Shown here piece after piece: positions 1-64,000 of a DNA stretch of 64,000 nucleotides (positions are counted from its first letter, which is position 1; every line of letters starts with the position of its first letter). The stretch spans positions 1-64,000 of the forward strand of contig JASHQI010000201.1 in NCBI GenBank assembly GCA_030037645.1. The letters run 5' to 3'. The translations under genes were made by a program, and so were the position numbers. Below the pieces are notes generated by a model, which was not told where the DNA came from, did not search any database, and saw only the letters and a program-made list of their open reading frames with translations. The DNA is from Xanthobacteraceae bacterium. Lineage in GTDB: Bacteria; Pseudomonadota; Alphaproteobacteria; Rhizobiales; Xanthobacteraceae.

Positions 1-1619
1 GGATAAACGTAGTCGTTGCCGCGAATGGACAAGGCGATGCGATGACCCGCGGGCACCACAATCGAAGTCGGCCAGATTTCTATATCGAGTGCCACCACGT
101 CACCCGGTTTGAGCGGCTCTTTCTTGCTATGGCTGTGATACGGGCGATACGGCTTCGACAACTTCTTGTCCAACCGCCGATGCGAGGCGCGCAGCCAGCC
201 CTGGCCGATCGGCGTGTGCGGATCGATGGCGCCCTGAAAGACCACCTCTGCCAGGTCGCCGGTAAGCACGCGGAGTACGGCGAAAATATCGGCGTCGGCG
301 GTCGAGGATGAGATGGAGAGTTTGAGCGCGCAGGGCCCGGTAATTTCCATCTCATGCGCAAGCGGTGGAGTGAGGAAGGTGACGCCGTCACCCATGGCGT
401 CGAACCGGATCGTCATCTTCTTCTTGGCCGGCTTATCGGTCAGCGAACCATCGACAGCATCGAGATAGAAACGCGTCCATTTGGTGCGCTTGAGTGGCCA
501 TTCTTTTTCCGTGCGCGCGACGAAGCGATCGACGTGACGGACCTGCAATTGCACCGGCGGTTGTCGGTCCCAGCCATTCTTCTTGCCGTGCAGGAAATGA
601 TCGAAGAAGCGTAATTGAAGCGTGCGACCGTAGTCGGTGTAGAAATGCGTCCAATGCTCGATACCGTGGACCTCCAACCATTTCTGCTTCGAGGCGGCGC
701 GAACAAAACCCTCGAAATTGCCGCGCGGGTGCAACGGCTGGCCGCCCCAATTCGCCGCCGACAGGAATGGCACCTTGATTTTCGACCACACCGGCGAGCG
801 CGCGCGGTGATAGTCGTCGTCAAGCGGATGGGCAAAAATATCAGCGCCGAAATTGCTGCGGTTTTTTGCCAGCTCGGCGTCGCTCAGAAATTCCGGCCCG
901 CACACAAGCCCGCCATGCACGCGGCTGCGTTTGCCGCGCTCGCCGGCGCCGTATTGCACGGTTTTGACCTGCATATCGTACCAGTTTTCCCAGAACGTGC
1001 AGAGAATGCCGCCATGGTGCGTCATGTCGCGATACCAGTCGGCGGCACCTTCCCAAATGCACATGGCGGCAAGATGCGGCGGTTGCAGGCTCGCAACATG
1101 CCACTGGTTGATGGCGTAATACGAGATGCCGTTGAGCCCGACTTTGCCGTTCGACCACGGTTGGCTACCGGCCCATTCGATGCAAGCGTAGAAGTCCTTG
1201 GTTTCTCGCGGCGAGAAATGATCGATCAGGCCGGGCGAGCAGCCGGTGCCGCGTGAGTCGACGCGCACGCAGGCGTAATCGTGCGGTACCCATTTCTCCG
1301 GGTCGACTACTTCCCAGCTTTGATAGAGATTACTCGAGCCGGCGGTCACATCGGGATGGTATTCAGCCATGCGCTGCCACGCGCTCGGATAGCCATCCTG
1401 GAACGCAAGCCCCTTGGCGTAGGGGCCGTAGCTCATGATCACGGGATAGCGACCTTTGAAGACGGGACGGAACACATCGGCCCGCAGCACGATGCCGTCA
1501 TCCATCGCGATGGGCACGTCCCAATCGATGCGCATGCCGTCGCGGGTTTCACTGCGCCGCTCGTGGCTCTTGCCGCGGGTTGCCGCAGCCATGCGCGCTT
1601 CGCCTTCGAGCGATGACAT
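1..1619 (-). CDS. CocE/NonD family hydrolase (X-Pro dipeptidyl-peptidase-like), runs off left edge
   Basis: Minus-strand frame open from ATG at 1619 (MSSLEGEARMAAATRGKSHERRSETRDGMRIDWDVPIAMDDGIVLRADVFRP...) to the window start; contains VRVDSRGTGCSPG and PGDVVALDIEIWPTSIVVPAGHRI, typical of CocE proteins. Not in the ORF track because it has no stop in the window. Confidence 0.8.
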   Translation of the reverse strand, partial: MSSLEGEARMAAATRGKSHERRSETRDGMRIDWDVPIAMDDGIVLRADVFRPVFKGRYPVIMSYGPYAKGLAFQDGYPSAWQRMAEYHPDVTAGSSNLYQSWEVVDPEKWVPHDYACVRVDSRGTGCSPGLIDHFSPRETKDFYACIEWAGSQPWSNGKVGLNGISYYAINQWHVASLQPPHLAAMCIWEGAADWYRDMTHHGGILCTFWENWYDMQVKTVQYGAGERGKRSRVHGGLVCGPEFLSDAELAKNRSNFGADIFAHPLDDDYHRARSPVWSKIKVPFLSAANWGGQPLHPRGNFEGFVRAASKQKWLEVHGIEHWTHFYTDYGRTLQLRFFDHFLHGKKNGWDRQPPVQLQVRHVDRFVARTEKEWPLKRTKWTRFYLDAVDGSLTDKPAKKKMTIRFDAMGDGVTFLTPPLAHEMEITGPCALKLSISSSTADADIFAVLRVLTGDLAEVVFQGAIDPHTPIGQGWLRASHRRLDKKLSKPYRPYHSHSKKEPLKPGDVVALDIEIWPTSIVVPAGHRIALSIRGNDYVY

Positions 1620-1780
1620 TCGGGCTTCCCCACATTCCATTGTCGTGCCCCGCGAAGGCACGCCCCCAATATCCACGACTTGTCGAGTGAAGCAAGAACC
1701 CTGGCGTCTGCCGGGGTCTCTGATGCGGTCATCGAGCCGGCCAAACGCCGGACCGCTGATCGATGATAAAGTCGCGGGCC

Positions 1781-2758
1781 TTAGTGTAGCTTTTTCTTCG
1801 CCTTCCCGCGTTTGACTCCGGCCATCTTCTCCAGCACAGCGCACACCGCCGCGGTATCGTGTTCGTCGTGGCCGGCCTTCCGCGCCCTTTGGTAGATCCC
1901 AGCGCTGGCATTGAACATCGGCGTCGGCACGCCTATTTCGCGGGCATAGCCGCCGATGACGTCCATATCCTTCTGCCACACGCCGATTTTCATCGTCGGA
2001 TTGTCGTAGCGATCTTTCACCATCATCGGCGCACGCAGCTCGAACACCCGCGAATTGCCGGCGCCGATCTTGATCAGATCGAATATGAGTTGCGGCGGCA
2101 GCCCGGCCTTCATGCCCAACACCATCGCCTCGGCGCTGGCCACGTTGTGGATAGCGACCAGGAGATTGGCGACGTATTTCATGCGGCTGCCGTTGCCGAA
2201 TGCGCCGAGATCGTGCACGGCGCGGGTAAAGGCGGTGAACATCGGCCGCAGGCGCTTGATCTCCACGGCGCCGCCCGAAGCGTAGACCACGAGATCCTTG
2301 ACCCTGGCCTGTGCGCCCGTGCCGCTCACGGGGCAATCGAGCATGACGTGACCGGCTTTGCGCAGCACGGTTTCGGCCTTGGCCTTGTCCGCGATGGCGA
2401 AAGTCGAGGCCTCGATCACGACGCGACGCGACACGCCAGACTTGGCGATGGCGACTGACGTCGCGGCAAGCGCGGCCGGCTTCGGCAAGCTGGTGATGAT
2501 GGTAGGGGCTTGGCGCGCAACGTCGGCCGCATCAGCGGCAATCTCGGCGCCCAGTCGGGCCAGAGCGCGCCGCCGCGACGGCGCAATGTCGTAGCCGATG
2601 ACGCGCCAACCCGCGGCAACGAGATTTTGCGCGAACGCGCCGCCCATGATGCCGAGACCGATAACGCCGACAACACCTTTGCCTCCCGATGCCATGCTGC
2701 TCCTCATTCCCCGATTGCGTGGGAGGCACGCTATGGCACCGGCTCTGCACACGCGCAA
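1781..2758 (-). CDS. NAD(P)-dependent oxidoreductase, 3-hydroxyisobutyrate dehydrogenase family
   Basis: VIGLGIMGGAFAQNLVAAGW Rossmann motif, DCPVSGTGAQA, and GNGSRMKYVANLLVAIHN. Actual start may be the internal Met (MASGGKGVVGVIGLG). Confidence 0.85.
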   Translation of the reverse strand: MRVCRAGAIACLPRNRGMRSSMASGGKGVVGVIGLGIMGGAFAQNLVAAGWRVIGYDIAPSRRRALARLGAEIAADAADVARQAPTIITSLPKPAALAATSVAIAKSGVSRRVVIEASTFAIADKAKAETVLRKAGHVMLDCPVSGTGAQARVKDLVVYASGGAVEIKRLRPMFTAFTRAVHDLGAFGNGSRMKYVANLLVAIHNVASAEAMVLGMKAGLPPQLIFDLIKIGAGNSRVFELRAPMMVKDRYDNPTMKIGVWQKDMDVIGGYAREIGVPTPMFNASAGIYQRARKAGHDEHDTAAVCAVLEKMAGVKRGKAKKKLH

Positions 2759-2824
2759 GCCGCTTTCTCGCCGCGCTTGGATCGCCTATCGTCCGCATCC
2801 AGTTGAAAACGTCAGGAGCGCCGC

Positions 2825-3706
2825 ATGCGTATTGGTGTCGCCGGAATTGGAAAAATGGGAGCCGCCATCGCGGCGCGGCTGATCGAAGTCGGGCACGAGG
2901 TCGCGGTCTGGAATCGCACGCCGGAAAAGGCCAAGGCCATTACCGGTGCCACCGCGGTCGCTACGCCGCGGGAGCTCGTGGAACGCTCGGAAACCATCAT
3001 CACGATCCTGACCGACGCGGCGGCGCTCGATGCCGTTTACAAGGGGCCGTCGGGACTCATGACCGGCGAGGCCGCCGGAAAATTGTTCATCGAAATGAGC
3101 ACCGTTTTGGCGGCGACTGAAATCGCGCTGGCCGAGGTCGTGCGCGCCAAGGGCGCGGCCTTTGTCGAATGTCCCGTTGGCGGCTCGACTGGGCCGGCTC
3201 GCCAAGGCAAGCTGATTGGGCTCATGGGGGCCGACGAAGCGGACGCCGCCCGCGCCCGGCCAATCCTCGAACAGCTCTGCCGGCGCCTCGAGCATGCCGG
3301 CCCGGTCGGCGCGGGCGCGGTGCTTAAGTTCACCGTCAACTTGCCGCTCATGATCTATTGGCAGGCGCTGGGCGAGGCGCTCGCGCTCGCCCGCTCTATT
3401 CCGCTCGATCCGGCGCGGCTGATGGATTTGTTGAGCGAAACATCCGGCGGCCCCAACGTGCTCAAAGCGCGAGGGCCCGGAGTTGCCGCGATGCTCAAGG
3501 GCGGCGACGGCGGCCCGGTCACCTTCAACGTCGACGGCGGCATCAAGGACCTGAAATCCATGCTCACCGAAGGAAAATCGCGTGGTATCGACATGCCGCT
3601 CGCCGAACGCACGCTCGCCTGCTACCAAGAGACCGCGCGTCATCGCTCGGGGGCCGCGGAAGTCTCGACCGTCTCGGTCTATTGGGCGACCCGCGGAGGA
3701 CGCTGA
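2825..3706 (+). CDS. NAD(P)-dependent oxidoreductase, 3-hydroxyisobutyrate dehydrogenase family
   Basis: MRIGVAGIGKMGAAIAARLIEVGHEVAVWNRTPEKA...ECPVGGSTGPA...LKFTVNLPLM; divergent paralog of the preceding gene. Confidence 0.88.
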   Translation: MRIGVAGIGKMGAAIAARLIEVGHEVAVWNRTPEKAKAITGATAVATPRELVERSETIITILTDAAALDAVYKGPSGLMTGEAAGKLFIEMSTVLAATEIALAEVVRAKGAAFVECPVGGSTGPARQGKLIGLMGADEADAARARPILEQLCRRLEHAGPVGAGAVLKFTVNLPLMIYWQALGEALALARSIPLDPARLMDLLSETSGGPNVLKARGPGVAAMLKGGDGGPVTFNVDGGIKDLKSMLTEGKSRGIDMPLAERTLACYQETARHRSGAAEVSTVSVYWATRGGR

Positions 3707-3738
3707 ATTTTTTCGGAAAAATTGGAGTCGGAGTATTG

Positions 3739-4170
3739 ATGATCACGCTCGCGCAAGCTTCCACCATCCTCGATGTCGCGTTGAAGAAAGCGCGCGACAG
3801 CAAACTGGCGCCGCTGACGGTCGCGGTGCTCGACGCCGGGGGGCATCTCGTTGCATTCAAGCGTGAAGACAAATCCGGCATTCTTCGCTTCGATATCGCC
3901 TTCGGCAAAGCTTGGGGCGCTCTCGGCATGGGCTTCGGTTCGCGCACGCTGGCGAGCCGTGCGGCGAAAACCCCACAATTCTTCACCATGCTGGCGGCGG
4001 CGAGCGGCGGTCGCATCGTCAGCAATCCGGGCGGCGTACTGATCCGCGACAATGACAACAATGTCATCGGCGCCTGTGGCATTTCCGGCGACACGTCGGA
4101 CAAGGATGAAATGTGCGCCATCGCCGGCATCGAAGCGGCCGGCCTAAAGGCCGATCCGGGAGCGGATTGA
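3739..4170 (+). CDS. GlcG/HbpS-like heme-binding family protein (DUF336)
   Basis: MITLAQASTILDVALKKARDSKLAPLTVAVLDAGGHLVAFKREDKSGILRFDIAFGKAWGAL...IGACGISGDTSDKDEMCAIAGIEAAG; start set at internal ATG. Confidence 0.85.
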   Translation: MITLAQASTILDVALKKARDSKLAPLTVAVLDAGGHLVAFKREDKSGILRFDIAFGKAWGALGMGFGSRTLASRAAKTPQFFTMLAAASGGRIVSNPGGVLIRDNDNNVIGACGISGDTSDKDEMCAIAGIEAAGLKADPGAD

Positions 4171-4372
4171 TTTCCCCTCCCCCGCGAGCGAGGTGAGTGG
4201 CGAGGAGGGGTCAGGGATGGGGGCGCTTTTAGATCATCCCCCCGCTCACATCGCTGACGCGATTATTCCATAGCGATGCTTCGCATCGCGTTCTTGTTTG
4301 AACGACGGCGGCCGAAGGCCGCCTATGCCCTTCCCGCCGCTTCGCGGGGGCGGGAAAAACCGGGAGATTCCG

Positions 4373-5023
4373 ATGAAGCTGTTTTCGTTCTGGCGCTCGC
4401 TCGCGACCTATCGTGTGCGCATCGCGCTCAATATCAAAGGGCTCGTGCCCGAAGAAGTGATCCAAATCAACCTGATGAAAGGCGAGCAGCGGGAGGCCGC
4501 CTTCCGCGCGGTCAATCCGATGATGGCGATCCCGGCGCTGATCGACGGCAACGGGCCGGCCTTGTTCGAATCGCTGGCGATCATCGAATATCTCGACGAG
4601 ACGCACCCGAACCCACCGCTGTTGCCGCGCGATCCGCCCGGCCGCGCCCGGGTGCGAGGCTTGGCGCAGATCGTGGCCTCCGACTCACACCCGCTGATCG
4701 TGCCGCGGGTGCGCGAATACCTTGCGCACGAATTCAAGTTCGACGAACCGTCGGTCTTGAAGTGGTGCCGGCATTGGCACACGGCCGCGCTGACCGCGCT
4801 CGAAAGGCATCTACAGGACAAATCAACCGGCCGTTACGCCCACGGCGATAGCGTCACGCTCGCCGACATCTGCCTCGCCAGCCAGGCGGCGGGAGCCAAG
4901 TACTTCAATATCGATCTCGCGCAGTTCCCGACCTTCCGGCGCATCGTCGATTCGCTCGCCACAATCGACGCTTTCGCCAGCGCCCACCCGCTCAAACAGC
5001 CCGGAGCACCGGCGCCGACGTGA
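4373..5023 (+). CDS. maiA: Maleylacetoacetate isomerase / zeta-class glutathione S-transferase
   Basis: MKLFSFWRSLATYRVRIALNIKGL with SLAIIEYLDETHPNPPLLP and VTLADICLASQ. Confidence 0.88.
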   Translation: MKLFSFWRSLATYRVRIALNIKGLVPEEVIQINLMKGEQREAAFRAVNPMMAIPALIDGNGPALFESLAIIEYLDETHPNPPLLPRDPPGRARVRGLAQIVASDSHPLIVPRVREYLAHEFKFDEPSVLKWCRHWHTAALTALERHLQDKSTGRYAHGDSVTLADICLASQAAGAKYFNIDLAQFPTFRRIVDSLATIDAFASAHPLKQPGAPAPT

Positions 5024-5044
5024 TCGATTCTGCGTCAATTCCAG

Positions 5045-5764
5045 CTACTTCGTCAGCATCTGCACCGACGTCAGTCGCGTGACCTGATGCTTGGCGACCA
5101 TGTCCTTGGTGGCCGCTTGATAGGCTTTGAAATGGTCGGTCGCTACGTGCGCGTCATGGGCCGCGGCATTGTCGTAAACCTCGAATTGGAGCACGTGGTG
5201 CGGGTCCTTTTGAGACACCGCGATATTAAACTCGCGCACACCGGGATCCTTGACCGCCGTGGCAGCATTGTTCTTTGCCGCGGTCATGAAGGCGTCGAAC
5301 TGCGCCGGGACGATATCGAGCTCTACCTGGTTGACAAAAAACGGTCCAGACCCAGGCTGTGCGGTGCTGTTGGTGTTCATGACCACGGATGAAAACGGCC
5401 TGATATCGTAGTTCTTGATCATCAGCATCGTAATACCGAGAAATTTGCCGTAAGCGATCGTCTTTTGGTGCGCGGCGTAGGCCGCAGCGTTGTTATAGAC
5501 TTCGAAGACGAAGACGTGATTGGAATCCTTTTGCCCAACTGCACTGTCGAACTCGCGCGCATTCGGCTCCTGGATCATCGCTGCGCCGTCGTCCTTAAGC
5601 GCTGCAAGGAATTTGGATATCGACGCCGGTGAGATGTCCAGATCGACCGCGCTGATATAGAGCGGCGTCGATTGCGCCCAAGCCTCGCCGCCCCGAAGGG
5701 GCAGCAACAAAGCCATCGCGGCAAGCACGACAGAAGTCGACTGTATAATGTTCAATCTCGGCAT
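5045..5764 (-). CDS. Exported protein with two tandem antibiotic-biosynthesis-monooxygenase-like (ABM) domains
   Basis: Signal-like N-terminus (MPRLNIIQSTSVVLAAMALLLPLRGGEAWAQ) then two similar units ending FVFEVYNNAAAYAAHQKT and LQFEVYDNAAAHDAHVAT. Confidence 0.75.
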   Translation of the reverse strand: MPRLNIIQSTSVVLAAMALLLPLRGGEAWAQSTPLYISAVDLDISPASISKFLAALKDDGAAMIQEPNAREFDSAVGQKDSNHVFVFEVYNNAAAYAAHQKTIAYGKFLGITMLMIKNYDIRPFSSVVMNTNSTAQPGSGPFFVNQVELDIVPAQFDAFMTAAKNNAATAVKDPGVREFNIAVSQKDPHHVLQFEVYDNAAAHDAHVATDHFKAYQAATKDMVAKHQVTRLTSVQMLTK

Positions 5765-5800
5765 GGCATCGCCCCCTCGATCACGGTGACCAACGAGAGA

Positions 5801-5965
5801 CTAGTGGAGTGGATTTAACATTCGCCGCCCATCCAGCCGTTGGCGCGTGAAGCGAATGTCAAATCCTAAACTCCACTAGCATCGTGTCGTTGCTAGTGGT
5901 CCTTTGACTCTATCATTCGCATAAGAGCCTGCCAAACCCCGATGCGAATGTTAGAATTGGACCAC
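5801..5965. repeat. Dispersed intergenic repeat copy 1, two consecutive imperfect hairpins
   Basis: ctagtggagtggatttaacattcgc...gcgaatgtcaaatcctaaactccactag, then gtggtcc...cattcgcat...atgcgaatg...ggaccac; second copy at 58492-58655. Confidence 0.85.
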
Positions 5966-5987
5966 AAGCGACTCTCCGGTGGGCGTT

Positions 5988-6788
5988 CTACCACCTGTCA
6001 TAAAAGTGATGCAGCGGGCCATGGCCGAACCCCACGCCGAGCCGATCGGCCGCTACGATTGCGGCGCTGACATAGGCCTTGGCCTCGCGCACGGCCGTTT
6101 TCAGCGGCAGGCCTTTGGCGAGACCCGCGGCCACGGCTGACGCCAGCGTGCAGCCGGTGCCGTGCGTATTTCCCGTTGCGACGCGGGGCGCGGCAAATCG
6201 CTCGTAGCTTTCGGCGTCGACCAGAAGATCGACGCTCTCCGGCCCGCTGCCGTGGCCGCCCTTGATCAGCACGGCGCCGGCGCCGAGCGCCAGAAGCCCT
6301 CGTGCCTGCGCGCGCATATCGTTTTCGTCGCACGCGAGCGGAGCATCGAGAAGCGCCGCAGCCTCGGCAAGATTGGGGGTCAGGACGCGCGCGCGCGAAA
6401 TCAGCTTCCGTAACCGGCCGAGCGCGCCGGGCCGCAGCAATTTTTCGCCGCTGCTCGCAGCCATGATCGGATCAAGAACCACCGGAGGCCGGCTGTAACG
6501 CTCAAGGGACGCGCTCACCGCATCGATGGCAGGTGCATTCGCCAGCATGCCGATCTTCACCGCACCGACGTCGAGATCGGAGAACACCGCGTCCATCTGA
6601 GCGACAATAAAATCCGCTGGCACATCGTGAATGCCGAACACTCCCTTCGTGTTCTGCGCGGTCAGCGCGGTGATGACGCAGCCGCCGTAAACGCCGAGCG
6701 CAGCAAAGGTCTTCAGATCCGCGGCGATGCCGGCGCCGCCGCTGGGGTCCGAACCGGCAATGGTCACGGCCACGGGAACGCTCATCAC
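5988..6788 (-). CDS. thiD: Bifunctional hydroxymethylpyrimidine kinase/phosphomethylpyrimidine kinase
   Basis: VTIAGSDPSGGAGIAADLKTFAALGVYGGCVITALTAQNT...GTGCTLASAVAAGLAKG. Confidence 0.95.
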   Translation of the reverse strand: MMSVPVAVTIAGSDPSGGAGIAADLKTFAALGVYGGCVITALTAQNTKGVFGIHDVPADFIVAQMDAVFSDLDVGAVKIGMLANAPAIDAVSASLERYSRPPVVLDPIMAASSGEKLLRPGALGRLRKLISRARVLTPNLAEAAALLDAPLACDENDMRAQARGLLALGAGAVLIKGGHGSGPESVDLLVDAESYERFAAPRVATGNTHGTGCTLASAVAAGLAKGLPLKTAVREAKAYVSAAIVAADRLGVGFGHGPLHHFYDRW

Positions 6789-7447
6789 GTCCCCCGCTTC
6801 GCCAGCATCGCATCAACGATTTCACGCAGGCGACGCGCGGCTACCGTTGGATCGGATGCACGCGACAGCGCCGAAATAACGGCTACGCCGTCGGCGCCGG
6901 CGGCAATGACCGCGGCAGCGTTGCTCTCGTCGATCCCGGCAATGCCGCAAACCGGCAGTGGCTTTTGTGAGCGACGTCGCAACGCCTCGATAATACGCGC
7001 CAGACCGGCCGGGCCGATCGGTGCGTTCTTCTGCTGTTTCGAGACCGTGGCATAGACGCCGCCCGAGCCGACATAGTCGATCAGTTCGACCGGAGCAGCT
7101 TCCGCCTCACCGACGTTCTTGATCGACAGACCGATGATCGCGCTTGCGCCGAGCAGCCGCCGCACGTCTTCGACCGGCATATCGTCCTGTCCGACATGCA
7201 CGCCATCGGCTCCGGCGGCGAGTGCGACGTCGACGCGATCATTGACGACGAAGGGAACCGAGAGCGGCGCGAGCGCTTGCTTGATTGCCCGCGCCTCTTC
7301 GATCATGACGCGCGTCTCGGAGCGTTTGTCGCGCAATTGCACCAAAGTCGCTCCACCCGCGGCGCAGCGACGCGCCAAATCGATGAGATCGTGGCGGCCG
7401 GCATTTTCGGGATCGACGATGGCGTTAAGGCGAATGTCGAGGCGCAT
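6785..7447 (-). CDS. thiE: Thiamine phosphate synthase
   Basis: MRLDIRLNAIVDPENA...VQLRDKRSETR...VNDRVDVALAAGADGVHVGQDDMP; overlaps thiD and thiM starts/stops by a few nt. Confidence 0.93.
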   Translation of the reverse strand: MRLDIRLNAIVDPENAGRHDLIDLARRCAAGGATLVQLRDKRSETRVMIEEARAIKQALAPLSVPFVVNDRVDVALAAGADGVHVGQDDMPVEDVRRLLGASAIIGLSIKNVGEAEAAPVELIDYVGSGGVYATVSKQQKNAPIGPAGLARIIEALRRRSQKPLPVCGIAGIDESNAAAVIAAGADGVAVISALSRASDPTVAARRLREIVDAMLAKRGT

Positions 7448-8241
7448 CACGACACCTTTATGCGAGCGCGCAGCGTCGCGCCGTCGAGCGTGTGCAGCGC
7501 ATCGATAATCGCGCTGGCAAAGCTGCCGGGCCCGCGCGCCGTCCTCGCCGCGACTTCGCCGGCGACATCCAAAGCAGCAATCGCGGCAACGGCCGCGAGC
7601 CAAGCGTCGGTTTCGACCGCGAGCGCCGCGCAAAGTAATGCCGAGCCGGCGCAACCCATGGCGGTAACGAGACCCATCAACGGATCGCCGTTCGCGATCG
7701 CGACGTGGCGCGCGCCATCGGTCACGATGTCGACGCTGCCGGTCAGCGCCACGACCGTGGAGCAAGCCTGCGCGACCCGGGCCGCCGCTTCGCCGGCGGG
7801 ATCGCCGCCGAACAACGGGGCAAACTCCGTGGGATTGAGGCGCACAACCGACGGCGCGTGCGCAAGCAGCTCGCGGGCGCATTGTGCCCGGCCCGGCGAG
7901 CTGTCGATAAAGACTGGATCGAGCACCCAGGGCATGCGCGCCGCATCGACCGCGCCGAGCGCCACCTCGATCGCGCTCCGGCGCTCCGCGTCGAATGTGC
8001 CGAGATTGACAAGAAGCGCGTTGGCGCTGGCAACGAAGGTAAGGACCTCTTCCGGCGCGATTGTCATGGACGGCACCGCACCCGCGGCCAGCAGCATATT
8101 GGCGGTATAATTCTGAGCCACCGTATTGGTGATGCAGTGCACCCGTGGCGCACGCGCGCGAATCCGCGCCATGACGTCGGCAGCGATATCGGCGAGATCG
8201 ACCGGTGCATGCATTCGGTTGGCTTTCCCCAGGATCGTCAC
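7447..8241 (-). CDS. thiM: Hydroxyethylthiazole kinase
   Basis: RVHCITNTVAQNYTANMLLAAGAVPSMTIAPEEV...NLGTFDAERR...WVLDPVFID...LNPTEFAPLFG. Confidence 0.93.
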   Translation of the reverse strand: MTILGKANRMHAPVDLADIAADVMARIRARAPRVHCITNTVAQNYTANMLLAAGAVPSMTIAPEEVLTFVASANALLVNLGTFDAERRSAIEVALGAVDAARMPWVLDPVFIDSSPGRAQCARELLAHAPSVVRLNPTEFAPLFGGDPAGEAAARVAQACSTVVALTGSVDIVTDGARHVAIANGDPLMGLVTAMGCAGSALLCAALAVETDAWLAAVAAIAALDVAGEVAARTARGPGSFASAIIDALHTLDGATLRARIKVS

Positions 8242-8321
8242 GATACTACGTCTCTATCCTGCCTCGCGAAGCGGGGACGGAAAAGGTATATGCTGGATAT
8301 CCTGACGATTTGGAGACACGC

Positions 8322-8567
8322 ATGGTCCCTTTTTTTGTGCAAATCAAATGCCAGCTGGGCAAATCTTATGAAGTCGCCAACAAGCTTGCAGACGCCGAAA
8401 TCGCCTCGGAAATCTATTCGACCGCCGGCGATTTCGATTTGCTTGTGAAATTCTACGTCGACTCGGCGACTGATATCGGTCATTTCATCGCCGAAAAAGT
8501 GCAATCCATCCCGGGGATAGCCGACACTCGCACCATCATCACATTCAAGGCGTTTGGGGCGTCGTAG
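8322..8567 (+). CDS. Lrp/AsnC ligand-binding (RAM) domain-only protein
   Basis: MVPFFVQIKCQLGKSYEVANKLADAEIASEIYSTAGDFDLLVKFYVDSATDIGHFIAEKVQSIPGIADTRTIITFKAFGAS; no HTH domain. Confidence 0.85.
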   Translation: MVPFFVQIKCQLGKSYEVANKLADAEIASEIYSTAGDFDLLVKFYVDSATDIGHFIAEKVQSIPGIADTRTIITFKAFGAS

Positions 8568-8605
8568 TGGCGATAGCGCCGGCGCGCTGACCGCACGACT
8601 TCAAG

Positions 8606-9574
8606 TTAATCTTTCTTTTTCTTCGCGGGCGGTTTCGGACCCTGCCGCGGCGGCAACGAGGCTATATAATTTGCAATCGCGGTGCGGTCGGCCGCCGGAA
8701 GCAGCGACGTGTTGCTAATCACATCGGCCATGAGGCCACCGGAAAAGTCACCCGATGGCGTCATTCCGTCATCGAGGAAGCTCGCGATGTCCTTTTCCGC
8801 CCACGGCCCGTCCTCGGAATGCTGCAGCCCGACCGGCGTGATGTTGGGCACCCAGCTCTTGCCGTCCGGCGTCGGTCCGCCGGCAAAGCGCTCACTTTCG
8901 ATGATCGCGCCGAGTGCATCGCGTGGGCTGTGGCATTCAGCGCAGTGCCCCGGCCCATTGACCAAATAGGCGCCGCGATTCCATTGCGCCGATTTTGCCG
9001 GATCGGGAACGAACCGGCCGCCGCGCAGGAACAGCAGCTTCCAGATGCCGACCATCCGCCGGATGTTGAACGGAAACGACAGGTCTGGCCCGCGAACTCG
9101 GCCCTGCACCGGCGGCAGCGTTTGGAGATACGCAAACAGATCGCGTACGTCGTCGAGTTTCATGTGCCGATAGGAGGTGTAGGGGAACGCCGGATAGAGA
9201 TGACGCCCGCCCCGCGCCGTGCCATCCCATAGCGCCGAGATGAAATCCGCCTCGCTCCAGTTGCCAATGCCGTCATTGGGGTCGGGCGAAATATTGGGCA
9301 CATAGAAAGTGCCGAACGGACACGGCAGCGCCATTCCGCCGCCGAGCCGTGTGCGGTCGACCTTGTCGGGATCCTTGTTGGGCACGGCATGACAGGACGC
9401 ACAGCCGCCGATATTGAACATCGTCTTGCCGTTCGCGAGGTTCGGCGCATACGGGGGCAACGCGGCGGCTGGAACACTTGCCGGGATCGTCAAAATCCAG
9501 AACGCGACGCCTCCGATCAGCGCGATGGCAATCGCAAAAAGGGCGAGGCTTCGCAGCGTGGGCGATTTTGTCAT
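8606..9574 (-). CDS. Diheme cytochrome c
   Basis: Two CxxCH motifs (CASCH and CAECH) plus an N-terminal membrane/signal segment. Confidence 0.88.
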   Translation of the reverse strand: MTKSPTLRSLALFAIAIALIGGVAFWILTIPASVPAAALPPYAPNLANGKTMFNIGGCASCHAVPNKDPDKVDRTRLGGGMALPCPFGTFYVPNISPDPNDGIGNWSEADFISALWDGTARGGRHLYPAFPYTSYRHMKLDDVRDLFAYLQTLPPVQGRVRGPDLSFPFNIRRMVGIWKLLFLRGGRFVPDPAKSAQWNRGAYLVNGPGHCAECHSPRDALGAIIESERFAGGPTPDGKSWVPNITPVGLQHSEDGPWAEKDIASFLDDGMTPSGDFSGGLMADVISNTSLLPAADRTAIANYIASLPPRQGPKPPAKKKKD

Positions 9575-9769
9575 TGTTGGCCCTCGGCCGCCTACGACTT
9601 CTGGCTCCCGCTCACCGCGATATCCGCCGGCAGATACGATGCAGTCCGCGCATCACGCCACGGCGTCGAAGGCTCCGCCGCACGCCGATACATAACCGAT
9701 CCACGAGACCAAAGCGAAGGGCGGGCCGCCCTCGCCGACGCCCGCCCTTGCGCGATTCACCGACCCCGG

Positions 9770-10237
9770 TCAGCTTTTCTTGTTGCGGTATTCCTTGTGG
9801 CAGGAGCCGCAGTCGTTCTTGCCGATATTGCCGAAAGCCGCTTTGAAGCTGGCAAGGTCAGTCACCGAGGCGGTGGCCGCCTTCGCATCGTTGCCGAACT
9901 TGGCAAATCGGGCCTTGAAGTCGGCCATATTCTCCCAGACCTTGGGGCTGGGACTGAAATCGTCTGCGTCGGGGGAATTGGCTTCAGACTTGGAATTGTC
10001 CGGGAACAGATCCGGCATCTTCGTCGCGGCATTTTCGAATGTCGCGAACATCTTATGTGCGGCGGCCAGATCGAACGGCTTTTCGCCCTTCACCATGGCG
10101 GCGCCGATCTTGGCCTGGTCGCCGTTGGCTTTCATCAGCGCTTTGCGAGCTTTAATCGGGTCTTCCTGGGCCACGGCGGCGCAAACGGCAAACGTAATGG
10201 CCGCGGCGGAAACGACGGCGAACACGGTGCGGATCAT
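9770..10237 (-). CDS. Cytochrome c (class II, c'/c-556 type)
   Basis: Signal-like N-terminus MIRTVFAVVSAAAITFAVCAAVAQ and single C-terminal CGSCH (CGSCHKEYRNKKS). Confidence 0.85.
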   Translation of the reverse strand: MIRTVFAVVSAAAITFAVCAAVAQEDPIKARKALMKANGDQAKIGAAMVKGEKPFDLAAAHKMFATFENAATKMPDLFPDNSKSEANSPDADDFSPSPKVWENMADFKARFAKFGNDAKAATASVTDLASFKAAFGNIGKNDCGSCHKEYRNKKS

Positions 10238-10590
10238 AATATTGAGTCTCCCCTGTCGGTTAGCGGGAATCAGCCAAGACCCTATCGGCCAACTCGCGGC
10301 TATAGGCCTTGTTGCGGCCCCCAGCCACTCCGCCATAAACACCGGAACCATGTCGCTATTCCGGCGCCCCTATGAATACCGGTAAACGGCGGCCGGTAGA
10401 AGAGCGCACTTCGAGATATTGGAAACATCGGCGTAACAATGTTTCCGGTGAAGGAGTATTGCAGCATGAATTTGCAGCCATATCCGGCTTGGCTGGTTGC
10501 CACCCTGATATCATCGCCGGCGAACGCGCAAGCGAAGCGCGCAGCCACGACTTGCAGCCGACGAACTGAAACAACTCTCTGGAAAACCCC

Positions 10591-12717
10591 ATGAAAAAGT
10601 TGAGCATCGCTGTCGCGTTATTCGGTCTTCTCGCGCTGTCGCAGTTTGCGATCAAAATGGACGTTTCGCGCGCGCTCCTCGGCGGCGTCGCTCTGCTTTG
10701 TGCGTTTACGACTTCCCGATCGGTCACGATATCGAGTTTTCTCAAGATATTCGTCGGCATCTTCTCGACCGAGACGATCGTGTTCGGCCTTGCCGTGCTG
10801 GCCGGCCGGGTCGGGCTTTGGCCCACGGACTATGCCGAATACCTGCCGCCGGACTCGCTGCCGCTGACGGTCGCGATCTTCTCGGTCCTCGTCTATGTGG
10901 TGGCGCAGTTTGGCACGGTCGGTCAGATCATGCGGATAGCGGATCGTTATTTCAACGCCAGTGAAACCGGCCGGGCGCGCATCTGGCCATTCCGGCCCTT
11001 TACCGCCCTGGAACGACGCATTGCGGTGGCCATGATCGTGTTCCTCGTCGTCATCAATCAGGCTGAAGTCGGCATCGTCGTGCGGCTCAACTTCTTCAAC
11101 CGTGACTGGTTCAATGCCATTCAAAACCGGGATGCGTATACATTTTGGCAACAGCTCCTGCTCGTGTTCACGCCGTACGCCTTCGTTTACGTGGCCATGA
11201 CGGTCGTTGAATTCTTCGTGCAATCGATGCTGGTGATCCGCTGGCGGCAGTGGCTCACCAATCACTTCGTGTCGCGCTGGCTGGCCAACCACAACCACTA
11301 CCGGATCAGCCTTGTCGCCGGCCAGACGGACAATCCCGATCAGCGAATTTCCGAAGACATCTTCCGTTTCATCAATGGCGGATCCGACGGGTCGAACACC
11401 GCGTACGGACTCTACGATTTTTCCATTCTGTTGATCTCGACGATCACGTCGCTCGTCTCGTTTTCCATCGTGCTTTGGGACCTATCGAGATCGTTCACCG
11501 TGCCGGGCACCAATCTGGTGCTGCCCGGCTTTCTGTTCTGGGTTGCCCTGCTCTACGCGGCGGCAGGGACACTGATTACCCATATGATCGGGCGCCCGCT
11601 GATCGGCCTTTACTTTCAGCGTCAGCACAGGGAGGCAGACTTCCGATTCTCGCTCGCTCGGCTTCGTGAATACACCGAGCAGGTCGCGCTGCTCGGCGGC
11701 GAAGACGCCGAGAAAAAAATGGTCGGACAACGATTCTCGGCACTCATCGCCAATTACCTGGCCGTCGTGTTCCGGCGGATGAAAGTCACCGCTTTCACGC
11801 AGACTTTCGGCCAGCTCTCGCCGATCATTCCATTCATCTTCACGGCGCCGTTTTATTTCGCCCGCAAAATCGAGCTCGGCGTGATGACGCAAACGGCCGG
11901 CGCTTTCTCGCAGGTATCCGGCGCGCTGACCTTCTTCGTCAACTATTACACCTACCTTGCCGGCTTCAAATCGGTGGTCGATCGTCTGAACTCATTCGAC
12001 GTGGCAATCGAAGAGGCGCAGGCGCTCGTCGAGGCTGGCCCGGCGCGTACCGGGGTCGCCAGCGGCGTCAATAGAATCGACCTCGAGGACATCGATCTTT
12101 TCCTGCCGGATGGAAAGCGCATCGTTGAAACCAAGCACCTGGCCCTCACGCCGGACAAACGCGTGGCGCTATCGGGCGCTTCGGGCTCAGGCAAGTCGAC
12201 ACTCTTCCGCGCCATTGCGGGGATTTGGCCCTATGGCAAAGGACGCATCCAAAGACCCGAGGGCATTCGAGTCATGGTGGTCCCGCCGAAGCCTTACATC
12301 CCTATCGATACGCTTCGCGCCGCGGTCACCTATCCGGCGGTCGCGGGCGCTTATTCGGACGACGATATCCGATCCGCACTCGTCGATGCTCGCCTCGCTC
12401 ACCTCGTCGATCAGCTTGACCGCGAGGAAGTATGGTCGCAACGCCTGTCGAGCGGCGAGCAGCAACGTCTGGCGATAGCCCGCGCGTTGTTGCTGCGACC
12501 CGATTGGCTGTTTCTCGACGAGTCGACGTCTGCCGTCGAGGAGAAGCTGGAGGCGGAACTCTACGCCATGCTGGCGCAGCGACTGCCGCAGACGACGATC
12601 GTGTCGATCGGCCATCGCTCGTCAGTGGTCGGCCTCCACCAGCGCCATCTGGAAATGAGTCCGCAAGGCGATCACTTCACGCTGCGCGACGCGGCCACGG
12701 CTGCCGCGGCTGAATGA
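10591..12717 (+). CDS. ABC transporter ATP-binding/permease protein, SbmA/BacA/YddA-like
   Basis: N-terminal TM segments, FNRDWFNAIQNRDAYTFW, Walker A GASGSGKST, signature LSSGEQQRLAIARALL, Walker B PDWLFLDEST. Confidence 0.9.
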   Translation: MKKLSIAVALFGLLALSQFAIKMDVSRALLGGVALLCAFTTSRSVTISSFLKIFVGIFSTETIVFGLAVLAGRVGLWPTDYAEYLPPDSLPLTVAIFSVLVYVVAQFGTVGQIMRIADRYFNASETGRARIWPFRPFTALERRIAVAMIVFLVVINQAEVGIVVRLNFFNRDWFNAIQNRDAYTFWQQLLLVFTPYAFVYVAMTVVEFFVQSMLVIRWRQWLTNHFVSRWLANHNHYRISLVAGQTDNPDQRISEDIFRFINGGSDGSNTAYGLYDFSILLISTITSLVSFSIVLWDLSRSFTVPGTNLVLPGFLFWVALLYAAAGTLITHMIGRPLIGLYFQRQHREADFRFSLARLREYTEQVALLGGEDAEKKMVGQRFSALIANYLAVVFRRMKVTAFTQTFGQLSPIIPFIFTAPFYFARKIELGVMTQTAGAFSQVSGALTFFVNYYTYLAGFKSVVDRLNSFDVAIEEAQALVEAGPARTGVASGVNRIDLEDIDLFLPDGKRIVETKHLALTPDKRVALSGASGSGKSTLFRAIAGIWPYGKGRIQRPEGIRVMVVPPKPYIPIDTLRAAVTYPAVAGAYSDDDIRSALVDARLAHLVDQLDREEVWSQRLSSGEQQRLAIARALLLRPDWLFLDESTSAVEEKLEAELYAMLAQRLPQTTIVSIGHRSSVVGLHQRHLEMSPQGDHFTLRDAATAAAAE

Positions 12718-12793
12718 CCGGCACGGAGCAGCATGTCGAACCACGACAACTGAGCGATGGGATCGGCAAAGTGGGGGGCCATCGCCGAACCAG

Positions 12794-14350
12794 TCAATTA
12801 TTGGAAAAGCTGAAGGCATAGACGCGGTCGTCGGCGCCGACATAGAAGCGATCCTGCGTTGCGATCAACGTCTGGAAGTGACGAAGACCGCTCATCGCTT
12901 CGCTTCTGAAAATTTCCTCACCGCTGTCGCCGCGAAACCCATGAAGCCGATTATCGCCTTCCGCGCCGAGGATCCACACGATTGGATTTGAATGCCCATC
13001 GGTCGTCGTGACCATCGCCGAGCCGGCGCCGCGCAAAGCCCCGCACCAAGCCGTAGTCATGGTCGGCGGCGAGCCGGCCGCGATCTTCAAGACCGTGAGA
13101 CCGTTGCCGCGACTCGCGGTCGGGCAATGCGTTCCCGGCCCTTGAAAGGCGACGAAGACGCCGTTGTCAGCGGGATAGATGGCCGGCGACGTGCGGATCG
13201 GTATCTGCGAAACGGTGTCGGCCGCCAGTTCGCCGCCGATGCCGCCAAGGTTATTTCTGTCGAGAAGATACGCTTTGCGGTCCTTGCCGAGCGCCAGCAT
13301 CAGGGCTTGGCTGCCGCCCGCGCCAGCCGTATCCAACGGTACGGGGTTTGTGCCGCCGAGGTCCTCATCGTTCTGATCGAGCACCCGCCAATCCCGCGGC
13401 GCAAAAAAATCTGCCTTGTCGTTACTTCGGCGCAGATCGGGCGAGACGCGAAAGACAGCTTCGCCGTCGCTCCAATTGCGTGCGCCGAAGGTATTGCCGG
13501 TCGCAAAATATAGTCGGCCATCGACGACGCTCATGCCGCCCGGCGCCCAGATGCCGCCACCGCGCGCACGCGACTCCCAGCTTACGATTGCGCCAGGATC
13601 ATCGAGCGACACGCCCACGACAAAGCCGTGATAATCGCCGCAATCGCCGAAATGCCCACTAAAAGTCACATAGAGCCTGCGGTCGAGAATCGTCAGCGCG
13701 CTCCGCTCGTTCTGAACACGCGGATCAAAGTCTTGGCCTTTCGTCCGCAACGCTTCGGCGATGTCGATGGGCCAACCTTTCAGGATGGAACCATCCTTCA
13801 ACGATAGGCCGAAGACACGATGGCGGGGTCCGCTCGACCCCCGGATAGCGGCATCGAAGTAGATGGCTTGTGTGGATGGGTCGATGACCGGCGTACCTGT
13901 GATGCCGAGTGGATTAATGTTGCCGCACGGCAGGGACGAGCGCGAAACAGGATTGCCGACGGATCGCCGCCAAATTTCCTTGCCGGTACGTGCATCAAAG
14001 GCTTGCACGACATCGCTTTCGGTCGCCACCACCAGCATCGCGGTGTCGGAGCCGGGAGCCCGCCAATAAAGAGGTTGGGCATAGAGGTGTCCGGCAACGT
14101 GGGCCTCGAATGTCCGATCAAGATGGACGGAGCGTGCTCGACCCCAGTCCAGCGACGGCACGACGTAATTGCCGCTGCGGTCGGCGTCGCCGTGGTATGT
14201 GACGATCGAGCGGTCTTGCGCCGCGACTGGATGCGATGAAATTGCGCCGGCAAGCGCGACCGTCATCAATACAATGTTGGTCTTCATAGGAAATCTCGCG
14301 CCATAGATGATCTTTCCACTCAACGAGCCGGTTTCGTCGCGGTTCCGCAA
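12794..14350 (-). CDS. Exported PQQ-binding-like beta-propeller repeat protein
   Basis: VVQAFDARTGKEIWRRSVGNP, signal-like N-terminus MKTNIVLMTVALAGAISSHPVAAQ, multiple blade-like repeats. Start probably the internal MKTNIV. Confidence 0.7.
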   Translation of the reverse strand: MRNRDETGSLSGKIIYGARFPMKTNIVLMTVALAGAISSHPVAAQDRSIVTYHGDADRSGNYVVPSLDWGRARSVHLDRTFEAHVAGHLYAQPLYWRAPGSDTAMLVVATESDVVQAFDARTGKEIWRRSVGNPVSRSSLPCGNINPLGITGTPVIDPSTQAIYFDAAIRGSSGPRHRVFGLSLKDGSILKGWPIDIAEALRTKGQDFDPRVQNERSALTILDRRLYVTFSGHFGDCGDYHGFVVGVSLDDPGAIVSWESRARGGGIWAPGGMSVVDGRLYFATGNTFGARNWSDGEAVFRVSPDLRRSNDKADFFAPRDWRVLDQNDEDLGGTNPVPLDTAGAGGSQALMLALGKDRKAYLLDRNNLGGIGGELAADTVSQIPIRTSPAIYPADNGVFVAFQGPGTHCPTASRGNGLTVLKIAAGSPPTMTTAWCGALRGAGSAMVTTTDGHSNPIVWILGAEGDNRLHGFRGDSGEEIFRSEAMSGLRHFQTLIATQDRFYVGADDRVYAFSFSNN

Positions 14351-14395
14351 AGGGCCGCGTTCGCACGGGCGAAGTATTGACCGTACCGCCGAGGA

Positions 14396-14764
14396 CTAGA
14401 CGCGCAACAGCGCGGCGATCGCTGCTGCGGCAAGCGCGAGCCATGCCGCGATGAGAATCGTGCCGCCGGACGGTGCGGCCATCGCAAACAGGCGATGCCC
14501 AGTGAAAGCGCGTAAAGCAATATCGCCGGAAAAAAGCAAAGCGCCCACCACCCACGCCGCAAGCACAATAAGGGCGAACGGCCGCCACAGCACGCCTTGC
14601 TGTAGCAAAGCGGCACCGCCGAGCACCGCCGCAGCGTGGAACAACAGCATGTAAGCTGCACCGTCAAGCCCGGCCCCCGGTGTCATGTGCGCGCCCGCAG
14701 CGGCGAGCACGATCCCGCTTGCTCCCATCAGCCCGGCCAGCACGATCAGGATCGTCACCGTCAC
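14396..14764 (-). CDS. DUF423 family membrane protein
   Basis: Small polytopic protein: ASGIVLAAAGAHM...LLFHAAAVLGGAALLQ...LLFSGDIALRAFTGHRLFAMAAPSGGTILIAAWLALA. Confidence 0.85.
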   Translation of the reverse strand: MTVTILIVLAGLMGASGIVLAAAGAHMTPGAGLDGAAYMLLFHAAAVLGGAALLQQGVLWRPFALIVLAAWVVGALLFSGDIALRAFTGHRLFAMAAPSGGTILIAAWLALAAAAIAALLRV

Positions 14765-14972
14765 AGATTGTGGTCCTTCTCCTCGCAGAATGAGGTGGTG
14801 AGCCGGATATCCATATCACGAGAGGCACGGAATTGGGGCCGTGGCCCTCGCAAAAACCTTAGAGCGACATGCGCAGGAAGGGTGCTGGTGGGCATGGCCC
14901 TTCCCTCGCCCGACCCGCCTGCCCATATAGTCGCATGGCCGCCAAGCTCGGCGGCCTAGCCCCAGATCACCC

Positions 14973-16043
14973 ATGAAGATCATTCCTTTGCACGATGCCG
15001 CCTTCGGCGGCGACGGCGCTGCCGCATCCGGCCGCGCCGCAGCTTCAACCGAGGACCAAGCCCTCCTCGACGCCTATTCGCGTGCCGTCATTGACGTGGT
15101 CGACCGCGTCGGCCCGGCGGTGGTCGGGCTGACAGTCCGTGCCGGGCAGTCCCGGGCCGGTACGGGCTCAGGCGTCGTGGTGGCTCCGGATGGGCTTATC
15201 CTCACCAACAGCCACGTCGCAGGCGTCGGTGGCATTCCAGGCTCAACCTCGCGCATCGTGGTGACGACCGCTGACGGCCAGCACCTTACCGCGCGGCTGG
15301 TCGGCGACGATCCCGACACCGATCTCGCGTTGATCCGCATCGTTGAGCCGGTGACGCTACCGGCAGCACCGCTCGGCGATTCCAAGCGGCTCAAGCGTGG
15401 CCAGCTCGTGATCGCCATCGGCAATCCGCTCGGTTTCGAATCGACGGTGACGACGGGCGTCGTCTCGGCGCTCGGTCGCTCGCTACGGTCGCGCACCGGC
15501 CGGCTGATCGACGACGTGATCCAGACCGACGCCGCGCTCAACCCCGGCAATTCCGGCGGCCCGCTGGTGTCCTCTCACGGCGAAGTTGTCGGCGTGAACA
15601 CGGCCGTGATCATGGGAGCACAGGGCATTTGCTTCGCCGTTGCCGCGAACACCGCAAGTTTCGTGCTCGGCGAACTGGTGCGACACGGCCGCGTACGGCG
15701 CGCCTTCATCGGCATCGCCGCACAGCAGACCGCGATCCCACGCCGATTGCGCCACGCCGCCGGCATCATCCAGGAGTGCGCGGTGATGATCGGCACGATC
15801 GAGCCGGATAGCGCCGCCGCCCGCGCCAGACTGAAAGTCGGTGACATTCTGCTCGCTCTCGACGGAATGACGATCGCCGGCGCTGACGATCTGGTGCGTG
15901 CGCTCACCGGCGACAAGATCGGCCGTGCCGCCGCGCTTGACGTGTTGCGCGGCACCGAGCGGCTCACTATTTCGTTGCTTCCGGAAGAGCGAAAGCGCGC
16001 CAAAGGCAGCCCGCTCGCGGCGAGCATGGAGAATAAACGATGA
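14973..16043 (+). CDS. S1C-type (DegP/HtrA-like) trypsin-like serine protease with PDZ
   Basis: Catalytic motifs LTNSHVAG, DPDTDLALIRI, NPGNSGGPLV; C-terminal PDZ-like ARLKVGDILLALDGMTIAGADDL. Confidence 0.92.
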   Translation: MKIIPLHDAAFGGDGAAASGRAAASTEDQALLDAYSRAVIDVVDRVGPAVVGLTVRAGQSRAGTGSGVVVAPDGLILTNSHVAGVGGIPGSTSRIVVTTADGQHLTARLVGDDPDTDLALIRIVEPVTLPAAPLGDSKRLKRGQLVIAIGNPLGFESTVTTGVVSALGRSLRSRTGRLIDDVIQTDAALNPGNSGGPLVSSHGEVVGVNTAVIMGAQGICFAVAANTASFVLGELVRHGRVRRAFIGIAAQQTAIPRRLRHAAGIIQECAVMIGTIEPDSAAARARLKVGDILLALDGMTIAGADDLVRALTGDKIGRAAALDVLRGTERLTISLLPEERKRAKGSPLAASMENKR

Positions 16044-16741
16044 CAACCGCCTCATTCTTCAAGCGGCTGCACAGCTCGCTCGTGAAATCGGCCGGCACCG
16101 TCGTTTTTGGAATGGAAGACGGGACTGTCTCGATTTTCGGACTGATCTTTGGCGTGGCCGCCACAACGACCAGCACCAAGGCCGTGCTCATCGCCGGCGC
16201 CTCCGGGGCCGTGGCAGCGGCCGTTTCCATGATGGCCGGTGCCTATCTCGACGTCGAGACGACCCGGGATGAAATCAATTCGAACCGAGAGCTCGTCCAG
16301 GCCGAGTCGACGGGTAGCGCGAGTTCAATCGCCACACGCCTTTCCAGCCGCCTGAGCAAGGCCGGGCTGTCAGTGCAACAGTCCAACGCGCTTGCCAGCG
16401 CGGTGCAGCATGACCGGGAGGCTCTCAGCGGCCTGCTGCTTGCGCTGCAAGGCGCGCTGGAGGCGCCGCTGAACCCCTGGGAGCAGGCGTTATGGATGTT
16501 GCTTGCAGACTTTCTCGCGGCATCTGTGCCAATCCTGCCATTTGTCTTCCTGACAATCGCCCGGGCCAGGATCGTTTCCGGGGCGATGACGATCGCGTTG
16601 CTGATAGGACTCGGCATCGGACGAGCGATCATCGCGAAACGAGACCCCATACGCACTGTGATGGAGACTGTTTCGATCGGCATCGCCGCCGCGCTTGCCG
16701 GCGTCGTGATCAGTGTGATGATCAATCAATGGTTCTACTGA
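16040..16741 (+). CDS. VIT1/CCC1 family membrane protein
   Basis: VFGMEDGTVSIFGLIFGVAA...VSMMAGAYLDVETTRDE...WEQALWMLLADFLAASVPILPF; overlaps upstream stop by 4 nt. Confidence 0.87.
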   Translation: MTTASFFKRLHSSLVKSAGTVVFGMEDGTVSIFGLIFGVAATTTSTKAVLIAGASGAVAAAVSMMAGAYLDVETTRDEINSNRELVQAESTGSASSIATRLSSRLSKAGLSVQQSNALASAVQHDREALSGLLLALQGALEAPLNPWEQALWMLLADFLAASVPILPFVFLTIARARIVSGAMTIALLIGLGIGRAIIAKRDPIRTVMETVSIGIAAALAGVVISVMINQWFY

Positions 16742-17581
16742 TCACGCCGGCACTTCACCTTTGAGCATCAGGCGATAGAGATAACGGCGCTCGCGCATGT
16801 CGTAGTCGGGATTGGCTTGGTGCATGACGCTGCGGTTGTCCCACAGCACCCAGTCGCCGTAACGCCACTGGTGCCGATACTCGTACTTCTTTTGCGTCGC
16901 GTGCCGCATCAGCTCGTCGATCAGCGAAAGCGCGTCCTCGTCCGCCATGCCGACGATTGATTCCATGCGTACTGGATTGAGGAACAGCGCCTTGCGGCCG
17001 TTCTCCGGATGCGTGCGCACCAGCGGGTGAACACCGGGCGGCGGCAGATTGCGACGGCTTTCCTCATTGAGGCCGGAGAGGGCGCGGGGGCTATATTTGC
17101 TCTGGTAAACATGGAGCGCCTTGAGTCCGTCGATCCTTTGCTTGGTGCTCTCAGGCAGGTCGTCATAAGCATCGTGCATGTTGACGTATTGGGTGTCGCC
17201 GCCGCTCGACGGCAGCTCGACCGCAAATAGCGTCGTGGCCTTCGGCGGGCGGGGATGGTTGGAGTGGTCGGTGTGGAACGTCTCGCCCGGGATGATGCGC
17301 TTGCCGTTCACGATCTCGTCGTTGGAGACGAAATACACGTCCGGGTGACCTGGAACGTGGCGCTCCTTCTTGTCGTGCGGCTGCAGCTCACCGAATACCT
17401 GCGCCGCAGTCTTGAACTGATCCGGGTCGAAATGCTGATCGCGCATGACCAGCACGTGATGCTCGGCGAAGGCGCGGCTCAGCGTAGCGCGAGCGCCCGC
17501 ATCGATCGGCTGGGTGAAATCGAGGCCGACGACTTCGGCGCCAGTGTGATCCGTCAGCGGCGTGATGGTGAAGGATGCCAT
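16742..17581 (-). CDS. TauD/TfdA family dioxygenase
   Basis: FHTDHSNHPRPPKATTLFAVELPSSGGDTQYVNMHDAYDDLP...HPLVRTHPENGRKALFLNP...WDNRSVMHQANPDYD. Confidence 0.95.
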   Translation of the reverse strand: MASFTITPLTDHTGAEVVGLDFTQPIDAGARATLSRAFAEHHVLVMRDQHFDPDQFKTAAQVFGELQPHDKKERHVPGHPDVYFVSNDEIVNGKRIIPGETFHTDHSNHPRPPKATTLFAVELPSSGGDTQYVNMHDAYDDLPESTKQRIDGLKALHVYQSKYSPRALSGLNEESRRNLPPPGVHPLVRTHPENGRKALFLNPVRMESIVGMADEDALSLIDELMRHATQKKYEYRHQWRYGDWVLWDNRSVMHQANPDYDMRERRYLYRLMLKGEVPA

Positions 17582-17812
17582 GATGCGTCCCCTCCACGCG
17601 TTCGGTTCCCAGAACGCTAGAGCCGCGCGCCGGGAGGGTCAAGCCGCGCCGGCACCGCGGATCGCAACTTTCGTCATCGCGCAGCCATGATGACTATGTC
17701 GCCGCCGCCCGGTCTAAGGCCGGCTTGTCAGCATGAACGCCTTGGTCCACGATCTCGTTGCGCGCCGACCATCAGAACAAGATCGGCTCGTGTGGCGCGG
17801 GGAGGAAAGCAC

Positions 17813-19201
17813 ATGATCGCCGGCAGCGGTATCGACCGTTATCAGATCGCGGCGCGCATGGAGCGGCTGCCGCTATCGCCTTGGCACAATAAGATGCGGC
17901 TGATCGTCGGCAGTGCAAATTTCTCCGATGCCTTCGACGCGCTCACCGTCGCCTATGTGCTGCCTGCGCTGATCCCGATGTGGCACATGGTTCCGGCACA
18001 GATCGGCGCACTGATTTCGATCGGCTATGCCGGTCAGGTCATCGGGGGACTCTTCTCCGGCTGGCTCGCCGATAAATACGGTCGCGTTCCGCTCATGGTC
18101 GGCAACATCGTGCTGTTCTCGCTGATGAGCCTGGCCTGCATCCTGGCTCAAAACTATCCAACCCTGTTCGCATTGCGCTTCCTGCAAGGGATCGGTCTCG
18201 GCGGCGAGGTCCCGATCGCCAACACCTATGTCAGCGAATTCGCCAAATCGAAGGGACGCGGCCGCTTTGTTCTTATTCAACAACTCATGTTTCCGATCGG
18301 ACTCACGACGGTAGGACTGATCGGCGTTTTCGTCGTGCCGATCTTGGGTTGGCAATGGATGTTCGTTCTTGGCGGCGTGCCGGTTCTGCTCGCCTTGCCG
18401 ATGATCCGGGCGCTGCCGGAATCACCGCGCTGGCTGGCGAGCCGCGGCCGTGACGAGGACGCGGATCGCGTGATGACGCAGATCGAGGCGCTGGTCTCGA
18501 AGCAAGGCGCCGTGTCATTGCCGCCGATCCCAGCCAACGTACCGCCGGCGGTCGCATCGGTCGGCCGCTTCCGCGACCTCTTTGCCGGCGTTTATCGCAA
18601 GCGCACTTTCTCGCTATGGGTGCTGTGGTTCTGCACCTATGGCATCACCTATGCGATGACCGGCTGGCTGCCGAGCATCATGCGCACGGTCTACCACGAG
18701 CCCGTGTCCCAATCGAACCTTTACGGATTTGTGTTGAACATCGCCGGGTTGTTGGTGCTGTTGTTGGCGGTCTTCACGATTGACCGGATCGGGCGCAAAG
18801 TCGCTTTTGCCGGTGGTTTTCTGCTGGCGGCGATTCCTCTCTTCGTCGCCGCATTTGCGCCGACCGTCAGCGCGCTCGGGCTTGCGACGCTCGCGACCCT
18901 CGCCTTCGCCGCGATGGGCATGATCCCGGGCTCGCTCGGCATGTATACGGCCGAGAATTATCCTAATCACCTGCGCGCTATCGGCAACGGCGCAACGAGC
19001 GTCTCGCAACGGCTGTCATCCGTAGTCAGTCCCTATCTCGTCGGCATCATCCTGCCGGCCTATGGCGTCAGCGGCGTCTACGGCATGTTCGCGGTGTTCG
19101 CCGTAATCGGGGGCATCACTTGCACGTTGTTCTCGGTGGAAACCGCCGGCAAGACCCTGGAAGAGCTCTCGCCGACCATCGCATCATCCAAATCAGCTTG
19201 A
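17813..19201 (+). CDS. MFS transporter (sugar/aromatic acid-type)
   Basis: GGLFSGWLADKYGRVPLMVGN, RFLQGIGLGGEVPIANTYVSEF, 12-TM-like pattern; start at ATG after ggaggaaagc. Confidence 0.9.
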   Translation: MIAGSGIDRYQIAARMERLPLSPWHNKMRLIVGSANFSDAFDALTVAYVLPALIPMWHMVPAQIGALISIGYAGQVIGGLFSGWLADKYGRVPLMVGNIVLFSLMSLACILAQNYPTLFALRFLQGIGLGGEVPIANTYVSEFAKSKGRGRFVLIQQLMFPIGLTTVGLIGVFVVPILGWQWMFVLGGVPVLLALPMIRALPESPRWLASRGRDEDADRVMTQIEALVSKQGAVSLPPIPANVPPAVASVGRFRDLFAGVYRKRTFSLWVLWFCTYGITYAMTGWLPSIMRTVYHEPVSQSNLYGFVLNIAGLLVLLLAVFTIDRIGRKVAFAGGFLLAAIPLFVAAFAPTVSALGLATLATLAFAAMGMIPGSLGMYTAENYPNHLRAIGNGATSVSQRLSSVVSPYLVGIILPAYGVSGVYGMFAVFAVIGGITCTLFSVETAGKTLEELSPTIASSKSA

Positions 19202-19226
19202 ATCCGTTGTTTGATTGGCCCGCGCT

Positions 19227-20717
19227 TCACGCCAACAGCCGACGGACCGCTGACGCCCATCCCGCGAGTTTTTGTTGACGCGTGGCGGCATCCATCTTTG
19301 GACTGAATCGACGCTCCAATCGCCAGAGATCCGAAAAACGATCCGGTTCCGGAAAAAATCCGGCCCGCAAGCCGGCCAGATAAGCGGCGCCGAGCGCTGT
19401 GGTCTCCTTGATTTGCGGCCGGTCGACGGTGCTCCCGATCAAGTCGGCGAGGCGCTGCATCGTCCAATCGGAGTTGGCCATGCCGCCGTCGACGCGCAGC
19501 GCCTTGAGCACGCTTTCCGTCTCTTGCCAATCCGCCTTCATCGCAGCGAGCAGGTCGGCGGTCTGAAAGCACACGCTTTCAAGCGCGGCCCGCGCCAGTT
19601 CGCGGGGGCCGGTCGCCCGCGTCAAACCAAACAGCGCGCCGCGCGCGTCGGGTCGCCAATGCGGCGCGCCCAGACCGACGAAGGCGGGAACCAAAATGAC
19701 TTCCTGCGTGGAATCCGCCGCTTGCGCCAACGCACCGGTCTCCTCGGCGCTTTGCACGACACGCAGGCCATCGCGCAGCCACTGCACTGCTGCACCGGCG
19801 ATGAAAATCGAGCCCTCGAGAGCGTAGGTGCGCCTGCCGTCGAGCTGATAGGCGACGGTGGTGAGGAGCCTGTTCTTGGACGCCGCCGGCATTGCACCGG
19901 TATTGAGCAGCGCGAAGCACCCGGTGCCATAGGTGGCCTTGAGCATGCCCGGCGCGAAGCAGGCTTGGCCGATCAGCGCAGCTTGCTGGTCGCCGGCCAT
20001 CCCATAAATCGGGATCGCGGCGCCGAACAATTCAGGGTCAGTGACGCCGAACGGGGCGGATGAATCGAGGACCAGCGGCAGAATCGCTTTCGGAACGCCA
20101 AGCAAACCCAACAGCTCGTCGTCCCATTGGCCATCATGGATGTTGAACAACAGCGTGCGTGACGCGTTCGTTGCATCGGTGGCATGCACCTTGCCACCGG
20201 TGAGACGCCACAGCAAGTACGTGTCCACCGTCCCGAACGCGAGATGCTCGCGGGCGGCCAATTCGGCGGCGCGTCGAGCATGATCCAGAAGCCAGCGAAC
20301 TTTGGTGCCGGAAAAATATGGATCGAGCAAGAGTCCGGTCTTAGCCGTAAATATTTTTTCGTGACCATTGGCTTTGAGTCGTGCGCAGATATCCGTAGTG
20401 CGCCGATCCTGCCAGACGATGGCGCGATGGACAGGACGCCCGGTGGCGCGGTCCCATAACAGCGTCGTCTCGCGCTGATTGGTGATGCCGATGGCGACAA
20501 TGTCCTTGGCGGTCGCGCCGGCGCTGCGCAGTGCCGCGCGGCAGGTCTCAATCGTCGTCGCCCACAGGTCCTCGGGCTCGTGCTCGACTTCGCCGTCGGC
20601 TGGAAAATGCTGCGGGAATTCCCGTTGCGAAACGGCCGCGATCGAGGTGTCGGGGCGAAACAACATCGCCCGGCTAGAAGTCGTGCCCTGATCGATCGCC
20701 AAGACATAGGAGGTCAC
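19227..20717 (-). CDS. glpK: Glycerol kinase
   Basis: [17 protein letters not shown]...[30 protein letters not shown]...[25 protein letters not shown]. Confidence 0.96.
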
Positions 20718-20750
20718 GCACTCCTCCCCGTGCCGGAACGTCTAAACGTG

Positions 20751-22061
20751 CTATTCGACCCCTGCCCGCCCAACCGCAACATAGCGGAAGCCCGCCCGTT
20801 TCATCTTCTCGGCGCGATAGATATTGCGCAGGTCGACGATTACGGGCTGTGCCATCTCGCTTTTGAGTCGCGCCAGATCGAGCGCCCGGAACCGCTCCCA
20901 TTCGGTTGCGATCACGACCGCGTCGGCGCCATCGGCCGCGGCATAGGCGCTATGGCAATAGACAACCGTCTCAAGCTTCGCCTTGGCCTGCTCCATGCCG
21001 GCCGGATCGTACGCCCGCACGATCGCACCGAGATCCTGCAATGCCGTGATCAACGGGATCGCCGGCGAGTCTCGGGTATCGTCGGTATTCGGCTTGAAGG
21101 TCAAGCCGAGCACGGCAATGGTCTTGCCGCGCACGGAGCCTCCAAGTGCCGTCACCACTTTGCGCGCCATGGCGCGCTTGCGCTGCTCGTTCACCGCCGA
21201 GACGGTTTCTACGATGCGCAGCGCGACGCCATGATCATGCGCAGTCTTCAACAGTGCGGTGGCGTCCTTGGGAAAGCACGAGCCGCCAAAGCCGGGACCG
21301 GCATGCAGGAATTTTCCGCCGATGCGATTGTCGAGGCCCATGCCACGCGCCACCTCCTGCACGTCGGCGCCGACCTGCTCGCACAGGTCGGCAATTTCGT
21401 TGATGAAGGTGATCTTGGTGGCGAGGAAAGCGTTGGCCGCATATTTGATGAGTTCAGCCGTGCGCCGACTGACATAAATGATCGGCGGCTCATTCAGATA
21501 AAGCGGACGATAGATTTCCGCGAGGATTGCGCGCGCACGCAGATCGTCGCTGCCGACCACAATGCGGTCAGGATGCTTGAAGTCCTGGATAGCTGCGCCT
21601 TCACGCAAGAATTCCGGGTTGGACACGACCGCGATATCGGCATCGGGGCGTTTCTCACGCAAAATGCGTTCGATCTCGTCACCGGTGCCGACAGGAACGG
21701 TCGATTTCGTGACCACGATGGCGGAGCGAGACAAAAGCGGCGCGATGGTGCGTACCGCGTCATAAACGAAGCTCACGTCGGCGTGGCCGTCGCCGCGCCG
21801 TGACGGCGTGCCGACCGCGATAAACACGGCGTCGGCATGGCCGAGGTCCATCGCCGCTTCAGCGAAGGCCAGGCGGCCCTGCCGCATATTGACCTCAACA
21901 AGCTCGGCAAGGCCCGGCTCGAAGATCGGAATCTCGCCACGATTGAGAGCCGCCACTCGCGCGCCGTCGCTGTCGGTGCAAGTCACGGTATGACCGAAAT
22001 CGGCAAAGCAGGCGCCGGAAACCAGCCCCACATATCCGGCGCCAATCATGGTCACACGCAT
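20751..22061 (-). CDS. UDP-glucose/GDP-mannose dehydrogenase family protein (UDP-glucose 6-dehydrogenase)
   Basis: MRVTMIGAGYVGLVSGACFADFGHTV...FINEIADLCEQVGADVQEVARGMGLDNRIG...HAGPGFGGSCFPKD. Confidence 0.93.
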   Translation of the reverse strand: MRVTMIGAGYVGLVSGACFADFGHTVTCTDSDGARVAALNRGEIPIFEPGLAELVEVNMRQGRLAFAEAAMDLGHADAVFIAVGTPSRRGDGHADVSFVYDAVRTIAPLLSRSAIVVTKSTVPVGTGDEIERILREKRPDADIAVVSNPEFLREGAAIQDFKHPDRIVVGSDDLRARAILAEIYRPLYLNEPPIIYVSRRTAELIKYAANAFLATKITFINEIADLCEQVGADVQEVARGMGLDNRIGGKFLHAGPGFGGSCFPKDATALLKTAHDHGVALRIVETVSAVNEQRKRAMARKVVTALGGSVRGKTIAVLGLTFKPNTDDTRDSPAIPLITALQDLGAIVRAYDPAGMEQAKAKLETVVYCHSAYAAADGADAVVIATEWERFRALDLARLKSEMAQPVIVDLRNIYRAEKMKRAGFRYVAVGRAGVE

Positions 22062-22078
22062 TAAATACTCCGATCGAA

Positions 22079-23683
22079 CTAGATTTCATCCGGCCCGGCG
22101 GCCGGTGCGGATGTGCCCTCGAACGCGCCGATCGTCGCCGCCGGGGCATCGTGCGCATGCTTTCGCATGAGCGACAGCCAGCGCCGACCGAACAGCGCGA
22201 TAACGAGCACGCCATAGAACGCGCCGCCTAGCAAGACCAGCAGGAGCAATTCGGATAGATCACGAAATCTAGGCAGTGATGATAACAGGTATGTGATGAC
22301 GCGCGCCGCGACGACAAGAAATATGAAGAACGAAAATCCGGCAACGCCGAGCTTCGTCAGTGACGATTTCAGAGTCGCGTCGGAAGCAATGAAGCCGGCG
22401 CGAAATGCAAAATAGAGCACCAAAATAAAATTGATCCATGCCCCGATCGAGGTCGCCAGCGCCAGGCCGACCTGCGCCATGGAGCCCATCAGCGCAATCT
22501 TGCACGCAATGTTCACTGCGGTGCCGGTCAGCGCCGCTTTGACCGGCGTCAAGGTGTCGCCGCGCGCCAGGAAGGGCGCTACGACGCTGCGGATGAGCAC
22601 GAACGGGACGAGCCCAATGGTGTAGGCCACCAGTGTCATGGCCGCCGCATGCGCATCCTCGGCCGTGAACGCACCGCGCATGAACAGGCCACGCATGATG
22701 AGACCGGGTATCACCAGGAAGGCCACGACGCACGGGATCGCCAACAGCAGCGCAAACTCGATGGCCCGGTTTTGCGCCGAACGGGCACCCTCATGGTCGC
22801 CCGACGCCACCCTGCTCGTCATCTCCGGTACCAGCACCGTGCCGACCGCGATTCCGATGACGCCGATCGGCAACTGATCGATGCGGTCGGCGTAATAGAG
22901 CGCAGACAGCGCACCTGCCGACAGGAAGCTCGCGATGATGGTGTCGGCAAACAACGCAAGCTGCGTGCCGGCTGAGCCGAATGTCGCCGGCACCAGCGCT
23001 TTGAAGAAGCGCTTTACATCGTCGTCCCAGCGCAAGGCGCGAAACCAGGTCGCAACGCCGCTGTATAATGTGTCGCCGCCGACCAGCGCGGCCTGCAGCA
23101 CGCCCGAGACCAGCACGCCCCATGCCGCCGCATAACCTGCGCTCGGAAAGTATGCCGCCAGCGCCAGCGTCACCATCATCGACAGATTAAGCAGGATCGG
23201 CGCTGCAGCGGCGGCCGCGAATCGATGCAGCGCATTGAGGATGCCGCCCCACAAGGTCACGAGCGTGATGAGCAAAAGATACGGGAACGTGATCCGCGTC
23301 AGGCTGACTGCCAGCGCGAACTCATTCGGTCTGTGCGAGAAGCCCGGGGCCAGTACCTCGATCACCTGCGGCGTGAATATCAGCGCGAGCGCGAGCAGCA
23401 CCACCTGCGTCGCAACCAGAAGAGTGAAGATGCTATCGCCGAACGATCTTGCGGCCGCCGCCCCACCCTGGGTGCGAACGCGCGCATAGGCCGGGATGAA
23501 CGCGGCATTGAAGGCGCCCTCGGCAAAAATGGCGCGAAAATGGTTCGGCAGCCGGAATGCGACAAAGAAGGCGTCCGCCACCGGCCCGGCGCCAATAACA
23601 GCCGCGAGCATGACATCGCGCAGAAAGCCGGTCAGGCGCGAGAACAGCGTATAACCGCCGACAGTGAGTATCTTCCCGAACAT
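22079..23683 (-). CDS. murJ: MurJ/MviN-family lipid-linked oligosaccharide flippase
   Basis: MFGKILTVGGYTLFSRLTGFLRDVMLAAVIGAGPVADAFFVAFRLPNHFRAIFAEGAFNAAFIPAY; start set at internal ATG because the longer ORF overlaps the upstream gene. Confidence 0.9.
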   Translation of the reverse strand: MFGKILTVGGYTLFSRLTGFLRDVMLAAVIGAGPVADAFFVAFRLPNHFRAIFAEGAFNAAFIPAYARVRTQGGAAAARSFGDSIFTLLVATQVVLLALALIFTPQVIEVLAPGFSHRPNEFALAVSLTRITFPYLLLITLVTLWGGILNALHRFAAAAAAPILLNLSMMVTLALAAYFPSAGYAAAWGVLVSGVLQAALVGGDTLYSGVATWFRALRWDDDVKRFFKALVPATFGSAGTQLALFADTIIASFLSAGALSALYYADRIDQLPIGVIGIAVGTVLVPEMTSRVASGDHEGARSAQNRAIEFALLLAIPCVVAFLVIPGLIMRGLFMRGAFTAEDAHAAAMTLVAYTIGLVPFVLIRSVVAPFLARGDTLTPVKAALTGTAVNIACKIALMGSMAQVGLALATSIGAWINFILVLYFAFRAGFIASDATLKSSLTKLGVAGFSFFIFLVVAARVITYLLSSLPRFRDLSELLLLVLLGGAFYGVLVIALFGRRWLSLMRKHAHDAPAATIGAFEGTSAPAAGPDEI

Positions 23684-23736
23684 TGCCGCCTTTTTGGACG
23701 CTACTGGGTGGTCGCGCGCGCCCTGGGCGCCCCGAA

Positions 23737-24903
23737 TCAGCCCGCCAGCTCGTGTCGAACAGCGGCAATGATACGGTCTTGCACGGCCCGGTCGAGATAG
23801 GCGTGCATCGGCAGGCTGATCACTTCCTCGGCGAGGCGATCGCTCACTGGCACACCGCCGTTGGCCAAGGGAAAGCCGCTGTAAGCCGGCTGGCGATGCA
23901 ATGGCTTGGTGTAATAAATCGCCGTCGGAATACCCTGCGACTTGAGCGCCGCCGCAAGCGCGTCGCGCCGTCCCGGCGCAAGCCGGATCGTGTATTGCGC
24001 CCACACCGAGGTCGATTCGTTGCCGACGACCGGCACCTTGGCAACATCGGCGAGCCCATCCGCGTAGCGTGCCGCCACGAGACCGCGGGCGGTGATCTCC
24101 TCGGGGAAGATCTTGAGTTTTTCAAGCAACACCGCAGCCTGGATGGAATCCAGCCGGCCGGTGATGCCAATCCGCGCGGCCTCGTATTTGTCGACACCCT
24201 CGCCATGCACGCGCAGGCTTTTCACCCGCGCGGCAAGCGCGTCGTCGTCCGTGAACACGGCGCCGCCGTCGCCATAGCAACCGAGCGGCTTTGCTGGAAA
24301 AAAGCTTGTCGCCGTTGCCGTCGCCACGGTCCCGAGCTTGCGCCCGCGGTAGGTCGCACCGAAGGCCTGCGCGGCGTCGTCGAGCACCTTGAGGCGGTGC
24401 GCATCCGCAATTGCCGCTATGGCGTCGTGATCCGCCGGCAGTCCGAACAGATCGACTGGAATGACGGCTTTCGGTTTGAGTCCGAGCCTTTGCGCCGTCG
24501 TCACAGCATGCTCGCAACTGGCAGGGTCGAGATTGAAAGTCTCGGGCTCGACATCGGCAATCACCGGCGTGGCGCCAAGCAGCACCACCATTTCAGCGGT
24601 CGCGTGATAGGTGAACGATGGGCAAATCACCGCGTCGCCCGGCCCGATCCCCCACGCCATCAGGACGAGGAGCAGCGCGTCGGTTCCACTCGAGCATCCG
24701 ATGACATGCCGCGTGCCGCAAAACGATGCGAGCTCGGCTTCGAGTGCGCGCACCTCGGGGCCCTGGATGAACTGGCAATGGGCGAGCACGCGCGCGACCG
24801 CGTCATCGATCGCACGACCGAGCCGGCGGCGCTGGGCTGCGACATCGATAAACGGTATCGGCTTTTCTTCAAGCCGCGCGTGCTGATTCATCGCCTGAGC
24901 CAC
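23737..24903 (-). CDS. DegT/DnrJ/EryC1/StrS family sugar aminotransferase
   Basis: PFIDVAAQRRRLG...HVIGCSSGTDALLLVLMAWGIGPGDAVICPSFTY...ATSFFPAKPLGCYGDGGAVFTDD with PLP lysine retained. Confidence 0.93.
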   Translation of the reverse strand: MAQAMNQHARLEEKPIPFIDVAAQRRRLGRAIDDAVARVLAHCQFIQGPEVRALEAELASFCGTRHVIGCSSGTDALLLVLMAWGIGPGDAVICPSFTYHATAEMVVLLGATPVIADVEPETFNLDPASCEHAVTTAQRLGLKPKAVIPVDLFGLPADHDAIAAIADAHRLKVLDDAAQAFGATYRGRKLGTVATATATSFFPAKPLGCYGDGGAVFTDDDALAARVKSLRVHGEGVDKYEAARIGITGRLDSIQAAVLLEKLKIFPEEITARGLVAARYADGLADVAKVPVVGNESTSVWAQYTIRLAPGRRDALAAALKSQGIPTAIYYTKPLHRQPAYSGFPLANGGVPVSDRLAEEVISLPMHAYLDRAVQDRIIAAVRHELAG

Positions 24904-24920
24904 GCTTTAACGGGTCCCAT

Positions 24921-25937
24921 TCAACCAACCACGCGCCGTGGAGCCTTGCGCTGCGGTGGGCTTGATTGTGCTACGCGCGCGTTAAGGCAGCGAATTGCGA
25001 TTTCAAGGCTGGCGACTCCCTCTTCACCGGTCACCGGAGGTATCTCGCCGCGGCGCACCGCGTTGATGAACGCCATCAGTTCGGCACGCAGTGGCTCGGC
25101 ATAACCCACCGATAGATGCCGCATCGAATAGCTGCCGTCGGGCTGAAAGCCGAAGCATTCCGTGACTTGCAGCGTCAACAGGTCGCCAATGAGATATTTG
25201 TCGCGTGTGGCGATGTGGATGGTGCGCGCCTTGAATGGCGTAAGCCAGTTGGTATTGATATGCGCCAACACGCCCGAAGCGGTTCGGAACTGCAAGAGCG
25301 CAATATCCTCTCGCTCCGCGACCGCGCTTGATGTCTGCGGTTGAATTTCGACGATCTCGGATTCCGTGAACCAGCGGATGAGGTCGATATCGTGCACCGC
25401 GAGATCGATAACAACGCCTACATTCGACATCCGCGGCGGAAACGGTCCGACCCGAGTGATTGCAATGGAGAGGATGTGCTGGTCCGTGATCGCGCGCTTG
25501 AGCGTCTCGACTGCTGGATTGAACCGCTCGACGTGGCCCGCCATCAGCGTGACACCGGCGCGGCCGGCCGCGGCGACGATGGCGCGACCCTCCTCGATCG
25601 TGGACGCGATCGGCTTCTCCACCAGAATATGCACGCCGTGTGAGGCGCATTCGAGTGCGATATCGCGATGAAAGTGAGTCGGGGCCGCAATCGTTACGGC
25701 GTCGACTCCGGCGCGGATCAGAGGGTCGACAGTGCTGAATGTGGCACAACCGAGCGTCCCACCTACACGATCCCGCTGCTTGGAATCGGGATCGACAACG
25801 CCCACCAGCTTGACCCCGGGCAGGTCCGCGAGCACCCGCGCATGGTTTGATCCCATTACGCCGACGCCAACCACCCCGACCCGCAACATCCCGTCCACAC
25901 CCACCTTTACCGCCCGATCCATGATTGAAGGCCCCAC
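24921..25937 (-). CDS. Gfo/Idh/MocA family oxidoreductase
   Basis: MLRVGVVGVGVMGSNHARVLADL...VTIAAPTHFHRDIALECASHGVHILVEKPIASTIEEG...VHDIDLIRWF. Confidence 0.92.
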   Translation of the reverse strand: MGPSIMDRAVKVGVDGMLRVGVVGVGVMGSNHARVLADLPGVKLVGVVDPDSKQRDRVGGTLGCATFSTVDPLIRAGVDAVTIAAPTHFHRDIALECASHGVHILVEKPIASTIEEGRAIVAAAGRAGVTLMAGHVERFNPAVETLKRAITDQHILSIAITRVGPFPPRMSNVGVVIDLAVHDIDLIRWFTESEIVEIQPQTSSAVAEREDIALLQFRTASGVLAHINTNWLTPFKARTIHIATRDKYLIGDLLTLQVTECFGFQPDGSYSMRHLSVGYAEPLRAELMAFINAVRRGEIPPVTGEEGVASLEIAIRCLNARVAQSSPPQRKAPRRVVG

Positions 25938-26229
25938 TCAACAGCCGGCCCCACCCTTCCCCTAGCATGCTCGCGGCCAACTGGCGACCCAAGCCACAAG
26001 AGCTTGTGAACACATTTGGATTCAGTTCGTTTCAGGCGCGAGAGGGCTCGTTGCGCCGGGCAGTGTACACGCATCGAGCGAGAGCCCCGAGCCCTTTCTC
26101 GACGGTCACGTCAGACCATTTGTTTTGCAACTACAGGTTGTTTTATGAAACGCGACGCGACCTCGATCGCAAAAGAATCTCACGCCCCGGCACCGCTGGC
26201 CAAGGGGATGCGATCTGATTCCACAATCC

Positions 26230-26457
26230 TTAGCGCGTCGGCTCGTGCTCGCGCTCCTCAATATCCGAGAGCAGTGGAGATTCGACGTGTGGCGGCTCGT
26301 CACGTGACACCGTATAGCCGCGGTCGCGCAATGCTCTGAGCAGGCCTCGAACATCGCCCTCGCTCAGTCTCTCGCTAAAGGGCTGGCCGTTTTGGAACCT
26401 GTAGTCGGTTTGGTAGCACAGGCCAGCTAACTCTCTCGCCAATTTATCGACGTCCAT
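26230..26457 (-). CDS. Hypothetical small protein
   Basis: 75-aa ORF MDVDKLARELAGLCYQTDYRFQNGQPFSERLSEGDVRGLLRALRDRGYTVSRDEPPHVESPLLSDIEEREHEPTR in an otherwise empty stretch; plausible composition. Confidence 0.45.
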   Translation of the reverse strand: MDVDKLARELAGLCYQTDYRFQNGQPFSERLSEGDVRGLLRALRDRGYTVSRDEPPHVESPLLSDIEEREHEPTR

Positions 26458-26787
26458 GGCGGACCTCCCTTTTTCAATACTAAATGTAATGGAGGTTGTT
26501 TGTTCCGCGTTGCAATGCGGCCCGCGAAATACAAATTACGCGCCAAAATTCGGGCGCATCATTACCAGGCAGTCAACGCAGCATCTCTCCCGCTTCAGCT
26601 CTGTCATCGGCAGAACGGCGCGCGTAAGCCTGCGCCATGAAATGCTCACCGACTTTTCACCATGATCAGATGGTGAGATGGAACGCGATTCTTTTAGGAT
26701 TTGCCCGTTGCCTTCCCGGCAACGACGCCGACGCCCCTTATTGGTCCCGCTTCCTCCCGCAGATCGGCGCGCGACTGCAGAGCAAGG

Positions 26788-27558
26788 TCATGGTGCCGCG
26801 CTGAGCCCACGCATCTTGCTGGCCGAGATCGCTTCGGTGGCCTCATCGAGTTCGATGCGCTCAACCTTGTAGCCCACGTCACGGCCGTAGAAGACGTTTG
26901 TGATATTGGGAAGCGGCACGACCACGAAGCGCCCCGCATGCGCGGATAGCGCCGTTTCGATGCGTTGCTTGACCGCAAAATATGGCAGCGGATTTTTGAT
27001 ATCGATACCGTGCGTGTTGCGCACCGCGATGCAGACTTGGCCAATGCGCCGCAGGCCCTCTTCGATGAGGCGCTGGTGACCGGCATGAAACGGTTGGTAC
27101 CGCCCGACGAACAGCGCCGTCGGCTTTTGCGGATCGAATGGCGGCCGCAACAGCGCCAGTGCTTGTTCGGCCCAATATTGTGGCGTGCCCTGCGGGCCAA
27201 CGCGCAAATCGAAACGTCCCGGCGGGACGAACATCCGGTTGGTGTCCTCGAAGCGTCCGGCCGCAATGCGGTCAAGCCAGATCGTGAAGGCTTCGCCGAA
27301 GGCGGCACGGGTCTGCTCCGTGGGGCAGATGAAATCCGCGATGACCGTGCCACCGGCTTCGACAACACGATCGCACATCCATCCCATACGGCGCGCATGC
27401 TCGATACGATCCTCCAGGCTAAAGCCGAGATCGCGGGAAAGATTGGTGCGCACCGCGTCGGCGTTGAATATCACCGCGTTGAGCAGCGGTGCCAGCGCCT
27501 TGGCGAGCGTCGTCTTGCCGGCGCCCGGCAAGCCCATAATCAGAATCTTTCGCGGCAC
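26788..27558 (-). CDS. Fusion: APS-kinase-like P-loop kinase + HxGH (NMNAT/cytidylyltransferase-like) nucleotidyltransferase
   Basis: N-term GLPGAGKTT...FNADAVRTNLSRDLGFSLEDRIEHARRMG; C-term FVGRYQPFHAGHQRLIEEGL and ISASKMRGL. Confidence 0.8.
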   Translation of the reverse strand: MPRKILIMGLPGAGKTTLAKALAPLLNAVIFNADAVRTNLSRDLGFSLEDRIEHARRMGWMCDRVVEAGGTVIADFICPTEQTRAAFGEAFTIWLDRIAAGRFEDTNRMFVPPGRFDLRVGPQGTPQYWAEQALALLRPPFDPQKPTALFVGRYQPFHAGHQRLIEEGLRRIGQVCIAVRNTHGIDIKNPLPYFAVKQRIETALSAHAGRFVVVPLPNITNVFYGRDVGYKVERIELDEATEAISASKMRGLSAAP

Positions 27559-27619
27559 GACATTTCCCCTGCTGTGGCTGCGCGCCGGCAGCTCGGATCA
27601 CCCCAATCCGATTTTAGTA

Positions 27620-29032
27620 TCATGACCGGTGATAGTCGTCATCAATCCGTACGATATCATCCTCGCCAAGATAGCTGCCGGTCTGAACTTCAATCAATTC
27701 AAGATCGATCTTGCCGGGATTTTCCAGTCGATGCTGAGCGCCATTTGGAATGTAGGTCGACTCGTTCTCATGTACAATCTTAATGTCGCTTCCGATCGTC
27801 ACCCGTGCAGTGCCGCGGACCACGATCCAATGTTCAGCACGGTGATGATGGAGCTGCAGTGACAGTCGGCCGCCCGGCTTGACGATGATTCGCTTGACCT
27901 GGAACCGATTGCCCTGATCGACGGACTGATAAGATCCCCATGGGCGATGGACCTTCAAGTGTTCCTCGGTCACCGCGGGTGCGACTTCCTTGAGCTTTTT
28001 AACCAGTCGCCGCAAGCCGTCGCCGTCATCGCGCCGCGCCACCAGTACGGCATCCTCCGACGCCACCACGACGAGGTTCTCGATCCCATAGAGCGCCACA
28101 AGCGGCCTGTCGGAGGCGACGTACGAGCCCCGCGCGTCGACAAACACCGCTTCGCCACGGGAGGCGTTGCCGGCGGCGTCTCGTTCCGACAACTCCCACA
28201 CCCCGTTCCACGAGCCTACGTCCGACCAACCGTAGCCGACCGGAATGACAGCCGCCCGCGTGGTACGCTCCATGACCGCATAGTCGATGGATTTTGCCAC
28301 GGCACGAGCGAAATGCTGCGGATCGAGCGTGATGAAGCCAAGATCATGGCCGGCGTTCGCCACTGCTGCGGTCACGGCTACCGCGCTTTCCGGCTCGAAG
28401 CTTTTGTATTCATCCAGCAGCAAACCGGCGCGGAACATGAAGTTGCCGGAATTCCACAAATAGCCCTCGCCGACATAGCGTTCCGCGGTTTTCTCGTCGG
28501 GCTTCTCGACGAATTCTTCGATGGCGAAGACGCCGAGGCCGATCGCGGCGCCGAGGCGAATATAGCCGTACTCTACCGCGGGACGAGTCGGCCGCACGCC
28601 GAACGTGACGATGTGATTGCTCTCGGCCGGATCGAGTGCCGCGGTGCAAGCGTTGGCGAAGGCAAGCGGATCGGTGACGACGTGATCGGCGGCGAGTGCG
28701 ACCACAATCGGATCGCCGCCGCGATTGCAGGCAAATGCTGCACCCGCGACGATCGCCGGTGCGGAATCGCGACGCATCGGCTCAAGCAGGACATCGGCTT
28801 CCACTGCTATTTCGGCAAGTTGCTCTGCGACCATGAATCGATACTGGTGGTTGGTTACGATGATCGGCCGAGTGAATAATGCAGAGTCGCCAACGCGGCG
28901 CATCGTCTCCTGAAAGGTCGAATGCGGACCGAATAGCGGCAGGAACTGCTTGGGCCTGCCCTCCCGCGACGCCGGCCACAGACGGGTCCCTGCGCCGCCG
29001 CACATGATCAGAGGAGTGATCGGTCGTGCCAT
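27620..29032 (-). CDS. manC: Mannose-1-phosphate guanylyltransferase / mannose-6-phosphate isomerase
   Basis: LIMCGGAGTRLWPASREGRPKQFLPLFG...; C-term HRPWGSYQSVDQGNRFQVKRIIVKPGGRLSLQLHHHRAEHWIVV. Confidence 0.96.
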   Translation of the reverse strand: MARPITPLIMCGGAGTRLWPASREGRPKQFLPLFGPHSTFQETMRRVGDSALFTRPIIVTNHQYRFMVAEQLAEIAVEADVLLEPMRRDSAPAIVAGAAFACNRGGDPIVVALAADHVVTDPLAFANACTAALDPAESNHIVTFGVRPTRPAVEYGYIRLGAAIGLGVFAIEEFVEKPDEKTAERYVGEGYLWNSGNFMFRAGLLLDEYKSFEPESAVAVTAAVANAGHDLGFITLDPQHFARAVAKSIDYAVMERTTRAAVIPVGYGWSDVGSWNGVWELSERDAAGNASRGEAVFVDARGSYVASDRPLVALYGIENLVVVASEDAVLVARRDDGDGLRRLVKKLKEVAPAVTEEHLKVHRPWGSYQSVDQGNRFQVKRIIVKPGGRLSLQLHHHRAEHWIVVRGTARVTIGSDIKIVHENESTYIPNGAQHRLENPGKIDLELIEVQTGSYLGEDDIVRIDDDYHRS

Positions 29033-29075
29033 GGAACGCTCTCTTGCGGTGAGCCTACCGACCGCAACTTACGAT

Positions 29076-30110
29076 TCAAAGAATGGCCTTTTTCTCGCGC
29101 AGCCGACGTTCATCCGTTTCGGCCATCATGGCTACCAGATCGGAAAAAGAGACCTTGCGCTTCCAGCCAAGCTCCCGTTCGGCTTTTGCGGCATTGCCGC
29201 AGAGAATGTCCACCTCGGCGGGTCGGTAAAACTCCGGATTCACCCTGACAATGACGCGCCCGCTCTTGCGCTCGATGCCACGCTCGGCGGCACCTGTGCC
29301 CTGCCATTCAATCTGCATGCCGAGGCACTGTCCGGCCAAAACCACGAAATCGCGCACCGAATGCATCTCGCCGCTGGCCAGCACATAATCGTCTGCACGA
29401 TCCTGTTGGAGCATGCGCCACATACCTTCGACATAGTCGCCGGCAAATCCCCAATCGCGCTTGCTGTCGAGATTGCCTATTTCCAATACGTCGAGCTCGC
29501 CATGCTTTATCTTGGCAAGACCCAGCGTGACCTTGCGGGTCACAAACTCCTTTCCGCGCAATGGCGATTCGTGGTTGAACAGGATGCCAGATGCTGTGAA
29601 CAAGCCGTAGCTCTCCCGATAATTCACCGTGATCCAGTGCGCGTAGAGCTTGGCGACCGCATACGGACTGCGAGGATGGAACGGCGTCGTCTCAGACTGA
29701 GGCAACTCCAGCGCTTTACCGAACATTTCGGACGTCGAAGCCTGATAGAAGCGGATTGGCGCATTGGTCTGACGCACCGCCTCAAGCATGCGCGTCACAC
29801 CGAGAGCATCTACGGCGCCCGTGTAGATCGGTTCCTCGAATGACAGCGCGACAAAACTTTGCGCGGCGAGATTATAGATCTCGTCGGGTTGCGAGCGTTC
29901 CACGAGTCGCAGGATATTGTTGAATTCGAGAATCTCAAGATCGCGCAGCTCGACTGAATTTGCGATGCCCATCTCGACGAGACGATGAGTGTCGCTCGTC
30001 GAAGTGCGCCGCACAGCTCCCGTCACCAAATAACCCTTGTCCAGGAGAAACTTTGCGAGGTAGGCCCCATCCTGGCCATTTACCCCCGTGATCAATGCGC
30101 GCTTGGCCAT
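29076..30110 (-). CDS. gmd: GDP-mannose 4,6-dehydratase
   Basis: ALITGVNGQDGAYLAKFLLDKGYLVTG...FYQASTSEMFGKALELPQSETTPFHPRSPYAVAKLYAHW. Confidence 0.96.
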   Translation of the reverse strand: MAKRALITGVNGQDGAYLAKFLLDKGYLVTGAVRRTSTSDTHRLVEMGIANSVELRDLEILEFNNILRLVERSQPDEIYNLAAQSFVALSFEEPIYTGAVDALGVTRMLEAVRQTNAPIRFYQASTSEMFGKALELPQSETTPFHPRSPYAVAKLYAHWITVNYRESYGLFTASGILFNHESPLRGKEFVTRKVTLGLAKIKHGELDVLEIGNLDSKRDWGFAGDYVEGMWRMLQQDRADDYVLASGEMHSVRDFVVLAGQCLGMQIEWQGTGAAERGIERKSGRVIVRVNPEFYRPAEVDILCGNAAKAERELGWKRKVSFSDLVAMMAETDERRLREKKAIL

Positions 30111-30131
30111 TCGTTCCGCCTGCCTTTCACA

Positions 30132-31010
30132 TCAACGACGGCGCAACACTCTGCCCGCCACTGCATCGAGTTTCTTCAAGAGCTTCGGATCGCGCGCGTC
30201 GGCCGCGGTGATCAACGCGCTGTCGAGAGCGCGATCGGAACCGATTGGGCACGGCTCATGTTCGCGCGGAAAATCCCGCGCCAGGCGCGCCACCAGACGC
30301 TTGGCTTTGTCCGCATTGGCCATGAGCACCTTGATGATATCCTGGACGGTGACCGCATCGTGGTCGGGGTGCCAGCAGTCGAAGTCCGTCACCATGGCGA
30401 CCGTCGCGTAACAGATTTCCGCTTCGCGGGCGAGTTTGGCCTCCGGCATATTGGTCATGCCAATCACGGCATAGCCTAAATTCTTGTAAGTGAGGCTTTC
30501 GGCCAGGGTGGAGAATTGTGGTCCTTCGATACAAACATAGGTGCCATCACGCACGAGCTCGATGCCTTCAGCCATTGCCGCTCCCGCAATATGGATGCGT
30601 AACCGCGGTGAGACCGGATGCGCCATCGACACGTGGGCAACGCACCCCCGGCCGAAGAAGGAACTCTCGCGCTTATGTGTGCGGTCCACGAACTGGTCGA
30701 CCAGCACGAAGGTGCCCGGCGGCAGCTCTTCCTTGAACGAGCCACAGGCCGAGAGTGAGACCAGATCAGTGACGCCGGCGCGTTTGAGCACATCGATGTT
30801 GGCGCGATAATTGATGTCCGAGGGCGAATGCCGGTGTCCCTGGTCGTGGCGCGACAGGAATACGACCGGCAAGCCGACGATCTCGCCGATGCGCAGAGCG
30901 GCCGAGGGCTCACCCCACGGGCTCTTGATCTTCTTCGAACGTACTCTTTCGAGCCCGGGCAAATCGTAGATGCCGGAGCCTCCGATAATACCAAGGACGG
31001 ATTTTGCCAT
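30132..31010 (-). CDS. mtnP: S-methyl-5'-thioadenosine phosphorylase
   Basis: VLGIIGGSGIYDLPGL...FLSRHDQGHRHSPSDINYRANIDVLKRAGV...GTYVCIEGPQFSTLAES...IGMTNMPEAKLAREAEICYATVAMVTDFDCWH. Confidence 0.95.
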   Translation of the reverse strand: MAKSVLGIIGGSGIYDLPGLERVRSKKIKSPWGEPSAALRIGEIVGLPVVFLSRHDQGHRHSPSDINYRANIDVLKRAGVTDLVSLSACGSFKEELPPGTFVLVDQFVDRTHKRESSFFGRGCVAHVSMAHPVSPRLRIHIAGAAMAEGIELVRDGTYVCIEGPQFSTLAESLTYKNLGYAVIGMTNMPEAKLAREAEICYATVAMVTDFDCWHPDHDAVTVQDIIKVLMANADKAKRLVARLARDFPREHEPCPIGSDRALDSALITAADARDPKLLKKLDAVAGRVLRRR

Positions 31011-31217
31011 GACCCCGCGTCCGCGCGTGAGCGCGCCCACAACAGGTCTGCCTATTCAGACGAACGATGTCAAAGGGGGCGAATTCCCCTGCGACGTGCA
31101 AAAGCGGCGGACGGCGCGCCATCGCAGCCGATCGAAATCGCAAACGTGAGTCTCGGCATCGTTATCGCAACGGTTCTGCAAAGCGGCGTAAAACGCATTA
31201 TCTTGCAACGCTAAAAG

Positions 31218-32249
31218 CTAGCAATAGCCAGAATAATCGCGATACCATTCGACGAAGGATCGTATGCCAGCTTCGAGGGCGGTGCGCGGTCTAAAGCCGA
31301 TCGCGCGTTCGAGATCGGTGCAATCGGCACAAGTTTCGAGCACATCGCCGGGCTGCATGGGCAAGAACTCGCGAATTGCCGCGCGTCCGGCGGCTTGTTC
31401 AAGCAGCCGAACGACCTCGAGCAATTCCACCGACTCGCTATTGCCGACGTTATAGATATGCCAGGGCGCACCGCTCGTAGCGGGGTCGGGATTGTCACCC
31501 GACCATGTCGGACTAGGCTGCGGCGGACTCGTGACCAAGCGCACCACGGCCTCCGTCACGTCGTCGATATAGGTGAAGTCCCTGCGCATTCGCCCGTTAT
31601 TGAAGAGACGAATGGGGCGACCCGCCACGATGGCCGCGGTGAAGAGCCAGATCGCCATGTCCGGCCGACCCCACGGCCCGTAGACCGTAAAAAAGCGCAA
31701 CCCGGTTGCCGGAATCGCGAATAGATGCGCATAGGCGTGCGCCATTAGTTCGTTGGCCTTCTTTGTCGCGCCGTAAAGATTGAGCGGATGGTCGACGTTG
31801 TCCGAGCTGGAAAACGGCAACCGGGTATTAGCGCCGTATACCGAAGACGATGACGCGTACAGCAGATGCTTGCAGCCACTCTGCCGGCAACCTTCCAGGA
31901 TATTGGCGAAGCCGACGATATTGGTGTCGACATACGCGTCGGGAGCGACCAACGAGTGCCGCACGCCTGCTTGCGCGGCGAGGTGAACGACATAGGGAAA
32001 ACGGTGCGCGGCGAACACCGCGGCAATGCCGTCACGATCCGATACATCGTGTTGGATGAAGCGAAAACCGTCATATTTGGCCAGCGCCGCGCGGCGGGCA
32101 TCTTTCAAGCGCGGATTGTAATAGGCATTGAGATTATCGAGGCCGACGACGCCGTGCCCGTCTTCGAGCAGTCGGCGCGCCACGTGAAAACCAATGAAGC
32201 CGGCGGCTCCAGTCACCAGGATCGTATCGTCCGACATAGGCGCTCTCAT
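31218..32249 (-). CDS. NAD-dependent epimerase, UDP-glucuronate 4-epimerase-like
   Basis: ILVTGAAGFIGFHVARRLLEDGHGVVGLDNLNAYYNPRLKDAR...YASSSSVYGANTRLPFS...FFTVYGPWGRPDMA. Confidence 0.93.
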   Translation of the reverse strand: MRAPMSDDTILVTGAAGFIGFHVARRLLEDGHGVVGLDNLNAYYNPRLKDARRAALAKYDGFRFIQHDVSDRDGIAAVFAAHRFPYVVHLAAQAGVRHSLVAPDAYVDTNIVGFANILEGCRQSGCKHLLYASSSSVYGANTRLPFSSSDNVDHPLNLYGATKKANELMAHAYAHLFAIPATGLRFFTVYGPWGRPDMAIWLFTAAIVAGRPIRLFNNGRMRRDFTYIDDVTEAVVRLVTSPPQPSPTWSGDNPDPATSGAPWHIYNVGNSESVELLEVVRLLEQAAGRAAIREFLPMQPGDVLETCADCTDLERAIGFRPRTALEAGIRSFVEWYRDYSGYC

Positions 32250-32518
32250 CAGGCGTGCAAGCTGTGCTGAGGCAGAACCGATTTATCAAAGCCTCTCGCA
32301 TTCAGCCTATGGACCGTATTGCGATAATTGATTGCCGCCAGACTGGCAATTCACAGTGGGACAAACAAGCCGTGCTCTGCGTGCGATCTTTGGACCGCCG
32401 GAAACAGGATTTTTGCGGCTTTACGGGCGCATCCAAAAAATTGGGCCGATGCTGGCGAGAATTTCCGGGAGAAGCCCGGCGACTTGCGGTACGGCGCTAA
32501 ATCACGAATACTTGTTAT

Positions 32519-34453
32519 ATGATTGCTGCCAATCTCGAAGAAAGTATTCAGAACGCGACGAGTGCGCTTCTTCGCCAGCAGCGCTCCGATGGCCATTGGG
32601 TATTCGAACTGGAGGCTGACTGCACCATTCCTGCCGAATACGTATTGTTGCGGCATTATCTTGGCGAGCCCGTCGACGCGACGCTTGAGGCTAAAATCGC
32701 GGCCTATCTGCGTCGCACTCAGGGCACGCATGATGGCTGGCCGCTGTTTCAGGACGGCGATCTTGATATCAGCGCAACGGTGAAGGCCTACTTCGCTCTC
32801 AAGTTGATCGGCGATTCTGTGGAAGCCGACCACATGCGGAGGGCCCGCGAGGCTATTCGCGCTCGCGGCGGAGCCGAGCGTGCCAACGTGTTTACGCGGA
32901 TCATGTTTGCGTTGTTCGGTTTCAGTCCCTGGCGAGCATTGCCAGTATTGCCGATCGAAATCATGCTGCTCCCGAAATGGTTTCCATTTCATCTCGACAA
33001 AATTTCGTACTGGAGCCGGACCGTCATCGTTCCGTTGCTCGTCCTGCAGTTCAAGGAACCCAAGGCGCAGAATCCAAAGGGCGTGCGTATCGACGAGCTT
33101 TTTATCAAACCGCCCCACGCTCTCGGGCCGATACCCAAAGCTCCGCAGCAGAAGGCGTCGTGGTTCTGGTTCTTTCGCGGGGTCGACAACCTTTTGCGTT
33201 GGATACAGCCATCCTTTCCCAAGAATGTTCGTAAGCGCGCGATCGATCGTGCGGTCGCCTGGGTCGTCGAGCGCCTGAACGGCGAAGACGGCCTCGGTGC
33301 CATTTTCCCGGCGATGGCGAACAGCGTGATGATGTTTGACGCCCTCGGGTTTCCCGAAAGCCATCCGCCGCGCGCAATCGCGCGCAAGGCGATCGAAAAG
33401 CTGTTGGTGGTCCACGAAAATGAGGCTTATTGCCAGCCCTGTGTCTCGCCGATCTGGGACACCGGCCTCGCCTGTCACGCCCTCATGGAGACCGGCAGTG
33501 AGCCCGCGGTGGCTCAGGTCGAGCGGGGGCTCGCCTGGTTGGCGCCGAAACAGATTTTGGACGTGCGCGGCGACTGGATTGCGCGCAGGAGCACAGTGCG
33601 GCCTGGTGGCTGGGCCTTCCAATATGCCAATCCGCATTATCCCGATGTTGATGATACCGCCGTCGTCGCCATGGCCATGGATCGTCTACAGGACCAGTCC
33701 GGACGCAAGGAGTTCGATGCCAACATTGCGCGCGCGACAGAGTGGATTTTGGGCATGCAGAGCGCGAGCGGGGCGTGGGGTGCGTTCGATGCCGACAATG
33801 AATATCATTACCTCAATAATATCCCTTTTGCCGATCACGGAGCGCTACTCGATCCGCCAACTGAAGATGTGACGGCGCGCTGCATTTCGATGCTCGCGCA
33901 GTTCGGCGAGACAGTTGCAAGCAGCGGAGCCATTGCGAAGGCCGTCAGTTACCTGCGACGGCAGCAGCTAGCCGAAGGAAGTTGGTTTGGGCGCTGGGGC
34001 ATGAACTACATCTATGGCACCTGGTCGGTGCTGTGTGCGCTCAACGCCGCGGGCGTCGATCGTCGCGCGCCGGAAATCCACAAGGCGGTGCAGTGGCTCG
34101 TTTTGATTCAGAATGAGGATGGCGGCTGGGGCGAGGACGGGACAAGCTACAAGCTCGACTATCACGGCTATGAACGCGCGCCCAGCACCGCCTCGCAGAC
34201 GGCATGGGCGCTCCTTGGGCTCATGGCTGCGGGCGAAGTCGATCACCCTGCGGTCTCGCGTGGAATAAGATATCTCATGGACACGCAAGGCGCAGACGGC
34301 CTTTGGGCCGAACCGCGCTACACAGGGACCGGATTTCCGCGGGTGTTTTACCTGAGATATCATGGTTACTCGAAGTTTTTCCCACTTTGGTCCATAGCGC
34401 GTTACAGGAATCTCAAGGCCAGCAATACCCAGACCGTGACGCGAGGGATGTAG
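32519..34453 (+). CDS. shc: Squalene-hopene cyclase
   Basis: QRSDGHWVFELEADCTIPAEYVLL, DVDDTAVVAMAMD (DXDD region), several QW motifs (QSASGAWGAFD, QNEDGGWGED, QGADGLWAEPRYTGTGFPRVFYLRYHGYSKFFPLW). Confidence 0.96.
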   Translation: MIAANLEESIQNATSALLRQQRSDGHWVFELEADCTIPAEYVLLRHYLGEPVDATLEAKIAAYLRRTQGTHDGWPLFQDGDLDISATVKAYFALKLIGDSVEADHMRRAREAIRARGGAERANVFTRIMFALFGFSPWRALPVLPIEIMLLPKWFPFHLDKISYWSRTVIVPLLVLQFKEPKAQNPKGVRIDELFIKPPHALGPIPKAPQQKASWFWFFRGVDNLLRWIQPSFPKNVRKRAIDRAVAWVVERLNGEDGLGAIFPAMANSVMMFDALGFPESHPPRAIARKAIEKLLVVHENEAYCQPCVSPIWDTGLACHALMETGSEPAVAQVERGLAWLAPKQILDVRGDWIARRSTVRPGGWAFQYANPHYPDVDDTAVVAMAMDRLQDQSGRKEFDANIARATEWILGMQSASGAWGAFDADNEYHYLNNIPFADHGALLDPPTEDVTARCISMLAQFGETVASSGAIAKAVSYLRRQQLAEGSWFGRWGMNYIYGTWSVLCALNAAGVDRRAPEIHKAVQWLVLIQNEDGGWGEDGTSYKLDYHGYERAPSTASQTAWALLGLMAAGEVDHPAVSRGIRYLMDTQGADGLWAEPRYTGTGFPRVFYLRYHGYSKFFPLWSIARYRNLKASNTQTVTRGM

Positions 34454-34556
34454 GGTGCAATATGGACAGCTCAATGCAGCTGTGTAAAAATCACCTACTG
34501 ATTGTTAGAAAGCTGAAGTGGTTGGAATCGCGTGGCAGACAACACGAGAGGACGCC

Positions 34557-34937
34557 ATGATGAGACGTTCTATCCATACAGCTATTTTGGCCAGTGCGTG
34601 TCTCACTCCAGGGGCTTTTATCGCGCCGAACGCGGATGCAGACGGCAAATTCGACGGCAGATGGACCGCTGTCCTTGTCACCGAGTCTGGACCCTGCGCG
34701 CCATCCTATCGTGGCGAAGTCCAGGTCATGGATGGACTCGTGCGGATCGAGGGTCAAAGCGAAAATTCATTTTCGGGACGCGTGTCGCCATCGGGTGCCG
34801 TGACCGTCATGGTGTCGATGGGTAACAGCTATGGCGTCGGTACCGGGCGACTTTCAAGCACGTCCGGCGGCGGAAAATGGCACGCTAAAACGGATAATGG
34901 GGCGTGTGCCGGCACCTGGAGTGCCGAGCGAAATTAA
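34557..34937 (+). CDS. Hypothetical exported protein
   Basis: 126-aa ORF with signal-like N-terminus (MMRRSIHTAILASACLTPGAFIAPNADADG) then FDGRWTAVLVTESGPCAPSYRGEVQV...GACAGTWSAERN. Confidence 0.65.
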   Translation: MMRRSIHTAILASACLTPGAFIAPNADADGKFDGRWTAVLVTESGPCAPSYRGEVQVMDGLVRIEGQSENSFSGRVSPSGAVTVMVSMGNSYGVGTGRLSSTSGGGKWHAKTDNGACAGTWSAERN

Positions 34938-35028
34938 GCCACGCTGACAGTTCTTCAATATCCGCTTGGTCCCGGAAAACGCCCGCGCAGGCGCGGCGTC
35001 GGATCAGGACGATTGGTCGAGCAGGACG

Positions 35029-37413
35029 TCACGGCGCGAGCGTTCTTGCAATACGGAAACCCAGGCTGCTGAGACGGGCTTCTCCGGGGGTGGTGAAACG
35101 GTTGGCGGCCCGAACAAGCTGCGGGGTGTCGAACCAAGACCCGCCGCGGACCATGTGGGCGCTGCAGCCTCCGGTCATCCACGCAGAGCCGTCCGCGGGC
35201 GCTCTGCTGTAGTCGTCGTGAGAGCAATCCTTTACCCATTGCCATACGTTGCCGCCCATATCGTAAAGGCCAAACGAGTTCGCGGGGAACGAGCCGACCG
35301 GTGCGGTTTTCTTGCCGTCCCACTGGCTCCCGCACCCATCGCAATTGGCGTTGCCAATGCCAATATCGGTGCCCCAGTAATAGGCCGTGGTGGTGCCGCC
35401 CCGTGCCGCGTATTCCCATTCCGCCTCGGACAGCAGGCGATACTCTTTTCCAGTCTGCTTTGAGAGCCAGCTCACGTATTCCTGGGCGCTTGCCCAATCG
35501 ATGTTGATGACCGGCCGGTCGCCGCGGCCCCAGTTCAGATCTTCGGGTCTGCTGGTGCATCCGCCAAGCCCGTAGCATGTATCCCACTCGTCGAACGTCA
35601 CCGCGAAGCGAGAAACCGCGAATGGGTGGGCAATCGTGACCAAATGCAGCGGGCCTTCGTTGTCATTTCGACCCTTTTCAGCGGCAGGCGACCCCATGAT
35701 GAATGATCCGGCGGGCACTACGACCATTTCTGGACAACGGGTGCAGTCTTGGAACCGGTCCTGCGGCTTGAGCGACTGTTCCTGTGCGACTGACAGCACC
35801 GAGCGCCGCAGATAAAGATCAGCCCATAATTGCAAGCGCAGCCTATTGGTCCAACTCGCGTAGGCAACGCCGGCACCACTGATCACGAGCAGGAGGCCGA
35901 TGACGGCGTATTGGACGAGGCGCTGGCGGCTGGCGCTGCGGCGACTGGCGGCGAGCAGCTTCTCGACCAGGCCGAAATTGCCGCCATAACGCTCGGCCCA
36001 GGTGCTGTTCACCTTGCGCTCCCGCCACCAGTCGGACCGCTCCGCGGTTGTAGCCGGTGAGAGGATACGGCGCTTATTCCGCTGAAAGCTTTTTGCTTCC
36101 ACGAGCAGCGAGCGCCAGATCAGCCCGTCGTCGAACTCGCGCTTGAGCCAACCATCCTGTGCGTTGGCGAGTCGTTTCCAGCAGCGGATCAGCGCCTCGT
36201 GGCCGATGTCGATGGGCGTTGCGTCGGCGATGGGTTGCGACGGATAAGGCGTGAGGAACGACACTCCCTCGCGGCGCAGCGCATCAACGATGCCGCGCAG
36301 CGTGTCGGCATCGGTGCCGGTCGCCGCGACCAGATCGCGAAACGTCTGCGGCCGGCGAATGGCCCTGCCCTCGACGTTCACGTCGGTCAGCGCGCGGAAC
36401 AGCCGCTCGACGGCGTCGCGGCGCCCCGCATCGGGCGCCGCGGCTTCTACCGCCGCATCCGCATGAGCGGAGAGCATCCGCGACAGCCCGCCCGCCGCTT
36501 CGAGCGGCGCTGCATCGATCACGATCTTGCCGCCGGACGACGCCGTGGCCGTCGCCTCATGCCACATCAGCATGAGGCCGTGCTGAATGAGCGGTAATTC
36601 GTCCTCGCGTCCACCGGCGTCGGCAATCAACCGCTCGGCGAGGTCGAGCGTCACTTCGCCGCCGTAAAGCTGGGCCGGACGCCGGATCGCCCGCAACATA
36701 GCGTCGCGCTCCATGCGTGGCACAAGATATTGGGTACGGTTAATGGTTTCGGCGAGGCCGGAAAAGCGCGCGCAGTCGCCAAGAAATTCCGAGCGCATGG
36801 TGACGATAACATGCACCGTCGCGGCTTGCTGATCCTGACCGGCGGCGGCACGTTCTGCCGCCTCGGCATCGCCGCGCACCAGCAGATCGACGAATAGCTC
36901 CGCCTCTTCGCGGCTCGTTTCCTTCTCGAAGCGAAACATCTCCTCAAACTGATCGACCAAGATGCAAAGACGCTGTCGTTCGAGGCCTTTAAGCGAACTG
37001 ACGACGGCGGATAATGTGGCGCCGCGGCGGTTGAACCGGCCGACGATCTGGCCGACGCACTCGGCATCGTCGGCATTGCCGTCGAGCCGCGCCAGTTCCC
37101 TGGCGAGGTTCCACAGCGGCCCCCCGGACGGCCGCATTGTGCAGGTCCGCCACGGCGCACCGGCGCGCCGATGCTGCCGCGCGAGCTTGGGCAACACGCC
37201 GGCGCGCACCAGCGACGACTTTCCCGCGCCGGAAGAGCCGTGAATGACCACCAGCCGATGGCTGGCGAGCCGATCGATCACCTCGTCGATCATGGCTTCG
37301 CGGCCGAAGAAGATCGACCATTCGTCGGCTTCGAACGGCCGCAGGCCCGGATAGGGGTATTTCGGCCGCGCCTCGACGTGAGGCGTCAAATTCGCAGACC
37401 ATTCCGCGCTCAT
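35029..37413 (-). CDS. nSTAND1-type STAND NTPase with single TM and C-terminal FGE-sulfatase (SUMF1)-like domain
   Basis: YPGLRPFEADEWSIFFGRE, Walker A HGSSGAGKSS, Walker B CILVDQFEEMFRF, TM LVQYAVIGLLLVISGAGVAYASW, then CPEMVVVPAGSFIMGSP...RLLSEAEWEYAARGGT...GNVWQWVKD...VRGGSW...LGFRIART. Confidence 0.92.
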   Translation of the reverse strand: MSAEWSANLTPHVEARPKYPYPGLRPFEADEWSIFFGREAMIDEVIDRLASHRLVVIHGSSGAGKSSLVRAGVLPKLARQHRRAGAPWRTCTMRPSGGPLWNLARELARLDGNADDAECVGQIVGRFNRRGATLSAVVSSLKGLERQRLCILVDQFEEMFRFEKETSREEAELFVDLLVRGDAEAAERAAAGQDQQAATVHVIVTMRSEFLGDCARFSGLAETINRTQYLVPRMERDAMLRAIRRPAQLYGGEVTLDLAERLIADAGGREDELPLIQHGLMLMWHEATATASSGGKIVIDAAPLEAAGGLSRMLSAHADAAVEAAAPDAGRRDAVERLFRALTDVNVEGRAIRRPQTFRDLVAATGTDADTLRGIVDALRREGVSFLTPYPSQPIADATPIDIGHEALIRCWKRLANAQDGWLKREFDDGLIWRSLLVEAKSFQRNKRRILSPATTAERSDWWRERKVNSTWAERYGGNFGLVEKLLAASRRSASRQRLVQYAVIGLLLVISGAGVAYASWTNRLRLQLWADLYLRRSVLSVAQEQSLKPQDRFQDCTRCPEMVVVPAGSFIMGSPAAEKGRNDNEGPLHLVTIAHPFAVSRFAVTFDEWDTCYGLGGCTSRPEDLNWGRGDRPVINIDWASAQEYVSWLSKQTGKEYRLLSEAEWEYAARGGTTTAYYWGTDIGIGNANCDGCGSQWDGKKTAPVGSFPANSFGLYDMGGNVWQWVKDCSHDDYSRAPADGSAWMTGGCSAHMVRGGSWFDTPQLVRAANRFTTPGEARLSSLGFRIARTLAP

Positions 37414-38519
37414 AACGCGGTCGCCAGCGGGGCACGCGCCTGGTCGAGCCAGCCGTGGAATTTGCCGCGCCAATCATCGTTGGCGAGGTCGAAGCGCTCG
37501 ATGCCGAAGCCGGACACATCCACCGGAAGCAACTGGCCGGACCGGTCGAGCACCGCGCAGGGTAGCGGCGCGCCACGCGCATTTTGAATTCGCTCGCGCT
37601 CATCGACGCCGATTTCCCATAGGTCGTCGATGAACCGCTCGTCGGCGTCGCTGCGCAAAAGCGCCATCGCGTCGCAACGTTTCGCGGCCTCGATACGGGC
37701 GCGGCTTTGCCGCGCCCAGTCGGCGATGTCGCGCCCCGGATCGACCACCGGGCTGGTCGCGGGAATACCATCCTGTAACAGGACGTGCTTGACCTCGTCG
37801 CAGACCGCCGCCTGTTCGGGCCGTGCATGCAAATAGACGCGCCGCGGCCCGGTCGGTGTCGCGGCTACCGCTGGCGCTTCAAGCTTGGCGCGGCGTTCGG
37901 CATTGATGCGCAGCTCGCGCAGTCGCCGCATCAAGGCGGTCTGCAGCCGGCCCAGTTCCTGAACATAGCGATCACGGTGCGTGTCGGCGCCGCGCCAGCC
38001 GTAGGGCATCGAAGAATCCTGGCTGTCGTGGAACTGAAATCCCGGCAGCGGATGACCGCGGCTGTCACGCAAAAAATCCGGCCACCTCGTTTGGTCGGTC
38101 TGCAGAGCGCGTATGACGAACACGCGGCCATGATCGCGTGTCCGGTCCTCGACCTGCTGTTTGAACCATTCCAGTTCGTCCCTGCACCACGTCGAGGCGA
38201 GGTAGCGCGGCGACATCATGATCATCAGGATGCCGGAATGACTGACCTTGGCTCGCAATTCGTCGGTGAGCTGGATGGTCGGATCAATCTGCTCATCGCG
38301 CCAGATGTGCAAATCGTCGAATTCAGTATCGACCAGCCGGATATCGGTTTCCAGCTTGCGTATCAGGTCCAGCGTCCAATCCTTGAGCGGCGCGTCAACG
38401 TCGCCGGAACGGATGCCATGCGAATAGCTGACGAAGGCGTCATATTCGAAATACGGCCGGAGAAATCCCATTCCCCCTCGACCCCATTCGCGGTGCCACG
38501 CCGCACTTGGCATAGTCAT
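37410..38519 (-). CDS. TIR domain protein with C-terminal second TIR-like region
   Basis: YDAFVSYSHG...IWRDEQIDPTIQLTDELRAKVSHSGILMIMMSPRYLASTWCRDELEWF; stop overlaps the STAND gene start (ATGA). Actual start may be MGFLRPYFEYDAF at ~38471. Confidence 0.9.
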   Translation of the reverse strand: MTMPSAAWHREWGRGGMGFLRPYFEYDAFVSYSHGIRSGDVDAPLKDWTLDLIRKLETDIRLVDTEFDDLHIWRDEQIDPTIQLTDELRAKVSHSGILMIMMSPRYLASTWCRDELEWFKQQVEDRTRDHGRVFVIRALQTDQTRWPDFLRDSRGHPLPGFQFHDSQDSSMPYGWRGADTHRDRYVQELGRLQTALMRRLRELRINAERRAKLEAPAVAATPTGPRRVYLHARPEQAAVCDEVKHVLLQDGIPATSPVVDPGRDIADWARQSRARIEAAKRCDAMALLRSDADERFIDDLWEIGVDERERIQNARGAPLPCAVLDRSGQLLPVDVSGFGIERFDLANDDWRGKFHGWLDQARAPLATAL

Positions 38520-38833
38520 CCATTATAGCGCCCGGCTTGCTACTGTCGAGGCCCAGTTTTGCACTTCCTAGAGCTTCAATAGGAGAACCGCGTCAATGGC
38601 AATGGCTCCTGCGGACCAATTACAATCTCATGGCGCGCGAATCCCGGGCGGCGGCATCGTGTACCAACACAGGCCCTGCACGTGCGTCGTCGGTGCGATT
38701 TGCATCCTGGCTGGCGTAACAATCGTCGCACCGGCGTTTGCAGCACATCTGCTCAGACTGTGTAGACAACTCAAGCGTTGGCAACCGTCCGATGACTGCC
38801 TCAGCCTCAGGTAATTCCCTTTGTTGAATCCGT

Positions 38834-39970
38834 CTATGAGCCGCCGTCACCACCGCCGCCCGGACCAAGCGCGAGCGCCGTGATCGCATCCAAAAATCGA
38901 GTCATTGAGCGATTGGGCGCCGTGGCAGAGACGCCTCGGCGCAAACGGTGGAAGAGTGAGCGATCCTCTGCGATTTGCCGTATTGCGGCCGCAACCGCTT
39001 CTGCGGTCGGCGACGCGGCGATCACGCCGCTGACGCCGGACTCGATCTGCTCGGGCAGTCCACCGACCGGCGTCACCACGACCGGCAGTCCCGCTCCCAA
39101 TGCGGCCGAGACGACGCCCGATTGGCTCGCGGCGGTGTGGCCGGCAACGAGGACATCATAACGGCCGAGGATCGATCCGAATTCGCTTTCGTCGATCCAT
39201 CGGTTTTTAACTTCTGCTCCCAGGGCTGCAAGACGCTCACCATCGCCACCGATCTCTCCTGAGCCGAACACCCCGATCCGAAGCGCGATGCCCTGCCTTT
39301 GCAAAAGCTCCAGCGCATCGACGAAGAGTGCAAGCCCCTTGTAGGCAAGGAGTCGGCCAAGGAAAAGAACGCGTAGCGGCTCCGCGTCGGTGCGGGGGAG
39401 CGGCACGGCTGCGTAATCAAAATCGGGGTGAAACAGCACGCTGATCCTATCGGATGGAATTCGACGGACCGCCACCAGCCGGTCGGCGACGGCCCGGCTC
39501 AAGGTCACGATGTGATCGGCAGCACGCGCTTCACGCAACAACCAACTGTTGACGACGGCGGTTCTGTCGCCGGGATGCGGATCGGCGTCATGAACGACAA
39601 CTATATGACGGACGCCGGCACGGTGGATTACTGACAAATTCAGCGGCGACCAGACATGAGTCATCAACGAAACGAAGGCGCGTGTACCGTCCGTAGCGAA
39701 GCGATCGGCAAGCCTGCGGCGCAGCCGCATGACCGTCGGCCAGGCTGTGAAAGCGGCCACCGGCGACGAGAACGTGTCAACCGGCATAACAAGATCGCCG
39801 AGGCGTGCAAACTCGTCAGCCAGCTCATTGTTGCGAGCAATCGACACTGACACCGCGGGGCGCTTACGCACAGCCGCAGTCTGCGCCAAATTATAGGTGA
39901 ACCGGCAAAGTGCACCACGGCGGCCCCAATACGCCAACATGACAGGACGGTCGCGTTGCGGTGCAACCAT
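38834..39970 (-). CDS. Glycosyltransferase family 4-like
   Basis: HIVTLSRAVADRLV...PLRVLFLGRLLAYKGLALFVDALELLQ...AASQSGVVSAALGAGLPVVVTPVGGLPEQI. Confidence 0.88.
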   Translation of the reverse strand: MVAPQRDRPVMLAYWGRRGALCRFTYNLAQTAAVRKRPAVSVSIARNNELADEFARLGDLVMPVDTFSSPVAAFTAWPTVMRLRRRLADRFATDGTRAFVSLMTHVWSPLNLSVIHRAGVRHIVVVHDADPHPGDRTAVVNSWLLREARAADHIVTLSRAVADRLVAVRRIPSDRISVLFHPDFDYAAVPLPRTDAEPLRVLFLGRLLAYKGLALFVDALELLQRQGIALRIGVFGSGEIGGDGERLAALGAEVKNRWIDESEFGSILGRYDVLVAGHTAASQSGVVSAALGAGLPVVVTPVGGLPEQIESGVSGVIAASPTAEAVAAAIRQIAEDRSLFHRLRRGVSATAPNRSMTRFLDAITALALGPGGGGDGGS

Positions 39971-39979
39971 GCCGCTGCT

Positions 39980-40957
39980 TTATGCCGCCAGCTCGGCACT
40001 GCGAATCTGTTGGTTCTTTAGGAACCAGCGGTAAGTTTGCTGCAGCCCTTTGTCCAAATCAATGTGTCCGCGCCATCCCATCTCCATGATTCTGGAGGAG
40101 TCGAGCAGCTTGCGCGGCATGCCGTCGGGTTTGCCGGTGTCGAAGACCAGTCGGCCGGAATAGCCCACGACGCTGCAAATTTTCCGCGTCAAATCTCCGA
40201 TTGAAACCTCCTGACCCGTGCCAACATTGATGAGGCGCGAGTCGGAATAAGTCTTTATCAGGAAGACCAGCGCATCGGCGCAGTCGTCCACGTGCATAAA
40301 TTCGCGAAATGCATGTCCCGTGCCCCAGATTGACAATTCCGGTGCATGATCGACACGCGCTTCGTGCGCCCGGCGGATCAGGCCGGGCACCACATGACCG
40401 GCTTGGGCGTTGAAATTGTCGCCTGGACCATAGAGGTTCGCCGGCACCGCGACGATAAAATCGCGGTCGTGTTGCTTGCGAGAGGCTTGGCAAAGCTTGA
40501 CGCCAGCGATTTTGGCGACCGTGTACCATTCGTTGGTCGGCTCGGGCAGCCCCTCGAGCAGTGAATCTTCCGACATTGGCTGCGGTGCAAGCCGCGGATA
40601 AAGACACGCAGCGCCGATGAACACCAGCTTCGATACGTTGGTCTTGACCGCGCCGTGAATGATGTTGGCCGCGATGGCGAGATTATCGTACAGAAAGTCG
40701 GCCGGACGCGTCGAATTGGCAAGGATTCCACCGACGGTCGCCGCGGCAATAAAGATTGCATCCGGGCGATATTCGGAAAGCCAATTTTCAACGTCAGCCT
40801 GACAACGTAGATCAAGCGTTTTGCGGCCTACGCTCAATAACGTGCAACCCTCACGCTGCAGTCTACGGACGAGCGCCGAGCCGACCATGCCACGGTGTCC
40901 GGCCACCCATACGCGCTTGCCCGCAAGCGGAAACCTCACCGCAGCGCTTTCGTTCAT
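39980..40957 (-). CDS. fcl: GDP-L-fucose synthase-like NAD-dependent epimerase/reductase (Fcl/ColC-type)
   Basis: KRVWVAGHRGMVGSALVRRL...AAATVGGILANSTRPADFLYDNLAIAANIIHGA...GAACLYPRLAPQPMSEDSLLEGLPEPTNEWYTVAKIAGVKLCQ; start set at internal ATG. Confidence 0.9.
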   Translation of the reverse strand: MNESAAVRFPLAGKRVWVAGHRGMVGSALVRRLQREGCTLLSVGRKTLDLRCQADVENWLSEYRPDAIFIAAATVGGILANSTRPADFLYDNLAIAANIIHGAVKTNVSKLVFIGAACLYPRLAPQPMSEDSLLEGLPEPTNEWYTVAKIAGVKLCQASRKQHDRDFIVAVPANLYGPGDNFNAQAGHVVPGLIRRAHEARVDHAPELSIWGTGHAFREFMHVDDCADALVFLIKTYSDSRLINVGTGQEVSIGDLTRKICSVVGYSGRLVFDTGKPDGMPRKLLDSSRIMEMGWRGHIDLDKGLQQTYRWFLKNQQIRSAELAA

Positions 40958-40997
40958 GATCTCGTTTTCCGCCGTTCGCCGACTCAGAAGCTGCGGA

Positions 40998-41609
40998 CTA
41001 TTTGCTGGATGATCTGCCAGCTTTGCTGCCGAATAAACCGTTTTCCACGAGCTCGCAAATAGCATGCGCGGCCACGATATGGATCTGCTGAATGAGCGGC
41101 GTCTCGGCCGCCGGCGCGGCCAAGCAATAATCGCACTCCGAGGACATGTCCCGCGGGCCGTTCCCGGTAAATCCCACCGTGATCAGGCCGATTTCGCGCG
41201 CCGCCTTGAGTGCGGCCAGCACATTAGGCGAGTGGCCCGAAGTCGAGATCGCCAGAAACACGTCGCCTCGCCGCCCCAGTCCGCGCACCTGACGCTCGAA
41301 GGTCCGGGCAAATCCATAATCGTTGCCAATCGCGGTTAAGACCGACGTGTCGGTCGTGAGCGCGATCGCCGGAAGAGGGTCGCGGTCGAAGTTGAGCCGC
41401 GACAGAAGCTCGCCTGCGATATGCTGCGCGTCGGCCGCACTGCCACCATTGCCCGCAATCAACAATTTTCCGCCATTGCGGAAGCACTGCGTTATGGCAC
41501 GGGCAATGGCATGAATGGCGGCCCGCAATGCCGCGTCCTGCGCCGCCCGGTCGAGTGTCTCACACGAGCGCTGAAAATGCGCCGCGACCGTATCGCTTCC
41601 GTCAACCAT
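40998..41609 (-). CDS. gmhA: SIS-domain D-sedoheptulose-7-phosphate isomerase
   Basis: GGKLLIAGNGGSAADAQHIAGELLSRL...ALTTDTSVLTAIGNDYGFARTFERQVRGLGRRGDVFLAISTSGHSPNVL. Confidence 0.93.
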   Translation of the reverse strand: MVDGSDTVAAHFQRSCETLDRAAQDAALRAAIHAIARAITQCFRNGGKLLIAGNGGSAADAQHIAGELLSRLNFDRDPLPAIALTTDTSVLTAIGNDYGFARTFERQVRGLGRRGDVFLAISTSGHSPNVLAALKAAREIGLITVGFTGNGPRDMSSECDYCLAAPAAETPLIQQIHIVAAHAICELVENGLFGSKAGRSSSK

Positions 41610-41900
41610 CAGACTCCTCGCGTCCGTCGATCCCAATCGAGATGCCCTTGCCGTCACGGTTTGTCGCCGGTCGCAACATTTAGCATTAGCATTTGAAGTT
41701 CCAACAGAAATAATCACACATTTCTTCTTGCCACATTCGTCTCACTAAATAAAAAGGGGACGTTGTTGCGTCCACGGGAATGGGTTGTATGAGTGCCGAT
41801 CTCGACTTCTTAGTCATCAATCCTAACGGGCGAGGCCGAATTTACCAGGAGTTCGGCGAAGAATTAACGGCGGCCGAGCCTCCTCTTTTGTGATGCAACG

Positions 41901-42548
41901 ATGACCAATACCGGCAGCGACGCAGTCGATGGCGACGGCGTCTGGTGCGAAATCCACAGCAACGCTGCACACGGCGGGCCGGCGCTGTTTCTGGATCGCG
42001 ATGGCGTCGTCGTTGAAGAAGTCGGATACCTCTACCGTCCCGACGATGTCGTGATCGTACCAGGTGCCGCGGTCGTCATCGGTGCCGCCAACCGGCGGGC
42101 TGTTCCAGTCGTATTGGTGACGAACCAATCGGGCATTGGCCGCGGCCTGTACGGCTGGCCGGAATTCATCGCGGTTCAAAACACAATTATCGGCGCGCTC
42201 GCAGCTCAGGGTGCGCGACTCGACGCTGTCTATGCCTGCCCACATCATCCAAATGGAAAAGGTGATTTTCTGCACCCCAACCACCCGGCGCGAAAGCCGA
42301 ATCCCGGCATGATTTTGCGCGCGGCGGCTGATCTTCGACTCATGCTGCGTCGATCATGGCTCGTCGGCGACAATGCAACCGACGTGGAAGCCGCCAAGCG
42401 CGCCGGCCTCGCCGGGGCCATGCAGGTGCTCACAGGGCATGGGCCGGCACATCGTGCCGCAGCGTTGAAACTCGCCAGTGCAGGCTTCGAAGTGCGCTTG
42501 GGCGCGAGCGTCGCCGATGCGCTGACGTTGCCCGTACTAGCCAGCTAA
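41901..42548 (+). CDS. gmhB: HAD-IIIA hydrolase, heptose 1,7-bisphosphate 7-phosphatase-like
   Basis: ALFLDRDGVVVEEVGYLYRPDDVVIVPGA...VLVTNQSGIGRGLY...CPHHPNG...RKPNPGMILRAAADL...WLVGDNATDVEAAKRAG. Confidence 0.9.
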   Translation: MTNTGSDAVDGDGVWCEIHSNAAHGGPALFLDRDGVVVEEVGYLYRPDDVVIVPGAAVVIGAANRRAVPVVLVTNQSGIGRGLYGWPEFIAVQNTIIGALAAQGARLDAVYACPHHPNGKGDFLHPNHPARKPNPGMILRAAADLRLMLRRSWLVGDNATDVEAAKRAGLAGAMQVLTGHGPAHRAAALKLASAGFEVRLGASVADALTLPVLAS

Positions 42549-43280
42549 CGCGGCAGCCGGCTGCATCAGTTGCCTGTCGAAGCGCTTGAATCCGCGCGCC
42601 CGCGATAGTCTCAGCATCCACCGGGGATTCTTGCGCGCCATATCGACAAAAATGGCGTGCGCGTCGCCGCCGCGCGCGCCTAACAGACTACGAAGGAAAA
42701 ATTCGCCCGCCGACGAAAAAAATGCCCATTGAATCCAGGAGTGCCATAAGCAATCTCGGTGAGCGATGATTCAATATGTGTCCGCATGTCCACGCTGAAA
42801 GAAGAGTGGACGCGGACTTGAGCCCTCTCCTTGGAAGTAGATGATCCGTCCGGCAACAATGTCAGCATTCGGATTTGCGGCGACGATCGAGCCGACAGTT
42901 GCTAGGGTCCCCTGCGGATAAAGATCGTCTACGTTGAGAAACGCGATAATGTCGCCGGTCGCCCGCGCAATTGCCTTGTTCATGGCATCGTGCACGCCGA
43001 TGTCCGGCTCGCTGACGACGAGCAAATGGGGATAGCGAGCCAGGATTTCGAGCGTTCCATCGGTGGAGCGGGCATCCATCACGATATGCTCGAGCGCCGG
43101 ATAACCCTGGCGCGACGCTATCGATCGCTTCAGCGATGAAGCGACTGCCATTACGGCAAGGCGTGGTGATGGTGATCCGCGGAAATGCCGCGTGCGACCG
43201 ATCCGGTCCCGAGTGCAGTTCTGCAGGTACAGTCAAAGCCGAACCTATTTCATCGGTGTCGGCAACGTGGCACGCCACGC
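42537..43280 (-). pseudogene. Family 2 glycosyltransferase remnant (multiple frameshifts, internal loss)
   Basis: N-part FPRITITTPCRNGSRFIAEAIDSV (ORF 42862-43278), middle YPALEHIVMDARSTDGTLEILARYPHLLVVSEPDIGVHDAMNKAIARATGDIIAFLNVDDLYPQGTLA (ORF 42771-43151), next SLTEIAYGTPGFNGHFFRR (ORF 42680-42868), C-tail AIFVDMARKNPRWMLRLSRARGFKRF; three reading frames used. Confidence 0.8.
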
Positions 43281-43284
43281 TCGA

Positions 43285-44229
43285 CTAGACGTTACCGTAA
43301 ACCCTGTTTCGGATCATCCGATAGCCCTTGATGAGCTCACGAATCCCGTCGTCGAGGCTGTAGGCCGGAGAATAACCGGTCGCCTCAATCCGCGAATTGG
43401 ATACGATGTAGTCGCGCTTGTCGGGATCTTCTCCCACCGGCGCTTCGAGAAATTGAAAGCTTGGGACTTGCAGCTTGATGCGTTCGCACAGTTCGGCCTT
43501 CGAAAGATTGGCGTCCGATAACCCGACATTGAATGGCCGCCCCTTCATGGCGTCGAATCTGTCCATCGTATGCATAAACGCGCGCGCGACGTCGCGAACG
43601 TGAATATAGTTCCGCTTGAAGTGAGCCTCGAACAGGACAACGAAACGATCAGTCACTGCGCGATAAACGAAATCGTTCACCAGCAGATCGATCCGCATCC
43701 GCGGCGCCATGCCGAATACCGTCGCGAGCCGCAGGCTGACCGAATTATCCCGCTCGAGGATAATCTGCTCGGCCGCGACTTTGTCGCGAGCATAGAGCGA
43801 GATCGGCCGCAACGGCGAATCTTCGGTGCAAAATTGACCCTGCTCGCCGACGCCGTAGCCGCTGTTGGTGATTGGTATGACGATGCGCTGATCCTTCGAC
43901 AGCAGCTTCCGCAGCGTAGTGATGGCGTCGCGATTGGTGGACGTAGCCGCGATCGGATCCTTGTCGCAGAGCGGCGCGCCGACCAGCGCCGCGAGCGGAA
44001 AAATGTAATCCGCCTTGGCGACAAGCGGTTTGAGCGTCTCGACCTTGCGGCAATCGCCGCTGACAACATCGAAATTCTCGTTGATGCAAAGCTGTGCCAG
44101 GCTGTTTTGCAGATACATGAAATTGTCGAGCACCGTGACCCGATTGCCGGCAGCTAACAGCGCGGGCACAAGAACGGAGCCGAGATAGCCGGCCCCGCCA
44201 GTCACCAGGATGGACTGCTTATTTGCCAT
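43285..44229 (-). CDS. NAD-dependent epimerase/dehydratase (extended SDR, sugar nucleotide)
   Basis: QSILVTGGAGYLGSVLVPALLAAGNRVTVLDNFMY...PITNSGYGVGEQGQFCTEDSPLRPISLYARDKVAAE. Confidence 0.92.
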   Translation of the reverse strand: MANKQSILVTGGAGYLGSVLVPALLAAGNRVTVLDNFMYLQNSLAQLCINENFDVVSGDCRKVETLKPLVAKADYIFPLAALVGAPLCDKDPIAATSTNRDAITTLRKLLSKDQRIVIPITNSGYGVGEQGQFCTEDSPLRPISLYARDKVAAEQIILERDNSVSLRLATVFGMAPRMRIDLLVNDFVYRAVTDRFVVLFEAHFKRNYIHVRDVARAFMHTMDRFDAMKGRPFNVGLSDANLSKAELCERIKLQVPSFQFLEAPVGEDPDKRDYIVSNSRIEATGYSPAYSLDDGIRELIKGYRMIRNRVYGNV

Positions 44230-44252
44230 GGTTCTGCGCCCTGTAATCGCCC

Positions 44253-45347
44253 TCAGCGGGCGGCTCGATCGAGAACATCGCGCAGCCGTTCGATCTGCGC
44301 GGTGAGGTCGAAGGGGTGATTGCCGACAAAGAAACCTTGATCGTGCGCCAGATTGGCATTCGGCAGGCCATCGACGCACTCGTAATCGTAGTGTTTGATC
44401 ACGTCGTGGCGAGTAATGCATCCGCCGGTGATCATACGGTAGCCGATGTCGGCCTCTTTCAGAGCCCGCATGATCTGTCGCCGCGGCACTCCGGCGTCGG
44501 GATTGAGCACGATGGTGAACGAGAATGCCGAACTCCTGCCGTTCTCCCGCTGAATGATAAAGCGATTGTCGCCACTGAACAGTTTCTGGAACAGCGTCCA
44601 ATTTTTGCGACGCTCGGCCGTCATCCTAGGTAACTTCTTGAGCTGCTCTACGCCGACAGCGCCGCTGAGCTCGATCGGCCGCACATTGTAGCCGGGCAAG
44701 ATGAACCGATACGCCTCGTGAAAATCATCATCACGCTTTTCGAAAATCACGGAGTCCGGAGGTAAATCTCGCGCCCAACCGTGGGCGCGCATCGATTTGA
44801 TCAATTCGAACAGCTCGCGGTCATCGGTCGTCACCATGCCGCCTTCCATGGTCGAGATGTGATGCGAGAAAAAGGAGCTGAAGGTCGACAGCTGACCGAA
44901 GGTACCGGCCTTTTTGCCGGCCAGTTCGGCGTCCAACGATTCGCAATTGTCCTCGATGAAATACAAGCCACGCTGGTCTGCGAATCGGCGCATGAGATCA
45001 GGTGCCGCCGGATTGCCCAAGATACTCACGCCCATGATGGCCCGTGTGCGCGGTTCCATAGCGACCTCGAGCTGGCGGCAGTCCACGTTGATGGTGTCCA
45101 GCTCGATATCCAGGATCTTCAGCTTGAGACCATATTGTTGCAACGGATGATAGGTGGTGGCCCAAGAAATCGCGGGAACAATCACTTCGTCACCGCGCTG
45201 CAACGGCCGATCCTTCTTGTAAAACAGAGCGGCAACGGCGAGCAGATTCGCCGAGGATCCCGAGTTCACCATCACCGCATATTTGCGATTGTGATAAGCC
45301 GCAAAAGCCTCACCCCTGACGGCCGCAGTTATTAAGAGAAAACACAA
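44253..45347 (-). CDS. ColD-like PLP-dependent GDP-4-keto-6-deoxy-D-mannose 3-dehydratase homolog, apparently N-terminally truncated
   Basis: NRKYAVMVNSGSSANLLAVAALFYKK...VPAISWATTYHPLQQYGLKLKILDI...FSSFFSHHISTMEGGMVTTDD (His in place of PLP Lys)...LPGYNVRPIELSGAVGVEQLKKLPRM; only ~21 residues precede KYAVMV. Confidence 0.82.
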   Translation of the reverse strand: MCFLLITAAVRGEAFAAYHNRKYAVMVNSGSSANLLAVAALFYKKDRPLQRGDEVIVPAISWATTYHPLQQYGLKLKILDIELDTINVDCRQLEVAMEPRTRAIMGVSILGNPAAPDLMRRFADQRGLYFIEDNCESLDAELAGKKAGTFGQLSTFSSFFSHHISTMEGGMVTTDDRELFELIKSMRAHGWARDLPPDSVIFEKRDDDFHEAYRFILPGYNVRPIELSGAVGVEQLKKLPRMTAERRKNWTLFQKLFSGDNRFIIQRENGRSSAFSFTIVLNPDAGVPRRQIMRALKEADIGYRMITGGCITRHDVIKHYDYECVDGLPNANLAHDQGFFVGNHPFDLTAQIERLRDVLDRAAR

Positions 45348-45502
45348 TGAGAATCAAGACGCTCTCATTATTCCAACGGCCGGCACTTCGCGATGAGTAC
45401 GATGAGATCGTTTTCGTCGATTGGAACAGCGCGAGTGGTGCTCCGACTTTTCCGGAGACCGTCGCTCATTCGCTGACGGAGCGTCCGGCTATAGGCCCTT
45501 AG
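45347..45502 (+). pseudogene. Possible glycosyltransferase fragment
   Basis: 51-aa ORF MRIKTLSLFQRPALRDEYDEIVFVDWNSASGAPTFPETVAHSLTERPAIGP resembling the GT-A nucleotide-binding region; too short for a full protein and absent from the ORF track. Confidence 0.4.
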
Positions 45503-46493
45503 GCGGTGTTTGGATGAAGCTCGTTTCGGCGGTTGCCTGCAGCTTTGTAAGCTGCGGGCGCGATCGAGTTTGCCCGACGATCCAACAAACACCACCGATC
45601 AGGCCCGCCACGAGATTCATGAAACCAAACACAATCGAAGCCGCCAGCGCCACATCCTTAGGCACATTCAAGAGCCCGAACCCGACAACGAATAATCCTT
45701 CGCGCAAGCCCCACCCCGCGATCGAGATCGGAAGCACCAGCAGGAGGAGCACCACCGGCGTGACGATCATCACTCCGACAAAAGAGACGTTTGCGCCGAG
45801 ATTCCATAGGATGAACCAAATCAGCACGAAGTTCATCGCCTGATTGCCGATCGAAAGCGATAAGATGTTGGCCGAATCGACGGGCCGGCCCGCCAAGAAC
45901 AGCACATCGTCAACGATTTGTGCCAAAAAACGGCCTACGCGAAATTTGGCAATTCGAGCCTGCGCCTGCCACAGAAGGTAGAGCATGAACCACAGCATGA
46001 GGCCCGCAACGATGAGTGCGATAATAGTCTCAAGCCTTGGAACCGCGAACAGTCGCTCAATCAACGTGGGAAGCCCATATAAGCTCATGGCGGAGAGGAC
46101 GACAAATCCGGCAAGGCGATCGATCAGGACAGAATTGAAGGCTGCGGCGAAGGAACAGTCGCGGCGACAGAGCAGCCACACGCGCATACCGTCGCCGCCT
46201 ATCACCGAGGGCAGCACCTGATTGAAGAAAAGTCCAATGAGATTGAGACGAAATAGTCCCCAGATGCTGAAGTGCCGGCCGATCGATCGCAAGACGATCT
46301 TCCATCGCACAGTTGCAAAGGCAAGTGCGACGTAGAGGATGACCACGCCCATGAGGGCGACACTCGGCGTGAGGTCGCGCACATGCTGCAGCGTGGCGGC
46401 ATAATTGATCTTGCGAAACAGCAACCAGAACAACAGCAATGTGACGGCCGCTTTGCTGATGCTCGACAGGATGCGAGGTAGAATCTTTGCCAT
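45489..46493 (-). CDS. Lysylphosphatidylglycerol synthase TM region / UPF0104 family membrane protein
   Basis: LFRKINYAATLQHVRDL...LNLIGLFFNQVLPSVIGGDGMRVWLLCRRDCSFAAAFNSVLIDRLAGFVVL...LPISIAGWGLREGLFV. Confidence 0.88.
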   Translation of the reverse strand: MAKILPRILSSISKAAVTLLLFWLLFRKINYAATLQHVRDLTPSVALMGVVILYVALAFATVRWKIVLRSIGRHFSIWGLFRLNLIGLFFNQVLPSVIGGDGMRVWLLCRRDCSFAAAFNSVLIDRLAGFVVLSAMSLYGLPTLIERLFAVPRLETIIALIVAGLMLWFMLYLLWQAQARIAKFRVGRFLAQIVDDVLFLAGRPVDSANILSLSIGNQAMNFVLIWFILWNLGANVSFVGVMIVTPVVLLLLVLPISIAGWGLREGLFVVGFGLLNVPKDVALAASIVFGFMNLVAGLIGGVCWIVGQTRSRPQLTKLQATAETSFIQTPPKGL

Positions 46494-46570
46494 TCCACTC
46501 CCTTTGCGACACATTCCGCGGCTAACCGCGGATGGTGTGCAGACTTCAAACGCCGCACGGACGCGACAGC

Positions 46571-48481
46571 TCAGGCAGCGACACCCTGAAAATCGGGCAC
46601 GGCGTCACGCAAAACGCGATAGATCGCCTCGCGCTCGTCGCGCGAAAGCGCTTGATCCAGCATGACAAGCCAGCCACGCATCGCGTCGATTGGAGGCTGC
46701 GTGGGACGCGCTGCGGCGACGCCGGCGACGCCGATTTCGACTTCCGGCTCTTCGCGCGCAAAAAGAATTTCTTGCATCCGCTCGCCCGGCCGCGCGCCCG
46801 TGAACACAATGTCGATGTCACGACCCGGCTCCAGCCCTGCGAGCCGAATCATGCGCTCTGCGAGATCCACGATCTTGACCGGCTGACCCATTTTGAGCAC
46901 GTAGACCGACACGTCCGAGCGCTGCGGACCGAGCGCGTGGCTGGCGGCAGTAACGACGAGATCACATGCCTCGCGGATGGTCATGAAATAGCGCACCATG
47001 TCGGGATGCGTGACTGTGACCGGCCCGCCGGCGTCAATTTGGGCCTTGAACTTCGGCACCACGGAGCCATGTGACGCGAGCACATTGCCAAACCGCACCG
47101 CGATGAGCCGCATCGCGCGGGGGCCAGCGTGCGCATGGCGCGCGAAATCCGCATCGAGCGCTTGGCAATACATTTCGGCAAAACGTTTGGTTGCTCCCAG
47201 AACCGAGACCGGCTCAACCGCCTTGTCGGTCGAGATCATCACCATTGCCTTGGCACCCGCCGCCGCTGCCGCGTCAGCGACATTGACCGAGCCAAACACG
47301 TTGGTTTTGACCCCTTCATCCCAGTTACACTCCAACAGCGGCACGTGCTTGAGCGCCGCAGCATGGAACACGATGTCTGGCCCGAATTCATTCATGAGCC
47401 GAAACACGCGGTCACGATCGCGAACATCGGCGAGCCGCGCAACAATTTCCGGCTGCGATCTCTTGGTCGCGAGAGTCTCGAGCACCGCGTGCAGCGCCGG
47501 TTCGGAATTCTCGATGATCAGCAGCCGCGCCGCGCCGAAGGTGATGACGCGATCGCAAATCTCCGAGCCGATCGAGCCGCCGCCTCCAGTCACCACAATC
47601 GACCGGCCCCTCAGGAAGTGGTCGAGACGGCTGTAGTCGATATCGACGCTGGGCCGGAGCAGCAAATCCTCGACGTTAACCGGAGCAAGGCGGAGCGGGT
47701 CGCCGCCGTCGTCAAATGAGGGCAGGCGATTGACCATCAGACCGAGACGGCGCGCCTGCATTAGAGTTGTCTCTGCTTTTGCATCCGCAGCGAAAGCCGA
47801 AGGCGTGAAGACCACGCGCGATACGATAATGCCGCGTTGCGCGCGATCGTGAACGGCAGCCTCGAGGCGAGCGAAGTCGCCGAGGACGGGAATTCCCCTC
47901 ATAAATTGGCCGTGGTCGGCCGACGATGGCGAAAGAATGCCGACGGGACGGATCTTTTTGACGGCACCGCTCTCGATTGCGCGCAGTAGCACTTCGACAT
48001 CGGCTGCACGGCCGAGCACAAGGGTTGGATTGGCGTTCTCTTTGAGAGCGTGGTGACGCGTCCGGCTGAAGCGGTAATAACGATATGCGATGCGTGGTCC
48101 GCCCAGAAATACCATCTGGAGAATCCAATAGAGCGCGATCGTGACCTTGCCGAAAAAGAAATGTCCGAGCGCGTTGGGCGCAACCAATACATAATCAACG
48201 ATCAGGAGCGATACGGCCAATACGGTCGTCGCCCGCAGGATGTTCATGAGATCCGGAAGCGACGCGAACCGCCACTTCGATTCGTACAGATGGAAAAGGT
48301 AGTAAATGATCCCGGCATAGGCGACAAAACCAGGCAAAAACAAAAGCAACGCGTGCGCCCGGACCGTGAGGCCGGCGGCGTCAAAGCGGGCGTAGAAGCT
48401 CGCGACAATCGCCGCCGCCGTCATCAACAAATCGTGGCCAACGACGAGCGTCTTGCGTGTGCTGATCTTCAGTCCGAACAT
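46571..48481 (-). CDS. CapD/WbpM-like nucleoside-diphosphate sugar epimerase/4,6-dehydratase
   Basis: N-terminal TM helices; LGRAADVEVLLRAIE; GRSIVVTGGGGSIGSEICDRVI...FHAAALKHVPLLECNWDEGVKTNVFGSVNVADAA...MISTDKAVEPVSVLGATKRFAEMYCQ. Confidence 0.95.
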   Translation of the reverse strand: MFGLKISTRKTLVVGHDLLMTAAAIVASFYARFDAAGLTVRAHALLLFLPGFVAYAGIIYYLFHLYESKWRFASLPDLMNILRATTVLAVSLLIVDYVLVAPNALGHFFFGKVTIALYWILQMVFLGGPRIAYRYYRFSRTRHHALKENANPTLVLGRAADVEVLLRAIESGAVKKIRPVGILSPSSADHGQFMRGIPVLGDFARLEAAVHDRAQRGIIVSRVVFTPSAFAADAKAETTLMQARRLGLMVNRLPSFDDGGDPLRLAPVNVEDLLLRPSVDIDYSRLDHFLRGRSIVVTGGGGSIGSEICDRVITFGAARLLIIENSEPALHAVLETLATKRSQPEIVARLADVRDRDRVFRLMNEFGPDIVFHAAALKHVPLLECNWDEGVKTNVFGSVNVADAAAAAGAKAMVMISTDKAVEPVSVLGATKRFAEMYCQALDADFARHAHAGPRAMRLIAVRFGNVLASHGSVVPKFKAQIDAGGPVTVTHPDMVRYFMTIREACDLVVTAASHALGPQRSDVSVYVLKMGQPVKIVDLAERMIRLAGLEPGRDIDIVFTGARPGERMQEILFAREEPEVEIGVAGVAAARPTQPPIDAMRGWLVMLDQALSRDEREAIYRVLRDAVPDFQGVAA

Positions 48482-48651
48482 CCCGTGCCCGTACCGGCGT
48501 AATATCTCTCAGCCCCGTTCCATTACCGGGCTTTGCAGAGCGGCGCCACTCCATAAAAGATTATCGCGCGATGGCGGCAAATTTCCTATGATTTCAGCGC
48601 CAAAACCGGCGGTTTTGGGTGCATGAGCGGCAATGAGGGAGCGAGTCCAGC

Positions 48652-49665
48652 ATGACCGCGATGTGGGCCATGCGCGACACGGTGACAGGGGCCTTTTCCG
48701 CACTCGCCTGCGCTGGCCTCATCGTCTTGTTGCGGCCGACGCTCCAACGTTATGCGACGGCAAAGCCAACCGCGCGCTCCTCGCACTCCAGACCGACGCC
48801 ACAGGGCGGCGGAATCGCGGTCATCATTGCGACCATCGCGGCGACGTTACTTGGCATATTCAGTTTCCGTGGATCGAGCGCGTCGGCGGTTGCGACGGTT
48901 TTTGCGGCTGCAGTGCTGATGGCATGCATCGGCGCCATCGACGACATTCATCCCCTCAGGGTCGCTCCAAGGTTGATCGGGCAAGCGCTGGCGGTCGCCG
49001 GGGTGATCTATGCGTTGCCGGACGATCTTCGCGTCGTGCCTATTTTGCCCTGGTGGATCGAGCGTGGGCTGCTATTCGTCGGCGGACTATGGTTCGTCAA
49101 TCTCGTGAACTTCATGGACGGCATCGACTGGATGACGGCGGCGGAGGTCGTGCCGATCACCGCCGCGCTGGTGACACTTGGCTACCTCGGAGTGCTGGCA
49201 CGCGAAGCCATTATTGTGGCGTTGGCGCTTGGCGGCGCGGTACTTGGATTTGCCTACTTCAACAAGCCGCCCGCCAAGCTATTCCTCGGCGATGTCGGCA
49301 GTCTGCCAATCGGCCTCCTGCTCGGCTGGCTGCTGGTGCTGCTCGCCGGCCACGGTGAGCTGACCGCGGCCTTGTTGTTGCCTCTGTATTATCTCGCCGA
49401 TGCGACGCTCACGCTGATACACCGCTTGTTGAGTGGTGAACGAGTCTTCAAGGCGCACCGCGCACATTACTACCAACGCGCCACCGATCGCGGTTTGACC
49501 GTGATCGAGATCGTGACACGAGTCTTCGCAGTTAATCTGGGGCTCGCGGCGCTCGCAGTATCGAGTGTGCTCGCACGGAACCCAGACGCCGACATCGCCC
49601 TGCTGACCTGCGGCGCAGCGCTGGTCGGCTGGCTTCTCTTTGTGTTCGCCACTGGACGACGATAG
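48652..49665 (+). CDS. MraY/WecA-family undecaprenyl-phosphate glycosyl-1-phosphate transferase
   Basis: HSRPTPQGGGIAVI...IGAIDDIHPL...NLVNFMDGIDWMTAAEVV...FLGDVGSLPIGLLLGWLL...KAHRAHYYQRA. Confidence 0.93.
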   Translation: MTAMWAMRDTVTGAFSALACAGLIVLLRPTLQRYATAKPTARSSHSRPTPQGGGIAVIIATIAATLLGIFSFRGSSASAVATVFAAAVLMACIGAIDDIHPLRVAPRLIGQALAVAGVIYALPDDLRVVPILPWWIERGLLFVGGLWFVNLVNFMDGIDWMTAAEVVPITAALVTLGYLGVLAREAIIVALALGGAVLGFAYFNKPPAKLFLGDVGSLPIGLLLGWLLVLLAGHGELTAALLLPLYYLADATLTLIHRLLSGERVFKAHRAHYYQRATDRGLTVIEIVTRVFAVNLGLAALAVSSVLARNPDADIALLTCGAALVGWLLFVFATGRR

Positions 49666-49713
49666 CCATGCTACGATCATCTTACCTGTAGGCCGCTGTC
49701 CGTTACCGCCGCC

Positions 49714-50916
49714 ATGAACCTTTCCCCACGCATTCTTTTTGTTGCTGCGAGCGAGTGGTTTTTCTATTGGCATCGCTTGGCCTTGGCGCAGCAAGTCGCC
49801 GCAGCGGGCTACGACGTTCACGTCGCAACTCCGGCCGGGCGCTTCCGCGACACGATAGAAGCCGCAGGTCTGCAGCACCACGCCATCCGAATCGATCGCC
49901 ACGGTCTAAATCCGCTCAAGGATCTCGCAACGATCAAGCAATTGATCGATCTCTATCGCGAATTGAACCCTGACCTCGTGCATCACGTCGCCATCAAGCC
50001 GATCATCTACGGTTCGACCGCGGCCAAACTCGCGAAAGTCCCGGTCATCATCAACGCAATGCCCGGCATGGGATACGTCTTTCTGTCGAAGCAAGTCCTG
50101 GCGCGCCTGCTTCAACCGCCGGTCATGACGGCATTACGTCTTCTGCTCAATGCCCCTCATAGCCGGCTGATCGTCGAAAACCGAGACAACTTGGAGAAGT
50201 GGATCGCGTGGAGAGTCTCGCGACCGGACCGCATCGTCGCCATCCCCGGATCCGGCGTCGACACGACCATCTTTAAGCCGACCTCGGAGCCGGACGGCCC
50301 CCCTCTTGTAATGCTGCCGGCTCGCTTGCTGTTCGATAAGGGCATCGTCGAATTTGTCGAAGCGGCGCGGTCCCTCAGGCGGCGCGCGATATCCGCGCGA
50401 TTTGCTCTTGTGGGCGAGAGAGATCCCGGCAACCCGGCGTCGATTCCACAGCGGCTATTGCGGCAATGGGAGCAGGAAGGTGTTGTGGAGCTGTTTGGCT
50501 GGCGCGATGATATTGCGGAGGTTTTGGCTCAATCCCACATTGTTTGCTTACCGTCCTACGGCGAGGGGCTTCCGAGGTCACTCCTGGAGGCTGCAGCCTG
50601 CGGCAAGCCGATTGTCGCTACGGACGTACCCGGCTGTCGCGATGTGGTGCGCCACGGCGAGAATGGCTTACTCGTTCCGGCACGACAGGCCGCACCGCTG
50701 GCCGAGGCGCTGGCGCGGCTCATTGGCGACCGCGACCTGCGGCGTTCTATGGGAAAGCGCGGACGCGAACGCGTGGTCGCAGAATTTTCCATCGAGATCG
50801 TCGCGGCGGAAACCCTGCAGCTTTACGAAGAGCTTCTCGGCCCGACCGTTACGAAAAAGTCGCGTCCTATCGATTCGATCGAAAATGACGCGCCTGTCGC
50901 CGACAGCAGGTGGTGA
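49714..50916 (+). CDS. Glycosyltransferase family 4
   Basis: PARLLFDKGIVEFVEAARSLR...LPSYGEGLPRSLLEAAACGKPIVATDVPGCRDVVRHGENGLLVPARQ. Confidence 0.95.
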   Translation: MNLSPRILFVAASEWFFYWHRLALAQQVAAAGYDVHVATPAGRFRDTIEAAGLQHHAIRIDRHGLNPLKDLATIKQLIDLYRELNPDLVHHVAIKPIIYGSTAAKLAKVPVIINAMPGMGYVFLSKQVLARLLQPPVMTALRLLLNAPHSRLIVENRDNLEKWIAWRVSRPDRIVAIPGSGVDTTIFKPTSEPDGPPLVMLPARLLFDKGIVEFVEAARSLRRRAISARFALVGERDPGNPASIPQRLLRQWEQEGVVELFGWRDDIAEVLAQSHIVCLPSYGEGLPRSLLEAAACGKPIVATDVPGCRDVVRHGENGLLVPARQAAPLAEALARLIGDRDLRRSMGKRGRERVVAEFSIEIVAAETLQLYEELLGPTVTKKSRPIDSIENDAPVADSRW

Positions 50917-51470
50917 AGCTGCTCTTCGCGGTAGAAGAAGAGATCACAACGATTGCGGTAGCGTAACTTGCGTTGCCAGGCGAGCAGCCCCCCGGCCATG
51001 GGGAAGCTGAAGAAAGCGCGCCTGCGCATGATCCCAAGCACACGGTCGACAACTGGCTGTGGCTCCTGGACGTAATCCATGAAGCCCATCACGACGGCAT
51101 AATCAAACCGTTCATAGATCGCATGGCTGAGAAAATCGGCAAGGACGAACGAACACCGTGATGCTACGCCGGACGCTTCCGCACGTGCGCGGGCGATCGT
51201 GAGCATGCCCGCAGCAAAATCCAGGCCCAAAACCCTCTCGGCGCCGGCACGAGCCAGCGCGACGCTGTAATGACCCGGCCCACACCCGACATCGATGACG
51301 GTACGACCCTTCACGGGGTCACACCCTGCCAGCGTTTTTTCATAGCGCAGCAGCATCGCGCTTAAAAATAGTCGGTCGGCAACGCGGTCGAGCGCACGGT
51401 TACGGTCGCCGTAGATCGAGTCGAAGTCGGCCGCGTGGCGATCGAAGAACTGCGATGTGCGGTCGCTCAT
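50823..51470 (-). CDS. Class I SAM-dependent methyltransferase
   Basis: GRTVIDVGCGPGHYSVALARAGAERVLGLDFAAGMLTIARARAEA. Confidence 0.92.
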   Translation of the reverse strand: MSDRTSQFFDRHAADFDSIYGDRNRALDRVADRLFLSAMLLRYEKTLAGCDPVKGRTVIDVGCGPGHYSVALARAGAERVLGLDFAAGMLTIARARAEASGVASRCSFVLADFLSHAIYERFDYAVVMGFMDYVQEPQPVVDRVLGIMRRRAFFSFPMAGGLLAWQRKLRYRNRCDLFFYREEQLHHLLSATGASFSIESIGRDFFVTVGPRSSS

Positions 51471-51550
51471 AAAGCCGCTATTTGCGCAAGATACTCATCG
51501 AAAACCGATACTTCCACGAACGAATGAGATGATTCTCTGCCACCAACAGG

Positions 51551-52420
51551 CTACAGAGTCTCCGCAACCCGGCGAATATATTCCGCATAGGCGCCTTTGC
51601 CGAGTTCCGCCAGCCACGGCTCCATCTGGCGCGGCGTGACATAGCCAAGCCGCAGCGCGATTTCCTCCGGGCAACAAATCTTCAATCCCTGGCGTCGCTC
51701 CAGCATCGCGACATACTCGGACGCCTCCAGCAACGAGTCGGTTGTGCCGGTGTCAAGCCACGCGTAGCCGCGACCCATCCGTTCGACATACATGTCGCCG
51801 GATTCCAGATAACGCCGGTTGATGTCGGTGATCTCAAGCTCGCCGCGAAGCGACGGCTTCAGCTCACTGGCATAGCGCAGCACGGCGTTGTCATAAAAGT
51901 AGAGACCGGTGACCGCCCACTTCGACAGCGGCTTTGTCGGCTTTTCCACTATCGATGTCGCTTTGCCAGCCGAATCGAACGCAACGACGCCATAGCGGTG
52001 CGGATCGGCGACCTCGTAGGCAAAAATGGTCGCGCCCGACCTGCGTTGTTTCGCGCTGGCAAGCAGTTCCACCAGACCGTGACCATAGAAAATGTTGTCG
52101 CCCAGGATCAGAACGCAATCGCCGTCGCCGACAAAGTCGCGTCCGATGATGAACGCCTGTGCCAAGCCCTCGGGCCGCGGCTGCACCGCGTAGCTGATCG
52201 ATATCCCGAACTGCCGCCCGTCGCGCAGCAGGGCCTTGAATAACGGCTGGTCCTGCGGCGTGGAAATGATAAGCACTTCGCGGATGCCGGCGATTTGCAA
52301 AACCGAGAGCGGATAGTAGATCATCGGTTTGTCGTAGACCGGCAACAACTGTTTGGAAATCGCGAACGTGACTGGATATAAGCGGGTACCGCTGCCGCCG
52401 GCGAGAATGATGCCCTTCAT
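51551..52420 (-). CDS. rfbA: Glucose-1-phosphate thymidylyltransferase
   Basis: [41 protein letters not shown]...[12 protein letters not shown]...[15 protein letters not shown]. Confidence 0.96.
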
Positions 52421-52531
52421 GTCGAAGCCCGTTGTCCTGTGGCAGTCATTTGGTCGAAGCGGGATTTACGTAAGACCTCCAGACGACGACGGAACGCCAC
52501 GGACGCGTCGGCCTGGTACGGTGACCTGCCT

Positions 52532-53134
52532 TCAATCGAAGGGCACTCCGATCTCGGCCAACCGAGGCTGAGCTTTGTCCTTGTCGGACAAAATCGCGTC
52601 CGCGTCTTCGACCGGCCACTTGATGCCGATGTCCGGATCGTTCCACGCGACACCGAAGTCGTTAGCGCGCGAATAATAATTGGTGACCTTGTAGACAACC
52701 TCGGTATTGGCTTCAAGAGTGCAAAAGCCGTGCGCGAAGCCGATCGGCACGAATAATTGGTGCCAATTTTCCGTGGATAGTTCGAACACGACATGCTTCC
52801 CGTAGGTCGGCGACGACGCGCGCAGGTCGACTGCCACGTCGAAGATACGACCGCGAACGACCCGAATGAGCTTGTCCTGGGCGAACGGTTGGGTTTGATA
52901 ATGCAACCCGCGAACAACGTTCGGCATCAGCGAAAGCGAAAAGTTTTCCTGTACAAAATCGACAGGCAGACCGGCGCCCGCAAATTCACTGCTTCTGTAA
53001 GTTTCGGAGAAGAAGCCGCGGGCGTCGTTGATTCGTGACGGCACGATCAGTTTCACGGCGGGAATTGCGGTCGCTCGAATATCAATCGGCACCGTTGACG
53101 GCCTCTTCGTGCAAATCAGACGCCGATAATGCAT
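52532..53134 (-). CDS. rfbC: dTDP-4-dehydrorhamnose 3,5-epimerase
   Basis: DARGFFSETY...FVQENFSLSLMPNVVRGLHYQTQPFAQDKLIRVVRGRIFDVAVDLR...IPIGFAHGFCTLE-type motif VPIGFAHGFCTLE. Confidence 0.95.
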   Translation of the reverse strand: MHYRRLICTKRPSTVPIDIRATAIPAVKLIVPSRINDARGFFSETYRSSEFAGAGLPVDFVQENFSLSLMPNVVRGLHYQTQPFAQDKLIRVVRGRIFDVAVDLRASSPTYGKHVVFELSTENWHQLFVPIGFAHGFCTLEANTEVVYKVTNYYSRANDFGVAWNDPDIGIKWPVEDADAILSDKDKAQPRLAEIGVPFD

Positions 53135-53184
53135 GCATCATCGAATAAATGCCATACGCCGCGACGAACTTTGCCGGCGGTTTC

Positions 53185-54351
53185 CTATTCCGCCGCGGCC
53201 GGTCGGCGCTTGCGCTGATCGAAGCGGCGATCGAAGACGTGCTCGGCGATGCGATTCTTCAAGATTTCGATCGAGCCGCCAGCGATCATCCAGCCGCGTG
53301 TGCGCCGCATGCAATATTCCACCAGAGCCTCACGGCTGAATCCCGCGGCGCCCATGATCTGCACAGCCTCGCTTGCAACCTCGAAACCGGCCTGATTGCA
53401 AGCTGCCTTGGCGATCGCAGTCTCATAGGCCGACGGCAAACCGCGATCGGCATTGGTGGCAGCGCGATAGAGCAAAAGCCCGGCACTGTCGAGCTTGATT
53501 GCCATGTCGGCGAATTTCCATTGCAAACCCTGAAACTCGCATAGCGGCCGGCCAAACTGCTCTCGTGTCGCCGCGTAATCGCGTGCCGCGCTGAAAGCGT
53601 AGCGGCCCAAGGCCAGCGAGCGCGCGGTGTTGCCGAGCCGCTCGACGTTGAAGCCGGCCATCTGCTTTTTGAAACCGCCGGGACCGAGCAGAACGTTCTC
53701 GGCCGGTATGCGACAGTCGGTGAAGGCAAGTTCGCACCATTCCTCGCCGCTCATGAAGCTTGACGGCATTCCGATGGCAAAACCAGGCGTGCCGCGCTCG
53801 ATCAACACCGAGCCGATGCCGTCGAGGCCTGGACCGTAGCGTACATAGATAAGAAAAATCTGCGCATCCGGACTGAAGGTGGAAAACACCTTGGTGCCGT
53901 TGATGACATAGTGCGAGCCGTCTGGTCGCGCGCTGGTTTTGAGATCGGTTACGGCAGAACCGGCGTCGGGCTCAGTCATGCCGAGACTCATGACTGTCCG
54001 ACCGGCGAGGAGACCGCCGAGCCAGCGCGCCTTCTGCGCCGCTGTGCCGTATTCTGCAAAGGTACGGATCGGACCGAAATTGCCGAACTGCACTACATCG
54101 GCACTGCGCGGGCAGACGGCGGCCACCTGCTCGATGGCGATTACCGCGTCCATGACTGTGCCGCCCTGCCCGCCATCACTCTGCTGCAGCGCGATGCCCA
54201 TCAGGCCGTGCTTCGCCATGAGCTGTGCGATTTCGAACGGAAAGCGAGAATCATGCGCTCGCTTGAGCGCGCCGTCGGCGAGATGCTCATGCGCGAAACG
54301 GCGCACCTGCTCGGCGAATAATTTTTGCTCTTCCGTAAAATCAAAATTCAT
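53185..54351 (-). CDS. Acyl-CoA dehydrogenase family protein
   Basis: MNFDFTEEQKLFAEQVRRFAHEHL...MGITEPDAGS-type motif SLGMTEPDAGSAVTDLKTSA...REQFGRPLCEFQGLQWKFADMAIK. Confidence 0.95.
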   Translation of the reverse strand: MNFDFTEEQKLFAEQVRRFAHEHLADGALKRAHDSRFPFEIAQLMAKHGLMGIALQQSDGGQGGTVMDAVIAIEQVAAVCPRSADVVQFGNFGPIRTFAEYGTAAQKARWLGGLLAGRTVMSLGMTEPDAGSAVTDLKTSARPDGSHYVINGTKVFSTFSPDAQIFLIYVRYGPGLDGIGSVLIERGTPGFAIGMPSSFMSGEEWCELAFTDCRIPAENVLLGPGGFKKQMAGFNVERLGNTARSLALGRYAFSAARDYAATREQFGRPLCEFQGLQWKFADMAIKLDSAGLLLYRAATNADRGLPSAYETAIAKAACNQAGFEVASEAVQIMGAAGFSREALVEYCMRRTRGWMIAGGSIEILKNRIAEHVFDRRFDQRKRRPAAAE

Positions 54352-55346
54352 GGCGGATTCTCCGGCGTCACGCCCGACTTTTTGATGATTGCGGACCATT
54401 TGGCTTGCTCGCTGGCTATATCGGCACGATAGGCTTCGGGTGTGCCGGGCAGCGTTTCGGTGCCGTCGGTGGCGAGCCGGCTTCGGATCTCGTTATCTTC
54501 AAGCGCGGCGTTGAGCGCGCCGTTAAGCTTAGCAATGATCGGCGTCGGCGTTTTGGCAGGAGCAACGATGCCGTAATGCAGCTCCGCTGCATAGCCAGGC
54601 AATCCGGCTTCCGCTACGGTCGGCAGAGTCGGAAACAGCGGCGAGCGTGTTGCGCCGGTAACCGCAAGTGCCCGCAACTTTTTGTCACGTACCAGCCCGA
54701 CGACGCTCGCCATCGGGCAGAACATGAGTTCCACATGCCCACCAAGGAGATCAGCGATCGCAGGTGCAACGCCCTTATAGGGAATGGCGGTAAGCTTCAC
54801 GTCCGCCATCGCCGCAAACAGCTCAGCCGAGAGATACGTGCTTGCACCGGTCCCGGTCGAAGCGAAGTTGAGCTTGCCCGGTTCCTGCTTGGCAAGGGCA
54901 ATCAGTTCCGCAATTGAGTGTGCCGGCACGTCCGAGTTGACCAATACGAAGTTCGGGCTTGTCGCGATCAACCCGACGGGAGCAAAATCCTTGTTCGGGT
55001 CATAGCCGGCGTCCGGATACAGCGATGGGTTGATCGCAAGCGAACTCGTGGCAATGAGCAGCGTGTAGCCGTCGGGTGCGCTGCGGGCGACGTCCCGGGT
55101 GCCGATGGTACTGCCGGCGCCGGCGCGGTTCTCAACCACGATCTGCCGCCCCAGGCTTGCACTCATTTTGGCGGCGACAAGCCGCGCGATCACATCGTTG
55201 CCGCCGCCGGCGGGATAGGGAACGATCAGCATGATCGGCCGCGTCGGATAATCGGCTGCAACGGCCGGGCGCATGATCGGCGGAAATACGACGATCATCA
55301 CGACGGCGCTCAACGCCGCCGTTCTCATCAATCTTATTAACGTCAT
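54348..55346 (-). CDS. Bug-family tripartite tricarboxylate transporter substrate-binding protein
   Basis: ADYPTRPIMLIVPYPAGGGNDVIARLVAAKMSASLGRQIVVENRAGAGSTIGTRDVARSAPDGYTLL. Confidence 0.93.
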   Translation of the reverse strand: MTLIRLMRTAALSAVVMIVVFPPIMRPAVAADYPTRPIMLIVPYPAGGGNDVIARLVAAKMSASLGRQIVVENRAGAGSTIGTRDVARSAPDGYTLLIATSSLAINPSLYPDAGYDPNKDFAPVGLIATSPNFVLVNSDVPAHSIAELIALAKQEPGKLNFASTGTGASTYLSAELFAAMADVKLTAIPYKGVAPAIADLLGGHVELMFCPMASVVGLVRDKKLRALAVTGATRSPLFPTLPTVAEAGLPGYAAELHYGIVAPAKTPTPIIAKLNGALNAALEDNEIRSRLATDGTETLPGTPEAYRADIASEQAKWSAIIKKSGVTPENPP

Positions 55347-55451
55347 GAGGCTCCCTCCTTTCCAGGCTTGGGCCACACTTTCGCTCACTTCACAGAGCAA
55401 CTGCATTGATCCGAGGGACCATCCATCAAGAGCTTTGAGCTTCACCGGATC

Positions 55452-55613
55452 ATGAGCGATGCCGTCGCCATGTTGGACAAAATCGATCGCATCTGCGGTC
55501 AATTCGCGACTGCGTTGCACAATTCGGGATTGCAAGTCCATGCCACGATTTTGCTCCTTGTTGTCCTAACCATCTTGCTATTCCCACCCAAGAACGACCC
55601 CGATCAAATCTGA
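55452..55613 (+). CDS. Candidate small membrane protein (53 aa)
   Basis: ORF below the track threshold: MSDAVAMLDKIDRICGQFATALHNSGLQVHATILLLVVLTILLFPPKNDPDQI with one predicted TM segment. Confidence 0.4.
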   Translation: MSDAVAMLDKIDRICGQFATALHNSGLQVHATILLLVVLTILLFPPKNDPDQI

Positions 55614-55688
55614 CATCGGCACGCGGCGCCGGAACCGCTTCAATAGTCGCGAGTTGGTTGCTCGACAACCGGCATGCGGAGCACAGAC

Positions 55689-55868
55689 ATGATAAGTCTC
55701 GTCGTCACCTTGCTCATCATCGCCCTGATTGCGGGCATACTCGGCTTCGGTGGAATCGCGGGAGCTGCGGTGGGCATTGCAAAAATTGTGTTCTTTATCG
55801 CCTTGGTGCTGTTTCTGATTTCGCTTCTGACGACCGGATTCCGCGGTGGTTTCGGCCGCCGACTATAG
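55689..55868 (+). CDS. DUF1328 (YtjA-like) small membrane protein
   Basis: [59 protein letters not shown]. Confidence 0.85.
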
Positions 55869-56002
55869 TCCCGCTGCAAGAAGCGACCACTCATTGTTGC
55901 TGATCATCCTCGCTCGGGTTGAATGCCCGCGAAGCGGATGACCGGCGACGGTGGAGTTTCCTTTCCAATCGCACGGCGTTTTCCCTGACGCGCGGAGACG
56001 AT

Positions 56003-57187
56003 CTAGTTCAGGCGGAATAGCTTCGCCGCAGTTCCACCTAAGATATTGAGCTTGGCGGTGGCGCTCAGAAACGGCAAATCGAAGATCGTGCTCGGCAGAT
56101 CGAAATCCGCATTGGGATAGTTCGATCCCCACACGAGTTGTGTCTCGGCGCGAATAGCACGGAATATCGCTTCCAGCAGGCCAAGGTCGTCCGGGCGATC
56201 CAGCGGCTGCGAGCAAAAGTACATTCTCTGCATGTACTCGCTTGGCTTGAGCTTGAGCAGCGGTGCATCAAAATTGCGGGTGAGGTACTCGTTATCGAGC
56301 CGCATCATCAGTGACGGAATCCAGCCGACGCCGCTCTCCATCCATAGCGTGTTCAGTTTCGGAAATCGCTCCGGCATACCGTTCATCAGCCAGTTCGTCA
56401 TGTGGATCGAGTTGAAATACGGCGCGCTTAGCGCGCGAACCGAGGAGTAGGTATTGAGAAGCCCCATGGTCCGATCGGTCCAGTTGGCTCCCGAATGGAA
56501 GGCAAGGATCAATCCGCGCTCTTCCATGGCCGCAAATGTCTTGAGAAATTCCTCGGAATGAATCGTCGTATAACGCGCCGATGTGACGACGCAGCCGACT
56601 ACACCGGGCCGGTCGCCGAGCTCGGTCACGCTCTTGAGACACGCGTCTGCGTCATACAAAGGCAAATAAAGCATGCCGCGGATTCGCGAATCTGAAGGCA
56701 GTACCGATTCGGCGAGCCATCGGTTGTACGCCAGCGAAAGTCCCGATTCGAACTCTCTCTTCGGCTGCATGCCAAGTCGCAAAGTCGTGGTCGGCAACAG
56801 ACATGCGTATTTGACGCCCATCGCGTCCATGGCGCGACGCGCTAGCGCAACGCCACGTGGCAGATTCTCCGGCACTTTCTCTGTAGCGGCGAGCGCAAAA
56901 CGCTGCATTCGACCCGCGCCATCCTCGTACGAGATGGTCCGCGGCACCATGGCACGGCGGCCCTCATTGGAAAGACTACGCGCCATTTGGCGGCCGACCG
57001 GGGACTCCATGAACGGGATGATCTCACGATAGGCGGCAGCCTCGTCGTGATGGTTATCGACGTCGACAACGGTCATGTCCGCATAATTGCGTTGCCTCGC
57101 CTGCAAGGAAGCGTGAGCAAGCACCTTCGACGTATCGTGCTGGTCGGCAAAGAACGAATGCAGTCGGTCACTCGACGGGAATTCCAT
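56003..57187 (-). CDS. Amidohydrolase (metal-dependent, ACMSD-like) family protein
   Basis: VVDVDNHHDEAAAY...GVKYACLLPTTTLRLGMQP...FHSGANW...LWMESGVGWIPSLMMRLDNEY...WGSNYPNADFDLP. Confidence 0.85.
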   Translation of the reverse strand: MEFPSSDRLHSFFADQHDTSKVLAHASLQARQRNYADMTVVDVDNHHDEAAAYREIIPFMESPVGRQMARSLSNEGRRAMVPRTISYEDGAGRMQRFALAATEKVPENLPRGVALARRAMDAMGVKYACLLPTTTLRLGMQPKREFESGLSLAYNRWLAESVLPSDSRIRGMLYLPLYDADACLKSVTELGDRPGVVGCVVTSARYTTIHSEEFLKTFAAMEERGLILAFHSGANWTDRTMGLLNTYSSVRALSAPYFNSIHMTNWLMNGMPERFPKLNTLWMESGVGWIPSLMMRLDNEYLTRNFDAPLLKLKPSEYMQRMYFCSQPLDRPDDLGLLEAIFRAIRAETQLVWGSNYPNADFDLPSTIFDLPFLSATAKLNILGGTAAKLFRLN

Positions 57188-57231
57188 AACGCGATCTCAA
57201 CGCCTCGGTATTGTGATGAATCCGATCGTGG

Positions 57232-58473
57232 TCAACCGGCGTAAATCGGCTTGCCCTTCTCGTCCCATTTCCACGGCTGCAATCCAAACAGACGCGCCGC
57301 GTTGCCGCCAAGTATGTTGCGCTTGGCTTGCTCGTTCAGAAACGGCAGATCGTAAATCGTATTGGGCAGATCGAAATCCCAATGCGGATAGTCGGTTGCA
57401 AAGCACAATTGGGTCTCGGCGCTGATGGCTTCGAAGGTGGCTTCCATCAACTTGCTATTGCGCACGAGTTCCAGGGGCTGGGTCGAGTAATATTGCTCGC
57501 TAATATATTCGCTCGGCAACTTCTTCAGCAGCGGCGCTTCGGACGGGCGCATCATGTATTCGTTGTCGAGCCGCTGCGTCAGGAACGCGAGCCAGGCCAA
57601 GCCGGCTTCGATCCACAGCGTCTTCAGTTTCGGAAACCGCTCCGGCATGCCGTTGATGATCCAGTTCGTCAGGTGGAGCATGTTGTAGAACGGAAAGCTG
57701 AGGGCATGGACCGAGATGAAGCGATTGAGCTGTTCCATGTCGCGCGTGTACCAATTGTATGCGGAATGGAAGGCGAGCGGCTTGCCGCGCTCTTCCAGGG
57801 CCCGATAAACCTTCATGTATCGATCGTCGTAGACCGCGGCAAAGCGGACGCTGGTCACGAGGAACCCGATGACGCCGGGCTTTTCGGAAAACTCCTCCAC
57901 CGTCCGGTAGGCTTCCTCCGGATCATTGAAAGGCAGATACAGCATCGATTTGATTCGCGGCTGGCGCGCCAGAATGCGTTCGCAGAGCCAACGGTTGTAG
58001 GCCTTCGACAACGCCACCTCGACTCGAACTTGCGGATGCAATCCGAACGACAGCATTGGAGTCGGAAACAAGCAAGTGTAATCGACGCCCATGGCGTCCA
58101 TCCAACGCAGCGCCAGAGTCGTATCGTGGGCGGCGCCTTGGCCCGGAGCCTGAACCGGCGACTTTTCCATTCGTCGCAGCGGCGAGCGTGTGATGCGGCC
58201 AGCCATATCCTGCTCGTTGCCGCGCTGCGGGAACATCGGCAAGCCCATCGTCTGCGCGAAGCTTTGCGCAGTCTGGCGGACGACGGGATCGTCGATATAC
58301 GGATAAATTTCGCGGACGTGATCGGACTCGTAATGATGCGAGTCGATGTCCACGATCATAAAGTCGCTGTAGTTTCGCCTTCGCGCCTGCGCCGAAGCAT
58401 GCGCCAGCAAGGTGGTTGTGTCGAACTCTGCAACGCTCAGATCATGAATTTCCGAGCTGCTGGGAAGCCTCAT
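57232..58473 (-). CDS. Amidohydrolase (metal-dependent, ACMSD-like) family protein
   Basis: IVDIDSHHYESDHVREIYPYIDDP...GVDYTCLFPTPMLSFGLHPQ...FHSAYNWY...LWIEAGLAWLAFLTQRLDNEYMM...FATDYPHWDFDLP; paralog of the neighbouring gene. Confidence 0.87.
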   Translation of the reverse strand: MRLPSSSEIHDLSVAEFDTTTLLAHASAQARRRNYSDFMIVDIDSHHYESDHVREIYPYIDDPVVRQTAQSFAQTMGLPMFPQRGNEQDMAGRITRSPLRRMEKSPVQAPGQGAAHDTTLALRWMDAMGVDYTCLFPTPMLSFGLHPQVRVEVALSKAYNRWLCERILARQPRIKSMLYLPFNDPEEAYRTVEEFSEKPGVIGFLVTSVRFAAVYDDRYMKVYRALEERGKPLAFHSAYNWYTRDMEQLNRFISVHALSFPFYNMLHLTNWIINGMPERFPKLKTLWIEAGLAWLAFLTQRLDNEYMMRPSEAPLLKKLPSEYISEQYYSTQPLELVRNSKLMEATFEAISAETQLCFATDYPHWDFDLPNTIYDLPFLNEQAKRNILGGNAARLFGLQPWKWDEKGKPIYAG

Positions 58474-58491
58474 TGCAAGTCTCCGTCGTCG

Positions 58492-58655
58492 CTAGTGGAT
58501 TGGATTTAGCATTCGCTACTCACCAAGCCGTTGACGCGTGAAGCGAATGTTAAACCCTAAACTCCACGAGCATCATGTCGTTGCCAGTGGTCCTTTGATT
58601 CCAACATTCGCTCAACGGGTGCCGAAACGGGAGGCGAATGTTGGAATCGAACCAC
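58492..58655. repeat. Dispersed intergenic repeat copy 2, two consecutive hairpins
   Basis: ctagtggattggatttagcattcgct...agcgaatgttaaaccctaaactccac and gattccaacattcgc...gcgaatgttggaatc (15-bp perfect stem); aligns end to end with 5801-5965. Confidence 0.85.
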
Positions 58656-58708
58656 TTGCCGCGTATTTCCGAAAGCCTAGCACAAAATACCGCGTCCTGC
58701 CGCCGTGA

Positions 58709-59701
58709 TCACTCGGGTTTGAGACCAATCTGATGGATGAGCGTCGACCATTTGGTCTCTTCGCGGTCGATCACAGCGGCTTGCTCCTCTGGCGTGCCCG
58801 ACTCCACCTCGGCACCCTCGCGATTGATGCGCTGACGCACGTCAGTGCTCGCCAGCGCCGCGCGTAATTCCTTGTTCAAACGTTCGATGATCGGCCTCGG
58901 CGTACCCGCCGGAGCAAGCAACCCATAGTTCAATGTCGCCTCGAAGCCGGGCAGGCCCGCTTCCGACAGCGTCGGAACGTCCGGCAACAGCGTCGAGCGT
59001 TTCATGGAGGTGACGGCAAGCGCCCGGATGAAGCCAGCGTCCAGCGCACTGCGCGATACCGGGATGGGATTGAAACCGACCTTGACGAATCCACCGATCA
59101 GATCCGTCGTCAGGGGGTTCGATCCCTTGTAGGGAATTTGCTCGATTGCGACACCCGCCTGCTGGGCGAACAGGACGGAGGCGAGATGGTCAACGGTGCC
59201 ATAGCCCGGAATGCCAACCTGAAAGGGCTTCTTGGATTTCTTCATCACGGCGATGAGTTCGCCGACGTTGTGAACCGGGAAATCCTTGTTCACGAGCAAT
59301 AGCGCCGGCGCCTGCGCAATCAAGCCAATCGGCGCAAAATCCTTGCGCGGATCGTAGCCGACGTTGCGGAACATGCTCGGACCGATGGCGAGCGTCGAGG
59401 TATAGCCGAGCAGCAAAGTGTAACCGTCAGGCGTCGCATGCGCGACCTCGCGCGTGCCGACCGTGCCGCTGGCGCCGGCGGCGTGATTTTCGACCACAAT
59501 CCTCTGGCCGAGCGAGGCGCTCATCTTGTCGGCAACCGCCCGCGCCATGATGTCGTTGGACCCGCCCGGCGGTAATGGAACGACAAGAATGATCGGCCGG
59601 TTTGGATAATCGTCCGCAGCAACGGAGTGGGATACGCCGAGTGCGATCATCGTCGTGAGACCCACCAGGAACGTCGTCAGCCTCGCCAATGCATCCTCCA
59701 C
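58709..59701 (-). CDS. Bug-family tripartite tricarboxylate transporter substrate-binding protein
   Basis: ADDYPNRPIILVVPLPPGGSNDIMARAVADKMSASLGQRIVVENHAAGASGTVGTREVAHATPDGYTLLLG. Confidence 0.93.
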   Translation of the reverse strand: MEDALARLTTFLVGLTTMIALGVSHSVAADDYPNRPIILVVPLPPGGSNDIMARAVADKMSASLGQRIVVENHAAGASGTVGTREVAHATPDGYTLLLGYTSTLAIGPSMFRNVGYDPRKDFAPIGLIAQAPALLLVNKDFPVHNVGELIAVMKKSKKPFQVGIPGYGTVDHLASVLFAQQAGVAIEQIPYKGSNPLTTDLIGGFVKVGFNPIPVSRSALDAGFIRALAVTSMKRSTLLPDVPTLSEAGLPGFEATLNYGLLAPAGTPRPIIERLNKELRAALASTDVRQRINREGAEVESGTPEEQAAVIDREETKWSTLIHQIGLKPE

Positions 59702-60076
59702 TTTTTTGTTGCAGCACCGGCCGCGACCGGCCGATATATCTAGCCTACCCGTTGGCCCGGCCCGTTGTCATGCTCCGCCATCATCCCACTCAGGGGAGAC
59801 CGAATGACGACAAGGCCCATTTCGACAAATAGCTCAATCGCCGCTTTGACGACGGCGGCCCGGTTCTGCCGGCGGCAAAGATCGACGACCAGCCCGGTAA
59901 GGTGCAGACCGCGCGCGACCCGGCGCTGATCCGTAATCGCTTCATGAAGGGGCTCGGCACCGGTCGTGGCGGCGCGCTGGAGGCGTAGATTCTGTTTGAT
60001 CTTCAGGGAAGATGTCGACCACAAGAACTTTGCAGCTATTTGCCCCCCAGTATGTGAAAGCGCGGCCAGACAAGAC

Positions 60077-61423
60077 TTATCGTGCACGAAAATGCTTATC
60101 CAGCCCTTGCCAGCCCTCGAAATAGTCGTGCTGCAATTCGGACGACTCGATCGCGTAGCGGGTGAGCCGCATGGCAAATCGGCTCTCGAACATGAACGCC
60201 ATTGTATCCTCGATCTTGTGCGGCTTGAGTTCTGCGCGAGTCGCGCGTTGCCAGGTTTCGGCGTCCGGGCCATGGGCGGTCATGCAATTGTGCAGGCTGG
60301 CGCCGCCCGGCAAAAAGCCCTCGGCTTTGGCATCGTACACGCCATGCAGGAGGCCCATGAACTCGGTCATTACGTTGCGGTGATACCAGGGTGGCCGGAA
60401 CGTATTTTCGCCGACAAGCCAGCGCGGCGGAAATATCACAAAATCGATATTGGCGGTGCCGGGCACGTCTGACGGCGCGGTCAGCACGCTGTAGATCGAC
60501 GGATCGGGATGATCGAAGCTCACCGTGCCGATCACCATGAACCGTGCGAGATCGTATTTATACGGAACGAAATTACCGTGCCACGCGACGACGTTAAGCG
60601 GCGAATGGTCCATCTCCGCCGCCCACAGATTGCTCTGGAATTTGGCGACCAGGACGCACGGCGCCCTGCTGTCGTCGTAGGCCGCGACCGGGCTCAGGAA
60701 ATCACGCGAATTGGCGAGCCCATTCGAACCAAGCGGGCCAAGTTCCGGCAGCCGCAGCATTTGCCCGTAGTTCTCGCAGACGTAGCCGCGCGACGGCCCG
60801 TCCGGCAGTTCGACGCGAAAGCGAAGCCCGCGCGGAATCACGACGACCTCTCCCGGAGTGGCTGCGATCACGCCAAGCTCCGTGACAAAGCGCACGCGGC
60901 CCTGCTGCGGCACAATCAGCATTTCGCCGTCCGCATTGTAGAAGCAGCGGTCGGTCATCGAGCGATTGGCAGCATAGATGTGAACACACATGCCGACTTG
61001 CATCGCAACATCACCGTTGCCGCCGAATGTCACCATGCCCTCGATGAAATCGGTCGGCTTTTTTGGAATCGGAATCGGGCTCCAGCGCAGTTGCGTCGGA
61101 GTTGCGTCGATGTCGTTGAATGGCGCGCTGCGGATCAAGCCATTATCGGTTCGCGCATAGGGCCGGTGCACGACCGATGGCTGGATACGATAGGTCCAGG
61201 TGCGCCGGTTTTCCGCCCGCGCGGTCGTGAACGAGGTTCCGGAAATCAGCTCGGCATAAAGGCCGTGCGGCGGCCGTTGCGGCGAGTTGCGGCCGACCGG
61301 AAGCGCGCCTGCGACGGCTTCCGATACGAAATGATTACCGAATCCGGGTTGGTACTGCAGAGCCGAGTCGGCCTTTTGAACTTTGCTTTCCGCCTTGCGG
61401 AGTTTTTTGGTGTCGTGATTCAT
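60077..61423 (-). CDS. hmgA: Homogentisate 1,2-dioxygenase
   Basis: [61 protein letters not shown]...[61 protein letters not shown]. Confidence 0.97.
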
Positions 61424-61775
61424 GGAACCTCACCAGGAATTTCCATCGTCATCTGCGAGCGAAGCAAAATCATCAGCCGGAATGCGAAGTAGGTCAGCTC
61501 GCTCGGGACCGTCACCTGCCTCGAAACAACGGAGCAATTGGTCTCACTCGTAACTAATATCGGCTTTCCGTGTTCACGACGCAAGATCGTGGCGGCGGTT
61601 CCAAGTTCCAATCATCGACGATCGCCGCAATTCGCCTTGAATGACTCACAGTCTTTTCAAAAAGCCGCCCGCATGGGCCGGCATGAGCGCCCTCGCAGGT
61701 GAGGGAGATCTTTCATTCAAGCCGCTCAGTGCAGCGTCGTCAGGCGCTGTGGCGACGCAATTCTGCGAGGAAGGG

Positions 61776-62846
61776 ATGCGACCACTCGTGGTGCTGGCGA
61801 TTCTTTTGCTCAGCCTCAACGTCACGGCGCGGGAACGGAAAAATTCCTCGCTGATGGGAGATTTCTTTCATCGAGTGCAAAGAGATGGCTTGCCGTCACT
61901 ACTCGAGATCGAATCATCGATCGGCAAGGGTGACCGAATGGACGTCGCCGTCGCGCAACCGAGCGACACCGCAAATCAGGCACCTGACACTGAAGCTATC
62001 GAAGCGCCATCCTCCACGCCATTGAGCGCGGATCTCGACCCCGAGCGAATGCCGCCGGTTTCGCTTGACGACCTTTGCAACGCACTTCTTACGTCGGCGC
62101 AGCGCAACGAGCTGCCGGTTCCGTTCTTTGCCAATCTCATCTGGCAGGAGAGTCGCCTGCGCGATGATGCGGTGAGTCCGGTGGGTGCATTGGGCATAGC
62201 CCAATTCATGCCGGAGGTAGCCATGGAGTCGGGACTGAACAATCCGTTCGACCCGCTTCAGGCGATTTCCGCCTCGGCGCGGCTGCTCGCCGAGTTGCGC
62301 GATCAATTCGGCAATCTAGGCTTTGTCGCCGCCGCATATAATGCGGGCGCAAGCCGCGTCAGCGAATGGCTCAAGCACCGGCGCGCCCTACCGCGCGAGA
62401 CTCGCGATTATGTCATACGCGTAACGGGACGCACCGCCGAGGACTGGCGAAAGGCACCTCCGGACGACGCGGCGCTCGCTTTCGTGCCACACCTGCCCTG
62501 CCTCGCCCTGCCGGCATTTGCCGAGCTGGAAGAGTCGCAGATGCAAGAGGCGCGCCTCGAAAAGCCAAAGGCGCAGTTCGACAAGCTGGAATCTCGGCAG
62601 ACGCAAAGACAGAGCAGCGCAAGCATGCGCGCGGCGCGCCGACACGCGGCAGACCGCAAGCGCGGTCACACGCACGACCGCTACGTCGCGATCCAGGCCA
62701 TTGCCGGCCACGGCCGCGATGACCAGCGCCAGGCGAAACGGCTTTGGCACGAGAAGCGTAAATGGGCGCGTGACGAGAGATCCCGCGAAGTCAGGGTTGA
62801 GCTACATAGGGCCGCACGACACCGCGAGGCGAAGTCCCAAGTCTAA
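61776..62846 (+). CDS. Lytic transglycosylase (SLT domain) protein
   Basis: PVPFFANLIWQESRLRDDAVSPVGALGIAQFMPEVAMESGLNNPFDPLQAISASARLLAELRDQFGNLGFVAAAYNAGASRV; start chosen at MRPLVVLAILLLSLNVTA (signal-like); the longer ORF starts at 61641. Confidence 0.87.
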   Translation: MRPLVVLAILLLSLNVTARERKNSSLMGDFFHRVQRDGLPSLLEIESSIGKGDRMDVAVAQPSDTANQAPDTEAIEAPSSTPLSADLDPERMPPVSLDDLCNALLTSAQRNELPVPFFANLIWQESRLRDDAVSPVGALGIAQFMPEVAMESGLNNPFDPLQAISASARLLAELRDQFGNLGFVAAAYNAGASRVSEWLKHRRALPRETRDYVIRVTGRTAEDWRKAPPDDAALAFVPHLPCLALPAFAELEESQMQEARLEKPKAQFDKLESRQTQRQSSASMRAARRHAADRKRGHTHDRYVAIQAIAGHGRDDQRQAKRLWHEKRKWARDERSREVRVELHRAARHREAKSQV

Positions 62847-62900
62847 TCGGATCACGCCACCGCTTTAGGACGTCTCAGTCGGACCGCTCACCGAGCATCG

Positions 62901-63944
62901 TCAATCCGCGGACGGGCTCGGCCCTCCCCGTCTCATGCCCAGCGTCAGGATGCGCTGAAGCAGGTCGAGATATTTGATGCCGTCGTGGCGAGCCGCCGCA
63001 GCAAATTCCTGACTCTCGGCGATCTCGGGATTAGGATTGGCTTCGAGAAAATACGGAATGCCATCGGCCGAGAGACGGAAATCGATACGGGCGTAACCGT
63101 CCAGCTCCAGCGCGCGATAGATTCTTTTAGCCATTCGCTGCATGCGCGCGCTGAGATCAGGCGCGAGATTCTTGGCCGGCCCGTGCAGGATGCCGCGCCG
63201 CTCCTGATAATCGGGATCGTGCTTGGCCTTCTCGGTGGCGATCAGCCAGTCGCCCTGGGCCATGTTGCCGAATTCGAGCTCCCACACCGGCAGCACGCGC
63301 ATCCGATCATTGCCGAGCACTCCGACGTAGAGCTCTCGCCCCTTGATATATTGCTCGGCGATGGCGGCGGTGCCGATCCGTTCGTGAATAAAGTCGACAC
63401 GTTCGGCGAGCTTGGCGTCGGTATCAACAACGGACGCTTGCGAAATGCCGTACGATCCATGCTCATTCAGGCTTTTGACGATCAGAGGCAATGCAAGGCG
63501 AGCCGGCCGCCGCACCTTGCGGTGCATCGGGAAGACCGCGAATGAGGGCACCGGAATACGATGATAGTGCGCCAGCGTTTTGCACAGGTCCTTGCCGCGC
63601 GCCAGCACCAGGCCGCGTGGATTGCAACCGGTGTAAGGGACGTGCATCAACTCGAGAAAACTGGCGACGTTCTGGTCGTAGATGGCTTCGCCGCTAAACT
63701 GCTCAAGCAGTGTCAAGACAACATCCGGTTTCCAACCTTCGACCTCGGCTCGGATCGGCTTGAGCTCATCATGCACACCGAGCGGGCGGACTTCGTGGCC
63801 GGCGCCGCGCAGCGTCTTGACCACATCATATTCCGTTTTCCACTCATTGATTTCCTGCTCACTGTACCCCTTCGTCGAATTGGGGGGTATCAAATCCGGA
63901 TGGACCAGCACCAGGATGCGAAGCCGTTTCATAACGCGATCCAT
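62901..63944 (-). CDS. ATP-grasp ligase, D-Ala-D-Ala ligase-like
   Basis: LLEQFSGEAIYDQNVASFLELMHVPYTGCNPRGLVLARGKDLCKTLAHYHRIPVPSF...LPLIVKSLNEHGSYGISQASVV...GYARIDFRLSADGIPYFLEANPNPEI. Confidence 0.85.
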   Translation of the reverse strand: MDRVMKRLRILVLVHPDLIPPNSTKGYSEQEINEWKTEYDVVKTLRGAGHEVRPLGVHDELKPIRAEVEGWKPDVVLTLLEQFSGEAIYDQNVASFLELMHVPYTGCNPRGLVLARGKDLCKTLAHYHRIPVPSFAVFPMHRKVRRPARLALPLIVKSLNEHGSYGISQASVVDTDAKLAERVDFIHERIGTAAIAEQYIKGRELYVGVLGNDRMRVLPVWELEFGNMAQGDWLIATEKAKHDPDYQERRGILHGPAKNLAPDLSARMQRMAKRIYRALELDGYARIDFRLSADGIPYFLEANPNPEIAESQEFAAAARHDGIKYLDLLQRILTLGMRRGGPSPSAD

Positions 63945-64000
63945 CTTCGGCGCGACGGACCAAACAGTGCATGCATCGTTTTGGCCGTCAACAAGACTGT

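What the first reader, a model, noticed from the sequence alone, without database searches (positions are those of the whole stretch)
35029..38519. Two-gene TIR + membrane STAND-NTPase/FGE-like operon: candidate conflict/immune system
Sequence shows a TIR protein (YDAFVSYSHG...SPRYLASTWCRDELEWF, with the Glu expected of NADase TIRs) whose stop overlaps by 4 nt (ATGA, 37410-37413) the start of a STAND NTPase (Walker A GSSGAGKSS, Walker B LVDQFEEMF). That protein then has one TM helix and an FGE-sulfatase-like domain. Established: TIRs act as NAD-consuming effectors, STAND NTPases as sensors/switches, and TIR/nSTAND/FGE combinations have been predicted as bacterial conflict systems by comparative genomics. 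Inference: an NTP-gated TIR effector driven by a membrane sensor whose FGE-like head lies outside the cytoplasm. It sits inside a surface-polysaccharide locus, so it may monitor envelope state or phage adsorption.
Basis: partly seen in the sequence, partly recalled or inferred. Interest (0 to 1): 0.85.

Follow-up and report, generated by a model that had tools for sequence, protein, structure and literature searches.

The report
Membrane TIR-STAND receptor with swappable head
Two overlapping genes in a soil alphaproteobacterium encode a probable NAD-destroying TIR enzyme and its membrane-anchored switch protein, whose outward-facing sensor head has been exchanged between relatives while the rest stayed the same, as expected of a bacterial immune receptor that keeps changing what it recognises.

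Summary
A TIR gene (stop 37410; likely start 38471 rather than 38519) overlaps by 4 nt an nSTAND1 NTPase with one TM helix and a C-terminal FGE-fold head. Topology evidence (positive-inside; eight cysteines conserved only beyond the TM) puts the head outside the cytoplasm. The head lacks the FGE catalytic cysteines and is closest to PvdO, so it is a binding head rather than a formylglycine enzyme. A stand-alone TIR directly before nSTAND1 recurs across Pseudomonadota, with FGE or WD40 sensors. The same genome has a single-chain TIR-nSTAND1-TM-FGE relative. The architecture belongs to the STAND-FGS counter-invader systems predicted by Kaur et al. 2021. New here: against its 82%-identical sister, identity breaks at codon ~491, just before the TM; nSTAND1 trees unite the two, but the AU test rejects uniting their heads (p=0.0002). 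TIR and engine identities correlate at 0.99 in fused relatives, engine and head at only 0.16-0.24. So heads appear to be exchanged as cassettes. Immune function and NADase activity are inferred. The polysaccharide location looks incidental.

The parts
38522..38549 (-). sigma-70-type promoter-like site TCGACA-N16-TATAAT (11 of 12) just before the pair
   Evidence: consensus match only (1 found, 0.9 expected from shuffles of the region)
37410..38471 (-). TIR gene from its likely start (SD GTCGAGGGGGA before ATG 38471); the ORF extends to an ATG at 38519
38025..38444 (-). TIR domain (ORF residues 26-165)
   Evidence: TIR_2 38.7 bits; AlphaFold model matches RUN1 TIR with TM 0.62 normalised by the target
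38175..38177 (-). codon of Glu115, predicted NADase catalytic Glu (WC-x-x-E)
   Evidence: invariant in 7 stand-alone TIR partners; lies in the motif aligned with plant TIRs
37437..37844 (-). second, degenerate TIR-like alpha/beta domain (ORF residues 226-361), without the WC-x-x-E motif
   Evidence: alternating beta-alpha topology in the model; hhalign to TIRs of fused relatives E 3.7e-5, probability 71%
37410..37413 (-). ATGA overlap of the TIR stop and STAND start
   Evidence: the same 4-nt overlap in L047, L050, L067, L068, L069
35029..37413 (-). nSTAND1-TM-FGE gene, 794 aa
36070..37356 (-). nSTAND1 NTPase domain (residues 20-448)
   Evidence: PF20703 272 bits
37213..37239 (-). Walker A GSSGAGKSS (residues 59-67)
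   Evidence: G59, S61, G62, G64, K65, S66, S67 invariant in 14 homologues
36934..36960 (-). Walker B region LVDQFEEMF (residues 152-160)
   Evidence: D154, Q155, E157, E158 invariant in 14 homologues
35941..35943 (-). best single breakpoint (codon 491) between conserved engine and exchanged TM-neck-head cassette, against the sister gene in L047
   Evidence: nucleotide identity 81% before, 60% after; log-likelihood gain 62
35851..35919 (-). single transmembrane helix (residues 499-521), N-in/C-out
   Evidence: hydropathy; positive-inside and cysteine pattern in 14 homologues
35038..35760 (-). PvdO-like FGE/C-type-lectin-fold head (residues 552-792), predicted extracytoplasmic
   Evidence: PF03781 187.8 bits; PvdO 5hha E 3.3e-61 and TM 0.78 normalised by the target; 8 conserved Cys; no FGE catalytic Cys

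Best explanation
The pair is a two-piece, membrane-anchored, NLR-like receptor. The PvdO/C-type-lectin-fold head of the STAND protein lies outside the cytoplasm and binds a ligand. The signal passes through one TM helix to the cytoplasmic nSTAND1 NTPase, which assembles when it binds NTP. The assembly gathers and activates the co-translated tandem-TIR protein, whose first TIR domain cleaves NAD+ and stops or kills the cell. TIR and nSTAND1 evolve together as a chassis, while the TM-neck-head segment is exchanged between chassis, changing what is recognised. Most likely use: defence against phage or other envelope-contacting invaders. Shown by sequence: domains, operon, recurrence, topology evidence, head exchange. 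Inferred: NADase activity, NTP-gated assembly, ligand, defence role.
For: Domains far above cut-offs. Catalytic Glu invariant in seven partner TIRs, fold of plant NADase TIRs. A stand-alone TIR directly before nSTAND1 recurs: 4-nt overlap in L047, L050, L067, L068, L069; 16-nt gap in L070; also in another class and on a mobilizable Caballeronia plasmid. TIR fused to nSTAND1-TM-FGE in the same genome and in nine other relatives. Topology: K+R/D+E of 88/14 before the TM against 28/24 after it; eight conserved Cys after the TM, none conserved before it, over 14 homologues. Chassis and head have different histories: nSTAND1 of window and L047 grouped 100/99, heads not (AU p=0.0002); fourfold-site identity 62% against 38%, Fisher p=0.00017, breakpoint at codon 491; window head 50-61% identical to every other head whether engines share 82% or 26%. 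The pair is patchy: sister copy in 1 of 19 congeners, at another locus. Published inference: STAND-FGS proteins with TIR effectors are predicted counter-invader systems (PMC8195603).
Against: No experiment. No defence gene was recognised beside the pair. No DGR in the genome. PADLOC gives only weak ThsB and AAA hits. The ligand is unknown. How the stand-alone TIR docks is unknown, since the STAND has only about 19 residues before nSTAND1 and so no room for an adaptor domain. The structure models are of moderate confidence (mean pLDDT 71 and 76), and the sequences come largely from metagenome-assembled genomes.
Confidence: 0.58

Rival explanations
1. Envelope-state or developmental signalling receptor: the same machine, but the head reads an endogenous cell-wall, polysaccharide or redox cue, and the TIR makes a signal or mild NAD change rather than causing abortive infection.
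For: Outward-facing head; the nearest solved relative is PvdO; another nSTAND1 protein of the genome carries a CHASE2 domain, a family known as extracytoplasmic sensors; one relative has a nucleotide cyclase in place of the TIR (L053).
Against: Patchy presence within the genus, non-syntenic copies and head exchange are unusual for a housekeeping regulator.
Confidence: 0.22
2. Self/non-self or kin-recognition system: polymorphic heads read molecules of neighbouring cells and trigger TIR toxicity.
For: Exchange of outward heads on a constant toxic chassis.
Against: No secretion, contact or cognate ligand gene was found; related systems are predicted to be anti-invader (PMC8195603).
Confidence: 0.1
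3. The head is an enzyme (PvdO-like oxidase or formylglycine generator) and the STAND/TIR regulates it, rather than the head being a sensor.
For: Good match to PvdO, an enzyme (43% identity in the structural alignment).
Against: Both FGE catalytic Cys are absent; the sensor position is taken by WD40 in the closest chassis relatives.
Confidence: 0.07
4. The apparent head exchange is only fast divergence of an old shared head, or an assembly chimera.
For: Both sequences are from metagenome-assembled genomes; all heads lie at 47-71% identity to each other.
Against: Synonymous sites break at the same point; the AU test rejects a common head ancestor for the pair; the L047 head is 69% identical to a head on a distant chassis; both ORFs are full length and in frame with the same architecture.
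Confidence: 0.1

Closest known systems
STAND NTPase-FGS (nSTAND1-FGE) counter-invader systems, Kaur et al. 2021 (PMC8195603)
   Same: nSTAND1 plus FGE/C-type-lectin domain linked to a TIR effector; several variants per genome.
   Different: The TIR is a separate, overlapping gene with no shared death-like or EAD adaptor on the STAND; one TM puts the head outside; no DGR; the partner is a tandem TIR; evidence of head exchange.
TIR-nSTAND1-TM-FGE single-chain proteins of Xanthobacteraceae (P0003 of this genome, L048, L049 and others)
   Same: Same domain order, TM position, eight head cysteines.
   Different: TIR fused, of a different TIR subtype, and nSTAND1 from a distant clade (26-29% identity).
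Stand-alone TIR + nSTAND1-WD40 operons (L067/L068, L069, L070, Caballeronia pSBC2-4)
   Same: Same two-gene order; the L067/L068 chassis is the closest apart from the sister (100/100).
   Different: WD40 repeats take the place of the TM-FGE head.
DGR-diversified STAND-CLec sensors (PMC10907252)
   Same: STAND with C-type-lectin-fold sensor, sometimes a TIR effector and a periplasmic sensor.
   Different: No reverse transcriptase or template repeat found in this genome.
Avs antiviral STAND proteins
   Same: Effector-STAND-sensor logic.
   Different: As described for Avs (cited in PMC10907252), single-chain proteins with TPR-type sensors; no family match beyond the P-loop.

Membership tests
STAND-FGS counter-invader systems (PMC8195603) | STAND NTPase domain (nSTAND1 clade) | tested here: met
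   PF20703 272 bits
STAND-FGS counter-invader systems (PMC8195603) | C-terminal FGS/FGE domain | tested here: met
   PF03781 187.8 bits
STAND-FGS counter-invader systems (PMC8195603) | linked effector such as TIR (fused, or on a neighbouring gene) | tested here: met
   overlapping TIR gene, same pairing in L047 and L050; fused in 10 relatives including one in this genome
STAND-FGS counter-invader systems (PMC8195603) | counter-invader activity | not testable with these tools
   predicted, not shown, for the published family as well
bDLD3-linked TIR / STAND-FGS gene pairs (sub-type in PMC8195603) | the same death-like/EAD adaptor on both proteins | tested here: not met
   nSTAND1 starts at residue 20; no adaptor domain found on either protein
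DGR-diversified CLec sensors (PMC10907252) | reverse transcriptase and template repeat | tested here: not met
   no RVT_1 in the 90%-complete genome; only weak partial matches to the 3' end of the gene
NADase TIR domains | catalytic Glu in the WC-x-x-E region | tested here: met
   E115 invariant in 7 partners; motif aligned with plant TIRs
NADase TIR domains | NAD+ cleavage | not testable with these tools
   needs an enzyme assay
Formylglycine-generating enzyme | active-site Cys pair | tested here: not met
   GGSWFDTPQLVR aligns with GGSFLCHESYCNRYR; both Cys absent
Thoeris | recognised ThsB-type TIR with a ThsA partner | tested here: not met
   ThsB hits only E about 0.01; no ThsA-like gene; the partner is nSTAND1
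Avs / antiviral STAND | single chain of effector, STAND and repeat sensor | tested here: not met
   split TIR; FGE head; Avs4 match E 0.43, P-loop only

The most novel reading that the evidence does not exclude
Bacteria hold a family of membrane NLR-like receptors in which a constant TIR+nSTAND1 chassis is re-armed by recombination of a TM-neck-head cassette: a combinatorial, envelope-facing innate receptor repertoire made without a diversity-generating retroelement.
Probability: 0.45. Interest if true: 0.78.

Novelty: new variant of a known kind. Interest (0 to 1): 0.56.

Why it matters
Most characterised bacterial STAND immune proteins sense inside the cytoplasm. A split, membrane-spanning TIR-STAND whose outward head is exchanged between chassis would be a bacterial parallel to cell-surface immune receptors. 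It makes a direct test possible: swap the head and see whether specificity follows. It would also show a way to diversify recognition that does not need a DGR.

Tried and rejected
Thoeris and Avs membership: weak hits only. Formylglycine enzyme: catalytic Cys absent. DGR-driven head diversification in this genome: no RVT_1, no template repeat. Function tied to the polysaccharide locus: sister pair elsewhere, local context rearranged. Phage-borne copies: no P0002 relative in 50,697 phage records or IMG/VR. Plasmid-borne close copies: none, though TIR + nSTAND1-WD40 is on a Caballeronia plasmid. The hhalign match of the second domain to TIRs is moderate (probability 71%) and found against one TIR subtype only, so 'second TIR-like domain' is a fold-level claim. 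Foldseek on the whole TIR protein did not separate hits to the two domains. Genome counts for P0002 are lower bounds, because only the top first-look candidates of each genome were scored.

Full report
WHAT IS THERE. On the minus strand, a TIR gene (stop at 37410) overlaps by ATGA (37410-37413) a 794-aa STAND gene (35029-37413). Pfam finds nSTAND1 (residues 20-448, 272 bits) and FGE-sulfatase (560-790, 187.8 bits) in the second protein and TIR_2 (38.7 bits) in the first. The TIR probably begins at 38471 rather than 38519. The downstream ATG has an SD-like GTCGAGGGGGA, the sister gene has GTCGAGGGAGA at the same place, and M17 is invariant in homologues. The upstream ATG lies 3 nt beyond the TATAAT of a TCGACA-N16-TATAAT promoter-like site. 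That promoter match is one where about 0.9 is expected by chance, so it is suggestive only. The unit stands apart from the next gene on the same strand by about 310 bp and converges with a small gene on the other side.

THE TIR PROTEIN. The first domain has the plant-type WC-x-x-E motif, with E115 invariant in seven partner TIRs. The AlphaFold model (mean pLDDT 71) matches TIRs of plant NLRs (RUN1, TM 0.62 normalised by the target). After a long helix (182-214) comes a second beta-alpha-beta domain (about 226-361). Its profile aligns with the TIRs of fused relatives (hhalign E 3.7e-5, probability 71%) but lacks the WC-x-x-E motif. I read it as a degenerate TIR-like domain, perhaps a docking or assembly module (inference). 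In L050 the partner TIR protein also has a second NADase-fold domain: a weak, below-cut-off match to DUF4062, a family reported as TIR-like NADases in antiphage defence (PMC13174449).

TOPOLOGY AND HEAD. One TM helix (499-521). Over 14 homologues the 15 residues before the TM hold 88 K/R and 14 D/E, those after it 28 and 24. Eight cysteines are conserved after the TM (12-14 of 14 proteins each), none before it, and one pair (691/694) is lost together in the single exception. This fits a cytoplasmic NTPase and a disulfide-bonded extracytoplasmic head. The head is closest to PvdO (E 3.3e-61; TM 0.78 normalised by the target), and the two FGE catalytic cysteines are missing. A binding role is therefore more likely than catalysis (inference).

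IS THE PAIR REAL? Yes. A stand-alone TIR directly before nSTAND1 occurs in L047 (same genus, 78% TIR identity, FGE head), L050 (same genus, FGE head), L067/L068 (another family, WD40), L069 (another family, WD40) and L070 (WD40). Most keep the same 4-nt overlap; L070 has a 16-nt gap. It also occurs in another class (L124) and on the mobilizable Caballeronia plasmid pSBC2-4, where a DUF4231 gene, a TIR gene and an nSTAND1-WD40 gene lie in a row near an IS3 transposase. In ten relatives, including one in this same genome (P0003), TIR is fused to nSTAND1-TM-FGE in one chain. In one relative (L053) a nucleotide cyclase takes the TIR's place. The exact P0002-type pair is rare and patchy: one other congener, at a non-syntenic place.

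HEAD EXCHANGE. Against L047 the TIR and nSTAND1 are 83% and 82% identical, but the TM is 27%, the neck 37% and the head 59%. Nucleotide identity falls from 81% to 60% with the best break at codon 491 (log-likelihood gain 62). Fourfold-site identity falls from 62% (147/238) to 38% (34/89), Fisher p=0.00017. dS is 0.62 in the engine and 1.9 in the head, with low dN/dS in both (0.18 and 0.17), so this is not just faster amino-acid change. nSTAND1 trees put the window with L047 (100/99) and next with the WD40 pair L067/L068 (100/100), away from the fused FGE proteins. In the head tree, L047 goes with heads on distant fused chassis (95/90; 69% identity to L031), and a tree holding window and L047 heads together is rejected (p-AU 0.0002). 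Across relatives TIR and engine identity correlate at 0.99 (fused set), engine and head at only 0.16-0.24. The window head is 50-61% identical to every other head, whether the engines share 82% or 26%. The simplest reading is that the TM-neck-head segment moves between chassis by recombination. Direction and donor are unknown. The sequences are from metagenome-assembled genomes, but both ORFs are full length and in frame and the pattern is family-wide.

MECHANISM. Ligand binding to the outward head, transmission through one TM, NTP-driven nSTAND1 assembly, clustering of the tandem-TIR protein, NAD+ cleavage, growth arrest or death. Sequence supports the layout. The NADase step, the NTP gate and defence are inferred from the families. 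The rivals (envelope or developmental signalling, kin recognition, enzymatic head) are not excluded.

CONTEXT. The genome holds four nSTAND1 proteins over the cut-off, with different N-terminal or neighbouring effectors and sensors: this pair; the TIR-FGE fusion; a protein with an FVSSPSDV N-terminus (DUF4062-like to the eye, no Pfam call), nSTAND1 and CHASE2; and a SIR2 / nSTAND1 / patatin gene row. The squalene-hopene cyclase next to the pair is, in many congeners, in a hopanoid cluster instead, so the polysaccharide neighbourhood is probably incidental.

KNOWN OR NEW? Kaur et al. 2021 defined nSTAND1 and predicted STAND-FGS systems with TIR and other effectors as counter-invader systems; DGRs diversify some such heads (PMC8195603, PMC10907252). 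This locus is a variant of that kind: split, without the shared adaptor, membrane-spanning, with a tandem-TIR partner and without a DGR. I found no description of head exchange in the papers searched, though the library does not cover all journals.

Noticed in passing
L073:6662-11315 (G000:C325): SIR2_2 gene, nSTAND1 with weak HEAT matches, and patatin-like phospholipase in a row; the last two overlap by 4 nt. A possible three-gene defence operon in the same genome.
   Followed up: partly
L072:7316-10945 (G000:C15): 1209-aa protein with an FVSSPSDV N-terminus (looks DUF4062-like), nSTAND1 and CHASE2: another nSTAND1 protein with a domain known as an extracytoplasmic sensor.
   Followed up: partly
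L053:5711-8677: Class III nucleotide cyclase fused to nSTAND1-TM-FGE on an engine 71-72% identical to TIR-bearing ones: the effector end is exchanged too.
   Followed up: partly
L048:4635-5384 and L125:137-1870: DUF4231 genes (with SLATT matches in L048) beside a TIR-nSTAND1-FGE fusion and beside a TIR + nSTAND1-WD40 pair.
   Followed up: no
window 32519-34453: Squalene-hopene cyclase gene is away from the HpnH-like, IspH-like and MMPL-transporter-like neighbours it has in many congeners.
   Followed up: partly
L025, L027, L028, L034: FGE-only proteins of about 330-346 aa in another genus carry the heads nearest to the window's (60-62%); possible donors or partners.
   Followed up: no
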